Shown here piece by piece: positions 1-64,000 of a stretch of 64,000 bases of DNA. A program made the position numbers and the translations under genes. The first letter of the stretch is position 1. The number at the start of each line of letters is the position of its first letter. The stretch is from Cloeon dipterum (lineage: Eukaryota > Arthropoda > Insecta > Ephemeroptera > Baetidae): the NCBI RefSeq assembly GCF_949628265.1, contig NC_088790.1:24122545-24186544 (forward strand), given 5' to 3'. The notes under the pieces were generated by a model that worked only from the letters and a program-made list of their open reading frames with translations, searched no databases and was not told the DNA's origin.

Positions 1-462
1 ATGGCGCCACGGCAAATTTAAATTGAAGTGACTTCCTATTTATTTTGCATTTATCTCAATAACAAAATATAAATTTTAAATGAGCGGTGACAGGTGAAAA
101 ATAATAGGCATTCAATTATGTAACTGGTTATTGTAGTGAATTTATTACAATTTATTTCAACTGTAGTCCTTTATCACTTCCAAAAACAATTTTAAAAAAT
201 TGAGGAAAAGGAAACCTTGCACCCAAACCAAGGGATCAATACAAAACAAGGAAATGCGTGAGCCTTCATGAACGATGTTTTTATCATTCCCGTTCGTTAA
301 TCTGCTAAGTGCAGTCAAGAAAGTAGGTCAAACACTTGTCGACGATTTTTGGCTTGAGTGTGCGCAGAACGAACAGCCAGAGAGCTCTAGTCCTGCGCCA
401 GCTTTGCTAAGAACAAGAATTTTATTCCCAAACAACAGTTTTAAATCTCTCGACTCTGCAGG
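1..462. other. Sequence upstream of the ASB gene
   Basis: AT-rich sequence with no convincing coding content. A pyrimidine-rich stretch ending in CTGCAG lies directly before the ASB start codon. The ASB ATG may therefore sit just inside an exon whose 5' non-coding part was spliced in from further upstream. Confidence 0.4.
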
Positions 463-2560
463 ATGCTGCTGGCGATCCAGGTGAACTCCGAGGCCATGCA
501 GGACAACTACGTGTCGCTGCACACCATCAGATGTCAGGGCAGCGTCGATGATGTGCAGACCATGGAAGAGAAGCTGCGACAGGACCCGGAGGCGCTGCAC
601 AGGATCTGTATGCCGATGCTCACTACGCCGCTCCACCACGCGGCCTCAGGTATATACGCAACAACTAATTATTCTCGAAATTTCTTCCGCTGCCAATCGG
701 TGTGGGCGTTTTGAATTCGCATTACTTAAACAGCTGGGCACAGCTGACAAGGAGGTTGACCAAATGATTTTGTTATTTATGGAATAAATTTCTATTGGTT
801 TATTTAAGTTGGAATGTTTACATCCATTTAAGACGCTAAAATCACTTCAAATCGTCGATTTAGAGAACTTATTCGAGAGGTCAAATTAAAAACCTACTGT
901 TATTCTCTCCCACTTTGCAACAGAAAAAAATATAATATCTATTTATAGTGTGATGTTAATTTATAAATAATATTTTAGAGGTCTCAGCCGCGAGATTTAA
1001 GGCGGCGGCTGGCGGGACCGGCTTAGCCGAATTTTTTGCTTGGTGGCGGCTGGCCATTTTAACCGGCTGAAAATATTTTAAACGTGAATTGTTTTCTCCT
1101 ACACAATTTAATTTTTCACCGGTGTTTGGTGTTGGTGGCTGCCCACGTGACCCAAAATTTTGCCGGCTAGCTGGCGCAGCGGAGCGCGGTCGGCTGAGGC
1201 CTCTACATAGCTTTCGAGTGCACTTAATTTGTGATTAGGAGAACACCTATCGCTGCGATGTTTATTTGTTATTTTTGTCTATTTTTAGCGGGTCACGATT
1301 TGTGTGTCAGGTTTATGTTGAGGCAGGGGGCCAGCACCAACATCGAAGACCGCACCGGCTGCACACCCTTGGAGGCGGCCGTCAGCCGTACCCGCGTGGA
1401 CTGCGTCGGGGAGTTGTTGGCCCACGGCGCCGACCCAAACTTCAAGTCGCCAATTAACTTCAACCAAAGTCGCTCGAGGTGCCTCGCTAGAGCGTGTCTT
1501 GAGGGAAATTCCAGTATCGTCTCGGTAATTTTCTTTTTAATTTGATACAGTAAAAAACGGAGAGAAAATAAAAATGAATCAAATACTAAACCCATTTTTT
1601 ATAAATTTGATTCAATATATAGAAATATAAACAAAATGAAAACAGACTTGGTGTGAAAAACAAAATATTATTTTTAAATTAAATGAAATAATAATTCCTT
1701 ACATATATTTTATCGCTCTTAAACCACTTCCTTTTCTCCGCATTTATGACTATCGTGACCGGATCTAAGTACGGAATTATAATAATTGTATTAGATGCTT
1801 TTGGAAGCTGGTGCTTTGGTAGACGACATACCATTTGGCGTGCCAGACTACTTGCTGATCAGCCCCTGCAGCTTCGCCGTCGCTTACGGTCACCCGGAAA
1901 TCCTCCGGCTGCTCCTGCTGCACGGCGCCGTCACAGATTTGAGTCATTTGCCCAACTGCCAGAATAATGACCAGCTGGTCAAGAAACACCTGCTCCCGCA
2001 CCTCGCAATAACGCACATGTAAGCAAAATTAATAAAAAACATAGTTGTTTCGTGTCATTTGTTTTAAAATTCTTTCAAACAATGTGACGAAGATTTTTTA
2101 CATTTTTTTCTAGGAAATATTAAATGATATAAAAATTAACGAGCAATTTGTCCATTGATTAAAATTTTAATATCACCACATAGGGGTCGTAATGGTCTTG
2201 AAGCTACAAAACGCTGCTTAGAAATTCTCAGGCAATTCGGAGCTGATTTCAGCGCGATAGACCAAAACGGAAAATCACCTCAGGAGTTGGCTCATATTTT
2301 AAAAAGTTCAAAGAACGTTGAGGAATATGAGGCACTGATCGAAAACTTTCTCGACAAATGCAGTAAGTCGACAAATTATTGTTTTAATTAAGATATTTTA
2401 AATAATTTTATTTCTGCTTTCAGGCTCCCCATTATCTCTACTCGAACTCGCCAGGTTAACATTATTTCGTCACTGCAAAGCTAACTATTTTCATATGATT
2501 CCTAAACTGAACATCCCTCGTTGCTTGGTGTCATATTTATATTATAAGAATGAAGTGTGA
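463..2560 (+). CDS. Ankyrin repeat and SOCS box (ASB) family protein
   Basis: Likely substrate-recognition subunit of a Cullin-5/Elongin-BC ubiquitin ligase in the cytoplasm. Five exons join in phase: 463-649, 1289-1524, 1795-2018, 2184-2362 and 2424-2560, giving 320 residues, normal for ASB proteins. Ankyrin signatures seen are TPLHHAAS-AGH across the exon 1/2 join, TGCTPLEAA with LLAHGADPN, then MLLEAGALVDD, LLLLHGAVTDL and LRQFGADF. The last exon encodes a SOCS box: SLLELARLTLFRH is the Elongin-BC part and LNIPRCLVSYL fits the Cullin-5 part. The usual BC-box cysteine appears to be alanine. The ATG at 463 follows a possible acceptor, so extra 5' exons are possible. Intron 1 carries a small transposon (976-1205). 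AATAAA near 2934 could be the poly(A) signal. The orthology group within ASB proteins is not resolved. Confidence 0.85.
976..1205. mobile_element. MITE with 15 bp terminal inverted repeats
   Basis: A GC-richer 230 bp island in intron 1 of the ASB gene. It begins TAGAGGTCTCAGCCG and ends with the inverse of TAGAGGCCTCAGCCG, one mismatch. The interior is rich in GGCGGCTGG-type motifs and contains no ORF. No clear target duplication is visible. Confidence 0.6.
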
Positions 2561-3412
2561 TACCATTTGCTTCTGCTGTATCAAAGAAAATTAAATTAAA
2601 AACTGTGTGATATGGATAACCCAATCTAAGTAAGATCAGTCCTATTAGGAAGGCTAAAATTGTCATGTGTTCAATATACACAAATCTGATTAAGTGCCAT
2701 AAATTCTAAATTTTAAGGATGTTAATTTGATTTTTCTTTAATTGAAACGACCATATTTAAAATGAATCTGTATTGGAAAATTCAGAAATTCTGGGAAGAT
2801 AGGCTTCAAAGTTTACATGCTTATTAGGCGGTGAACACTGTCTCATAGTCTCATTACTTGAAAATCAGCATTTTTTCACCTAATAATACGAATCGTAACG
2901 AGAGGAATCAAAATCAATCAAATAATAATTGACAATAAACTATACAGTTAATTTGTCAAGGTATCTTGGAAAATTCTCAATTTTAAATTCTTTCACGTAG
3001 TTAAGATCCACTATTAAATTCTTCAAACTACTCCAAATCAAATGTTTTCCGAAATTTAACTAAATAACGGCAGAAAAACCCCTTGAATGTGCATTTTACC
3101 CCCGAAATTCATTGAATTCCGTGATTCGCGGCTTTTAGTTTTTCCCGCCGCGCCAAAACGTTCAAAAAGAGCTACGCCCCCCACCCCTGACCTTCCCACT
3201 AGTACCACCTCCACTGCAAAAACGAAAGTTTAGTGTTAGTGCCGTCCGACCGTCGATCATCTGTGAAGTGTACACAAAAAACACTTACATAAGAAACGCT
3301 CGTTTTCCTGTCCTCGGACGCTATACACCTTCGGACAGGTCTGATGTCCGGCTCCTTTTCGGGCATTGCGAGGTGGAGGAAGAAAATGAGCGAGTGATTC
3401 GGAGGGAAAATA
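2561..3412. other. Intergenic region between ASB and TAB1 genes
   Basis: AT-rich 3' flank of the ASB gene, then from about 3120 a more GC-rich stretch that is probably the TAB1 promoter and 5' UTR. No TATA box or other specific site could be assigned. No gene is seen. Confidence 0.4.
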
Positions 3413-6264
3413 ATGCCGATTCGCTCCGATGGGCCGACTCGGCCGAGCACCCTCGGCTTCGAGGTGCTGCACTGCTGGACGGACGACCTGCCCGTCTGCA
3501 GATACTCAGGTTAATACGGCATTTTGTAGATTTTATGAGTAATAATGTTTATATTTGTACTTGTTCTTTCCAGGAGTTGGCTTCAACACGAACCAAATCT
3601 ATCGCGAAGATGGAAACAGACAGGAGGATCATGAGTTCGAGGACAGAAGCTTCCACTTCCAGCTGGACGACCAAACCTTCCTCTATGGTGTTTTCGATGG
3701 ACACGATGGAGTCCAGGTATTAAAGTTCATGTACTAAAAAATTGAATTTGCAAATAACAATCTGGCTTCTTTTGAGAGAATTTGGAGAAATTGTTTGAAA
3801 ATGTTCAGTATTTTCTTAAGACTAATTTTTGGGACGATTTACAGGCGGCAACCTTCGCCCTTCAGAGGACGGCCGCGGAAATCCTTCTAGGTCAGCTGAG
3901 CGGCAAGACGTCCGACGAGGAAATCAAAGAGGTGCTGCGGCATGCGTTTTTCGCCGTCGAACGGGGTTACTTTGACTCGATCGACGATAAACTGGCCGAA
4001 CGGACCAACCTGCAGTGCGAGATTCCGCAGGGACTCAGTTCCTACGAGGCGTACCAAAAGTACCCTGAATTAGTCAATAAACTTCAACAGCTCAACAACG
4101 AAATCGCTTCCGGCACAACCGCTGTCGTCGCTTTAAGTAAGGTTTTTTTTTAATAAATTCTCTTTATTTTGTTGGTCTTCAGAGAAGGAGGAATTGTGTT
4201 CGAGATAGAAAAACTACTGTTAATTACTAAAAATATTTTTTTGGTAAATTAATATTTTAGAAATTAAATTACCGTCAATATTATTTCAAATAATAGTAAA
4301 GTAACTCCTGTGATTAAATTGTTTAATTAATATATTCCTCTTTCAGTTTATAGAGGAAAACTGTATGTGGCCAATGTAGGTGACAGTCGGGCCCTGCTGT
4401 GCAAAACCGACGAAAAAGGCGTGCTCAGGGTGACTCAGCTGACTGTAGACCACGGACTGGACAATGAGGATGAGCTTCTCAGACTGACCCAAATTGGTTT
4501 GGACAGCAGCAAAATATGCCAAGGTTTTATTATTAATTATTGCTCTTTAAGGAAAAGAGATTTGATTCATTTTCTTCTAGGATCTCGTCTTGGCAACCAG
4601 GAAAACACAAGGTGCCTGGGCAATTATCTGGTCAAAGGCGGCTACAAGGAGTTCGACGAGCTGGCTTGTGCCATTTCGGAGCCGGTGATCGCGGATCCGG
4701 AAATAAATGGCGGAATTCCGCTTGACGAAAATAGCCGGTAGGTGGTGCTAATTTATTTATATACCGAAAATTATAATATTTTCTCCTGCTCAGTTTGTAT
4801 GAAGGGAAAGAAATTATTTCTAATTCAAGTTTGCCTAAAAAAATGCTTGTCTTACGAGAAACCTAATATTTCAGTTTTTTGCTTCTGATGTCGGATGGAC
4901 TGTACAAATCTCTCGAAGAGGCGAGCAAAACAGAGCACGTCAACATCGATATCGCCCAGCTGACTGTGGAGCAGGTAATTATTAACAACGCACAAGGGAT
5001 GCGACCGTTTAGCTCTTGGCGGAATTATTGATTTTATGAGAGTTAAGAAATATCACTGGTGGAATATTATATTTTTATGCAACACCTTGAAGTTCAACGT
5101 GAGTTTAAATTAAAAAAAAACGATTTTCGAAACCAGATTTCTTTCTATTACAAATTTTAAGTTCAGATTACTTTTGCCTGTTTTATTTCTAGGAAAATTG
5201 CAATTATTAGCTTTTTTATGGTTCAAAATGATTTTTCAAACTTTCTTAGCTGACTTCCAGGTAAGGTAGCTCCATTTTTTCATTAATTTTTTTAATTAAT
5301 TTTGTTCATCGGCGAGCCAACAGATTGGTTAATTTAACTTTCATTTTTTTTTTGACAGTTTCGGACGCAGGCGACGCTGTCGGGCGTGGCGCAGGCTGTG
5401 GTGGACAAAATCGTGCGGCAGCACCACGACATGTTCGTCGGCGGCGGCAACTGCACGCAGCGCGACGACATCACGCTGATGGTGCGCAACTTTAACTTCC
5501 CAATGCCGTACGCGCTGCCCAACAGTCCGATGACGGTGCCCACGGTCACGTTCAACCCCAAGGTCGAGATGATCAGCTATGAGCCGACCAACAGCACCTC
5601 CACCATGCCTGAGTCCACCATCTCCAGCACCAACTCCATGGACAGTGAGTAAATTTTTTCTGTAATTTAAAATTTGTGCAGTTTCCCATTTTAAGTTTTA
5701 AAGAGGATTGATACTGGGTGAAAATGTGTTCTACAATTTGCAATAATCAAAAAAAGGACCTTGATCCAGTAAAATTCAACATTTTTAAATTTTCTCCAAA
5801 ATTTCTAGCGCTGTTGAACACATTTTCATGGCAGATTTCGATACCTCTCGGCGAGATCTGTCCAGGAGCGTTTGAAACCTTTTAGTGAAACTCTTTGTTG
5901 TGGTATAAAATCAGTTTTCAAATGAGGAGACAGTCCTCACCATTTGAAAGCTTTGCAGCCACTTTCCTAAAAATTTACAGTACTTCTTAGGTCAAATTTG
6001 GCCTCAACTGAATCCTAAATAATGAGTTCATGCATCTGCAACAAGCATTTTCTAGGATTTTACAGAATAAATCCTATTTGAGTTTTGTGACTTGGGTGAA
6101 TGGCTGTTGCAGCAACCTCGACAAACAACACGTCGTCAAATGAGAGCAGTTACGGGCCTTACACAAACGCGTCCAATAGTCATGCAAGGATCAAACCCTA
6201 CGTCGATTTTTCGCCATATTATGCTAGTGTGAACCAAGTGGCGTCTGAGAACGACAGTTCCTAA
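3413..6264 (+). CDS. Tab1: TAB1, TAK1-binding protein 1 (PP2C-like)
   Basis: Adaptor that activates the kinase TAK1 (MAP3K7) in innate-immune, TGF-beta-like and stress signalling. Seven exons join in frame: 3413-3509, 3574-3716, 3845-4136, 4347-4523, 4581-4737, 4875-4974 and 5359-5644, plus the terminal exon 6113-6264, eight coding segments in all. The product is 467 residues (human TAB1 504). Family marks are WTDDLPVC-SGVG near the N-terminus, SIDDKLAERTNLQ, GKLYVANVG, NEDELLRLTQIGLDSSKI, SDGLYKSLE, GVAQAVVDKIVRQ and, at residues 446-453, PYVDFSPYY, the C-terminal TAK1-binding motif. Unlike vertebrate TAB1 it keeps FDGHDG (D74), GDSR (D190), SDG (D296) and RDD (D358/D359), positions that bind metal or are conserved in active PP2C enzymes. 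The last intron holds a degenerate MITE. Poly(A) signals lie near 6360 and 6403. Confidence 0.93.
5699..6080. mobile_element. Degenerate copy of the ~440 bp MITE family (copy 1)
   Basis: Lies in the last intron of Tab1. It aligns along its length with the copies at 12056-12497, 20203-20628 and 52877-53314. Shared landmarks are a GGATTGATACTG start, TCTCGGCGAGATCTGTCC in the middle, and the CAACTGAATCCTAA and ATGAGTTCATGCAT stretches towards the end. Its ends are more eroded than in the other copies. Confidence 0.65.
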
Positions 6265-6596
6265 CTAAATGACCTGTTCTCGCCGTCAGTGTTGATAATT
6301 TTAAATCTCCTGACCACCTGAATTGTAGTATTTTAATGAGAAAACTGTAACATATATGAAAATAAAATTTTAACATGTGTGTAAAATCTCGAGTATCATT
6401 CGAAATAAAAATCAATACGAAGATAGTGAGATTCGCCGGGTTTATTCAAATCTTGAGAGAAATGTAAAGAAAAAATTACAAAAGGTGCTGAAATTTTGAT
6501 TCAAAGCTGATTAGATTTTTAGTCCAATCCCCAAAGAACAGTCCTGCATTCATTGCGGTCGGTCGTCTATATTGGTTTTTGACAGAAAATAAATGC
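6265..6596. other. Convergent 3' ends of Tab1 and the UV opsin gene
   Basis: Only about 330 bp separate the stop codons of Tab1 (+) and the opsin (-). Tab1 poly(A) signals (AATAAA) lie near 6360 and 6403. A minus-strand AATAAA lies near 6438-6443 for the opsin. The two transcripts may abut or overlap at their 3' ends. Confidence 0.5.
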
Positions 6597-9500
6597 TCAA
6601 TGGGCTTGAGCACCGTCCGTGGTGGCACTTGTGCCGGCGGATGAATTTTCGGACGGAGGCAGCGGCTCCCTGATCTTCAGCCACGGCAACCGCTTCTGCA
6701 ACTCGAGTCTGCACACGAGAAAAAAATCGTTATTTCCATAACTGCAGCTTTTTAGCATATAATTATATTTATTTTTGGCATTAATATAAAATATTTTTAG
6801 TAATTTCAATACAGTTAATTTATTCGCAAATTTTTACTCTCGATTTTCAATTTTGGCTTAATAATTTTGTATATTAGAAGTTATTGCGTTTTTATTTAAT
6901 TTAAGACCCTTCATACCATTTTTAAACGGGTTGAAAACCAATTAAAATTTTGTATCTGCTTGATTTATTATTTAAACAAAAAATTGTTATCAGCGAAAAA
7001 TTCCGGAAAACTTAATTATCTTACCTGTATCTTGGGTGACTTATCGCGTAGACGTAGGGGTCCACGCAGGCGACCATTTTGCAGAACAAAGCGGGCACCA
7101 TGGACACTGTTGGGGTGATCATGGACCTGTTCCAATTTTGATTTTAGTGCATGAATTGAAGAAATTAAATTTCCGTACTGGTTCCCGAAGGCCCCGATCA
7201 GCGCGAGAACTGCGTACGGAGTCCACGAAAGAACGAACAGAGCGCAAATTCCAATGGCAGCCTTTGCAATTCGGATTTCGGCAGAAGCGTTCGCCTTTTC
7301 TCCACTCCGTAGGGACTCCACGTTCATCTTTTTGGCCTGCAGATGAAAATTCAGGATTTTAAGTAATCCCAAAAGGTTCACTTTCAGAGAATGTGGAATT
7401 TTCTGTTTTTCCTCCGGTTTTGAAATAGGGGGTTCAAGTTGAAAGCTTGCTTCGAGGCTAAAATTCTTTTTTAAAGGGTTGAAAATTTGTTCAAATTAAA
7501 CTTTTAGTGATTTTTTATTAAGATATAAATTTATATTTATTGTAATTAAAAAACGTTGAAAAATTATCGGTTGAATTACTTTAGCATAAAATGTGAAATA
7601 TTTATTTGAATGGCTATAATTTGATTTCATAAAATCAATTTAAACTAAAACGTTATAAACGCAACATCACGCGAATTTATCAAATTTATAAAACGAAGCC
7701 AAGAACTAGCGTTTTTTCCGGATTTTACACACACGGATAAATTGAAATCTCTCTGTTTTTATTAATTAAAAAAATTGTTGTGAATACTTCCAGAAAAATC
7801 CCTGGAGTTTTATTTGTTTTTAATATCCCACCCATTTTCCTACCCTTTGAATATTTTTTTTTCAATAGAGCATTTTTTAATGAAAAAAAGTCTCATAACA
7901 AATTTGTAATTTAACGAAAATATTTTACTAAAGTCTTATCTATTTAATTAGAAAAATGTACCTGAGCTTTGAGTGCTTTCTCATGGTTAACCACGTGTCC
8001 GACGATCTGAGAATAGAAGAAGATGATGGAGAACATGGGCACAAAGTAGGAGAAGATGAAAATGAAAAAGACGAACATCTTGGTCTCCATGTTGTTGGTG
8101 AGGTAATCAAAAGAACAGCTGGTCAAGAATCCCTCTGCAAAAAATACCTAGTCCAAAAATTCAATTATCAAACAACAAATTCAGGGTTACCAGGGACAAA
8201 TCGACCCCAGTACTGAGTCATGGGCATCAGGGTCCACGGCAGGGCGTATCCCCAGGTGAGCATGATCATGAATAGCGCCTTTCCTTTGCTCAGTTTTCCG
8301 TCCATCGGCCGCGAAATGATTCTAAAAATTCGATTTTGGTTTAAATTTTTTTCCAGAGATTAAACTAAATTAACCTGTATCGATCGTAGGCGATGCAAAG
8401 GTTGGTGGTGGCTTGCGTGATGCCGGTCATCGAGCCCATCACTGCGAAAATTTGGCAATATTTAAAGCCGAGAGCGTAGCCCTGGTTGAACGAGTTGTAA
8501 ATGAAGATTGGTGTCTTCAGCATCATTATGAAGTCGGCGATGGCCAGGTTCACCACAAACATGTTGGACGAGGAGCGAAGGGACTTGGCCCTGAGATTAA
8601 ATTGGGTTAGTAAAAAATTAAATTTGACAAAAAATGGAAAATGTTTCGCAAAATAAACAAACACTTTCATGTTCAATAAATTTTACAAACTTATTTTTTA
8701 TGTAAGACACTAAAATAGAATAAAATCAACTTGAATTTAACAAAAATTGAATGATTAAAAAAAATCCAGTGACATTTTTTGGTGCCAGAAATGCTATGAT
8801 TTGAAAATTTCGTACGTGGAGAAGATCCAGATGACGAGTCCATTTCCAGTGAGGGAGAAGAAGGTGAATCCGATGTAGAGGAGGCCGAGCATGTACTGCA
8901 AGGAAGGGTCAGGCTCAGGGAACTGAAACCAATGCTCAGGGATGCTGGCCAATTCGTGTTGCGGCACGTTCCATCCCAGCATGCGAGGTGCAGACCTGAA
9001 AAAATACAAATAGCGTGACAGCGCCTTTTTTGAGACGAATAAAATAGAAAAAATATTAAACGGTAAAATTACTAAGAATCTGCTCAAGAATATTTTAAAC
9101 ATTTATGGCGTTTCCAGGTGTAAATTGATTTTTTTCTGGGTTTATCTCAAGACTTGTTAAGGAGATAAATAGGAAATTTTAATTAATTCGAAATATAATG
9201 GCCTAAAAATGAATCCAAAAAATTAAAATAAAAAAATATTTATTTATCCCTGAGTTTTTCATCTGTTTTTTTTGTTCAGTATTTTGCCATGGATTGTAGC
9301 AAAATTAAACTACATAAAATATTTATCCTCTGGAAAATTGGTGATTTTTACCTTTTTACAAAAAATAAATGCCAGTCGGGAAATAAACAGGATGGATTAT
9401 TGTGTGAACCCTGTAAAAAGGTTAATGTAATGACTTGTTTAGTGGCGTGCTCAGTCATTTCGTGTTTTATCTTTTTCCGAGCACGAAAGGGGTCAATCGG

Positions 9501-12500
9501 TGGAGGCGCGAAAAGAATGTCTATATATCGTCAGTTAACATTAAAAAATAAATAACAGTGTCACACGCTTTGGGTGACCTCTGCAAGCGAGTGAGTGCAC
9601 GCTATCGACGTTTCCTTGCGGTAGAAATAAAAAAATTAATTCTGCTGCACTATTATAGCGATTGTAAATATTCAAAAGGCCCGCGATGAATTAATGCCAG
9701 GAACCACTCGAAATTTCTTCTAGGAAAACACTAAAAATCGATATAAAAACGGCATGGGAATTTTAATAAACAGTTGTCATAAAATACTTCTAAAAAGTCA
9801 CGGACATTAATCTTATCCCAAAGCCATATTTTTCGTTTGTAAGTTTCAGCAAATAAAAATAATAAAAATTGCGTGACCCGTGCTCACGAAATCAATCGTA
9901 CTTTGAACTGCATAAATATTGAGTTGCCAAAAGCAATCGATATTATGGGAAGAGAAACTGTGCTGTTTGTTGTCCCCAAGCGCCTTGAATGCATTGTAGG
10001 TAGGCAATCGTGTGCGCAGCTTTGTCGTGCCGGTTGCAGAACTACTTTTCCGACTTCATCATGCTGCACTCGCTTTTCTTTTGCATCGGCACGTCAGAAC
10101 TTAACTGACAGTGGGTCATTAAATGAATAATTTAAATTAATGGCCCCATTATACCAATAAAATGAAATAAAAACATTAAATCAGATTCAGAGAAAATATC
10201 TTTGGCTACAATTTGATGGACGATGGAATGGGCAATTGTATAATTTATAATTTTTATGTGGGCCATTACAAAAGTCTATCGATTTAAAGATAATAATATA
10301 TTTCCGGAATAAAAAAGATCACAAAGAAAACAGAACAATTTCGCTCTGACTCAAATTTTGGTTCGTAACTTCTCTATGCTCATTATCTGCATGTAATTTA
10401 TGTATCTCTGATCTACTTTCAATTTCAAACGTCTCAAAAACTAGTCTAATTGCTCCCCAATCCCACGTGGATATGCTCATAGATTATTTCAGTTTTAGAA
10501 TTTCACTAACCCCTCAACGCAAACTTAAATTGTCTGTAAAAATCTTACTAGATACAATTTTCAATTTTTTGTATTTGGTAAAACTCATGAAATGCATTCA
10601 AAGAGCATTATTTGTTACAATTCACTCACAGGAAATTTAAAAGTTGTAGATAGTTCCTTGAAAAATAAAACAGTTCGTTTTACAAATTTTAGATCTTTCC
10701 TATTTTGTTCCCAGTCACCAAAATTAAGATCTAGGGAACCGAAACGATTCCAAAGGTGGCAGAGGACCGGACTGGAACCGAAATATGGGGTTTCCGGAAG
10801 CGAACTCGGTCCCCAACTTGGAATTAAAGGCGGGCGACGCGAGGTTTGGGACCGTTTGGTTCCCTTCATGGACCGTTTGCCTCCGTCTGGAACTGTTCTC
10901 GGTCCTACACAGAAGCAATTACGGTCCCTCAGAGAGTGATTTTGCTCGCCGTCAACGAACATGCTCAATTTTTCAATTTTAAATTAGATTTCGAAGGGCT
11001 AAAGATCAGCAGTTAATTAAAATCAAATCAAAGGACCGAATTTCGGTTCCATTGTGGAACTGTTTGGTCCTAAGTGGGACTATTTGGTTCCACGATGGAA
11101 TCGGACGGTCCCTTCAATAGGGAGTTTCGCTTCCGATTAAAATCGACTCTAAAATTTTCGGTTCCTTTTTCTGACTGGGATATTTAGTAATTTCGCAGTA
11201 AATATCCACTTTGAGGTGCATCAATGCCCTGGAAGCCCAAAACGGCTGAAAATCAATTTAATTTGTGTGCAATTTGGCAGAGAAACACAATAATCATGGT
11301 AAATTGCCGTTTAAACCCAGCAGAGAGTCAGAAATTTCGGGGCCAGTGGCGTGCGTGGGTGGCGTTTGCGTGTGCGCCGCTCTGTCTGATTGTTCGCCTC
11401 GGCTAATTGGGGCCGTTTGCATTTATTCGCAGTTGCTTCTCGGCGACATACTCCGCATTCCTGGCCGCAAAAACAAAAATAAAAAAGGGCAAATGCAGTG
11501 AGCTGTAGTAGGTAATGCGCGCACCCGCCGACACTTGGCATTGAGTCGATAGACCTTACTTTTCTCCTCGTGCATTTACAGGGGCGGAAGTAATTTTAGG
11601 TTTTCCACCGACCGCCAGCGTGCGTGTTTCCTCGATATTAAAGCCTTGCTATGCGGCTCACACACAAGAAAAAAGAAAACACACTGCCGCCGTGTAGGTG
11701 TTTTCCGTTGCTCGAATAAATTTTGATTTATGAATCCGTTTCCCTCGACCCACATGAACATTCGGTCTCGGGGGCCATGTGATATTCGGGATGCGGAGAA
11801 TGACATAAATTGCATTGTTGTGACGTGAGTCTGAAGCTAAATTTTATGGGTTTATGAAAATATTTATCAAGCGATATGCACGCCAGGGAATTCGTTAATT
11901 TTTATCTTAACCATATTGATAGCAAATTATAGCAATGTGTACTAATAATTTTTATATCAAGGATAATTCATTAATAATGAAAGTATCAACAATTGAACTA
12001 AATAAATTGTTGAGCTAGAAGCTAGAAGTCTGTGCAAATCACTATTTTGGAGGAGAAAGTGGAATGATACTGGGCAACAATTGAAAATTATTAAAATTGT
12101 TGGATGCCTTAAACAATTGACCGATAAAAAATTTGTTCAACAATTTGCAATAATAAAAAAATGACCTTCCTACAATACAAATTCAAATTTTGCCAATTTT
12201 CTCCAAAATTTACAGTGCTTGAATATATTTTCTTGGCATATTCCGATTCCTCTCGTCGAGATCTGTTCAACGGTTCATGCCACACTTATTGGGGAAACTC
12301 TTGGTTTTGAAATTAAATCGGATTTCAAGTAAGGAGACAGCCATTGCCATTTGAAAAGCATGGTAACTTTCAAGCCAATTTTCTCAAAAAATTACAGCGC
12401 TCCTTAGGTCAATTTAGGCTTTAACTGAATCCTAAGGGATGAGTTTATGCATTGGCAACAAGCATTTTCCAGGCTTTTCCAGTATCATTCCTCTTTATCG

Positions 12501-14331
12501 ATTCAGCACTTTTAATTAGCTTCCCATCGTCACAGGAACATCAAGTTAGCACCAATCTTGCAATTTTATGATTTAGGATCTTTATAATAAAGTACAAATT
12601 GTTTACAAATCAATTTAAAAGTGCATGTTCGGCTTCTGAGTGCTATAGTTTTTTCATAATTTTAAAATTTTCACTATAAAATTATTTGTTAATCATTTTA
12701 CTAGTCTGTAATTATTTGTTTTGCGAAAAGTCCATGTCTTTGCAAATTTTCAGACCCATTTATAAATAACTTTTGTGCAAAATTAATTAGTTTTTTTTAA
12801 TAATTCTTCACTCGAGGAATGTATTATATTTTTGAAGCAAAACAAAATTTGATCATAAGCTGAAAGAAAAAAAAATCGATCATCTTTGACAGCAAAACAA
12901 GGGCAAGTTAAACTTATTTTCTGAAATTTATTTTAATGTTTTATTTTTGGAGAAAAATAAAATTCTGCTCCTCAAAACCTGCCATTTTAAACACAGGTAA
13001 TTTATGCGCGAAAATAATCTAAATCAACCAAAAAACCAATCATGCTCCAGATCGACTATTTTCCAAGAAAATAATGATATTTTATATTCTCTTTTAGTTT
13101 CAATTCATTAAGAAGCAGCGGAATGAATACGACCGTAAAATTTTTATCCTTGCCATAAGGCTCAAAGCCCCCAATAAAAGAGCTTTGACCTCTTACGAAA
13201 TTAGGCACGTTATCCAAAAATCTAAGATTTGATCTCACGCGAAAAAAGTATAAAAAAAGACGCACGACGAGGGAAACGACCTCAACAATATATAACAATT
13301 TTGTAACATTTTTTCCTCTCGCATTTTTAAATATATTAATTTTATTTTTTGCGTTAATGGGCGAAAATAGAGCACCTCTTGGAGCGTGAAATTCAAAAGT
13401 ATAAATTTCCCGTGACCCCGATACATATCGAAATACCGCGAACGTGCGCTTGTACAAAGCTAGGACAGAATTGATGTGAAAATCAATCGTGCTGAACAAG
13501 CGCCCCACTCGGATTCGTATTACTTTCGGCCTTGATTTTTTTCGGAACGCGACCCAAGGACCGGCGAAAATTGCATGCAAATTGCTCACACCCCATATAT
13601 TTCAACATGCCGCACCAGACTCTCACGAAACAATAAAAATCCCCTTTGAATTGGTGTTAAAATAACTTTGTGTGTAAAATATATAGAGTTTAAATTTATC
13701 AATAAATTTAAAAACGAAATTGTAAAATTTAAATAATTTATTTCTAAGACCTGTAGACAGCAAGTAGTGTAAATAATATCTTTCGTTAAGGAATTAAATT
13801 TTAATTTGAAACAAAAAATTTAATAAATCAACCAATTTTGAACAGCAAGGAAAAAATTGACGAATTATTATGCTGCAGATTTGTATTGAATTTTTGTCCG
13901 GAAAAATTCATCCTAATCAGCGTTTCAAAATCTTGAAAAACTTATAATTTACGATAAAATGCAATGTAGCTATTCTTATCCAGATTTAATGCTGCAAAAA
14001 AAATTAATTCCATCCCTTGAATCGGAACTAAAAAAGTAAAGAATTATCCGTGGATGTAACAGACGAAATTCTGAAATGAAAATAGGAGAGTTTGATGATC
14101 TAGCGCGAATGTGATGTGATTGATTTGTTTGCCAAAACAATTTGAAAACACACTAGCCTTAAATTAAACAATCCCTCCAGTTATTTAAAAAAACAAAATA
14201 GAAAAATTTCCACCACACCTCATAAAATTACAGAGTCTAAAATTTGTATTGAAATACCTGAATGAGGGTTCGAGGACTTGTCTGGAGACATTTTGGAGGA
14301 CGGCAGAGTACGCGTCGCCCCTGGGCGACAT
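6597..14331 (-). CDS. Ultraviolet-sensitive opsin (Rh3/Rh4 type)
   Basis: Seven-helix rhabdomeric photopigment coupling to Gq in photoreceptors. Eight exons in transcript order: 14331-14258, 8995-8816, 8590-8375, 8321-8191, 8134-7962, 7336-7179, 7126-7025 and 6708-6597, giving 381 residues without a frame break. The retinal Schiff-base lysine is K327 in [14 protein letters not shown]. Cysteines C130 and C207 should form the conserved disulfide. DRY is at 154-156, and the HEKAL and [10 protein letters not shown] loop motifs are intact. K110 in MMLKTPIF is the lysine that tunes insect Rh3/Rh4 opsins to ultraviolet. ECL2 ([11 protein letters not shown]) and the tail ([13 protein letters not shown]) also resemble Rh3/Rh4. 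The start at 14331 is chosen because an in-frame ATG at 14433 lies upstream of the TATA box. Intron 1 is 5.3 kb while the others are about 60-320 bp. Confidence 0.95.
10707..11179. repeat. Possible short mobile element in opsin intron 1
   Basis: A GC-richer 470 bp island inside the opsin's long first intron, bounded by CCCAGTCACCAAAATT and the inverse of CCCAGTCAGAAAAAG. Its interior repeats degenerate GGACCG, GGTTCC and AACCGAAA words. No ORF is convincing. It could be a non-autonomous DNA transposon or a decayed repeat. Confidence 0.35.
12056..12497. mobile_element. ~440 bp MITE family, near-complete copy 2
   Basis: Lies in opsin intron 1. It starts AAAGTGGAATGATACTGG and ends with the inverse of TAAAGAGGAATGATACTGG, so the terminal inverted repeats share GGAATGATACTGG. 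The body matches the copies at 5699, 20203 and 52877. No transposase ORF is present, so it is non-autonomous. A target duplication is not clear. Confidence 0.75.
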
Positions 14332-14400
14332 GATGCTGCTCCCGGGACTTGCCTCTGAAGGTTGATCGGCACAAATGCGCCCGATTCCACCTAGCTGGCC

Positions 14401-14409
14401 CTTTATATA
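14401..14409 (-). promoter_or_regulatory. TATA box of the UV opsin
   Basis: TATATAAAG on the minus strand, about 70 bp upstream of the opsin start codon. It is followed by a plausible short 5' UTR, which fits the compact core promoters of insect opsin genes. Confidence 0.65.
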
Positions 14410-14425
14410 TGCAGATTCATTTCTA

Positions 14426-14436
14426 TGATCCAATTA
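14426..14436 (-). promoter_or_regulatory. RCSI-like (P3/Pax6) photoreceptor element
   Basis: TAATTGGATCA on the minus strand differs at one base from the TAATYNRATTA palindrome called rhodopsin conserved sequence I (RCSI), which drives insect photoreceptor expression. It lies about 17 bp upstream of the opsin TATA box. The motif sits within CCAATTAATTGG. Function is inferred from the motif and its position. Confidence 0.5.
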
Positions 14437-14439
14437 ATT

Positions 14440-16304
14440 GGCAAATAAACAGATCAGAAACATTGTATGGGTTTGCTACCGCGGAAGCCTCCCAACCGTG
14501 CGTAAATATTGTTATAAACTTCCATAATTTAAATATGAATGCTTATTTCTTCGAATAATTTCTGAAATGACAAAAATATCAGGTGTTTTTAAACAAGCCA
14601 AAGAATTATTTTTGATCGTGTAAGCTCAAGCAATTCAGAATAGATTTTCAGGTGAATCGAAGAAATGCTGCGTAAGTTATTAATAATATTTGTGTGTGTT
14701 AATCCTATTTGTAACAGGATTGAATATCACGCGCATATCAACAGAGTAATCCTATAATTTGTGCCTCACTGAGTTTATTTCTGTTTGGTGCCAATGTAAT
14801 GCAGCAAAAATATCACACACACGTGACCTTATAAGTTTTGGGTTCCATAACAGATGAAGATGATTTTTATTCGTATTTTCAATTAACATTTCTCATCAGA
14901 TTAACGTGGATTTTAATGGAACAGGTTAAATCATTCTGCGTTTTTACCATTTTTTCTAGCAGCTTAAATGTATTTTAATCCAAAAATTTAATATAAGTTC
15001 TCTCAAAAAACTTGGAGCGTGATTTTTTTCAATGCAAAAATTTTTAATTTTGGCAAAATAAATTAGGATTTTTTTAAAGAAATAGTTCTCATCGACTTTC
15101 TCTGGGCAAATATTAGCTTATCTTTTTTGTTATTAAAAATATTACATATAATTAAGTCAGATTAAAATAGATTAACCATCTTTAAGAAAACTTCAGATAT
15201 AGGGGTTTAAAATAAAATTTATTAATTCATCAACAATTAACTTGGACAAAAATAATCAAAACAATATTTATAATCTTACACATGAAATCACGTTGCTATT
15301 TTGTTCATTGCATCGAAACGTAAAATTTCGTCATGATTACAAACATGATAGATTTTTATTTTATACATTCATGTTCAAATCGTATAACAGTTTCCACCAG
15401 AATTATGGATTTGTGTACTTTCATATCAAGATGAGGCACTTTAAAAATTCACAAAACTCGTTAGCAGAGGAGTTGGTATATTGCATTTTATATTACTAAA
15501 TATTTCAGATAATTATCATGAACTGTCTCTTGCGCGTGCTAATGAACCTTCAAATCGAGTAAAATGCACGCGAAGTTTGCGCACAAGACACGAGAGATAG
15601 GATCATAAACATGGTAATTAAGTAATGGGCGGCTCACTCGCTAAAAGACTGCATAGATTTACATAACTAAATTTAATTTTGTGAAATGCAGCTCATTATC
15701 AAAGTGTTTTGTGCAGTGATAAATAAAAATATAAATTTTAGCGAAGAATTGGTCCTTTTTCATGCCTTCCAAGCGTTAAACTAGGGCGTTTTATATTTTT
15801 AAAAGACAATCCTAAAATTTTTATGTTTTACGATTTATAGAATGGTTCAATGATTATCAAGCGTACAAGTTTGTAAGGCTCATCTGGTTATTACAATGTT
15901 TAAGGGTTAAAATGAGGCTATACTGTTGTTGTGCAATCTTGGGAAAAATTATATGACTGGCTTTAGACCGTTATGTGCTTTTTATCAGTTCAGTTCATCA
16001 TCACTCTCTGGTCTAAAAGTTATTACAGTTAACAAACATTTTATAGAATTATTTATGTCTGCTCTGTTTGCTCAATTCGATAATGTATTATGTTTATTAT
16101 TTCTTTTAGCAAATGGAGATTGATTATTAGGATGCAGGATGAGTATTTATAATTCTTAGAGTAATATTGGTTTTGAAATTCTAAAATTTTTTGCAAGGAG
16201 AACAGAAAATTTTAATGTTTACCGTGGCTAATCCCTGAATCAATCTATTTTTATTTAAAATCTTAAATTTTTACTACTGTTCTATTCTCAAAATTCCTTC
16301 GAGA
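14440..16304. other. Intergenic region, UV opsin promoter side
   Basis: AT-rich sequence between the opsin promoter and the foldback element at 16305. The short ORFs found in it have no recognisable domains or neighbouring splice sites. No gene, RNA or repeat could be supported. Confidence 0.4.
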
Positions 16305-16695
16305 CCATCTTTTACGAAGTTTCTGAGCACACCAATCGATTCTTGAGGGTCGAATTAGGTAAAGTGGATATTTTTCAGATCAAAAAGTGCAGCGCGACGT
16401 GCGAACCTTTTTTCCCGCCAAAACAATGTGAACGTTTATACGAGAACTGCGCACGCGTCAGAGCTGGTTACTTGCAGAGAGACCGCCTGTACGAATGACT
16501 TCTTGGTCAGATCCAGCCAGCTCTGACGCATGCGCAGCTCTCGCATATAGGTTCATACATATTATTTTGGCGGTAAAAAAGTTCTACTTGGGCTACGCAC
16601 GTCGCGCTGCACTTTTTGGTCGAAAAAAGTTCCACTTCCCCTAATTCAACCATCAAGAATCGATTGGTGTGCTCAGAAACTTCGTCAAAGACAAT
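16305..16695. mobile_element. Foldback element with ~160 bp arms
   Basis: A near-palindrome. The left arm begins ACGAAGTTTCTGAGCACACC, continues through AATCGATTCTTGAGGGT, and ends near GCACGCGTCAGAGCTGG. The right arm (about 16518-16690) is its inverse with scattered mismatches. A spacer of about 50 bp separates them. It lies just downstream of the TipE-like gene's stop codon. It is probably a foldback MITE, and its transcript could form a long hairpin. Confidence 0.75.
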
Positions 16696-16797
16696 CTTAA
16701 AATTTCAACTTCAGTAAAAATAATTTAGAAATACGATTTAATTAAAATGCGAGCACTGTAGAAAAAAGCACAGTGACAGTCTGTGTAAGAGGAGTGT

Positions 16798-19262
16798 CTA
16801 GACCACTTGGACGACGAGGTCCTGCTCAGGAGGTTTGTCGTCCGCGAGGTGGACAGCGAGGCTGGGCGGCGGCCGTTTTTTCCACTCGAGGCTCTGCGGC
16901 GTGTCCGGCGCCGCGCTGCTTTTCAGGCTGAAATTACTGCGGATGCTGCCGCGCTTCTGCATGAGGCGGATCTGTTTGCGGATTCGCGTCCGCCGCCGCT
17001 TGATCATGCGGATGAGCACGTTCCTGGGCACCAGCCGCGGCAGGTCGCAGTGGCCCCTGATGCAGAGGTAGGCCAGCGACGCCATCGAGACGACGGCCGG
17101 CACGGCAGGCGCCACCATGGACGCCACCCACACGTCCTCCTCCGACACCATCTCGTCCATCGGCATCGTGCGGTTCAGCAGCCGGCTGTACAGACACGGA
17201 AAACTCGAGCCAACCGAAGCGAAGCGCTGCTGGAACGACGAGCAGTTCAGTCCGTAGCCGCAACCGGCCGCGTTCACGAAAAAACGCACTGCGAACCCCT
17301 CCTGCAGCAAATCAAAATAGAAGGAAAATCGGATTAATTATATTTATTTATAGTTAAATTTGGATTTTAGACAGTTTTTAATTAGATGAATGAATATTTG
17401 GGTTATTTTCAGGGTTGGGCAGTTTCCCAAATTTGCAGTGCAGGTTTTTTTGCGGTATATTTACCAGTTTTGTGTGGTTTTTTGCACCTCATGTCAATAT
17501 TATTGAATTAATTCCCTATATGGAGAGGGAATGGGTTTTTTGGTTTTTGTTGACTCATTGACTTTTTTAGTATTTAAACATTTTATATGTAATTTTTCAT
17601 GAGCACCAAAAATGAGGGAGAAACTGGCTGCAAAAACCGCAAAAATCCGCAAAAAAAAAACTCTATGAATGCGCCAGCGTCACTTATAGCATCACTTGGA
17701 ATATTTTTAACCAGTTAATATTACCTAAGCCCAGTCCTAGTTATTTTTGTGTTTCTATGAAAAATTAAAATTTTCCCTGGAGGGTTTATAATTTAATACT
17801 TAAACTTCAATTAAATTGATATGAAGAGAAAAAACTCTCCTATTTTGTGCTGTTCAAAAATTTCTTGCAGGTTTAGAAATTTCCGAAAATAAAATAATTT
17901 TAAATCGGCTAAGTGGAAATTAATTCAGGTTGATCAGCTAGTAGTGAATATTCAGATAAGGAAACATCACGTTCTCGTACTTTGCAGCGGCTGTTTCTGC
18001 TCCGCAAGGCCTCATTAGTTAGTAATTAACCTACAAATCCAAATTCATGCCCCCAGAGAGTTCGGAAACAGCGAGGAAAACGTCCTGCTATATACTCATT
18101 GTAGAGCATAATCGAAAAGAGTTAAATTTCAATTTAAATAAATAGCCTGCGTATGTAATTTTAGACTTCAAGACGACTATTTCTTTTTAAAATTGTCTTT
18201 GAAATCTTTTTAAATTTTTTTATTAATTTTTATTTTCTACTCATTTGAAAAGAAAATGGAAGTTAATTCAGCTTAAGAATTCAAGCCATTGACGGGCAAT
18301 ATAGAACATTAAAAATTTGAATTGCTTAGAAATTAACAGTTTATTTTTTTTATTTTGGGAAAATTAATTTTGACTAGTTAATTTGGAGTTTCGTTATGCA
18401 TATTCTTTTTATCTAAATTCGTATACAAATATAATAACCATCAAAACAAGCTAAATCGATCCATTCAGAGCGAAGTTTTAACCGAATCTCCTATATTATA
18501 TAGAACTATGAAATTCTAACAAACTGAACTTCCGTAATTTGCTTTAAAATTATTAAAAAGTGCCCAGATCCGTTTAAATTGGGCCTAACCTTGTTTAAAA
18601 CTGTTGTATTTTGATTTTTAAAATCAAGAATTCTCCTTAAGCTAAACTAAAACATTATTTTAACGAAAAAAATCATATATTTGAAGCAGAAAAAACTGGA
18701 CAAATTTTTAAAATTCAATTTCCAGCAAGACATATTTTTGATAATTTACCTCCTGCTCTTCTTCTTGAGCGGACGTGTTGTCGGCGCCGTAGATCTTGTA
18801 GCCGAAGATCTCGAGGCTTGGCGGGAAAAGCTGGAGCCTGGCCGACATCTGGGGGTTGATGTCAGGGTCCAGGGTCTCGACGTCAATCAGGTCGAGGGTG
18901 CGGTTGGGCTGTTCGGTGACGGGCAGAGTAGTGTCGTTTTGGGGAAAGACTCGGACGACGAGGTGGAAGCAGTTGTAGAGGACGGGCGGATCGGCGCACA
19001 GATTCTTGCAGGAGCTCCATCCGCGGCAGAGAGTGGCGCCACGGTGGACGTCCGACTGCACTAGCACGCAGGTGGACGCGCGGAAGCGGCCGAGAACGGA
19101 GGCGGTCAGCGGATCGGTGACGGCCATCAGGGCCAACACGAAGACCGAGAAGCTGACGGCCGAGACGGCGGCCAGCACCTTGGCCAGCAAATCGGCCTTC
19201 CAGCCCACCGGACGCTCCTCCGGCTCCTGCGAGTCGTGCAGGATGTTCCCCTTGCCCGCCAT
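16798..19262 (-). CDS. TipE-family voltage-gated sodium channel auxiliary subunit
   Basis: Insect sodium-channel accessory membrane protein of the TipE/TEH family, which modulates Para channel expression and gating. Two exons, 19262-18750 and 17301-16798, join in phase 0 to give 338 residues. The layout is a short cytoplasmic N-terminus, a first helix at about 26-48, a large extracellular loop, a second helix at about 228-250 and a basic cytoplasmic tail (RRRTRIRKQIR). Family features are the cysteine pattern CRGWSSCKNLC, then GCGYGLNC and SFPCLYSRL before the second helix. N-glycosylation sequons NDTT, NRTL, NTSA, NCSS and NRTM lie in the loop. The frame is open upstream to 19481. The ATG at 19262 is preferred because it gives the short N-terminus typical of the family. 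The tail is much shorter than in Drosophila TipE, so a TEH-type member is likely. Confidence 0.85.
17302..18749 (-). other. Intron of the TipE-like gene
   Basis: A 1.45 kb AT-rich intron with clear GT and AG ends on the minus strand. No repeat family shared with the rest of the window and no embedded gene is seen. Confidence 0.6.
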
Positions 19263-20202
19263 CCATGCATGGTTGCCGACAGCACACGCTCGACTGACTC
19301 CTCCACTGAAGAGTGAGTGAGTGAGTGGTGAATTATTCAGCCAGCCACCCCCTCCGCCTGCCCTGCCCTGCGGCGGCGGTGGCGGCGCACCCTCCAAGAC
19401 GCCAGGCCAAATATTTGCCTTTCTTTGTTTGCCGCCGGCCCCGCGATTGTGCTGTGCGCCCGACACACCCTTGACTCGCATTCTTCAACGCAAGCCACCT
19501 AATTAACGAAATTGCGACGGTAAAAATTTAATGTGAATTTGTTAATTGATAAAAGTGAATTGAAATTTTTGCTCTAGGAAAATGCTTTTTAGATGGAAGA
19601 AGAAATAAATGGGTTTGTCCTCGTTGGATCACATTTGAGTTGAGATTTTTATCCAACTGGCTCCCTACTCATGAGGTGTATATTTTTATTAATAAAACAC
19701 TACAACATTTTGCTAATTAAAAAAATTGATAATTAACTAACAAGGAGACCACACATATTGAGCCATAATTTTTTTCTTATTATCATTGAAGTAAGATGAA
19801 AATATCGAAAATATGCCAAACGAAAACCTTTTTGTTTTCGAGTTGTGGCACGTTTAAATCTCAAATTTTAGGAATTCTAGATTGACATTTTATAAAAAAA
19901 TATCATTATTATATTTTCAAAGAAATATTCAGTCCTTTTAGTATGTATAATCCAAGCATTTTGCTGGGACACGCGCGTGACAGCGTAACAATGCGATTTC
20001 CTCGCCAATTTCGCGCACAGCTGCAGATCAATGCACGCTCCCCGGTGATTATTTATGAGAAACTCTCTCTTTAATAATTCAATCGCTCAAATTATTCATT
20101 GCTTGCACGTTTATTGATGATATTTACCTATAGGAAAAAGCACCAGACATTTTTACATAATGGCCCATTATTTGTCATTTTTGTAACGATTAGAAAATAA
20201 AT
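19263..20202. other. Divergent upstream region of TipE-like and TMBIM4 genes
   Basis: GC-rich immediately upstream of the TipE-like ATG (19263-19500), likely its promoter and 5' UTR, then AT-rich. With the MITE at 20203, it separates two divergently transcribed genes. No specific core element could be assigned. Confidence 0.4.
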
Positions 20203-20628
20203 TAAAGAGGACTGCAAAACCCTGGAATATCCTTGTTGCCAATACATGAACTCATCCCTTAGAATTCAGTTGAAGCCAAATTTGAGCTAAATAGCAATGT
20301 AAATTTTTGAGAAAAGTTCCTGCATGCTTTTCCAATGGCGAGGACACTGTCTCTCTACTTGAAATCTTAATTTATTTCACAACAAATATTTTACCCAAAA
20401 TGTTTCATTCGCTGTTGGACAGATCTCGACGAGAGGAATCGAAATCAGCCAAGAAAATGTGTTCAAGCGCTGTAAATTTTGGAGAAAATGAGAAAATTTT
20501 GAGATTTTACAGTAGAATAAGGTCCTTTTTTATTATTAAAAATTATAAAACAAATTGTTTATCGATCAACTGCTTATCGCATTCAACATTTCAAATTTTC
20601 AATATTCACCCTTAATCGATCCACTTTA
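20203..20628. mobile_element. ~440 bp MITE family, copy 3
   Basis: Same family as 12056-12497, in inverted orientation. It begins AAAGAGGACTGCAAAACCC and ends near ATCGATCCACTTTA. The TIR core GGAATGATACTG is eroded at both ends. It lies in the intergenic region upstream of the TMBIM4 gene. Confidence 0.7.
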
Positions 20629-20996
20629 AATTAAAGAATATTCTTCTTCAAATACATAAAGAGCTAATTCAAAAATACATATAAGAACAGAAAAAAACTG
20701 TGAAATTCAAGAAAATGGAAAAAATCCCAGCCTTTATTCCCGTTGTTTATTATTTATTTTATTTTCAAACTTGTCCAATGTAAATTCTAACACGTACTGG
20801 TGGCGCGGCTTTTTGAAAGAAAAACCACGTGACTTTGTCGTGCGATACATTGCACCAATCAGACTCTATCAAAACAATAATTCGACAGAATTGACAGTTC
20901 CACAGTTCCAGCTGGCAGAACAAAAGATCGGGCGCAAGAAGTGTCCCGTTTTCTCTTTTTCTCTACTCGAATTTCAGGTGCAGATCGAGTCTAAAA

Positions 20997-22629
20997 ATGA
21001 CGACAATTCCGTTGATGTACGCCGACGACCTGGAGAGTGGAAACGACGATGTCAAATACGACGACGATGGCAAAAATAATGTGCTCAAAGCACACGTCAG
21101 TATTCGCATGGGTAATTCCAATTTATTTATCCTCATTATCTGAAATTCCATAATTGTTTGTAGCTTCAATGTTTGTAGATTAAAATTAAAAAAAATTATT
21201 GTACATTACAGATTATAGTGACTCGACATTTATTTCAATAATGTTCTTGTGTCTTGTTTACGAAAGAAAATCAAATCGATTGAAGTTGTTATTGTTATTA
21301 GAAACCAACCAGGAAGTTCTGCCTGAGTTGGAGTAAAAAATACGAGAGATAAAAAAAACAGGACTATAATGTCTGCTCCTAATTTCAGCATTTTTGCGGA
21401 AGGTGTACGGCCTGTTGTCGCTGCAATTGCTGTTCAGCACCGTCCTTGGGGCAGTATGTCTTCTTGTACCAGTCATCCGCGAATTTGTCCACACAAAGTA
21501 AGAGTTTTCTTTAAACTTACCCTGAGTTCGTACTCCATTTTTGCGTAAATGTTTACACCTATGCTAACACGATACACTAATTGGAAATTTTTTATTTAGC
21601 AAGTTTTCAAATTTTAAAGATAATAAACACATTCTATATAAAATTTATTAACAATACTTAAGTAATTAGTATGAGCATAATTCTTGTTTTCTATTTTTTT
21701 AATTAATTAAATTGAACTTCAATATAGTAAAAATAGTACAGGTATATTTTAGCTTTAAGGAAAATTGATTAAAATTTAAATATATTTTTATTTATTTTGT
21801 CTGACTCCACTCAATATGTAGAGCTAAGAAAATAAAAATTTATTACATACGTAATGGAGTGTTTTGTCTTTAAGTCGCGAAAATATTGTTTAAAAGTAAT
21901 ACCTTGTTTAAAAGTAAATTATTCAAACTAAAAACCTGCTATTTCAGCCACTGGATGGTGATAGTGGCCATGTTCATGAGCATGGGCATCCTCATCGCCC
22001 TGCACATCAAGAGACACGACACACCGGCCAACTTCATCCTCCTAGCTGTTTTTGTAAGTTGGGGAATTTACAAGTTTGACCCTTCACAAACAAACAAATT
22101 TCTCTTTCAGACTGTGATCCAGGCCTACTCGGTGGCCGTGATCGTCACTTTTTACGAGCAGGCAGTCGTTCTGCAGGCATTCCTCCTAACCACCTTGGTC
22201 GTCATCGGCCTCACAATTTACGCCCTGCAGACCAAGAAGGACTACTCCTCAATTGGCGCCACGTAAGAAGGCGAATTTTAATTACTGAATTATATTAAAA
22301 AAATTTAATATTAGAATATTTGCCGGGCTGTGGATCCTGCTGATTGCCGGAATACTGCAAATCTTCATTAAAAACACCCTTTTCGAGCTGGCCCTCTCCG
22401 TCGGTGGTGCTATCCTGTTTTCATTCTTCATCATCTTCGACACTCAGGTAAAAATAACTGTTTTAAAAAAGAGGAGCCTTTTATAAAAGTCATTTTCTTG
22501 TTTTTAAAGATGATCATGTACAAAGTGTCGCCGGAAGACTACATTCTAGCCACGATCACCCTTTACATGGACATAATCAACCTGTTTATCTACATCCTGA
22601 GGGTTTTGGAGGCCGCCAGGAGGCAGTGA
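20997..22629 (+). CDS. TMBIM4: Transmembrane BAX inhibitor motif protein 4 (Lifeguard 4)
   Basis: Golgi/ER membrane protein of the BAX-inhibitor-1 family, linked to calcium leak and protection from apoptosis. Six exons join in phase: 20997-21111, 21389-21497, 21948-22053, 22111-22262, 22315-22447 and 22510-22629, giving 244 residues (human TMBIM4 238). The hallmarks are HVSIRMAFLRKVYGLLSLQLL before the first helix, the helices HWMVIVAMFMSMG, VAVIVTFYEQAVVLQAF and IGLTIYALQTKKDYSSIGA, and the UPF0005-type end FFIIFDTQ...SPEDYILATITLYMDIINLF. D203 and D226 correspond to the aspartate pair that senses pH in the bacterial homologue YetJ. The N-terminus is acidic and lacks a signal peptide. Overlapping AATAAA signals are near 22763. 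Confidence 0.93.
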
Positions 22630-24368
22630 AGATCTTCAAATTGGTTAGGTTGTGGACTGGATGTGATACTTCTCGTATTTTCCACTTTATTTGTATTTAT
22701 CTTTGATGTAGCACAAATTTAAACCTATTTCCCCTGTGGCGGGCATATTTTTTGTTGATGATAAATAAATAAATCTAAATGTTGTCAAGACAAGTTGGCT
22801 TTTCATATTCATAAAATTTAACAATAAAAGCTATAAAACGAAAAATTGATGGATTAAACGAAATTCAAACGCAGTTGAAAATTATATTTAAAGATTTTTG
22901 TTGATTAATAATCCTGAAAGTATATACAAGGAATCCCTGCTGCTTCAAAATCAAAATATTTCAAACTAGGGTTTAATTTGGGAAGAATTAACTTGACAAG
23001 TTTCCTAGAAATTCAACTTAAATATTAAATTTTCATTCCATCGGGGTGAACTTTTTATTACATAATATGATTCCTTTTGACGAGAGTAATAAAATATTAT
23101 TATATAGAAAGCTTTTATAAATTAATTTTTCTTAAAAATTGTCAACAATGTAAAAACATTCAAATTGTGAATTCGTCGATGTATCATACTATTGCTTGTG
23201 AAAAGAGATTGAGATCTTATGGCTTTGCATGATATTTATATATTTTTGAACCTTCTACAAGGGGCGTGATTTGGGGTTCATTTTCTTTAAATTAAAAGAG
23301 AGTTGTGTCTAATTTAACTAAAGTTAAAACTTTGCTGTAAAAAAATTTTAAAAAATTTAAAAAATTAATTTAAATCAAATAACGAAAATTATTTAAGTTA
23401 TAAAATAAGTAAGCTAAAATTAGCAAAAATACAGGTTAAAACAAATTAAATGTAGAAAGATGAAATAAATTTAAGTAACATTAAAAGGCCAAAATAGTAG
23501 ATAGTTCCAAGTAAAATGTGTTTAAACGCAGTTTAACAAAATAAACCCAAAAAATTGCGAAAAAAAAGAAACAGAAATGGTCGAATGGTATGCTTTTTGC
23601 AATTCTGGCATTTAGAACCCGAGATCTGGTGATTAAAACATTGGCAAAAATTGTGTCACGTAAATTTAAAAAGACATTGGTTTTGCGAATATACGGATTT
23701 GGGCGTTCAAATTGGTACAAATTTTTTCTAGACCTAATAGGCCATGGTTCAAAGGAACGAGAGGAGGCTGAATAATTATTTTCAAAGGGGAAATCATGCT
23801 TAAGACAAATTTTATGAAAAACTACAAATTTGTCGTTTATTTTAGACGGTGTTTTTTTTTGCAAATTTACACTGTTTTAAAAGATTTTAATTGTGGAATA
23901 GTTCAGCCCTCAACTTAATTAGATTTTAAATTATTTAAAATTCACGAATTAAACAGCCCCTTATTCGAAATTAAGAGTAATTAAAAGATATAACCTTATC
24001 AGTGATTCAGCGCAATATATATTTGTCGTTGGGTGTAATTTAGCAATCGAGAGAATATCCGTCCGCGTCCTGCGATGCACGAGCGCTTATCTCTCTCTTA
24101 CGTTGGTCCGTGATTGTGCGATAAGGGTCGTGCGATGGAGGCCATGCCCGAAAATCGCAGCAGCCCAGTTTCGCGGCGAGTGAGAGCTAGCAGGCGTTTG
24201 CTGGCATCGATCGCGTTCCTCCGCGCGCTATTTATTGATTGGGAGTGCGCAGCTGGCGGGAGCAGGACACGGTAGGCCCGACGAAGGCCTCGTCGTCCTC
24301 TCGCGAGTGGCGGCCGGCACCTCCAGCTGCTCGCATGCAGCCCCTTTGCGGCTCAGTTACAACCTGAG
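22630..24368. other. Intergenic region between TMBIM4 and TMEM8-like genes
   Basis: Mostly AT-rich, with low-complexity A/T runs near 23340-23460. A short inverted copy of the dispersed repeat also found at 26317 and 58870 lies around 23590-23660. From about 24050 the sequence is CpG-rich, likely the promoter and 5' UTR of the TMEM8-like gene. Confidence 0.45.
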
Positions 24369-27300
24369 ATGGCCCTGGCAGCCGTCCTCCTCGTCGTTGC
24401 CGCCCTTTCGGCCGCCTCGCACGCCCAGGGTGAGATTTCTTAAATTAATTTATTGTAGGGATTTTTTTTTAAAATGTCGGTTTCTCTATTTGGTTTGGAA
24501 TGACAGCGTAAATTAGGCTTGTCTTTTAATTAATTAACGAAGTAGTGGCTGAAGTTTGTCAGTTTAGGTTCGTTGCACAACGTGACGTTTTTCTTTCGTC
24601 GCGTGACTGCATTTGCCTTTGAATGAGTCCGGCCTGAATACGCTTTAGCAGCAAATTAGAACAAGGAAACACTTTTAGTTTGTAATGAATTCGTTGAATT
24701 TATATGAGAACTATTCAACGGTGTAAGAACTAGGGAAAATATTGAATTCCATGGCGTAAAAGAAAGTAAAAATCCCACGAAGGATTTAATATTGGAAATT
24801 ACATATCGAATTATGGTGTACGTTTAAACAGATTTTTTTTAACTTAGATCAATCTTCATAGAAATCTATTTTTTCTACTATAGTAATATTGTATTTTGAT
24901 TTATTCGTTATAAAGAAAGGTACGACGTACGTATAAAAAATTTTTGTACAATATGAAAAATAATTTTACTCTCTAAAGCTCCTTAAATCACTAATAAAAA
25001 ATGTCGAAATTAATTATAAAACATAACTGTTTATTAATTAAAATGCATAAATTTAAATATTGGAAAATATTTGAAATATAAGCCAAGGCGCGTAACGTAA
25101 GTTGGAAAAAATTGGAATTGAAAAATTAAATATCAGGGGATGGAATTATTTTATCTTTACAGGTTGCATAGACAGGAATTTTGATACTCTTCACTCATTT
25201 CTAGTTAATTTTTTTATTTATATTTCCATTCCTCATAAATCATAAAATCTTGTCAAAACATTTTCAAAACGAAATGATGTTATACGAACTCAATTAATTC
25301 CCCACAACTAATTGTGAGATGCGTAGAATCCTTTTTCTTTTGAAGTATCGAAAGAGTATTTCCTTTAACGAGAGTGGATTCGAACATGACGCTCTCTTTT
25401 GGAAGATAACTTTTGCCCTCTTCACCTTTCTTATCGCAACGTACGCTCCCAGTCTCTATCAGTTTTATGAAGAAAAAAAAATTGAATACATTTATGAATC
25501 ATAAATTTCGTACAGAAATAATTGCTGTCTTTATCAATACAATGCTTTGAAACTGTTCATTCAGGAGGGAGCTAGACAATTTAATCCTCCCTGAATAAAT
25601 ATTTTTGCTCTAAGACTAAGTACTAAAAAACAGAAATCATCCAAGAGAGACAGGGAAATTATTTAATTCTGGGGCTGTTAATTGTGTTAAAATGGTTTCA
25701 TTTGGGAGAAGAATACAAAATTTTAAAGTTTTATTAGCAATATTGATTTTCAAAAGCAGATAAATAAAAGCTTAACTTATAGTCACAGCTTTGAGCCATG
25801 AAAATGAAAACGTATATCGAAGAGAAGTGATAAAATGATATTTTTCGCGATAGTGAGAGTATCTCTGTTTCGCAACCCACAACACGCTGATATTTTAACT
25901 GTTGACCTTGGCAGTCTTTCGATATGACTAATAAAAGAAAACATATCAAATGGAACGGAAACAAAGAAATGAGTCACAAACGCTCAATGAACTTAAAATC
26001 AGCAAAGTTGTTTGATTTCCTTGAAGGATTTCCTAATTGAGCCTCTTTTAAATATGATTCTTTTAAAGTACACAAAAATTATAAAATTTCTAATACGCAA
26101 ATATTTTTAAATTGGCAGTCGTAAAAGATTTTGTTTTCGGTTTGGCAGTGACGAATCACTGGCAACCAAATCCAGCAACTGCAGTTCATTGCAAAACAAG
26201 TTTCCTCACGGAATTTTTACCTTTGAACCATGACCTAGTTATAGAAAATCTTTTAGACCAATATTGAACTCCCAGAATCAGCCATTTTTAAATATTGATC
26301 TACTTGATGAGTGCCGTTTTGGCCATCATTGTAATCACCAAATCTTGAGTTCTATTTATCAGAATTGCAAAAACTTCACACCGTTCAACTCGTCTTAATC
26401 TCCTCTAGATAGCCGACGTGTTTCGAGGGTGATTAACCCTCATTCCCTTGCACCCCCCGCATTGCAGTATCGATTAAAATCGCATCGCTGTGCACTTTCA
26501 GAAATTTAATTCACTGATCGCCACGACTCTCATATTAATAAAATTCTGTACGAAACTACCACCTTTTTAACCCTTTTATTGAGAGTTAAAAATTAAAAAA
26601 CAAAATAGCAGAGCTAGAAATTTAGTTGCATTTTTACTTCGGAGGTAGAAAAAGACCAATAATTTGTTAATGTCTCTATAATATTCTGTTCAGTATATTT
26701 AGTATTGAGTTCCGCAATATTCATTTTAAAAGATTTAGAATTAGAATTAAGCAATAATAAGCACGTCATATAATATCCTACAAATTTTGCTTCAGCAGCA
26801 TTGCAACATTTGATTTATAATTTTAATATTAATAATTAGAACAGGCGCATGCTTTTAATTTGAACTAAAATAAAACTGTTATGCACACACAGAAATCCGA
26901 ATCACGTCGCAGCAGTGGCAGGGGCGTCAGATTTACGAGTTTCGGGGCTACCATGACGTTGAGGTTTTCTACTTTCGCGTGCCGGACCAAACCGTGTTGG
27001 CCAACTGGAGTTTTACTGCCAGGGAGCTGTCGGACTGCGAGCCCCGCAACGTATCCATGTAAACACACCACGACAACAAAAATTAAATTTTTAAAACGTG
27101 CGTCTCCCCTGGCAGCTATTTGAAACACGGCAGTTTTCCGGTGGTGAACCCGAACAACGCCACTTTCCCCAACGACTTCCGCACGCAGGACGAGGCGGGC
27201 AAGGTCAAAGGGCTGTCCATCCTGAGTGACGGCGCCAAGAACTCGCTGCAGGTCGAGCAGCCGCTGCCTGGAGACTGGTTTCTCATTGCCTTTCTCACTT

Positions 27301-30300
27301 TTGAGAATACGAGGATTGAACAAAAGGTACTGAAATTTAAAAAGGTTTCAATAAAATAATAATAATTAATTTCGCCAGTTGCGTAAGCACTTATAGTGTT
27401 TGAAGCCGCCAACAGATGGCGCCACCGTATACTTTCGTAATAAATTTAATTTTTAGGCACTTCCGCTGCGATTTCAGACTCAATCCTGCTACGGTGCATT
27501 CTTCACTTAATACGTGTTCTTTTAACGTGCTGAAAACCATAATCAGTCCAGCCATTCGCCGTAGAAACGTTGGAAAATATTTTATGTTTCAAAATTTTGT
27601 TTTTGACGATTCTACGGCGATTGGCTTAACCGATTTTTGTTTTCAGAGCGTCAAAAGAAAGCATATTAAGGGAAGAATGCACAGTGGCAGGATTAAGTCT
27701 GAAATCGCAGCGAATAAGAGTAAAATTAAATTTATACGAAAGTATACGGTGGTGCCATCTGTTGGCGGCTTCTAAACGCTAAGGTCTTATACAACTGGTG
27801 TATTCCAACCTAATTTTATTGGCAATAATTTATTTTCTAAGTAAATAAAATATAAAATCCTATCTACTCTGTTATAAAGAAATAAAACTTTCAGGGCATT
27901 GCCAAGTACTGCAGCACAAGTTTTACAACTAATTTAGATGTCACGTGGACCAATGAAACAATTCTCCTGATACCCGAGGTGCAGAACTACCAGGATATCC
28001 AAATTCACCAATCGATCGAGCAGGACCAACAAATTTATTACAAGTCAGTGATTCCTCCTAAAACAAATTACAGGATAATTAATTAAACATTTTACCAGGT
28101 TTTTCGTGCCTGTTGAAACGCACTGGGCAACAATCAACATCAAAAATTGCGAGAACAACTGCCCGATCCAGGTTTACTGGCGGGCGCGGGCGTTGCCGCT
28201 AATCGATGAGGCTGAGTGAGTGCTCGTGTCCAACATTTGTTCGCCACTTTGCTCCCGTCAAGCGATGCAATTAATGCGGCCAGATAAATAAGCAATAAGC
28301 CATACTATATAGCTATAAGGATCGATTTGTCATGTCGCCATGGTTCACCTCACTTGACAAGTTTATCCCACTCGCAATTACAAAAAAAGGGAGGGATTTA
28401 CATTTTAAATAGGGGCTATTTTTTTTATTTTAAAACTAAATTTTAATACTCTTAGAGGTTGTATGATTCAAGGCATTTAATTTTATTAAAACCCATATTG
28501 ACCCACTTTATATAGCCACGTGCGCTTTTAATTTTAATGCAGAGGACGTTTAAAAATTAAAATGAAAAAAATTAAAAACAGAAAAAGAAATAAATACACA
28601 CGCCGGCACTATGCTATGAGATTGGAACGTTTATTTTTGCAAAATTTCAAATTTAAACAGAGAACACGTTGAAATTTGCCATGAATTTGAACTTTAAAAT
28701 TCACTGAAAAGTCGTAAAATGCAAAAATATCAAATTTTAATCTAAAAAAATGTTGTGGCACTGACGGTGAGACGTAAAGTTGGTTATACAAAATGAGAAA
28801 AGAGCAAAAATTATTGTTTGAATCATAAAATATGCGTCCAAAATGGTCGCCATTTGATTTAAAAATTTTACATTATCAGAATTATTTTTCCTGTTGATTT
28901 GATATCATTTTTTTTTCTTGTCACAAGGGGACTGAACTGCACCGGAAATATTAGCACATGCAGTACCGGATTCCTGCCTCTGGAAGGCGAGTGGCATTAC
29001 CTCACGATAGCCGCAGAGGCAAACACGACTTACTCTTTGAAGATAATCTACCACAGTAAAATACAAAAACAAACTTCATTGCACAATAATAAATTTAAAA
29101 ATATAAAATCCTTTCAGCCTGTGCGCAGGAGTACCCTGTGACCAAGTATTTCCTGACAAACGACCTGGACACGGGAAAGGTTTGCTCGTCCGTGTCCGAA
29201 GTGAGCAGATTCCGGATGCTCTTCCGCGGCTCAAAGCAGCACTTTGAAAAGGCCGAAGCGGAAGTGTGCTGGGACAGGGTGGGCCTCTTCCGCAGGTCCA
29301 TGTCGGCCAGTTTCGCCTACGAGTTCGACCTTCTGCCCGACGAAAACGGAACGAGCCCTCTAAAGCTGGAGGTGGCAACGGGACAGCCCACGATTCTCAG
29401 CTTCTACGTCAATCCGAAGCAGGACATCGGCGGCAATATGTGGCTTGACGTCGGAATGGACCCGAAAATGGTTAGGATTTTTTGACATGGAACTTTTGCA
29501 TGAAAGAAAATGTAATATTAGCATATTTAAATTATTTAAAAATGGTAAAAATTTAAAGTGAACAAACTAGAATATGGTAATTTCACCCCCCCCCCTATAC
29601 GTCTCGACTTTTTCCGCTCGACCGAGGATTCGCCCCCCGGCAACACCGGGGTGCACGGCCGCCTCGAGTTGCGGGCGTCCCCGTGACGTGCGGCAACCCT
29701 AGGGAGCGAGGCCACCTCGAGTTCGGGGCGTCCCCGTGACAGGTGGCAACCCTAGGGTGCGCGGCCGCCTCGACTTCGAGTGGTCCCCACTGCGTGTGGC
29801 AACCCTAGGGAGCGAGACCGCCTCAAATTCGGGCCGTCCCCGTGGCGTGCGGCAACCTTTGGGAGCGCGGCCGACTTAAGTTGGGTCCGGCCGTGTGGTG
29901 TCTGGCAACCCTAGAGTGCGCGGCCGCTTTTAGTTAGGGCAGTCTCTACGGCGTGTGGCAACCCTAGGGTTCACGGCTTCTTGGAGTTTGGGCCGTCCCT
30001 ATGGCGTGTGGCAACCCTAGGAGTCGTTGCCGCATTGAGTTTGGCCGTCACTATAGCGTGTGGCAACCCTATGAAGCGCGGCCGACTTAAGTTGTGGCCG
30101 GTCCTGTGGTGTCTGGCAACCCTAGAGTGCCCGACCGCCTTTAGTTTTGGTCGTCCCGATGTTGTCTGGCAACCCTAAGAGGCGTGGAAGACTTAAGTGT
30201 TAGGCGTCTGATGGGAGAGTGGCAACCCTAGGGTGGGCGGCCGCCTTGATTTTTGGGAGTCCCTACAGCGTGTGGCAACCCTATAGTGGTCGGCCGCCTT

Positions 30301-33300
30301 GAGTTCGGGCAGTCTCTACGGCGTGTGGCAACCCTAGGGAGCGAGACCGCCTCAAGTTCGGGCCGTCCCCGTGGCGTGCGGCAACCTTTGGGAGCGCGGC
30401 CGACTTAAGTTGGGTCCGGTCGTGTGGTGTCTGGCAACCCTAGAGTGGTCGGCCGCCTTGAGTTCGGGCAGTCTCTACGGCGTGCGGCAACCCTAGGGTT
30501 GGCGGCCACATTGAGTTTTGGCAATCTCTACGACATGTGGCAACCCTAGGTGGCGTGGCAGAATTTAGTGCTAGGCGTCTGATGGGAGAGTGGCAACCCT
30601 AGGGGGGCAGCTGACTCCAGTAGGGGGTAGCTACGAGTATCGGCCGCCCTACTCAGGGGCCTGACAAAACTTATTGGCGAACTCTGGGGATATGGCAACC
30701 CTAGGGGGGCAGCTGACTCCAGTTGGGGGTAGCTACGAGGATGCGGCCGCCCTGCGGCGTCATTTTCTACGACCCCACGCTAATGCCGACGCGAATTTCG
30801 GCCCGATCAGGGCTTCCGTTACGAAGCTAACCCCGGGGGTTGGCAATTTCGGGGCCCCGCCAGGCCCCTTTCCCGCGATATCCGACCCAGGGTCCCCGTG
30901 CTTGTCCGGCTCGCCTCGGCCGCCTCCCGCGCCTTCGCGAATCTCGCGCCGATCCGACGACCAACCCCGCGGGTGCCCCTCGTTCGCGGGGCTCCCGAGC
31001 GCCCCTCGGGCTTTCGCGGGCTCCCGCGACGACGGCGCCTAATTCCACGACCTCCGCGCTACGGCCCACTCGAATTTCGGTCCGATCGGCGCCGCTGTTC
31101 CCGAGCCGACACCGGGGGCGGCGACTTCGGGGCCCCGCCGCGCCCCCATCCCGCGCCCGGCGACCCCGGGTCCCTATGCTCGTCCGGCTCGCCTCGGCCG
31201 CCTCCGGCGCCCCCGCGAATCTCGCGCCGATCCGACGACCCGCCCCGCGGTTGCCCCTCGTTCGCGGGGCTCCCGAGCGCCCCTCGGACGACGCCGGGTT
31301 CCCGCGACGACGGCGCCCGACTCCGCGACCCGCGCGCCGCGGCCCGCGCGAACTTCGGCCCGATCGGCGCGGCCGTTCCGCAGCCACCCCCGGGAGCGGC
31401 GACTTCGGGGCCCCGCCGCGCCCCCTTCCCGCGATTTGCGACCGCGGGTGCCCGTGCTCGTCCGGCTCGCATCGGCCGCCTCTTCCACCCCCGCGAATCT
31501 CGCGCCGATCCGACGACCCTCCCCGCGGGCGCCCCTCGTTCGCGGGGCTCCCGGGCGCCCCGCGGACTTTTGCGGGGCGAACGCGCCCGCGCGGCGGCCT
31601 CCGGGGCGGGCCCCGGACCCGCCCTCCGAATTCGGGCCAAATCGTTAGACGAAAGTTTCTTCGGGGGCGGTTTCCGCCCCCTCGGGGGCGTCGGGCGCCC
31701 CCGCGCCTATTCGCGAAAACGCTCGCGGGGACCTCCCCGACCTCGCCCCGTCGCTAACTCGAGTTCGATTTCCGAGATTTTATTGTTTTTTTAATATATA
31801 GTAGGAAATTGCTTTAAACAAACTATATTGAATTTATGTTTTTGAACGGCTGTTTAAAATATTTATATAAAAATAACACGGAAATTTTTTATTTAATTAT
31901 AGATTGAACATTTAATGTTCCTTCAAGAAAATTAAGTATTCAACATCATTACAATTTTTTGAGTTGAATATTTCATATTATTTTTCTTATTTTTTATTAA
32001 TAAATTTTGTATTTTTCCCGTGTAATGATATTTATAGTTAAATAAATTTGTATTCTCGAGCCATGCTGACCTATAATTTTTTTTTATAAAACTGAAACTC
32101 TAAATAAAAATATTGCCACGAAAAACGTAGCTTTCTATATGCAACTAGCGCAACACACATGTCTTGCGATTGCCGAACTCTTGAAATTTCAGGCGTAATT
32201 TTTGAATTTCCTATTTTTCGTAGAAAACAACGGGCTACAATGTGACGTTCATCGTGTGCTTCAGCCACATGGAGCGGTTCAAGCCGAATTTCGACCACCC
32301 GAAATGCGACCCTGACGACTTCTACCTGCTGGAGATCAACGCCACCAAGCGGTACGCCAGGGCGGTGATCCCCTACCCTGAGCCGGGCACTTGGAACGTC
32401 GTCATTCAGCCTTTTTGCCACGAAAACAAATCGTGAGTGGAAGAAAAGTGGTTTATATGACGATTTAATTCATTCTTTTGGGAATTTTAGAAAAATCACG
32501 TGCCCAAACGAAACGTTGCCTTTCTTCTTCAGCATCATTTCCAGCGCTTGCGTCTACGGAAGCTGCGGTCCTTTAGGAAGGTGCAGCATCTCTCGGACCG
32601 CTGGATATAGTCTTTCCACTTGTATTTGCTCCGCAGGTATTAAAATAAATTGACAAAAATTATTCAGTAAAAATCAGATAGGAAAAAATTGATTTAAATT
32701 TGTTTTGGCTGTATTTTTATTTGGATTTTCTTGAAGTAAAAGCTCGATTATTTTTTTTAATTAAAATTTTAGGTTACAAGGGATGGGGTTGCACTGATGC
32801 CTCCGAGGCTGTGCCATACAGCGAGCTGCTCCTGTCGACCCTGCTGCTAACCCTGAGCAACCTGCTTTTCATTCCGTCCATCGTCCTGGCCATTTACCGA
32901 AAGTACTACACAGAAGCACTAGTCTACGTCAGCATTATGTTTTTCTCCACGGTAAAAAACATTTAAAAATAATTATATTTTCACTCGCTTTTTTATTAAA
33001 TTTCTTCTTCACTTTTTTCAGTTTTACCACGCGTGTGACGGCGTGGCCTACTCGTTCTGCTTAATTCGGCCGGACGTGCTGCAGTTCTGTGACTTCTACT
33101 CGGCCATCCTCGCCTTCTGGGTGACCATGATCGCCATGTCGGACGTGTCTCCGACCCTGACCTCGCTGTTCCACATGGGCGGCGCCATCGCCGTCGCTCT
33201 CGGTATCGAGTACGACCAGTTCGGAATCGCCGTATTCGCAGTGCCGGTCGCGTCTGGCGTCGTCATTTTAGTCATTTCCTGGGTAAGGACAATTTTTAAT

Positions 33301-34268
33301 ACATTTCGGGAGATATTTTAGCACTTTGGAGGACTGCCCAGTGTCTGGGAGTTTAATTTCAATGAGTTTAAATGCTCAAATAGCTCGAAGGGCTGAGAGG
33401 CTGGTTTTAGCACCTGTCCAATTGCTTTACGGAAAAATATCTGGCTTAAAAATAGCCGAAACTTGACTCTAAATTACCGATAAATTACTAATCGATCAAC
33501 ACCTTATTTCAAAATAAAAATTATTCATCTGTAATTAAAAGTTACTTAAAATTATGCTTAGAAAAATAACGGGGGGTTGGTAATCACCCCCTAACCCCTT
33601 CTACTTCGTCTGGGGAGGTCGAGACGAGTCTAACGGTGTGCAGGTTTTGCATTTCTGATGGTTAGAACCAGAGATTTGGAGTCGAAAATATTTGCAAACC
33701 TTAAAAAAGTCGAAAAATGTTAATTTATTTTTTATTTTTAAGGAGCGAAATTAAAAGAAAACACGTCACATCCACATAAGTTCACACAAATATAAAATCA
33801 CCTTTGCCAAAAAAACTTATCAGTCATCCACATTAATTAAAAAAAAATTCCCCGGGCAGAATGATAATAAAAATAATCCCCATCTGTGCAAAAAAATTAA
33901 ATACTTTAATCTGTTACTATTCCTGGATGTTATAACTGTGGCTTAGATTCACCGGATTAATATTTAAGAGATTAATTTGATAGCAAGCGAGAAATTCAAG
34001 GCCAAGAGTTTTATTTTTGCAGGCGCTGCATTGCCGAAGAGAAGGGGGTTGTTACCCGAGCAAAAAGTACTGGATTTGGTGCCTGCCACCGGGGTTGCTG
34101 CTGGCTGCCGTGGGCCTCGTGGTCTACGCCTTCCTGCAGACCGAGCGGAACTACAAATTCGTGCACAGCGCGTGGCACGCGGTCATGGCGCTGTCCATTA
34201 TGTTCCTGCTGCCGTTCAAAAGGGAAAAGAAGCAGGTCGAACTCGCGTGGCGAGGCTTGCAGGCGTGA
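24369..34268 (+). CDS. TMEM8/PGAP6-type membrane protein with EGF-like and CREST domains
   Basis: Homologue of TMEM8A (PGAP6), a cell-surface GPI-specific phospholipase A2 in vertebrates. Twelve exons: 24369-24429, 26893-27058, 27116-27326, 27895-28043, 28099-28215, 28928-29055, 29118-29470, 32224-32432, 32491-32636, 32773-32951, 33022-33282 and 34023-34268, giving 741 residues (human 771). A signal peptide (1-19) is followed by an extracellular region rich in NxT/S sequons. A six-cysteine EGF-like module spans C485 to C520. Several membrane helices follow from about 525. CREST-superfamily residues are present: S572, H576 and D579 in FSTFYHACDG, then H708 and H712 in HSAWH. The acceptor of exon 2 is the least certain; 26893 is chosen because it alone keeps the phase. 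Intron 7 contains a GC-rich repeat block. Poly(A) signal near 34355. Confidence 0.9.
26317..26574. repeat. Dispersed ~260 bp repeat, copy A
   Basis: Lies in intron 1 of the TMEM8-like gene. It shares GTAATCACCAAATCT, CAGAATTGCAAAA, TTTCGAGGGTGAT-AACCCTCAT and a TTAATAAAATTCT tail with 58870-59131. Shorter inverted pieces lie at 23590-23660 and 33560-33715. Coding capacity is absent. Confidence 0.6.
27390..27783. mobile_element. Foldback element, family copy 1
   Basis: Lies in intron 3 of the TMEM8-like gene. The two ends are inverse of each other: GTTTGAAGCCGCCAAC then GATGGCGCCACCGTATAC on the left, and the same in inverse ending GTTGGCGGCTTCTAAAC on the right. The inversion extends inwards through ACTTTCGTAATAAATTTAAT. 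The second copy at 49165-49516 is similar in sequence and layout. No transposase is present. Confidence 0.75.
29640..30720. repeat. ~53 bp GC-rich minisatellite, about 19 copies
   Basis: The word GGCAACCCT (or GGCAACCTT) recurs at 29692, 29744, 29798, 29851, 29904, 29957, 30010 and so on to 30592, with spacings of 52-54 bp, and again at 30693. Each unit also carries GCGGCCG and TTGAGTTCGGG-like words. A higher-order layer is visible: a two-unit block starting GAGCGAGACCGCCTCAA at 29810 is repeated almost exactly at 30339, ten units later. Confidence 0.9.
30792..31770. repeat. ~278 bp GC-rich tandem repeat, three full copies plus a partial
   Basis: Units begin with CGAATTTCGG or a close variant at 30792, 31071, 31349 and 31627, so the lengths are 279, 278 and 278. 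Shared internal words are TTCGGGGCCCCGCC, GAATCTCGCGCCGATCCGAC and CCCTCGTTCGCGGGGCTCCC. The fourth unit diverges after about 30 bp into a palindromic G/C tract. A period not divisible by three means any encoded protein would change frame in each unit. Confidence 0.9.
33560..33715. repeat. Dispersed repeat fragment (inverted), same family as 26317
   Basis: Lies in the last intron of the TMEM8-like gene. Read on the minus strand it shows GACTCCAAATCTCTGGTTCT, CAGAAATGCAAAACCTGCAC and GGGGGTGATTACC, matching 58870-59131 in the same order. It is more diverged than copies A and B. Confidence 0.45.
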
Positions 34269-36070
34269 GAGTGATTTCCCAAAATTTTGACAAGACTGTC
34301 TATCTGATAATTAAGTTTAGTTAGCTCAGGCCACACTCGTGATTTAAGCTGGCAAAAATAAAATGTGAGCACAAGGAATCGACATATATATACATGTATT
34401 TTACGCCGAGTGCAAAATAAATTTTTTCTGAGAAACTGAACCTCTCAATTCGCTCTAGTTTTATTTTATTTAAATAGATCCCTCTGTTTGCAGTTCAAAA
34501 GTCCACTTTTTATCATTCGGGTGACCTATCCAAATATTGCTGAACAATACCTAACATAATTGTCCAATGTTTATAGAAGAATATATTTATGCTCATCTAA
34601 AATGGCAATATCAACAGTGATAAAAATTCACCATGTCACCGAAATGCCTTGGAAAACAAAATGTTATTAACTATACGACTCTGAAAGCTAAAATGTCCAT
34701 CTGCTTTTAATATGTAAAAAAAAAATCATCCCTTAAAAACTCTATTTTGTTAGAAAAATAAAAGACAAAATGTAAAAATTTCTGTTCATTCTCAGAACTA
34801 AAAGAAAATAATTTTCTTTGCACGATTATTGAAGCAAAATTTATCCCGAAAAATTGCTTTTATAAAAAAATTAATAGGACTGGCAAAATTATAATTTAAT
34901 TTGTCTAAAAAAAATAATTTCCACCTTTTGAACTCTGAGAAAATCTCACTTACATTTCTTTTAAGAATTTTAGATAAAGGTTAGACAAAAGTAAAATTTA
35001 ATACAAATACCATCAAGACACATAGTGATTTAATCTCCTCTGTGTTAGAAAATTTCTTAATTAGCACAGTTCCAAATGATTTTTTTTTTAATTTTTCAAT
35101 GTTAGTAAAAATCCAGAAAAGTGCACCGAGTTTATTTAATGCTTAGGAATGAATGGCGGTAACACTTGAACAAGAGTATTCAAAATTTATGACACGCTCT
35201 GCTCAAGGCGTGTTTGGTTTCGTGAATCTTTATTTAGAACAAACGAAAAGTATGACTCATTTCCTTCTCTGGATACTTGAGCAGCTTTTTCATGGCTTGG
35301 CGCGTGATTCAATTAGAGGGAAAACGATGAACATATCAATCTGAAGAACAAAGAATTGCCTTTGTTTCCAAATGGTGCCAATCAAAACACTTGCATGTTA
35401 TTTTAAATCTTTTAAAGAAGGAGGTTTGCTAATAAGGCTTAAATTCACACCAGTTTTTAAAAATGATTGAAACAGGAATCTTGCTTTTATCTAAAAAACC
35501 TGCAGGACAATGGGTTTTCTTTTGTATATTAGATATGAAAACTAGACACAACTGCAAATCTCGATAATTTATAAAACACCAAAATTGAGTATTAACTGTT
35601 TTATTTTTTACTGGCAATAAATTTGATTTATTTAAATAAATTTTAATTCATACGTACTGTCAACTCCTTAAAAATAGAAATAAATTTTTTTTTCTAATTT
35701 TCGTATTTAAAAAATTAAAAATTAAAAATTTGGATGGTTGATAACAATTGCTTAGAGAGACAAATTGCTAATGATGAGACATAACGACGAAAAGTTAGTT
35801 TGGTATTATTATAATTTCTGTTTATTAAAATCAAAATAAATTTAAGTCAAATAAAAAATTAATTTTGCGTAAAGCGATTTCTTTTTTTGTGGAAATTTAG
35901 CGCGGATTCCAAAAAATTGAAATAATTTGGCGAACAAGGATTTTCTTGCAATTGTTATTCCAAAAAAACAAGACGGCAAAACTTTCAAACCCTGCAATTT
36001 TGGGGATTAGATCTAACCTGCACCCTAATTATATTTTTCGTTTGTATTTTTAAATTGCAATTAGTAGTAG
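34269..36070. other. Intergenic region downstream of the TMEM8-like gene
   Basis: AT-rich with many A and T runs. The small ORFs in it have no domain signature and no splice context. No gene or repeat is supported. Confidence 0.4.
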
Positions 36071-36580
36071 AAATTAATTGGCTAGAACCGTGCGCACATT
36101 CGTGACTGCATGGCGGAGAAAGCCAGCGTGTCGGCATGACAACGGCGGCAGCGGCGGCAGGAGGCACGCGCGCACCCCGATCGATCGATTCGCAACCCCC
36201 CGCGCGGCTGGCGAACTCGGTGGTTGTGTTGGCAAAACTGGCGTCCGTCCGTCGGTTGGGTCGGTCCGTGGGTCGGTCGGTCGGCGCTGCTGGCGAAATG
36301 ACAACACGCGCCGCACTCCGGACACCCGAGCAGCAGCAGCAGCAGCAGCGTTCTTTATCTCGGTGAGCCGGCGAGCGCGGGGTTGACTTGCGGCAAGTCA
36401 GTCGCAGATAAGCCGCACATGCAGCAAGACGTCTCCTCGGCCACGCAGCTCCTCCAGGTCACGCCGTCGTCCGACATCCGCCAGGTGCGTGAAAATCCGC
36501 GCCGGACACGCGTTGGACGCTCGAGTTTTCGGTCTTGCCGGTGTTTGTGGTTGATTAGGAGGGTGAGGGGCTGGATATAG
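36070..36580 (+). promoter_or_regulatory. CpG-rich promoter-like region with candidate first coding exon
   Basis: A GC- and CpG-rich island in AT-rich surroundings, with GGTC-rich simple sequence (36240-36290) and a CAG run (36331-36349). It contains ATG at 36419, a 22-codon open frame (MQQDVSSATQLLQ...) and a good donor, CAG|GTGCGT, after 36484. The exon would end in phase 0. It could be a first exon of the glucuronosyltransferase gene or of a gene not otherwise visible. No homology is recognised. Confidence 0.4.
36331..36349. repeat. CAG trinucleotide microsatellite
   Basis: Six uninterrupted CAG units plus a partial unit within the CpG-rich region. The tract lies upstream of the candidate ATG at 36419, so it is probably untranslated. 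Confidence 0.8.
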
Positions 36581-38700
36581 GGGTTACAGGGGTCGCGTGT
36601 TTTCGTTTTCGGTCTCTTTTGGCGTATTGCGTCATTTGCAAATAAATGCGAAAAGGGGAAATCGACTGCTATACAACCTAGTATGCGTCTATACGCATTT
36701 CTTGGCGCAAGAATAAATCGTTTGTTTTCTTTTTTAAATTTTTAAATTAAGAATATAGTTCGAAATTTTTATCATCTGTTTTATTTACAAAATCGGGATA
36801 GCAATTTTATTTCCTTTTAAAGCGAAAAAATTTATTTTTCAAATTATTCTCTTTGAGCCTCAATTATTGAAATTAAAGATATAAAACAATAATTCATATT
36901 TCGTATATCGAAAGGTTTTTTTTTAAAATTTGAAATGTTATTGCTCTGGGTGATTTAAAGTGCTAGTAAATTTACGGATGGCAAATGTCAATATTTGAGA
37001 TATTTGACAATATTTGAGAGCAAGGTCTGTTTTTATTATTGTTGATTAAAATAAAAAAAATATTGATTGCTTATCGTTGCTAGCTAATTGCGATGCCAAA
37101 TGAGAAAAAAATTGCACTGTGAATATCATTTAAAAAAAATCCTGATTTCTCGAGATATTTAATCTTCCAAATCTTCTATTTTGAAAACAATTTAATCAGT
37201 ATAAGAGCATGAAAATATTTTCTTCCTAGTGACACATTTAAAAGTGATATACGAAATATTAAGCCGCTCGTGTGATAAATAAATATCTTAGCTAGACTCC
37301 AATGACTATTTACTCATCTTTTATTTTGTCCCGGAAAACCAACTGCATGAAAACTATTTTTGAGTGGTTTTCCTCAAAGTTGCTAGACAAATTTTTCACA
37401 AAATAAAAATTGTCTAATCATTTTCACGTGTGGTCCATTTTTTCCTTTTTGGACTATAAGAACAGTAATTTCTGTTTATCTTAGTCCAAATTCTATGATT
37501 TATTTAATTCAATCATATTAATGCCATGAAGTGAATAAAAAACTCGAAAATTTTGCGCACTCTGATAAAAAAAAAATACCCAAGTCTGGTCATGTATTTA
37601 TCTTTGCGTAAAATTTAGCATGTTTCATAGAACTAGGAGGATGAATGACAAGGAAAATTATGATTATTATTTTTAGTTTATGCTTGGCCGCAGCCGTACT
37701 TTTCCCCCTTGTGCGGTTCACCAGAGTCATTAACCCAATTGTGCAACAGAAGACCGAATTTTTTCACGAAAAATTGAGGGAAATATGAAATAACTGAGTG
37801 ACACCTGATTACGAATGAGCTATGTGTGCGATATTATCGGAGGGCCGGTAAAATTATCTTTTTTTTCAAATGTGACTTTTTATAATATACGATTTTGCAA
37901 CCGGCAAAATAAGGAGGAAAGTATCGTCTAAACAAGAACAAATATAATGTGTTCTTATTTATTCTGCGTAGAAAAGCGCGGTGTCATTATTTACCGAAAG
38001 AATTACTACAGCGCAGGTGAGAAAATTCCTCGCTACTACGTGATGACTCATCTTAAAACTAATTAAAAGCACATGCACGTTGCTGATGTGGCAGTTGGTT
38101 TTTTCCCTTAAAATAGATGATTCTAGCTTGGCTTTGAAATTTATGTGTGTCACTTAAAATTATGCAAGATTTCTAGGAATTTCTTGCTTTTTTTTGTTTA
38201 GATGCCTTTTGGGGAGAAAATTGCACAGCAATTTTTGATTTATAGAACGTTTATATTTTACAGCCTAATAAAAACAGTTTCAAAATGATAACTAACGTTA
38301 GAAATTAAATTAAAACAAGTGAAGTTTGAAATCAGTTTTGAAAGTGCCTAAAACTGGGCCAAATGGAATAACATTTCAGTTGAGATGTATCGTTAGCTTG
38401 AATGCTGTCGGTTTTGAGAGAAAAAATCACAATATACTTATATGAAAATTATGAAACACGTCTTCCTGCCATCTGTCACAAATTCAATTTTTTTTCACCA
38501 CTTGGAAAATAAGTTTTCTGGCTGCAGCGTAAGTGTCGCGCGTGCGATCGCAGGACGTCCGGCCGTGGTATCAGCGAGACGGCAAGTTTCCTGCCCTTTC
38601 CTCCTTCTCTGGGCTCGCCAAAATCCGATTCTGCTGCCCTTGGCCCACGGAGCTGCAGGACTCGAGTGGACGCGATAAGCCGCGTGCTGCTCTCGAGGGC
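36581..38700. other. Non-coding region
   Basis: AT-rich, with short ORFs lacking signatures. It is either intergenic or the first intron of a transcript starting at the 36.1-36.6 kb island. Nothing else is supported. Confidence 0.35.
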
Positions 38701-38720
38701 AGCTGACTATTTTACACACC

Positions 38721-38984
38721 TATATAAACGCCCCTTGCCCTCTGACGTCACCCGAGCTCCACGCGGGTTCGTCTCGACCCCTTTATTTTGCTCCGCCGTG
38801 CTGATAACCGCCGTTGCGTGAAGTGGAGTGTGCTGGAGAAAGAAATTTATTCAAAAGAAATTCGTCCCGGTGTGTGTTGCAGGTTTTCGTGGCGCAGGAA
38901 CAATATGCTCAGCGCCGCTTGCGTTTCGTGTCGTCAGCAGCTGCCCAGAGGTGAACGACGCTGAAACATGAAATCGTCCAAAAG
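38721..38984 (+). promoter_or_regulatory. TATA promoter with CRE and a candidate 5' exon
   Basis: TATATAAACG at 38721 is a strong TATA box. A perfect CRE palindrome (TGACGTCA, 38743-38750) lies just beyond it, near the expected start site around 38752. The downstream sequence is GC-rich and ends in a good donor AAAG|GTATGT at 38984/38985. It contains ATG at 38968 (MKSSK...). Spliced to the glucuronosyltransferase exon at 44006 that ATG gives an eight-codon upstream ORF ending four bases before the main ATG, so this would be an alternative non-coding first exon. The link is inferred. Confidence 0.5.
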
Positions 38985-39233
38985 GTATGTTATTTGCTTA
39001 TGCTAATCGCTGTTTTTATTGTTTTACGGAAAATTATTTGTTTCGGATAGCTATCAAAGTTCTGCAGTAAAAAAATGGGCGAATTTTCGTGAGCAAAACA
39101 ACAAATTATTAAATATTTATTAGATTTTTTAAGGCTGAATATTATTTTAAAACTGTTGAAATTTTCTGAAATCAGTCCTAAAACACTTCTAAAACAATAG
39201 TTAAGCATAAAATTAAATCGCTAGAGTTTTAAA

Positions 39234-39393
39234 CACTTGAATTCGTCCTGGTAGCGGCAAAATTGCGCAACTTTCAACCACCAGACGCGAATTTCCTTGT
39301 TGCAAGAAAAGGGCAACAATCAATTTGACAATGAAAATTTGGGTGTTTGTTGAACGTTGCGCAATTTTACCGGGACCAGGACGAATTAGTGTA
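39234..39393. mobile_element. Short MITE with ~40 bp inverted repeats
   Basis: The left end reads AATTCGTCCTGG then GCAAAATTGCGCAACTTTCAAC. The right end is its inverse (GTTGAACGTTGCGCAATTTT...CCAGGACGAATT). The middle is about 70 bp and has no ORF. Total length is about 160 bp. Confidence 0.7.
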
Positions 39394-39832
39394 TTGATCT
39401 GTTTTTGATGAAACAGTTTCAGACCTTATTTACAAACAAAATATTATTCTTTTGATGAGGATGAGAGAAAAATAAATAATATTTTACAAGCACCGACGCA
39501 ACAAATTAATTTCCAACTCAACTCTTAACTAGCTAAAAAACCTCTGGCCTCCTTTGAACGTTGAAACAAACAATGCCTAATTTTAAATCAATTACCAAGG
39601 GACAAGGGACAGTAAATAATGAGACCACTTTTGATTATTGCACATTGTAGAGCAAATTACTAAAACTAACAATTAGATCATCTGCTTGATTGTGAGCAAT
39701 TAAAATTGATATTTTTTAACCGTTGCGGGCTCTATCAATCTACTTTTAAAAAGTTCTGTTTTGGTGTAGCTGATCTGTAAATCTTAAAAAAACACTTATT
39801 CATCATTGAAGGTAAAATTACTTTATTACTGC

Positions 39833-40100
39833 CAGCGGGAGCCAGATGTACGATAAAATTGGTTCCCACTGCGCAGATCCAAGATGGCGTCAGAATGTGG
39901 GAAGCCAAAATCTCTCTTTGGACTCGCGTACGAGTGTCAAGAGTTTGTTTTTACGATCCAAAAGACACAATTAGTGCAAATTATGTCACAATATTGACCA
40001 AAACTTGCTTCTTTTCACGCATTTTCACGTGACCGTTTTTTCGTGCCATACACCACCGGACGCCATATATCTGCGCGTAGCACGAATTTTATCCCCGCTG
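39833..40100. mobile_element. CAGCGGGG MITE family, copy 1
   Basis: A 268 bp element starting CAGCGGGAGCCAGATG and ending TATCCCCGCTG. The body has CACTGCGCAGATCCAAGATG, GAGTGTCAAGAGTTTGTTTT and CCGGACGCCATAT, shared with copies at 46261 and 50371. It lies upstream of the glucuronosyltransferase coding exons. Confidence 0.8.
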
Positions 40101-43100
40101 ATTATTTCATGAAGAAAACCCTTTGCAAAAAAATTAAAAAAAAAACATGATAATTAGCTAGGAAACTCTCTGAAGCCGACTATTTGACAGTTTCATCAAA
40201 AATTTATACGGTTTTTACCATGTTTCCATGGCTGATTCCAGTTCGTCCTTTTTGACCGATATAAATAAAAAATTTCAAGAGGCGCCAATAAAATAAAAAA
40301 GGCAAATAATGCTACAAATAATTTTCCGGTGCGGCAATTTGCCGTTAACATATGCCAAGAATGAATTGGGTTTATTTTACAAGAAAATCTGCTTGGTTTG
40401 CTTCAATTGAATCAAGATAGCGACAAGATAAGATATAGTGAGTTAATCTGCACAAATTTGGAAACCTTTAAACTAGCACATCTACCATAATAAATAGTTA
40501 AAAATAGTTGTCCTCATTTGGATTTTACTATTAATCTGCGCTGGGAATTAAATGTGCAGTATTTTTTCTTAAAAAAAACACGCATTTCATATTTAATGTT
40601 CTAAATCAATTTTCCTCATCTCCTTTCAAAAGTGTAAAAATTTAAAATTTTGTCAAACGACAAAAAAATTAAATAGGTTTTTTTAACAAAAATTTGAATC
40701 TCAAATATAATTTAAAAAGGAATTATTTTGAACTAATTGCTGTCGATCAAATAGATAATAAAAAAAACACGACCGAGTTATCGCAGAGAGGCACTCAACA
40801 TGCTTTGGAAGTATATAAATCATTGGACTGTCTGATTACGCGTATGACTGTGAAAAGGGTTGCTTCCTCCGCATCGACACCAATATCGTGGCAAAGCAGA
40901 AAAATACGTTGAGCTACATTAGAGCCGGAGATTAGATAGAGAGGCGTTAGTTGCTGCTGCCAGAGATCAATCGAAATCTAATTATGACGCGTGTACGACG
41001 GCAAGGCAAGTGATGAGATTTCATAATTGTCATATAATAAAAAAAGGGAGATTGGGCTATCTTAATTGCCTCGAAAAGCCGTAAACGAGATCAGAAGCAC
41101 GTTGCTTTTTTGTTTAGACGAAAAAGCACTGCGGTTATTTGAAATATTCAAGAGGGTGGTTTGCGGCTTCCCAAAATGCGGTTCATTGCTTGGCGCGGAA
41201 AGAAAGGAAGCCGTAAAACACACCCTTGACCTGCTCTTCTCAGTCAGTCACAAGGGGAAACAGGGCTGCTGCAAAATATATGTTCGCTTGCAAATTAAAC
41301 ATTGAGCGCGCTGCTCTTTGATCATCGAGCCAAACACACATATTCTTCAGCAATGGCAGAAGATAACAAAAGGAGCTTTGAGTACCTTTTATTCAAATTC
41401 TAAGAGCAATATGTTTTTGAAAGAATCATCAATTAATAATTTAGTTTAATATTGATAAAATATAACCTATTTTTAAATGGCCGAATTTGTTCCTGATTAG
41501 TTGAATTTACTTCAACATTTTCATCATAAAATCTTGATTGTAAATTCCTACATTTTTGCAATGTACAAACAATAGGCCGCTTTTAAGGAGTATTTAAATT
41601 TAAATATAGAAACCATCGTCAAAAATGCTTCCTGAGAGAAAAATGAGAAAAATTTCAACTCATTTTATATATAAAAAATTATTTATTTTAATTTAATTAA
41701 CTTCAAAACAAATCAAATGCCAGACAGAAATTAAAATTCGTGTTGCAGATGTTAACCAATTGAATATTTAATTAAGGAAATAGCAAGTGCTCTAGCTCTT
41801 ATTTATTGTTAGTACCGGCGGGCGTGCATTTACGTGTGCGCAATCGATCATGTCGGTCTTGCCGTGTCGTACATATTATGTACATATGTTCTATTTTCAT
41901 TTCTTAATACGATTCTGCACACGAGCAAGAAAGACTGGCGTTTTCTGTGTACGAACACACGCTTTTCAACTGCGGGATGGTATGCAACCAGCTTCGATCG
42001 TCTGCTGGCGTGTGCGGCGAAAGACAGCCCCCTGATAAAATGCCAACTAACTACTATAAACCCGCAGCCGGGAAATTACTGTATGAAAACCTAAATAATA
42101 TCATTTATTTTTGGAAAGTTTCGATTTGTCTAAATTTTATTTCATTGAAAGATTAGGTGCCAGGAAAGTTTAACTTTTTTTAAACGGAAAATTAAATTAA
42201 TTTCGGAAGTGTATCGCAGTCTGGAATGTGAAAGGGGACTCGGTACTGTGATTTATTTTTTTATTTATTGTGATACTGGATTTTTTAGTATTCATTTTGC
42301 AAAGTTGAAATCGTCAAAATGTCCCACTCGCCGACAACGCCATTGATAACATTGGCGCACAACATTGAAAACACGAATAACACGCGGTTGGTTTTTCAAA
42401 AGAGGGCATAGCACTTTATAACAGAGAAATCTGTGGTTTATTTTCCGTCTTTATCACATCCTTGATGAATCGACGCCCGTTCTTGGTCCAAAATAAACAT
42501 CACTCACTCGCTCGCTTTCTGTTTGGAGGAGATTGCGGATAAAATATTGCAAGCTGTGCGATTGTGCTATGATGCCTCTCGCGCGCATCGTTTGTATTTG
42601 TTCAAATTTACGCGAGGATGAGCTAATCTTCGTTTTCGTTTCAAGTATTATCAGAGCGAGTCAAAACCAACGACTGAAAAAGGACGACAGTGTCCTCTGC
42701 AGTTTCCAAGAAGAAAATGTGCAGTATTATAAATGATATTTTACAAAAAGTGTTAAATCAAAATTAAATAAGAATCCATTTCAATAAGTTATCTTTCTTG
42801 GGAGACACTCTACTTTGGGACTTGAAAAAAATGATTTTTATTCTACTTGGACAATTAATTTTAAGTGGCCCTGCATGATTTGTTCTAATTTGATGGTCCC
42901 GTGACGATTGGAAGCTCGTCGACCTTCTAAAGCTCACAGCCTGGTGTATAATTAATTTCTCTGTTCGATCAAAGACGCATTAGGCGTTGCCAGGCCGTGA
43001 AATATTGTATTCTACTATGTGGCATCAAAGGAGTGCACTTTGCAAAACGCATAACGAATTATAGTCGATTCGAAAAAGGGGCAGCTAAGCCGCGGGGGGT

Positions 43101-43760
43101 TGCTTGTGTCTCACGCGACCCTCATTAGCGCACGAAAGCTGCAGAGGCCCATTTCATTTTACCAGATTCGTCCATTTTGAGGCTCAGGGACCAGGGTGCG
43201 GGTTTAATGTGAATCCTCGCATTACAAATGCATTTAATCAACAGCAAATAATATTTAATTTTACATCAACTTCTTTAAAATTTTGTTTTGAAAAGAAAAA
43301 CAGTATTATTTATTATTGGGTGATTATTTTATGTTTGAATCGAGGCTAAAAATTTCATAAAATCTAAGGAAAACTGAATGGCTCTACTCTGTGTGTGATA
43401 CATTAAAATTGGATAATGGTCAGCTATTAGTGAAAATTAAATGACAATTAAAGACTTAGATTTGAAGATTAAACCTGTGTGTGTATTCATTCTTTGTTTT
43501 AAAAATTCTAATTTAACCCGTCCAAGTGGTAGGTTGTGGAATGTTTCCTTGAACAATTATGAATGAAAGAAGATGTTAAAAAATTTCACAAGATTCTATG
43601 AAAATTTAAAATTGTGCAAGATAGATCAATAACAGACAAACTTGCTTTTTGTTGAGCAGTTTTGAAACAGGATGACCACTTAAGAAATTTCATAACTTCT
43701 CCTGCAGAAGTCAATCGGTAGAGGGTGTGAACGAGCCGCACGCTCGCTCCCTTAGAAAAA
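40101..43760. other. Non-coding region upstream of the glucuronosyltransferase coding exons
   Basis: AT-rich with scattered short ORFs that have no recognisable domains. It is probably intergenic sequence or the first intron of the glucuronosyltransferase gene. No RNA gene was recognised. Confidence 0.35.
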
Positions 43761-43813
43761 TATTATTCAGTCAGCGGAGTTTAGTTCGTGTGTGAACATG
43801 TGGCGGACGCATG
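43761..43813 (+). promoter_or_regulatory. Initiator-type promoter and possible short first coding exon
   Basis: TCAGTC at 43767 resembles the arthropod initiator, followed downstream by AGTTCGTG. ATG at 43798 opens a five-codon frame (MWRTH) that ends at 43813 before GTGGGT. This leaves one base, the phase the exon at 44006 needs, so splicing would add MWRTHETAES in frame before the MYSTRKF start. It is either a real alternative N-terminus or a chance fit. Confidence 0.45.
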
Positions 43814-44019
43814 GTGGGTATTTCAAGCCAGGTTTGCTGACGAAGCTTGGGATTAGGCGAAATAACCATATATTCTTTCTCCTTCCACAATTGTTTGATT
43901 TCATTATTAATGTCTAAAATAAAGTAATTTTTCTCCACTTTATTTTGACAATTTTTAAATTGTCAGTATTTTTAAATTTAAGTCTTGTTATTATTTTGGT
44001 TGCAGAGACCGCTGAGAGC

Positions 44020-47000
44020 ATGTACTCGACGCGCAAGTTCTACCTGATGGCGCTTCTTGCTCTGGGGCTGTTCGCCGTGCAGTACCACGTCATGTCCAAC
44101 TGGCTGGTGCAGGGCGCCGTCCGCAGCGACGTGCCGCTCTCCGTCGTCCGCCTCTCCATCGACAGGCTGCAGACCTCGCCTGAGCTCACAGCCGCCCTCT
44201 CGCAGGAACAGCTCAGGAAGATCGTCGAGGAGGTAAAAAATACGCTCTTATTTCTTTGATAACAAATTTGAAATTTAAATTAAATTAAAAGCTGATGAAG
44301 GTTTTTTTTTGAAAAGATTACTGATGCTGCATGTGGTACAAGAATGCAGAGTCACTTATACCAGTGCTCGCGCGACAACAGTATATTTAAAACTTCAAGG
44401 AAGTTTGCCTTTCTTTCCTTTGCTTATGATAAATTTTAGATGCCAATCACAAAATTAAAAGATTTTTTAACCACTCGAAAGAACTTTTTAAAATTAAAGT
44501 ATGAAAACGGCGGTCTTTGACACAACTTCTACAACATGAGCAAGAAACCTTAAACTCGCGCGTGTATGGAGAACCAAGACCTGGTGCTTTTTTCTTTTTA
44601 CCATATGCTATATATATTTGGCTTTTTTTTAAATTTTATGTAATGACATTTGCCAAAACCAACCACTCCTGTAAATATTTTGAATTAATGGAATAATAAT
44701 AATATTTTGAATATAATTTAATTGGTCTATATATATTCAGTTTAATTAAAATTAATTTATTTTGGCGTTAAAAAAAACGAAAAAATTGCTCGAGATAAAA
44801 CATTTTAGTTCAAAATCAATTTTAATCGTAGATTAAACTATATATTCAACCAGCCCTTTATTCTAGTTGTAAATTTAGGCTTCAAATCATAATTTTCTTG
44901 TGTTTTGGTCGTTTCTTTTTTCCAGAAAAGGACATAAATAAAAACAGGGTAAAATCGGAAAGGGTATACGAGTGACGAAATCATTTCTAATCCCATCACT
45001 CGCCCTCCCCGTAAAAAAATAGATTAATTGTGTTTAATATTTTTTCACAAGTGCATTTTATGAGTGTTGCAATATCGTAGTCTGTGTCTGAACAACTCTG
45101 ATCCTTTATCTGAAAGCGTATACAATCTTTCTTATTTTTTTATTTATTTTTCTTTCTTATTTTTCAAATATACAATCTTTGTTTGCTAAAAGCGTTCACC
45201 GAGCGTTTTTGCAAAGCAAATAGCCTCAACTTGCGACTAAGATAGGGTGCAATTGTATCTTGTATTGAACCTTCACTTAAAAGTTGGTAATTTTGACTGA
45301 TTTTTGGATTGGAAAAATAAATTTAATGTATATTAATTTTTGTGACATAATTTTTTACTTGAGTTCGTAAGAAAAGGATATCAGGGAAAAATTGGTTTTA
45401 ATTTCAAGCTGTAGCATTTCTCCACGCAACTTTCCAAGAAAATATTTAGAAATTTTTAGAAATCACTTAAGTATGACAATTATTGCACATTGTTCGATTC
45501 CTATCGCTTGAAATCCAACCGCTGATTAAGAAATTGTGGCAGTTTGAATTTGTTGACTTTTTAAATTATGGCCGAGACATTAATTTAATCTAGCTAACCA
45601 TAGATAACGGCAACTCATATACTATTTCTTTATCGAAATTTACATATTTTAGAAAGATCTATGTCGAATAAAAGCCAACAACAGAAACATTTTCAGATTT
45701 AAATCAATTTGCTAGAGAAATTTTTCAACAATGTATATTTTCCGGCGAAAAATCCATTTTCATGAGCTCTCTTGCTTTATCTTTTTATCGCAGGTGAGTC
45801 AGCAAGTGGTGCAGACGCTGCCGGACTGCATCCCCGTGGAAGCAGCGGCGAGGACGGTGAGCGGCGGCGGCGACGACAAGATGTTGCCCAAGCTGTACAT
45901 AATCACGCCGACGTACCGGCGGCCGGAGCAGCAGCCCGAGATGACGAGGCTGGCGCAGACACTGCTGCACGTCAAGAACATCAAGTGGCTGGTCATCGAG
46001 GATGCCGATAAGCCGACCCCAGAAATCACGGCCCTGCTCAAACGCACCGGCATCGACTTTGAGCATCTAGTCGGTTAGTCCAATCTCTCTTTGATCCCTT
46101 TTCGACACACGCAAACCTCCACTCACAAAGGAAATTTATTTATCGATTGACCAAGAGATCGACCACAAAGACTGATAGTAATGAGAATTTCTCTTGTTAA
46201 AATAAAAGAAAAAGTTTCAAATTCACATTGTTTGGAAAATTAAATGAAATGAGGTAAAAACAGCGGGGGCCAGATGTGCGATAAAATTGGTTCGCACTGC
46301 GCAGATCCAAGATGGCGTCTGGATGTGGGAAACAAAAAGCTCTCTTTGGATTGCGTGCGAGTGTCAAGAGTTTGTTTTTACGATTCAAAAGACACAATTA
46401 GCACAAGTAATGCAAATTATGTCACAATATTGATGAAAACTTGCTTCTTTTCGCGCATTTTCACGTGACTGTTTTTTCGCGCCAAACTCAACCGGACGCC
46501 ACGTCTGCGCGTCGCGGTGTTATTGGGACCCAGGTTTCAGCATTCAAGCTAGTACAATGCGCGCCCTTTCCCGCTACACGGACAGGGATTAAAAGAGCAA
46601 AATAATAAAAATTCACTAATTTTCACCAGAACTCAGTTTTTACTGGAAGATTGCTCAACCTGCAAATTACAGATAATTTCGTGGTGTAAATATTTCAGGC
46701 CTTAATAAGACTCACTCAGAAACATCTGCTCTAAGTGCAAGATAATTTTTCGATTCAATTGTTGACTTTTAGCCGCCCATCCAGAGGTTTAAAAACTTTT
46801 ACACAGATAAGCGAGCAATGCTGTCATTTCCTAAGTCCACAAGGAAGTTTTAATTCGAAATATCGTCAGAGTGCGTCACTAAATAATACTTAACTCCAGT
46901 TCCCTTATTTTTAAGCAATAATCTTGTTTGTGTTTGTTATACAGTCAATGTTTCAGTTGTTTACTGTCTCAAGCAATCGAAAAGTCTCATAATTTAACCG

Positions 47001-50000
47001 TTTTATTAAGCTGTGTTGCGAAGTGAAAACATATAAATGTACAAACCATGATGAAGATTTTGCTGAGCTTCGCCAATCTTTTCATAACAGCCTGATAAAC
47101 GCACTTATAAACAAGTTAAGCTTTGCCAAACTCCTTTTTTAATCTCGATTGAAGCGTAATGGGAAATTTTGTTGGCTACTTTATCTCGTTACTGGTGAAT
47201 AATCTGCTAAATTAAGTGTAATGCGATGCTATTAAACAATTAAAATCATAAAAATAAAATAAACCCTCTTAATTGTGACAAAAATGATAGACATATAAAA
47301 ACATTTTGTGAAGAATAGTTAGTATTATTTTGTAATCAACGTTCACGTCAGTGACTTAATTTTTTCTTAACGAAGAATCAATAAAAGTTTTTATTTAATT
47401 AATTTAAATAACAAAGTATTTAAATTATAAATAATTTGTGCGGTTTTTAAGTCTAATTAAGATTTAAAAGATTAAATTTTAAGTAAATGTTCTTCATTGA
47501 TCGTAATTGCGTTAAAAATACAAAAAATTAATAAATGGAATTTTAGTAATTATCAAAAACTACATTTCTCAATGCGCTCTTTTTTAAAGTAATAATAAAA
47601 TGAAACGGCTTTAGGCTTTACAATAATTTTTTTACTACATGAAAACCCAAATATGAATTTATTATAAAACAAACGTCTAATAAAATTTCAGCCCCGATGC
47701 CAGCCAAATATAAAAACAAGAAGGGCAGCAAGCCACGAGGAGTGTCGAACCGCAACCGGGGGATCGAGTGGATTCGGGAAAACGCCTCGGACGGCGTCAT
47801 GTACTTCGCCGACGACGACAACACCTACGACATCAGAATATTTGAGCAGGTTCGTCTCACGTGCACAAGTATCTATTCATTATTTTATTTAAAAATTGCG
47901 CAATTTCAGATGCGACACACGAAGAAAGTGTCCATGTGGCCGGTGGGGCTGCTGACCAAGGTTGGGCTCAGCACGCCCGTCGTCAAGAACGGCCAGTTCC
48001 ACGGATTTTACGACGGCTGGATGGCCAACCGCAAGTTCCCAGTTGACATGGCCGAGTTTGCGGTCAGCGTCAAGTTTTTGCTGCAGGTTCGACAACATTA
48101 ATGATGAATTTAGAGGTTTTTTTGGGAATTTAAATCAGTTCAGTTTTTCCAATCCTCAAATGAGCTCAAATTATGCAATTTAAAGAATAGTGTGAGTCAC
48201 CAAAAATCGTCTAAAACGTTTAAAAAAGTTGTTTAAATATTGATTATTTACTTTTCAAAAATTTTCACCTTTCATTACTTTTATTTCGCCAAGTGTTTCT
48301 ACGATCACATTCAGTCATTTTACGTAAACAGGGTGATTTTGTTAGGTTAAATGAAGTTTTCATAGTCACTTTATACGAATTGTTAGTGTCTAAATTTTAT
48401 TTTTTAATACAAGAATCTGAATTTATCACAAAATAAACTTTAAAGATGACGAATAAAGGCAGTAAAAATTCGGCCCAAAAACCTCTTAAAGTTTTTTTTA
48501 TTTTCCTAGAATTTCCAAGCCTAACGAGGAATCTCAAGGTTTTAAATTTTCAATCTAACGCATTTTTATTTCAGCGGCCAAAAGCAACAATGCCTTACAA
48601 GCCAGGCTACGAGGAGGATGGCTTCCTGAAAAGCTTGGCGCCATTAGAACCTAAGGAATTAGAGCTGCTCGCCAACGGTTGTACAGAGGTAACAACATTT
48701 TTAGCACGAATTTAATTTGGAAACTGATAAGTAGGGTTGGGAAACTTAGACGATCGACTATTTTTTTCTGTGCTCATTTCTTTCCAAAAACATGAAATCT
48801 TCACGAATCATGAAAAATGATGACGATTGACACCGACTTAAAATCGTCTAAAACCGTCTAAATTGCCAATAATCGTCTAAACCCAACTTAAACAGTCTAA
48901 AACCGTCTAAAATCCCCCAAAAAAGGCCGTTTGCTGGGAAAATTCTCATATTTTATAACATAACAGAATGCAACGTTGATTTGCCGCGATTATTTAGGCT
49001 CCCAGAGCCATCTCGGCACGGGTGGATTTTTTTTCACCTGCACCCACCCACGAAATTCTAAATTTGAACCCGCACCTGCAGTGACGTGTGTTCCAAAAAC
49101 CCCGCAACCGCGGGTTTTTAAACCGGCAACTTCATATTATAAATTTTGCAATTCACCCTTAAGCGCTTAGTGTTCGAAGCCGCCAACTGTATACTTTCGT
49201 AATAAATTTAATTTTAAGGCACTTCCGCTGCGATTTCAGACTCAATCCTGCTACTGTGCATTCTTTACTTAATATGCTTTCTTTTGACGTGCTGAAAACC
49301 AAAATCAATCCAGCCATTTGCCGTAGAAACGTCGGAAAATATTTTAAATTTATAAAATTGTTTTTCACGATTCTACGCCGATTAGCTTAACCGATGTTGG
49401 TTTTCAGCATGTTAAAAGAAAAAAATGTAAAGTGAAGAATGCACGGTGGTAGGATTAAGTATGCAAGTGCCTTAAAATTGAAAGTATACGGTGGCGCCAT
49501 CTTTTGGCAACGTCACAAAATATTTCGTGGTTTTAGTGCATAAACCCGAAACCGCCCCGTACCCACCAGAAATGACAAAAAATTAAACCAACCCGCCACG
49601 CGGTGCAGTTAACCGCGGGTTTGAACCCGCATTCTTACACCCGTGCAGGGCTCTATTAGATAATATGTCGTCGGTGGTGTCATTTGGGTGACAAAAAAAT
49701 AATAAAAATTCATTGTATAAGTACATTTTCCTGCTTTTTCCAAGGAACTTTTGTAATATTTAATTGAATTATTTGGCCCATAATTTGAATAATTGAAAGA
49801 AAAACTGAAAAAATATTGAAAAAAGCATGAAATTGGCACCAGAAATCAGCCTTCTCAAAACAGTCTAAAACCGTCTAAATCACCAACAACAGTCTAAAAA
49901 ACAGTCTTTTTTAGGGCAAAAAGCGTCTAAAAATAGTCGACTATTTTGTACAAAAAAAACAGTCTAAGTTTCCCAACCCTACTGATAAGATTGTGTGTGC

Positions 50001-50874
50001 AGAAAATTTTAATTGAAATTGATTGTGCCACACTCTCACTTTTCGTACTGATAGATAATTTATAAGAGCGACAAGAATATTATCTTAAATTTACTGGATC
50101 TATTTTTCGCTTTTAATTCTTTGGGTTTCCCAGAAGCAAGTGACTCTTTATACGTAAATAATCTTTAAATACCTTTGGAAATGTTTTTAATTTCGAAATT
50201 CATGGGAAGAAAATCAAGTTTTAAGTTTTTTCTTCCTCTACCTGGATTAAATAATTGACAACCCCTTTTTCTGCTGAGTTAGTCATTTTCTCTAAGCGTT
50301 AATTTGAGCAGAATTCAGCTATTTTAAATTATTAAAACTTTTTTAATTTCCAAATTGAACATGTTACTCGCAGCGGGGTCCAGATGTGCGATAAAATTGG
50401 TCTCCACTGCGCAGATCCAAGATGGCGTCTGAATGTGGGAAACAAAAAACTCTCTTTGGATCCCCGTTCAAGTGTCAAGAGTTTGTTTTTACGATCCAAA
50501 AGACACAGTTAGTACAAGTAATGCAAATTATGTCACAATAGTGACGAAAACTTGGTTCTTTTCGCGCATTTTCACGTGACTGTTTTTTCGCGCCATTCTC
50601 CACCGGACGCCATATCTGCGCGTCGCGCGAATCTGGTCCCCGCTGAAATTGAAATTATGTTACTCGTTAAAAAATTAATCCATTTAAGAGCAAAAAACAT
50701 GTTTGATTTCCCAATTATAACTTTTAAAACAAAAAATTAATAATATTTTTGAATTTTGTGTTACAGATTTTGGTTTGGCACACGCAGTCGAAGAAAAATT
50801 CACCGTCTGCAGCAATCAACGCGACACAGTATAAAGACACTAATCTGATTGAGCTTAAAAAGCACATGGTGTAG
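44020..50874 (+). CDS. Beta-1,3-glucuronosyltransferase (GlcAT-P/S type)
   Basis: Golgi type II glycosyltransferase of family GT43 that transfers glucuronic acid from UDP-GlcUA to galactose on glycan chains. Coding exons: 44020-44232, 45794-46073, 47692-47849, 47910-48086, 48575-48688 and 50767-50874, giving 349 residues. A short basic N-terminus (MYSTRKF) precedes a membrane anchor at about 8-25 and a stem. The catalytic domain starts with LYIITPTYRRPEQQPEMTRL. The manganese-binding motif is D205-D206-D207 in YFADDDNTY. The acceptor-site signature FPVDMAEFAV follows. GYEEDGFLKSL holds the probable catalytic base (E290 by alignment with human GlcAT-I), and CTEILVWHT is near the end. Sequence is nearest to insect GlcAT-P/GlcAT-S. 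Exon 44006-44232 begins 14 bases before the ATG. In-frame extension from 43798 is possible. Introns hold four transposon insertions. Confidence 0.92.
46261..46517. mobile_element. CAGCGGGG MITE family, copy 2 (3' end truncated)
   Basis: Lies in intron 2 of the glucuronosyltransferase gene. It begins CAGCGGGGGCCAGATGTGCG and is closely similar to the copy at 50371, but similarity stops near GCGTCGCGG so the right inverted repeat is missing or decayed. Confidence 0.75.
48732..49981. mobile_element. Non-autonomous hAT-like transposon with intact 8 bp target duplication
   Basis: Lies in the last intron of the glucuronosyltransferase gene. The ends are TAGGGTTGGGAAACTTAGAC and its inverse, and CTGATAAG occurs directly outside both ends (48724-48731 and 49982-49989). 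An 8 bp duplication with this type of terminus is characteristic of hAT elements. Subterminal regions carry many copies of GTCTAAAA-type words, possible transposase-binding sites. No transposase ORF is present. A foldback element (49165-49516) is nested inside. Confidence 0.85.
49165..49516. mobile_element. Foldback element, family copy 2, nested in the hAT-like element
   Basis: Homologous to 27390-27783: GTTCGAAGCCGCCAAC then TATACTTTCGTAATAAATTT on the left, and AAAGTATACGGTGGCGCCAT on the right. Compared with copy 1 it lacks the GATGGCGCCACC segment on the left arm and is shorter on the right. Confidence 0.75.
50371..50645. mobile_element. CAGCGGGG MITE family, copy 3 (complete)
   Basis: Lies in the last intron of the glucuronosyltransferase gene. 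The ends are CAGCGGGGTCCAGATG and the inverse of CAGCGGGGACCAGATT, giving a 15 bp inverted repeat. The body is shared with 39833-40100 and 46261-46517. No ORF of consequence. Confidence 0.85.
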
Positions 50875-52876
50875 CTGCTGCAGCTGTAAATATAAAATAA
50901 TTATACTCTGTGACCTCTCTTTCTCCAGCATTAATTAAAATACGCACGCGCGGCGGACATTGACCGGAAGAATCATCGACACACACACATCATCGGTTTC
51001 ATTCAGTGTACTTGTGAATTTCAACTGCCTCTAAAAGTGTTTGGAAATCATAAAATTGTGATAATTTTCATAAAGTAGGTTTAAGACTGCGGCGGGACAA
51101 AATAATGTGTAAAATTAAATCGAGGTTTAATTTTTGCCCATCGATTCAGTCTCATGTATTTGCATAGCAATCGCTGAACTTGTACCCTTTAGCAATTTCC
51201 GACGTGGCAAAAAAGGACTGAATCCGAGATAGCTGATTACTGAAAAATCAAAATAGCTGTGAAACAAACGTAGGAAGCGCGGACGCGTGTGTGTTGCCGT
51301 CATTTTTAAATGTCGTCTCTCTATATTTAACATGATGTGTATAATGCGAAAAGTCCCAAATTGATAAACACAAATGTGGCAAGTTACTTAGCTCTAAGAT
51401 TCATAAAAGACTTTCAACCAATTATTCCTACGAAAATAATTTTAAATAATCGATATAATCTATTTATTTATTTCCACCAAAGATTGAAAACGATCCAGTC
51501 AAATCCAAATTTTGAACTAAAAAGTTTTCATTTTCCCTGAATTTAATATTAATAATTAATTGTCTCTGGGAAAAGGAAATTAATGGTGAAATTTGATTCA
51601 CGAAATGTCAAACGAAAAATTGTAAAATAAACTAGTTAAGTTTTTGCAATCAAATAATTAGTGTTTTATTTAAAGCAGTTTTTAAGTTGAATAAAAATAC
51701 ATTGACACATTTTAAGGCAAGAAAAAGAGCATTATTTTATTAAGATAATATTTTCAACAAATGTTCTGAGAGCTTCAGGATTTTTGAATAATTATTATTG
51801 GCCGAATTCGTCAAAGATTAACACTTTGAAACTGAAATTGAATGTATGCAAAGTCAATTTCTGTTAAAAAATTTCTTATTTTCTGCATTTATTATATCTA
51901 GAAACAATTAGACGATTTAAAATCTATTTCAACTTCATGTATAGGATCATATCGACATATTGGTGGTTTGTAACTTTATTTATTGAAATATTTAAAAATT
52001 AATTTTAAAAATCGTATTACACAAATAATTTAAGCATAACAAATCTTGCAATTCTCGCTGTTCATTTTATTTTCATATAGTTATTTAAGTAAACATATTT
52101 ATTAAATAAATAAAAATTTCATATTTTGGAGTGTTGAAGAATAATTGAAAAATATAATAAATTAAATAATATAGTTTTTTTATTATAAAAAGTATTTAAG
52201 AAATTGTTGCAAAAGCGCATAAGTCACTTGTGAGTTAAATTTTTTTTAAGAATTTGGAGAGTAAACGTTTCAAAACTCACCAGGGCTGAAAAAATATCGT
52301 ATCTTTTAATTGATTTTGAAGTTTTTCCTAAAGCAAAGTTTTTCCAGTTGCGGCATTAACTCGAAAACAATTAAATGTGTGCTCATATTTGAATGTCGTA
52401 GTGATTTATTTACCTTATTTTGACGCTGCGTGTCCCATAATACACAATAATAACAAAAATGAACACATTTATTTGAGGAAACATGTTTGAAATATGTTTC
52501 TATAATGAAACTGTTGTTTTTTCAATCCAGCTAAGAATCACGATTCTCAGAACAGGCGTACGCACGAACGTATTTCTTTAAATTTTTATTATAAAACACA
52601 CTTATTTAAAATTTCGTTGCTACATACAATACGTACTCTTAAACACTTTAATTTGGGGGTATGTATTGTTATAAATTGTACAATATAAGAGTGCAGCGCG
52701 TTCAAATTTATTTTAATTGAGAAATAATTAAAAAATAGTTATTTCCAAAATCAACTGAATTTTATATTTTTTGATATTAAATAATCTCTGTATATCAACT
52801 TTGGATGTTTTTTCCTTTGTAAACCCGTTTAAATATTTTGCTTTTATTATATATTCACAGAAGCCCAGCAACAATT
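50875..52876. other. Intergenic region downstream of the glucuronosyltransferase gene
   Basis: Very AT-rich with no clear AATAAA in the first 300 bp after the stop codon. The small ORFs present have no domain features. Nothing else is supported. Confidence 0.4.
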
Positions 52877-53314
52877 AAAGAGGAATGATACTGCAAACGC
52901 CTGGAAAATGCTTGTTGCCAATGCATAAACTCATCGCTTAGGATTCAGTTAAAGCCTAAATTGACCAAGGAGCGCTGTAATTTTTTGAGAAAATTGGCTG
53001 GAAAGTTAGCGTGCTTTTCAAATGGTGCTGGCTGTCTCCTTACTTGAAAACCGATTTAATTTCAAAGCCAAGAGTTTCCCCAATAAGTGGCATACACCGT
53101 TGAACAGATCTCGACGAGAGGAATCGGAATATGCCAAGAAAATATGTTCAAGCACTGTAAATTTTGGAGAAAATTGGCAAAATTTGAATTTTTACTGTAG
53201 GAAGGTCATTTTTTATTATTGCAAATTGTTGAACAAATTGTTTATCGATCAATTGTTTATGGCATCCAACAATTCAAATAATTTTCAATTGTTGCCCAGT
53301 ATCATTCCACTTTT
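52877..53314. mobile_element. ~440 bp MITE family, copy 4 (complete)
   Basis: Inverted relative to 12056-12497. It starts AAAGAGGAATGATACTGC and ends with the inverse of AAAAGTGGAATGATACTGGG. The terminal repeat core GGAATGATACTG is intact on both ends, making this the best-preserved copy. It lies upstream of the isocitrate dehydrogenase gene. Confidence 0.8.
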
Positions 53315-53586
53315 ATAAAAAAATAATATTCACATGTCCCAATTAAATTTTTCCCATAATTAATATTTTTCATTTTTCCAACAGTATGAATCTCACTCAG
53401 CAACAGTTCGTGAAAACGACGCTAGATGTCCCTTCATTCGCAGAGAGGTGTGTTTGAGTCCTTGTGACGTGTGGTGTCCCTACTCCGCGAGCCTCGTACC
53501 ATACCATCGTCCAGTCCAGTGCGCCGTCTTATCTATCAGCTCGCCCATTGAAACGTCTTTTGCCTTCCAGCTCCAAAGCCGCAAAC

Positions 53587-56500
53587 ATGTCCAAGATTCA
53601 AGGTACGTGAAAAAAAACCTCTCTTTTGTCAAAGAAGGTGTTGTTTTCTGTTCGTTGGCCAATTTTCAGTTCTCATTCGAGTCACAAAGCCGGCCTTAGA
53701 ATATGCTTTTCTGTAGTTTGTGTATTATTGCCAGGAACAGGGAACAAACTAAATTATTGCTTATCGAATTTCTCACTGCTTCGTTGTAGCGATTCACATG
53801 GGGGAGTGTGCATTTAACAGATGTTCACCTTGAGGACGTGACTGGCCACTTTTTGTGTCACCAGATTTTAATTGATTAATTTCTGAAGGAATAACAAAAG
53901 ACAAAAAGAGCTGAAAATTTTTTACTATTGAAAATTTAAAGTTCTGTCTTATCAGTGCAAAAATGTACGGAATAATTTTTTTTACTAAGTAAAATTTAAA
54001 TGGGCCAGAAACAGAAAAAGCCCAAAAAACTTTCTCGTGTAGCGGTGCATTGACATTGTGAAAAGAAAGTTGCGTGCTGAATCGAGAGGACGAGAGGAAG
54101 AAAATTTTACGGTGCAGTAAATGAGAATACAGGAGGGGAAATTATGAATACTGTTAGCTCGATCATCTCAATAGAAATAGGATAGACTCTCGGCTTGAAT
54201 TGATAACAATGCAATGCAAGGACACAAATTCTCTCTTTTAAATTAATCAACGCCAATAAATGAATTAGGAAAGAGACACGCAACCATAAAATTATTAAAA
54301 AATTGTCTCGAATTTTTTATCATAATTTAAATTAAATTTGGCGAAAGGGACAAATCAGCAAACTGATAAGTTTTTAATTAATTTACAATAAAATTTAATT
54401 TGACTCTCCAAATATTAATTAAAAATTCTCAATTATTTGCAGCCGGGCCAGTAGTCGACATCCTTGGGGATGAAATGACCAGGTAAAACGAAAAAATTAG
54501 CCTTTTTTTAATTTAATACAATTTGATTATCATCTAGAATCATCTGGGACTTGATCAAAGACAAGCTGATTCTGCCTTTCCTCGACATCGAGCTGCACAC
54601 TTATGACCTGGGCATCGAGAACCGGGACAAGACCGACGACAAGGTCACCGTCGAGTGCGCCAACGCTGTAAAGAAGTACAACGTCGGCATCAAATGCGCC
54701 ACGATCACGCCTGACGAGAACAGGGTTAAAGGTCGGCTTTCGTTTTTCACAGGGTCGATAGTTTTAAATTTTTTACAAGCATTTTTTTGGTAATTTGGAT
54801 AAATCAGAAAATTATACACAAGTCATAAATTAATTTCCTGCTCAAATAAATTGCCCAAATATTGGAACTAAGCCTTTTTTGCGACAGAATTCAACCTGAA
54901 GCAAATGTGGAAGTCTCCAAACGGCACCATCCGAAACATCCTCGGCGGCACCGTCTTCAGGGAGCCGATCATTTGCAAAAACATTCCGCGGCTTGTCACT
55001 TGCTGGACGAAGCCGATCATCATCGGACGTCACGCGCATGCCGATCAGGTAAAATGCACTCGTAATCGTTATAAATTTTAATAATCCCCTGCGTCATCGT
55101 TGCAACAAAGTGTAAACAAGATTTACATTCCCCCACTTCTGCCTGCTGCAGTTGTTGACCAGATTTAAATTGAGTGCGTCTATAATATGCAAGTCATGCG
55201 GAAAAATTTATTGACTCAATATTAATTCATATTTTCCTATAAATAGAGCATTGAAAGGGAACAATTTTATACAAGAATTTAACATGAACGTCGTGGATTA
55301 ATTTAGCTCTTCGTGAAATTTGAAAGGGAAATACTATAAATAACATGCAGAGCTAATGATAAGCCAGCCGATCGATAAAATTAATTTCATATACCTAATT
55401 CAACTATTAAGTTTTAAAATTCGCGATCTTTGTTTAAAAGAAGTCAGTTTTTAAATTATCTTAGGAACATTTTAAATCTACGATAAAAAGAAATTTTGCT
55501 CTCCTTTTGCCGTCTGCAAGTAGTTTTCTAGAAACGCTCAAATTTTGAAGCGAAATTAAGTAGATTATTACAAATTTCACAAACTCCAAAAGGGCAGCAG
55601 GCCAAGGGATTAGAAATTAGAATCTTTCAGCTTTAATGTAATACATATCATTTCTCTCATTTTAAGTGCGATTTAAAAATTATGTTTCAGTTCTAGCCGA
55701 TTTTAAAACAGTTACTATTTTTATTTTATGAAATTCTAATGATATATTTTGCAAAGGTTTATTATTTGAAATAATTTATATATTAAATTAAAATATTTGA
55801 CGAACCAGAAAAATTGAAATGATTCAAAAGTGTTTTTTCTGAGCTTTGAAGTTTTTTAAATTAGCTCGTTGATATCAAATCTACAAATAATCTGAGATGA
55901 TTTATTTTTTTCTTATCTGCTTTGTAAGTAATAGTTCAATCATTTGAAAATTACGAACGTAAGATGTAAATGGACCTGTTCATAGGCCAAAAACTAACGA
56001 ATTAGAAATTTTTTCTAGGTTTAAGACATTTCAAATGGAATTTTCCAGAAATTAGTTACTGATGCTTCGATGAAATTGAGTTTACTTTTGAAAAACCAAC
56101 ACAAGATCGATATGCATTTAATTTTGTAGCATTTCCCAAGCACGGATTTTCCTTGAGTGCTTCATAGCTCTCGCCAACACCATTGAATTTGAAAATAACC
56201 TTTGTTAAATTAATTAGTTGAAGTGCTAAAGAAAAATTAATATATTTAGATTTTTTTTTAATTATTAAAAACGCAACGAAAACCTGCCCAATGAAAAATT
56301 AACAAGCTTGATATATTTTTACGGAATTATTCACTGAATAAAAACGAAATTTTCAGTACAAAGCAACCGAGTTGATGGCCCCAGGCGCCGGCAGGGTTGA
56401 AATCACGTTTATCCCGAAAGACGGCAGCGCTGGCGAGACGAAAGTGGTGCACGAATTTGACGGTGCAGGCATCACGCTGGCCATGTTCAACACGGACGAA

Positions 56501-58241
56501 TCCATTCGGTCAGTTTTTTAAGAGAGACTTTAATTCTTTTTCACCAGTGCTAATTGGACCGTTTATTGCATAGTGGCTTCGCACACTCGTCGTTCAAATT
56601 CGCGCTCAACCGCGCCTACCCGCTGTACATGAGCACCAAGAACACCATTCTCAAGTTCTACGACGGCCGCTTCAAGAACATTTTCCAAGAAATTTACGAC
56701 AAGTACGCAGTAATTATCTGACTCGCAGCTCACTTGACTTGACACTGCTCCTTTCGCAGCGAGTACAAGTCGCAGTTCGAGGCCAAGGGAATTTGGTACG
56801 AGCACCGCCTCATCGACGACATGGTCGCCTACGCCATGAAGTCCGAGGGTGGATTCGTCTGGGCCTGCAAGAACTACGACGGAGACGTCCAGTCAGACTC
56901 TGTTGCTCAGGGATACGGTAATAATAAATTAAAAATAAAATTTGAGGAAGACATATGATGTCAATTTTTTACCCGTTCGCGTGGGAGGGTTTGCAATTTT
57001 GTCTTGAGCGATTTAGGATGGAAAAAAAAATTTAAATTGGAATAGTTCTCAGGATGGAAGTGGAAATTCCCCATTATCACAGAATCAATTAACCATGCAC
57101 ACAAGCAAAAAAGGATATATTTCCACGTTCTTATTGGGAACTTTTCCAATTTTAAAATATTTTTTGGAATATTACCTGTTAAAACGAGGCAAAAATTCTA
57201 ATTTTACCGCTACAAAATTGATAAAATACAAACACTTAGCTGATTTGATATATTTTTAAGTTTAAAAAAATAGGAAAATATGTCTGTTGGAAAAATGATT
57301 TTTCCAAGATTGTAAAGCTAGTCGATGAAATAATTCAAAATTGTTTCTATCTTGGATTTTTTATCGAATTATACAAATATTTAATTTGAAAACGATCCAA
57401 AAATATTTTTTTTATTTGAATTTATAAAAAAGGCACAGGTTCCCCATTCTGCGGCTGTAAATTTTAGACGGTTAACTATTTCTTCTGAGCTTCTAATCGA
57501 TACTGGAACATGAATTTTGTAATATTTGCCATCCAATAAATAAATTCAAGGCAAAAATGTTTTCAGGCTCTTTGGGAATGATGACGTCCGTCTTGATCTG
57601 CCCTGACGGAAAGACTGTCGAGTCTGAAGCAGCTCACGGCACGGTGACGCGCCACTACAGATTCCACCAGCAGGGCAAGGAAACCTCCACCAACCCCATT
57701 GGTGCGTACAAAAATCCACAGTTAGAGGTCTTTCCTGAAAATTAAATTATATTTCAGCCTCCATCTTCGCCTGGACCAGAGGTCTGCTGCACCGAGCCAA
57801 GCTGGACAACAACGCTGCGCTCAAGAACTTTGCCGAAAAGCTGGAGGAGGTTTGCGTGGAGACCATCGAGGCCGGGTTCATGACTAAGGATCTTGCCATT
57901 TGCGTCAAGGGCATGGCCAAGTATGTCATGATTTTAGTTACAAGTCTTTTATTTGCCTGAAATTTATTTGCTGCAAAATCCAAATTTTAAAAAAAATTCT
58001 CAGCTTATATCAGGGTTTTATTTTATTAAATTTCTATTTCTGCTCCTGATATTAAATTAAAATGTATTACAAAATAAACAGTAGGCATAACTTATGAATT
58101 TCCTTTTCTGATTATCCGATTAATTTTATTTGTCGTCTGATAAAATCAATATTTTCCAGTGTTAAGCGTGAGGACTACCTGGACACCTTTGCCTTCATGG
58201 ACAAGCTGGCCGAGAACCTGAAAAAGAAACTTGGCTGCTGA
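53587..58241 (+). CDS. Idh: NADP-dependent isocitrate dehydrogenase, cytosolic type
   Basis: Converts isocitrate to 2-oxoglutarate and CO2, producing NADPH. Ten exons: 53587-53602, 54443-54482, 54538-54731, 54888-55048, 56357-56508, 56574-56702, 56760-56917, 57567-57701, 57758-57920 and 58160-58241, giving 409 residues (human IDH1 414). Substrate-site residues lie in [19 protein letters not shown]. The arginine equivalent to human R132 is R131 in [11 protein letters not shown]. The dehydrogenase signature [20 protein letters not shown] crosses the exon 7/8 join, and [20 protein letters not shown] follows for NADP binding. The start MSKIQ has no mitochondrial presequence. The C-terminus KKKLGC is not the peroxisomal -AKL of mammalian IDH1, so a cytosolic product is expected. 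An upstream exon could add a presequence in another isoform. AATAAA near 58437 is a possible poly(A) signal. Confidence 0.95.
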
Positions 58242-60161
58242 CTAGCCGGCCAAACGCAAACCATCGCCTCAAAAATCTAACACCAAATTTTTGCTTAACT
58301 GTGACTTTTTGTTTTTGTTTGTACTGGTTACAATTTGTTGATTTAATTTGCCTTTCAGTGATAGGACTCAATAATGTCATTTGTTCAATTTCAATATAAA
58401 TATATACACTTTTTCCAACAATAATTAGTTGAGAATTTTTAATAAAAAATCGAAAAAATTTAATTCTTCCGTGTTTTTGGTTTGACGCCATTATCATTTC
58501 CAGGAAAAATATAAATTATAAAACTGAATGGAATTTAGAGACTGGAAATTTGGATTCCATGAAAAATAGGATTAATTTACTTTGAATGTCAATTTTTTAA
58601 CTTCAAATAGCGTCACAGTAAACACAAATAAGTACATAAAACATGCTATTTTATGCAATTTGGCTGTTGATCAAAAATTTTTCTGAGCTATAAATCTTCG
58701 TGAGGTTATGAAATGAGCACGAATCAAATTTAAGTCTATTAGAAAAAACTCGAAATCTTCTTGAAGCGTCTAAATTTTCCAAAACTGTCTAAAAGTAATA
58801 TAAATAAAGACTAAATATCGTATAAAACCGTATTTTGTTGTAATGCGCGTAGATAGACACAAACTTTTAATTTTTGCCAATAATGTAATCACCAAATCTC
58901 GTGCTCTTAAAGTCAGAATTGCAAAACCTGCACACAATTCTACTCAATTTGACCTCTCCCCTTGGTCACCAAAGGGTTTCGAGGGTGATCAACCCTCATC
59001 CCTCTTCCACCCCATGCATAGCAGTGAAAAATAATAAATCTCGTTGCTTTGCACTTAAAAGAACTTATTCGCTGATCATACAATTCTCTTAAATTAATAA
59101 AAATCTACACCAAAGTACCATTATTTACCCATACATATTTTACGCTGATTTTCCGTTGGGTTTGTCGAATTTTTCCCTGATCGCGATTAGGTGATTGAAA
59201 ATAATGTCGTAAAAATCTCTGAAAACTAAAACATCGAATGTATAAAGAAAACTGGTAAAACGATTTTGATAAAACTTTGGCAAAACTTTCAACATCTAAT
59301 GCCTAGCTCAGTCATATCCAGGATAACAATTAGTTTTGCAAAAAATTATTATTTTGAAAATTTTGACTTTTTCGAAATTTTGCTGAAATAAATTCACAGC
59401 AATTCGAAAAATGGTTCGATTTTGAAAAAAAAACACGGGTGGACGTGCTTCACCTATTTGCACCGACTGCTGCCAGAATCACCACTGTGTGGGGCACACA
59501 GGGCTCCGAAAACAAGTTTTTCAGATTCACCGTGACATTCTGCGTCTTCTAGTACCAACCGACGCGCCCAAAACTGGCGTTATTTTTAAGTGTTTAGTTT
59601 TTTTTGCACGGGCTGGATCGAGATTCTGACTTCAATACATAAAATTTCGCATTCCCCTGCCTGATCTTTCGGTTTTCGCGCCGAATTTCGCGGAGTTGGT
59701 GATTTTTTTTTTACACGGGAAAATGGGGAGGGTTTCAGTCCTCATTTTTTCTTTCCAAGAGCAAACCTGCCCTCCCTGAGCGTATCCTGGCCGGCCATCA
59801 ACCTGCCAGGCAACAGTCATAACACAAGTGTAATAATTAAATTATTATATGAACATTCTGGTCTGCTCTCTGCAAATTTTTAAATCAATAATTGCGAAGT
59901 TTTTTGTGTTCTACATATTTTTGCTCTCTTTTAGCAGCCTCTGTTTTGAACCCACATTTTGTGGTGGACGTGATTTTTTTATGAGTTCCGGATAATATGC
60001 ATATACGAAGCGCGTGGAACGGCAATGAAGCGTTTTAACAAGAGCAATTCTGTGAAAACTGCTCTCGTCATATTTTTCAGCAAAATCAGCACAGATAGGA
60101 AACAGTCTCTATAGCTGCGTTGAACGTCATTGTGAATTGTGAACTAGTGCGAAAAGGCATC
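58242..60161. other. Intergenic region between Idh and the lectin gene
   Basis: AT-rich, with weak GTCTAAA-type words around 58745-58830 resembling the subterminal repeats of the hAT-like elements, and the dispersed repeat at 58870. The stretch 59440-59800 is less AT-rich but shows no gene. Confidence 0.4.
58870..59131. repeat. Dispersed ~260 bp repeat, copy B
   Basis: Collinear with 26317-26574: GTAATCACCAAATCTCG, CAGAATTGCAAAACC, GGTTTCGAGGGTGATCAACC and a tail TTAATAAAAATCTACACCAA. Inverted repeats at the ends are not evident, so the element class is unknown. Confidence 0.6.
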
Positions 60162-63100
60162 ATGGTATCGGCGAAAAGGCTCATTATTCAAGTCTTATTT
60201 CTGCTCTTACTCCTCGTTATTGTTTCAGGTTTGTTAAGAATTTCTAATGCAGGAATGCACTCACGTTATTTTTAGGGCTGTGAATTTTAGACGATTAACT
60301 ATTTTTTTCTAAGCCTCAGATCATTTAACCATCTAAAACCGACTAAAACTGGTATATTTGTTTACTTGCATAGAATTTGACTATATACCTAAAAAAATTA
60401 AAGGTGGATATCGCTCTGAAAAATCGATTTCTCGGAAAAGGTCGCAAAATGTGATATTCACTTTTGACCTACACCCATTTCAGGGCAGGGAAAGTTGTTC
60501 AGGCTGAGAAACTAGGTAGGGTATTGAAAGTTTCAGGATGATATCTTAACGCAATCAAAAGTTGAGTCAGACTTTGATTCTAAGTATTTAATTTTTCTAT
60601 ATTTTTTTTGGAATTATGAAAAAAGATGAAACGCACCCTCTCCCGGGCCTCAAAATCTGGAATTTTTCCTTTTCCTAACAAGCTTTAAAATAAAATTTAT
60701 CAAATAAAATCACTTAAATTTTTAGTGTGTTAAAATCGACCATTATTTTCTATAATGAAACTGCACGATTTAACTAAAAACTATGCCAGTGCATGATTAT
60801 CCTTCTCAATTAATCGTCAATCTAAATTTATCTGTAAATTGGCTCTGAAAAATACAATATAATACGTAAGTTAAACATGAATTTGTTTAAAATATATAAA
60901 AAAACGCGAAGGAAACAATGAAAAATAAAACCGTCTAAAACTGACTAATTTGCTCTTAGAAACAGTCTAAAAATAGTGGACTATTTTGGCCAAAAAAATC
61001 GTCTAAAATTCAGAGCCCTTTATTATTTTCGTTAGAGGTTTGGGGTGCGACAACTCGCAGGAAGAAATCCACCACCACAACCCAGAAAAAGAGGATAAGG
61101 AAATCGACAACTAGAACTACAGTCAAACCAACGACCACCAGTGCGAAAACCGAGAGTCCAAATCCATATTGCAGAAATTACAATCGAATAAAAAAGGTCA
61201 GTTCATAATTTTATTACAATTCCTCTGTAAAATGTTTTATTTTTAATTAGAACTTACTAGACACAGCACTAAGTGAAGGTTCATTGAAAATTGTCTTTAA
61301 TTTAAACAGTTTAAAATTTTGTAAATCTTATTCAAGATTTCATCGCAGGGAAACGCGGTAAATATATTTTGGATGAATATTAATAACATTATCATAAATA
61401 ATTTGCGTGAAAGCCGCCACAACCGAATTACTTGACATGCGAGACCGGCCGTTTGGATCGTACGTGATAAGGGGATATGCACTTTACTTTTACAGCTTTG
61501 AAGACGTAAACTATTCTGAAACTTTGAACTAAAAAACTCAATATTTTCCCTTGATCCCTTCAACTAGGCCGAGTACGCCAGAGCAGTGGAGGAGTGTTTG
61601 TACCGAAAACTGGAGCTGCTGGCGATCGACACGCCCGAAGATATCGACGATTGGTACTTTGGCGACATTCCGCCCGAAGAAGACCAGGGTTCGCCAATTT
61701 TGCAATATGCAAAAACACAGCACGATTTTTTTGCTAAAAAAAAGCTGGAAAGCTTCACCAGTTTTGGGTTTTTCCAGAATTTAACCTGAAAAAGTCATAT
61801 TTTGCGCCAAAAGGATCTAAAAGTTTAGAAAAAATACGATAAAATTTTTGGTCTTTTGCTGAAACCAGTGGCTTTAATAACTGTTTTTGTAAAATCCATA
61901 TTTTTGGTCCTTCATCAAGAGAATATTTTATCTCCCATATGAGATGCATGCGTTTCGTAAAAATGCGCAAAATTGCTGCAAGACCCGCGTAAAAACAATT
62001 TTTTGCATTGCGGTTTGTTTTTCCGGAAAATGCGGGTTTTTGCGAATCCTGAATATCCGTCCACATCAATTACACAGGTCAAAAAACACGATTTAAAAAT
62101 TATCTGCCAGATATAAGAAACAAAATAGTATTTATTTTAGTCGTACGCCGATGGTGACCAATAAACGAATAAAAATAATAATATAGCACCTTTCTCTTCA
62201 GACGAGAACACTTGGTGGACGAGTGCGGCGCCGTGTTCGAAAAGTGATCCGCTGAACAAAACGACGAATTCGTGCTCCAGTGTCACCTGGTGTGCTAACA
62301 ATGTGGAAACTCGACTAAACTATACGTTGAATTTTGGCCAATTTACTCGTCCCTACTGCATTATTTACAGAGCGAAGACCCAGCAACTTGCACCAAAGGA
62401 ATGCTCCTTTCAATCTCTTTTTGTGTGCGAGGTAATTCAAATCGGAGCTTCTTTAATTAATTTGTTAATTACATACATTCTTGATAATATAGCCGGCGTG
62501 CGCGAGGCCAAAGTGTCCGTCACAGAAGGAGTGCCAGAAAGATGTAATGGGAAAAATATTTTAATGAGATTTGAATGCTTAAGGAAACAATGACATTTTG
62601 GCAGGAGTCCCTATTTGAAAAAATTGATGGGAAAACGTACCTCAAAAAAGGTTCCTTTTGCTTTTCGAAGAAAAATTTCTTAATTTAATTGAAGCAGAAC
62701 ATGAGATCCTCGGCACGTGGGAGCAAACCGATTTTGGTGAATTTTATTTCCTGGGAAAGAAATTGGTATTTTTCATAGATTTCTCACTATAACACCATAA
62801 CTAAAACATATTCTCGAAGGTGAACTGGCAGGAAAATTGGAAGACGTGCTGCAGTCTGGGCCTTAAACCTTTAGCCGTGAATGGCCTTTTGACCTATTTG
62901 GACAGACCGAATTCCCGTAAAACTCTTGACACTATTAGAATTTAATTTTTACAATTAATGCCAATCAATTAATTCCTGAGAGTCCAATTTGGATATACAA
63001 CAGAATGACGTGCCAAAAATTATAGTGACAAACCGTTACATTGCGGTGGTTATTTTCTGAAAAGCGCCACAAAAATTCCGGTGACCAATCAGAGAAGGAT

Positions 63101-63969
63101 GAGGTTTTCTGATATGGGCTCACAGCAAGATCAAGACAGCAGCATCATGGTGGCAAGCTACTGTGAGCCAATCAGAGAACTGCTTCCTTCTCTGATTAGT
63201 CATCAGCGTTCTTGTAACGCTTTTTGATTGGTTCTCAGGCCCAAAATACCACCAAAGTGAAGTTTTAAATTTCCACCGATTTTCGGAACGTTGAATGAGT
63301 GACTTGGCTTCAAAACCTAATTCGAGAGCTTCAGGGATCGATTGGCAAAATGTCTAAGAAACACTTTTTGCAGCCATGCAGGGTGTGGTTTTCTGGTCGG
63401 CAATGACTCGAGCGGGATGTCCTCTTCGCTTCGAAAACTGCTTCCACAACGTATCAGAATGGCTCGAGTTTGACATCGCTGGAGTCAAAAAAGGAGGGTC
63501 TTGCGTGGCCGTTTCGGTCCGAGACCCTAACGCCAAGAAAGTGATGGACACGGGTCTGGCAATGAAAACCACCGTCTGCACCTCTAAGCTGCTGTTGGGC
63601 TGTCAAGGAACGGAACAGACCTTCGAAATCAGGGTTACAAAAATATAAACCCGGCCTATTATTGTATTTTGATTTAATATTTATCTATGGTATAAGGATG
63701 ACACAAGCAACTGCGAGCTGCCAAAGTGCGCAGGGCTTCCTGATTGCGTTATGTCGGTAAATTTTTGAAATGTAACTATCTGAAAATATCATTGAGAAAT
63801 ATCTGCAGGATGAATATTTCCTCAAGCAACACTCGCAAGAAGTCTTGCTTGGTGAGTTGGGAATTAAATTTTTCAAACATAAATTTCAATTCAATTAAAA
63901 GCACCCTGGCGTTTCGGCAAATGGCATTCATGTTGCGACAACAGCATCCTTGAGCTGCATGATGAATAT
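60162..63969 (+). CDS. Multi-domain C-type lectin, 3' end beyond the window
   Basis: Secreted protein with repeated C-type lectin-like domains; ligand unknown. Twelve exons join in phase: 60162-60228, 61036-61196, 61568-61688, 62202-62431, 62493-62543, 62605-62650, 62695-62765, 62820-62916, 63374-63633, 63697-63756, 63809-63851 and 63902-63969 (425 codons so far). Residues 1-22 are a signal peptide, followed by a Lys/Thr-rich stretch. Domain 1 (about 77-193) has ARAVEECLYRKLELLAIDTPEDI and then TWWTSAAPC and SLFVCE. A linker ACARPKCPSQKEC leads to domain 2 (about 227-360) with VNWQENWKTCCSLGLKPLAV, FWSAMTRAGC and SKLLLGC. A second linker (CELPKCAGLPDC) leads to a third domain starting GKWHSCCDNSI. 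The classical EPN or QPD sugar-binding motif and WND are not seen, so calcium-dependent sugar binding is doubtful. Intron 1 contains a hAT-like element. Confidence 0.8.
60273..61020. mobile_element. Second non-autonomous hAT-like element, related to 48732-49981
   Basis: Lies in intron 1 of the lectin gene. It starts AGGGCTGTGAATTTTAGACG and ends with the inverse of AGGGCTCTGAATTTTAGACG. TTATTTT flanks both sides (imperfect, 7-8 bp). It shares the AACTATTTTTTT segment and GTCTAAAA-type subterminal words with the larger element. About 750 bp, no ORF. Confidence 0.65.
63045..63254. mobile_element. Foldback element in lectin intron 8
   Basis: The left arm has GGTGGTTATTTT and CCAATCAGAGAAGG, then GGGCTCACAG. 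The right arm is the inverse: CTGTGAGCCAATCAGAGAAC, CCTTCTCTGATTAGT and AAAATACCACC. The innermost arms of about 45 bp are the best matched. Total about 210 bp, no ORF. Confidence 0.6.
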
Positions 63970-64000
63970 GTAACTAAGTCACAGAAAGAATTTATAACCA

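Follow-up and report, generated by a model that had tools for sequence, protein, structure and literature searches.

The GC-rich repeat block in an intron of Cloeon dipterum is probably one copy of a non-autonomous Helitron-like (rolling-circle) element that carries two GC-rich satellite arrays and is mobilized in trans. Copies with constant, precise ends are dispersed over the genome, have moved recently and were inserted with a target duplication of at most one base. The insertion mechanism proposed below is deduced from these footprints only.

The window, i.e., the whole 64,000-nucleotide stretch of contig NC_088790.1 that was analyzed, had previously been read from its letters alone. This sequence-only reading described a GC-rich block of 2.2 kb in an AT-rich intron, made of two unrelated tandem arrays placed end to end (53 bp and 278 bp) and flanked by intact, in-phase host exons, and this description was borne out. 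The block has a GC content of 67% (0.675 for the element) and lies within an intron of 2.75 kb, the GC content of which beside the element is 0.21 on the left and 0.24 on the right. Among the 10 TRF rows for the window, the two arrays obtained the top two scores, namely, 634 for the 53-bp array (29649-30550, 17.0 copies, 72% matches) and 1081 for the 278-bp array (30785-31568, 2.8 copies, 83% matches). A repeat finder extended the 53-bp register to 30626 and placed three 278-nt copies at 30836-31669, and the 53-bp consensus had no match in the 278-bp array. The exon stretches on both sides have stop-free translations that join in phase 0 over GT...AG. The features are as follows, in window positions.

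29120..29470, plus strand: host exon stretch, open, ending in phase 0, no Pfam match
29471..32223, plus strand: host intron, 2753 bp long and about 513 bp when the element is subtracted
29566..31806, minus strand: whole element, counted with the A at either boundary; it adds a net 2240 bp, its ends stay constant over the 18 complete copies, and two sister copies have empty sites
29566..29585, minus strand: left terminus, conserved, putative rolling-circle 3' end ...TGAAATTACCATATTCTAG followed by T
29586..29595: run of ten C, its length and purity varying among copies
29649..30602: 53-bp GC-rich array, 17 units by TRF to 30550, extended to 30602 by a 159-bp row
30591..30784: linker, a 50-nt segment in two copies that are 102 bp apart and 96% identical
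30785..31669: 278-bp GC-rich array of 2.8 to 3 units, crossed by a 336-aa open frame without coding constraint
31778..31806, minus strand: right terminus, conserved, putative rolling-circle 5' end TCCTACTATATATTAAAAAAACAATAAAA
32224..32430, plus strand: host exon stretch, open, starting in phase 0, no Pfam match above the cut-off

The ends of the element were defined by comparison with other copies. The block had been proposed to start at the ten-C run and to end in a T-rich tract; both are present, but the C run is not the start, and the other copies show that both belong to the element: ACTAGAATATGGTAATTTCA stands to the left of the C run, and the element takes in the T-rich tract TTTTATTGTTTTTTTAATATATAGTAGG. 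The true ends are located 20 bp further to the left and 27 bp further to the right (29566-31805), and the element reads ACTAGAATATGG...ATATATAGTAGG on the plus strand. In the rolling-circle orientation, on the minus strand, it reads TCCTACTATATATT...CCATATTCTAG followed by T, corresponding to the motif TC(C/T)TACTATATATTA...CCATATTCTAG. Both termini are conserved at 0.97, versus 0.78 to 0.93 for the interior; mean identity of the 17 other copies to the window copy is 0.968 for the left terminus, and identity is 0.966 over the last 28 bp of the right one.

The block was searched against the same genome, as the sequence-only reading had advised, and dispersed copies with constant ends were found, which, together with two empty sites and near-identical copies at unrelated places, corroborates its suggestion of a mobile element. 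At least 86 matches were listed, best-scored, and those retrieved proved to be either dispersed elements whose ends are fixed or fragments of such elements. Both end motifs, with at most 2 mismatches, were identified at 18 loci of the same genome (1.7 to 2.5 kb in length), and the control with reversed patterns gave 0 loci. Motif matches at C2:1271315 and C2:4424388 were left out of this count because both belong to a duplication (90.8% over 859 bp) whose likeness crosses the motif. The 18 complete copies are spread over all five large contigs, and by eye their flanks are unlike each other. Between copy L009, on contig C1, and copy L010, on C4, 4 of 2534 bases differ, and between L009 and L005, also on C1, 14 of 2432 do; such near-identity at unrelated sites shows recent movement. 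L022 is distant, with 69 to 74% identity to other copies. One pair of related elements abuts head to tail, and tandem insertions have been reported for Helitrons (PMC5148889).

Insertion was precise. The joined flanks of all 18 copies were compared with the retrieved loci, and empty sites were found for L014 and L013. For L014, 728 of 728 bases match elsewhere in the same satellite, and the fit is exact for only two of six boundary choices (ACTAG...GTAGG and CTAG...GTAGGA); this copy is inserted in a run of A, with 7 A in the empty and 8 in the filled site, which alone would not decide the target. The L013 site matches at 586 of 596 bases without gaps, and the number of mismatches is 1 with one A between the flanks, 11 with none and 8 with two. 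The target duplication is thus at most one base, a single duplicated A being indistinguishable from none at the two sites. An A is present at the left boundary of 18/18 and at the right boundary of 17/18 complete copies, and the longest flank shared by both sides, including this A, measures 0 to 4 bases (1 base in 10/18).

Several of these features are those of a canonical Helitron such as Helitron1, for which a TC start, a CTAG end and a following T form the typical combination (PMC4067079). On the minus strand, 17 of the 18 complete copies start with TC, 17 end with CTAG (CTRR being the consensus sought), and all 18 have T on the 3' flank; a target duplication, save for the possible single A, is absent from the two empty sites. 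However, an A immediately precedes TC in no more than 6/18 copies, which departs from the canonical A^T target. In none of the 18 complete copies did the rolling-circle 3' end outperform mononucleotide shuffles in folding (a fraction of 0.27 to 1.0 of 100 shuffles was as good), and hence the canonical hairpin is not seen. In the window copy, folding gave z scores of +0.76 and +0.78, i.e., no excess hairpin, and of the canonical palindrome of 16 to 20 nt about 11 bp from the end this copy has only the interrupted GGTGAAATTACC. The absence of a 3' hairpin beyond chance, of a fixed 5' A and, in the sequence covered, of a Rep/helicase partner with the same ends, as well as the patchiness of the subterminal inverted repeat, count against full Helitron membership.

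The family is apparently non-coding. The longest open frame measures 236 to 402 aa in 19 copies, but long frames arise in the element because its GC content is high, reaching 75.5% in a stretch of 1000 bp across the 278-bp array. Mononucleotide shuffles of this stretch (n = 200, maximum 333 aa) gave a mean of 240 aa, with 16% reaching 308, and frame length alone therefore does not settle coding. A coding element was rejected given that the third codon position was the most variable in 0/18 comparisons with the window copy, that 278 bp, the length of the second unit, is not divisible by 3 and that no Pfam match was obtained. As to a trans-acting partner, the genome contains 17 matches to the Helitron Rep-type sequence PF14214, and the family end motifs (at most 2 mismatches) do not occur within 200 kb of them. 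Such Rep sequence lies, among other places, on C10 and on C2 (36.38, 36.64 and 37.06 Mb). The Rep units on contigs C7 and C1, which were retrieved in part, up to but excluding their right ends, have no DNA similarity to the family. These units are apparently multi-exon and alike up to the right edge of the retrieved sequence; on the left, their likeness starts within a tandem array of roughly 112 bp.

The same observations bear on other explanations. A non-autonomous Helentron of the HINE/DINE type, i.e., a rolling-circle element of the Helentron branch with central satellite-like arrays and insertion at TT, is unlikely, although the family contains the central tandem repeats that are frequent, not obligatory, in Helentrons, and some oyster Cg_HINE elements are likewise built of two serial arrays between short unique ends (PMC7492417). 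T also flanks both ends on the minus strand in 17/18 copies; however, the L013 empty site retains one A, where a TT site would leave two, and a 3' stem-loop better than shuffles is missing from every complete copy. The Helentron hallmark considered was a subterminal inverted repeat of 12 to 15 bp near the 5' end and 38 to 60 bp from the 3' end, and in HINEs it is placed 2 to 4 nt from the 5' end (PMC4067079). The best inverted match of the family is an imperfect repeat of 27 nt in 7/18 copies (L005, L006, L007, L009, L010, L013, and L016), 36 to 67 nt from the left and 38 to 65 nt from the right end, with its core at about the same positions in L002, L004, L011, and L022. It pairs at 20/27 positions in L007 and L016, for which only 1 of 400 dinucleotide shuffles was as good. 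This figure was 16 to 49 of 400 for L002, L005, and L013, and the repeat is not beyond chance in L005 (26) and L013 (49); it is missing from the window copy, L008, L012, L014, L015, L017, and L018. In addition, it lies some 38 nt inside both ends, unlike the HINE repeat. Rather unlikely is also a non-Helitron class that leaves no target duplication (Crypton-like, with a tyrosine recombinase, or unknown) and that would be known here from non-coding derivatives. The missing canonical hairpin, the failure to find a partner with the family ends and the indistinguishability of a one-base A duplication from none favor such a class; against it stand the Helitron-type combination of TC...CTAG then T, the Helitron Rep sequence in the genome and the fact that some non-canonical Fusarium Helitrons (FoHelis) likewise have no 3' hairpin and insert at other target bases (PMC5148889). 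More doubtful still is a duplication-free route that is neither that of Helitrons nor that of Helentrons, characterized by hairpin-less ends and a single-base target, in which the arrays might act in copying, e.g., as a replication or strand-stop element.

By eye, two kinds of GC-rich tandem unit placed one after the other resemble a ribosomal spacer, and capture of a piece of rDNA spacer, as previously envisaged, or of an ordinary genomic satellite was considered. A conserved 18S segment was located at four places (C5:1.26-1.44 Mb), at which none of the at least 86 block matches listed lies; the window has no Rfam match, and the retrieved matches are dispersed and fixed-ended. This explanation is very improbable and was rejected. 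GC-rich repeats are error-prone in assembly, but an assembly join is extremely improbable because the family is represented by 18 complete copies, which share their ends but lie at different places, and by two empty sites. A viral origin was also rejected, as one exact pattern of the 53-bp unit had no match in viral contigs.

Compared by published descriptions, the family is probably a variant of satellite-carrying rolling-circle elements that differs in GC content and termini. Satellite-carrying non-autonomous Helentrons have been published as DINE-TR1 and oyster Cg_HINE (PMC4067079, PMC9957191, PMC7492417). Cg_HINE elements contain satellite-like central repeats, and their autonomous partner was not identified (PMC7492417). 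Like them, the family is dispersed and its tandem arrays are enclosed by short conserved ends, the oyster elements having a single kind of array or, in exceptional cases, two in series; but it lacks a 3' palindrome beyond chance and its subterminal inverted repeat is only patchy. Its GC content of 67% compares with an average of 35.77% for the oyster clusters, and its 18 complete copies compare with 7,151 oyster arrays (PMC7492417). Drosophila DINE-1/DINE-TR1, like the family, are non-autonomous and of the rolling-circle type, and the central tandem repeats of DINE-TR1 were amplified into satellites (PMC4067079, PMC9957191); however, the 13-bp subterminal repeats that they have near the 5' end were not found in the family, and their target is TT rather than the single T indicated by the L013 empty site. 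The FoHelis have coding copies and terminal inverted repeats that are asymmetric, whereas in the family the inverted repeat is patchy and no coding copy with its ends was found.

For the favored Helitron-like element, a Rep/helicase supplied in trans would make its nick at the TC end of the minus strand, on the right in the window. One strand would be peeled off as far as the CTAG end on the left and form a circle, and this circle would be joined to AT-rich DNA on the 5' side of a T. Both GC-rich arrays would be cargo, with a unit number that may shift between copies when repeats slip or exchange unequally. In the window, the copy would have landed in antisense in the intron, and splicing should remove it, the exons being open and in phase.

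The family would represent a Helitron-like element without the terminal hairpin of canonical Helitrons, and it illustrates how a transposon can spread a strongly GC-rich two-unit satellite through an AT-rich genome and leave it in introns. With its nearly identical recent copies and its clean empty sites, it makes the link between rolling-circle-type elements and the origin of satellites testable here.

The GC-rich block in the host-gene intron is probably a satellite-carrying, non-autonomous Helitron-like transposon, a class assignment that we infer. The sequence-only reading had described two arrays placed in an AT-rich intron, and this description proved real: the arrays are the top two scores among the 10 TRF rows of the window, the 1-kb GC profile is 0.54-0.64 over the block vs 0.26-0.47 in the remainder, and the element has a GC content of 67.5%, compared with 21% and 24% in the intron flanks. 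The claim of in-phase host exons likewise holds for the flanking exon stretches tested, which are open and, as read from the sequence, border a GT...AG intron (29471-32223) of phase 0. The edges first proposed (29586-31778) fall within the element, whose extent is set at 29566-31805 by the ends shared with other copies, because similarity among loci starts at ACTAGAATATGG and stops at TTGTTTTTTTAATATATAGTARGA.

Features of the window (forward-strand positions)
29566-31805, GC-rich element
29649-30550, 53-bp tandem array, 17.0 copies (TRF)
30785-31568, 278-bp tandem array, 2.8 copies (TRF)
48839-48912, 10-bp tandem array of TAAAACCGTC, 7.5 copies (TRF)

At least 86 matches to the block exist in the same genome (190 Mb, 10 contigs, here C1 to C10). 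The loci compared (L numbers) comprised 20 fetched 10-kb stretches and 8 loci from the block search, 28 altogether. In 20 of the 28, similarity opens with ACTAGAATATGG, immediately before the run of C on its left side, with one base altered in L002 and one in L008, and 18 of these 20 end in the pattern TTGTTTTTTTAATATATAGTARGA with at most 1 mismatch. The 21-base left-end pattern, with 2 mismatches allowed, occurs at 23 places (reversed control, 0), of which two inside a duplicated stretch were dropped and 21 kept; the 24-base right-end pattern occurs at 19 (control, 0). Both ends are present at 18 loci: C1 and C4 have six each, C2 has four, C3 has one, and C5 has the window copy. By the pattern test, C2:5664120, L003 (right end differs), and L027 (a 350-bp match) have the left end only, and L024 has the right end only. 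The 18 complete copies are the dispersed copies with constant ends by which the sequence-only reading had proposed to recognize a mobile element. They measure 1696-2535 bp (ACTA to GTARG) at a GC fraction of 0.645-0.695, and the 17 others are 72-93% identical to the window copy (MAFFT alignment, gaps excluded). Among 19 copies (18 complete plus L003), 18 have a TRF row for the 53-bp array, the longest one per copy holding 4.6-21.0 units, and L022 has none; 16 have a row of ~278 bp, the exceptions being L003, L004, and L022.

This element family is mobile and has moved recently. Four of 2534 aligned bases separate L009 (C1:34.35 Mb) from L010 (C4:30.21 Mb); their best alignment is element-sized (2537 bp, 99.8%), with four further printed alignments lying inside the element. 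Between L005 (C1:6.94 Mb) and L009 there are 14 differences in 2432 bases, plus 103 gap columns, close to the 102 bp by which the two copies of the linker repeat are spaced. L013 and L014 each lie in an AT-rich satellite where the unfilled site is found as well. For L014, the joined flanks are identical at 728 of 728 bases to another array position, and among six boundary choices only the two leaving one A fit exactly. For L013, 586 of 596 bases matched without gaps, with junction mismatches of 1/41 when one A is kept, 11/40 when none is kept, and 8/42 when two are kept. Because both empty sites fit with one A, a target duplication of two or more bases is absent, a one-base A duplication being indistinguishable from none. 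The two host satellites (L014, C4:36.20 Mb, ~102-bp period; L013, C2:37.34 Mb) are less than 200 kb from contig ends.

An A stands left of CTAG in all 18 complete copies and right of GTARG in 17, and the base after this right-hand A is A in 7, T in 6, C in 3, and G in 2. Read on the minus strand, the termini are TC(C/T)TA...CTAG, preceded by any base and followed by T. Canonical Helitrons, as described in PMC4067079, have a 5' TC and a 3' CTRR, insert between A and T without duplication, and carry a palindrome of 16-20 nt some 11 bp short of the 3' end. The family shares the TC, the CTAG, and the 3' T, and it likewise inserts without duplication, whereas an A occupies the 5' flank in just 6 of the 18 complete copies. 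Folding of the putative 3' end of the window copy is not beyond chance against dinucleotide shuffles (z, +0.78 for 75 nt and +0.76 for 45 nt), and a 3'-end hairpin beyond chance occurs in 0 of the 18 complete copies, with 27-100% of 100 mononucleotide shuffles folding equally well. The absent hairpin is not fatal to a rolling-circle reading, because some Fusarium Helitrons, as described in PMC5148889, also lack one and use other targets.

In 7 of the 18 complete copies (L005, L006, L007, L009, L010, L013, and L016), the best inverted match is an imperfect one of 27 nt (20/27 in L007 and L016) at one shared place, 36-67 nt in from the left terminus and 38-65 nt in from the right. In L002, L004, L011, and L022 its core, which is GCGACnnAGGAT-like, scores best at roughly these positions, and the 27-nt repeat is absent from the window copy, L008, L012, L014, L015, L017, and L018 among the 18 tested. 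Of 400 dinucleotide shuffles, those as good numbered 1 for L007, 1 for L016, 16 for L002, 26 for L005, and 49 for L013; for L001, L012, and L017, almost every shuffle did as well. These results are not independent, because the copies are related. Mite HINEs, as described in PMC4067079, have subterminal inverted repeats of 12-15 bp that lie 2-4 nt inside the 5' end and 38-60 bp inside the 3' end, together with a 3' palindrome and T-rich targets; tandem repeats occur in some copies. The patchy match may represent a subterminal repeat in decay, and would then lean a little toward the Helentron branch.

The other origin proposed from the sequence, capture of a ribosomal spacer, is very unlikely: a conserved 18S rRNA segment locates assembled rDNA at four positions (C5:1263531-1441069), and none of the 86 block matches listed falls there. 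The 336-aa frame of the window copy shows no sign of coding constraint: when 18 copies were compared with it, the third codon position was never the most variable, and Pfam gave no match for the frame. The CpG observed/expected ratio, calculated for eight copies, is 1.11-1.18, against 1.15 for the remaining window sequence; therefore, CpG decay is not evident.

There are 17 matches to PF14214 (Helitron_like_N), spread over C1, C2, C7, and C10, and the C7 sequence looks multi-exon, with putative Rep-like and helicase-like frames. Comparison of genome positions showed every family end motif to be more than 200 kb from any Rep match, the nearest being about 283 kb away, and no DNA similarity was found between the family and the fetched Rep units. 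The putative multi-exon Rep/helicase-like gene (L029-L031, L036-L043) lies in repeated units of more than 12 kb and is preceded by a ~112-bp tandem array; across 3.3 kb, identity is 99.85% among a copy on C7 and two on C10.

Rep/helicase-like units
C7:891800-911400
C1:3432500-3441500
C1:3446000-3451500
C10, four matches 21-27 kb apart

Judging from variant ends, the window copy seems to be one of a larger group of GC-rich elements whose ends are alike and which have the 53-bp-type or 278-bp-type repeats in common. The left end is ACTAGTATATGGTCAAATTCACCC in L019, L020, and L023, and it is ACTAGTCTATGTTC in L021. L025 and L028 terminate in TTTTTTCATATAGTGTAAGA. The head-to-tail neighbour of the L008 copy begins ACTAGAATATGGTGATTCGG and has a different GC-rich middle. 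In the cluster around L008 (L008/L032/L033, C2:31079650-31089400), two elements of different subfamilies abut head to tail with one A in common, and a putative LINE-like reverse transcriptase frame was read beside a third, rearranged element. L019, L020, and L023 (C3:8.87, 8.89, and 8.91 Mb) are variant copies ~20 kb apart, and their similar left flanks suggest that they arose by duplication of a larger segment.

Among the papers listed, judged by title and the opening of the abstract, none dealt with a GC-rich family like this one, which may nevertheless be catalogued in Repbase. Satellite-like arrays are carried by oyster non-autonomous Helentrons, with one and exceptionally two repeat clusters in series (PMC7492417), and by the non-autonomous Helentron DINE-TR1 of Drosophila (PMC9957191). 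The satellite-carrying Helitron-like kind of element is already known, and the present family is probably a variant of that kind.
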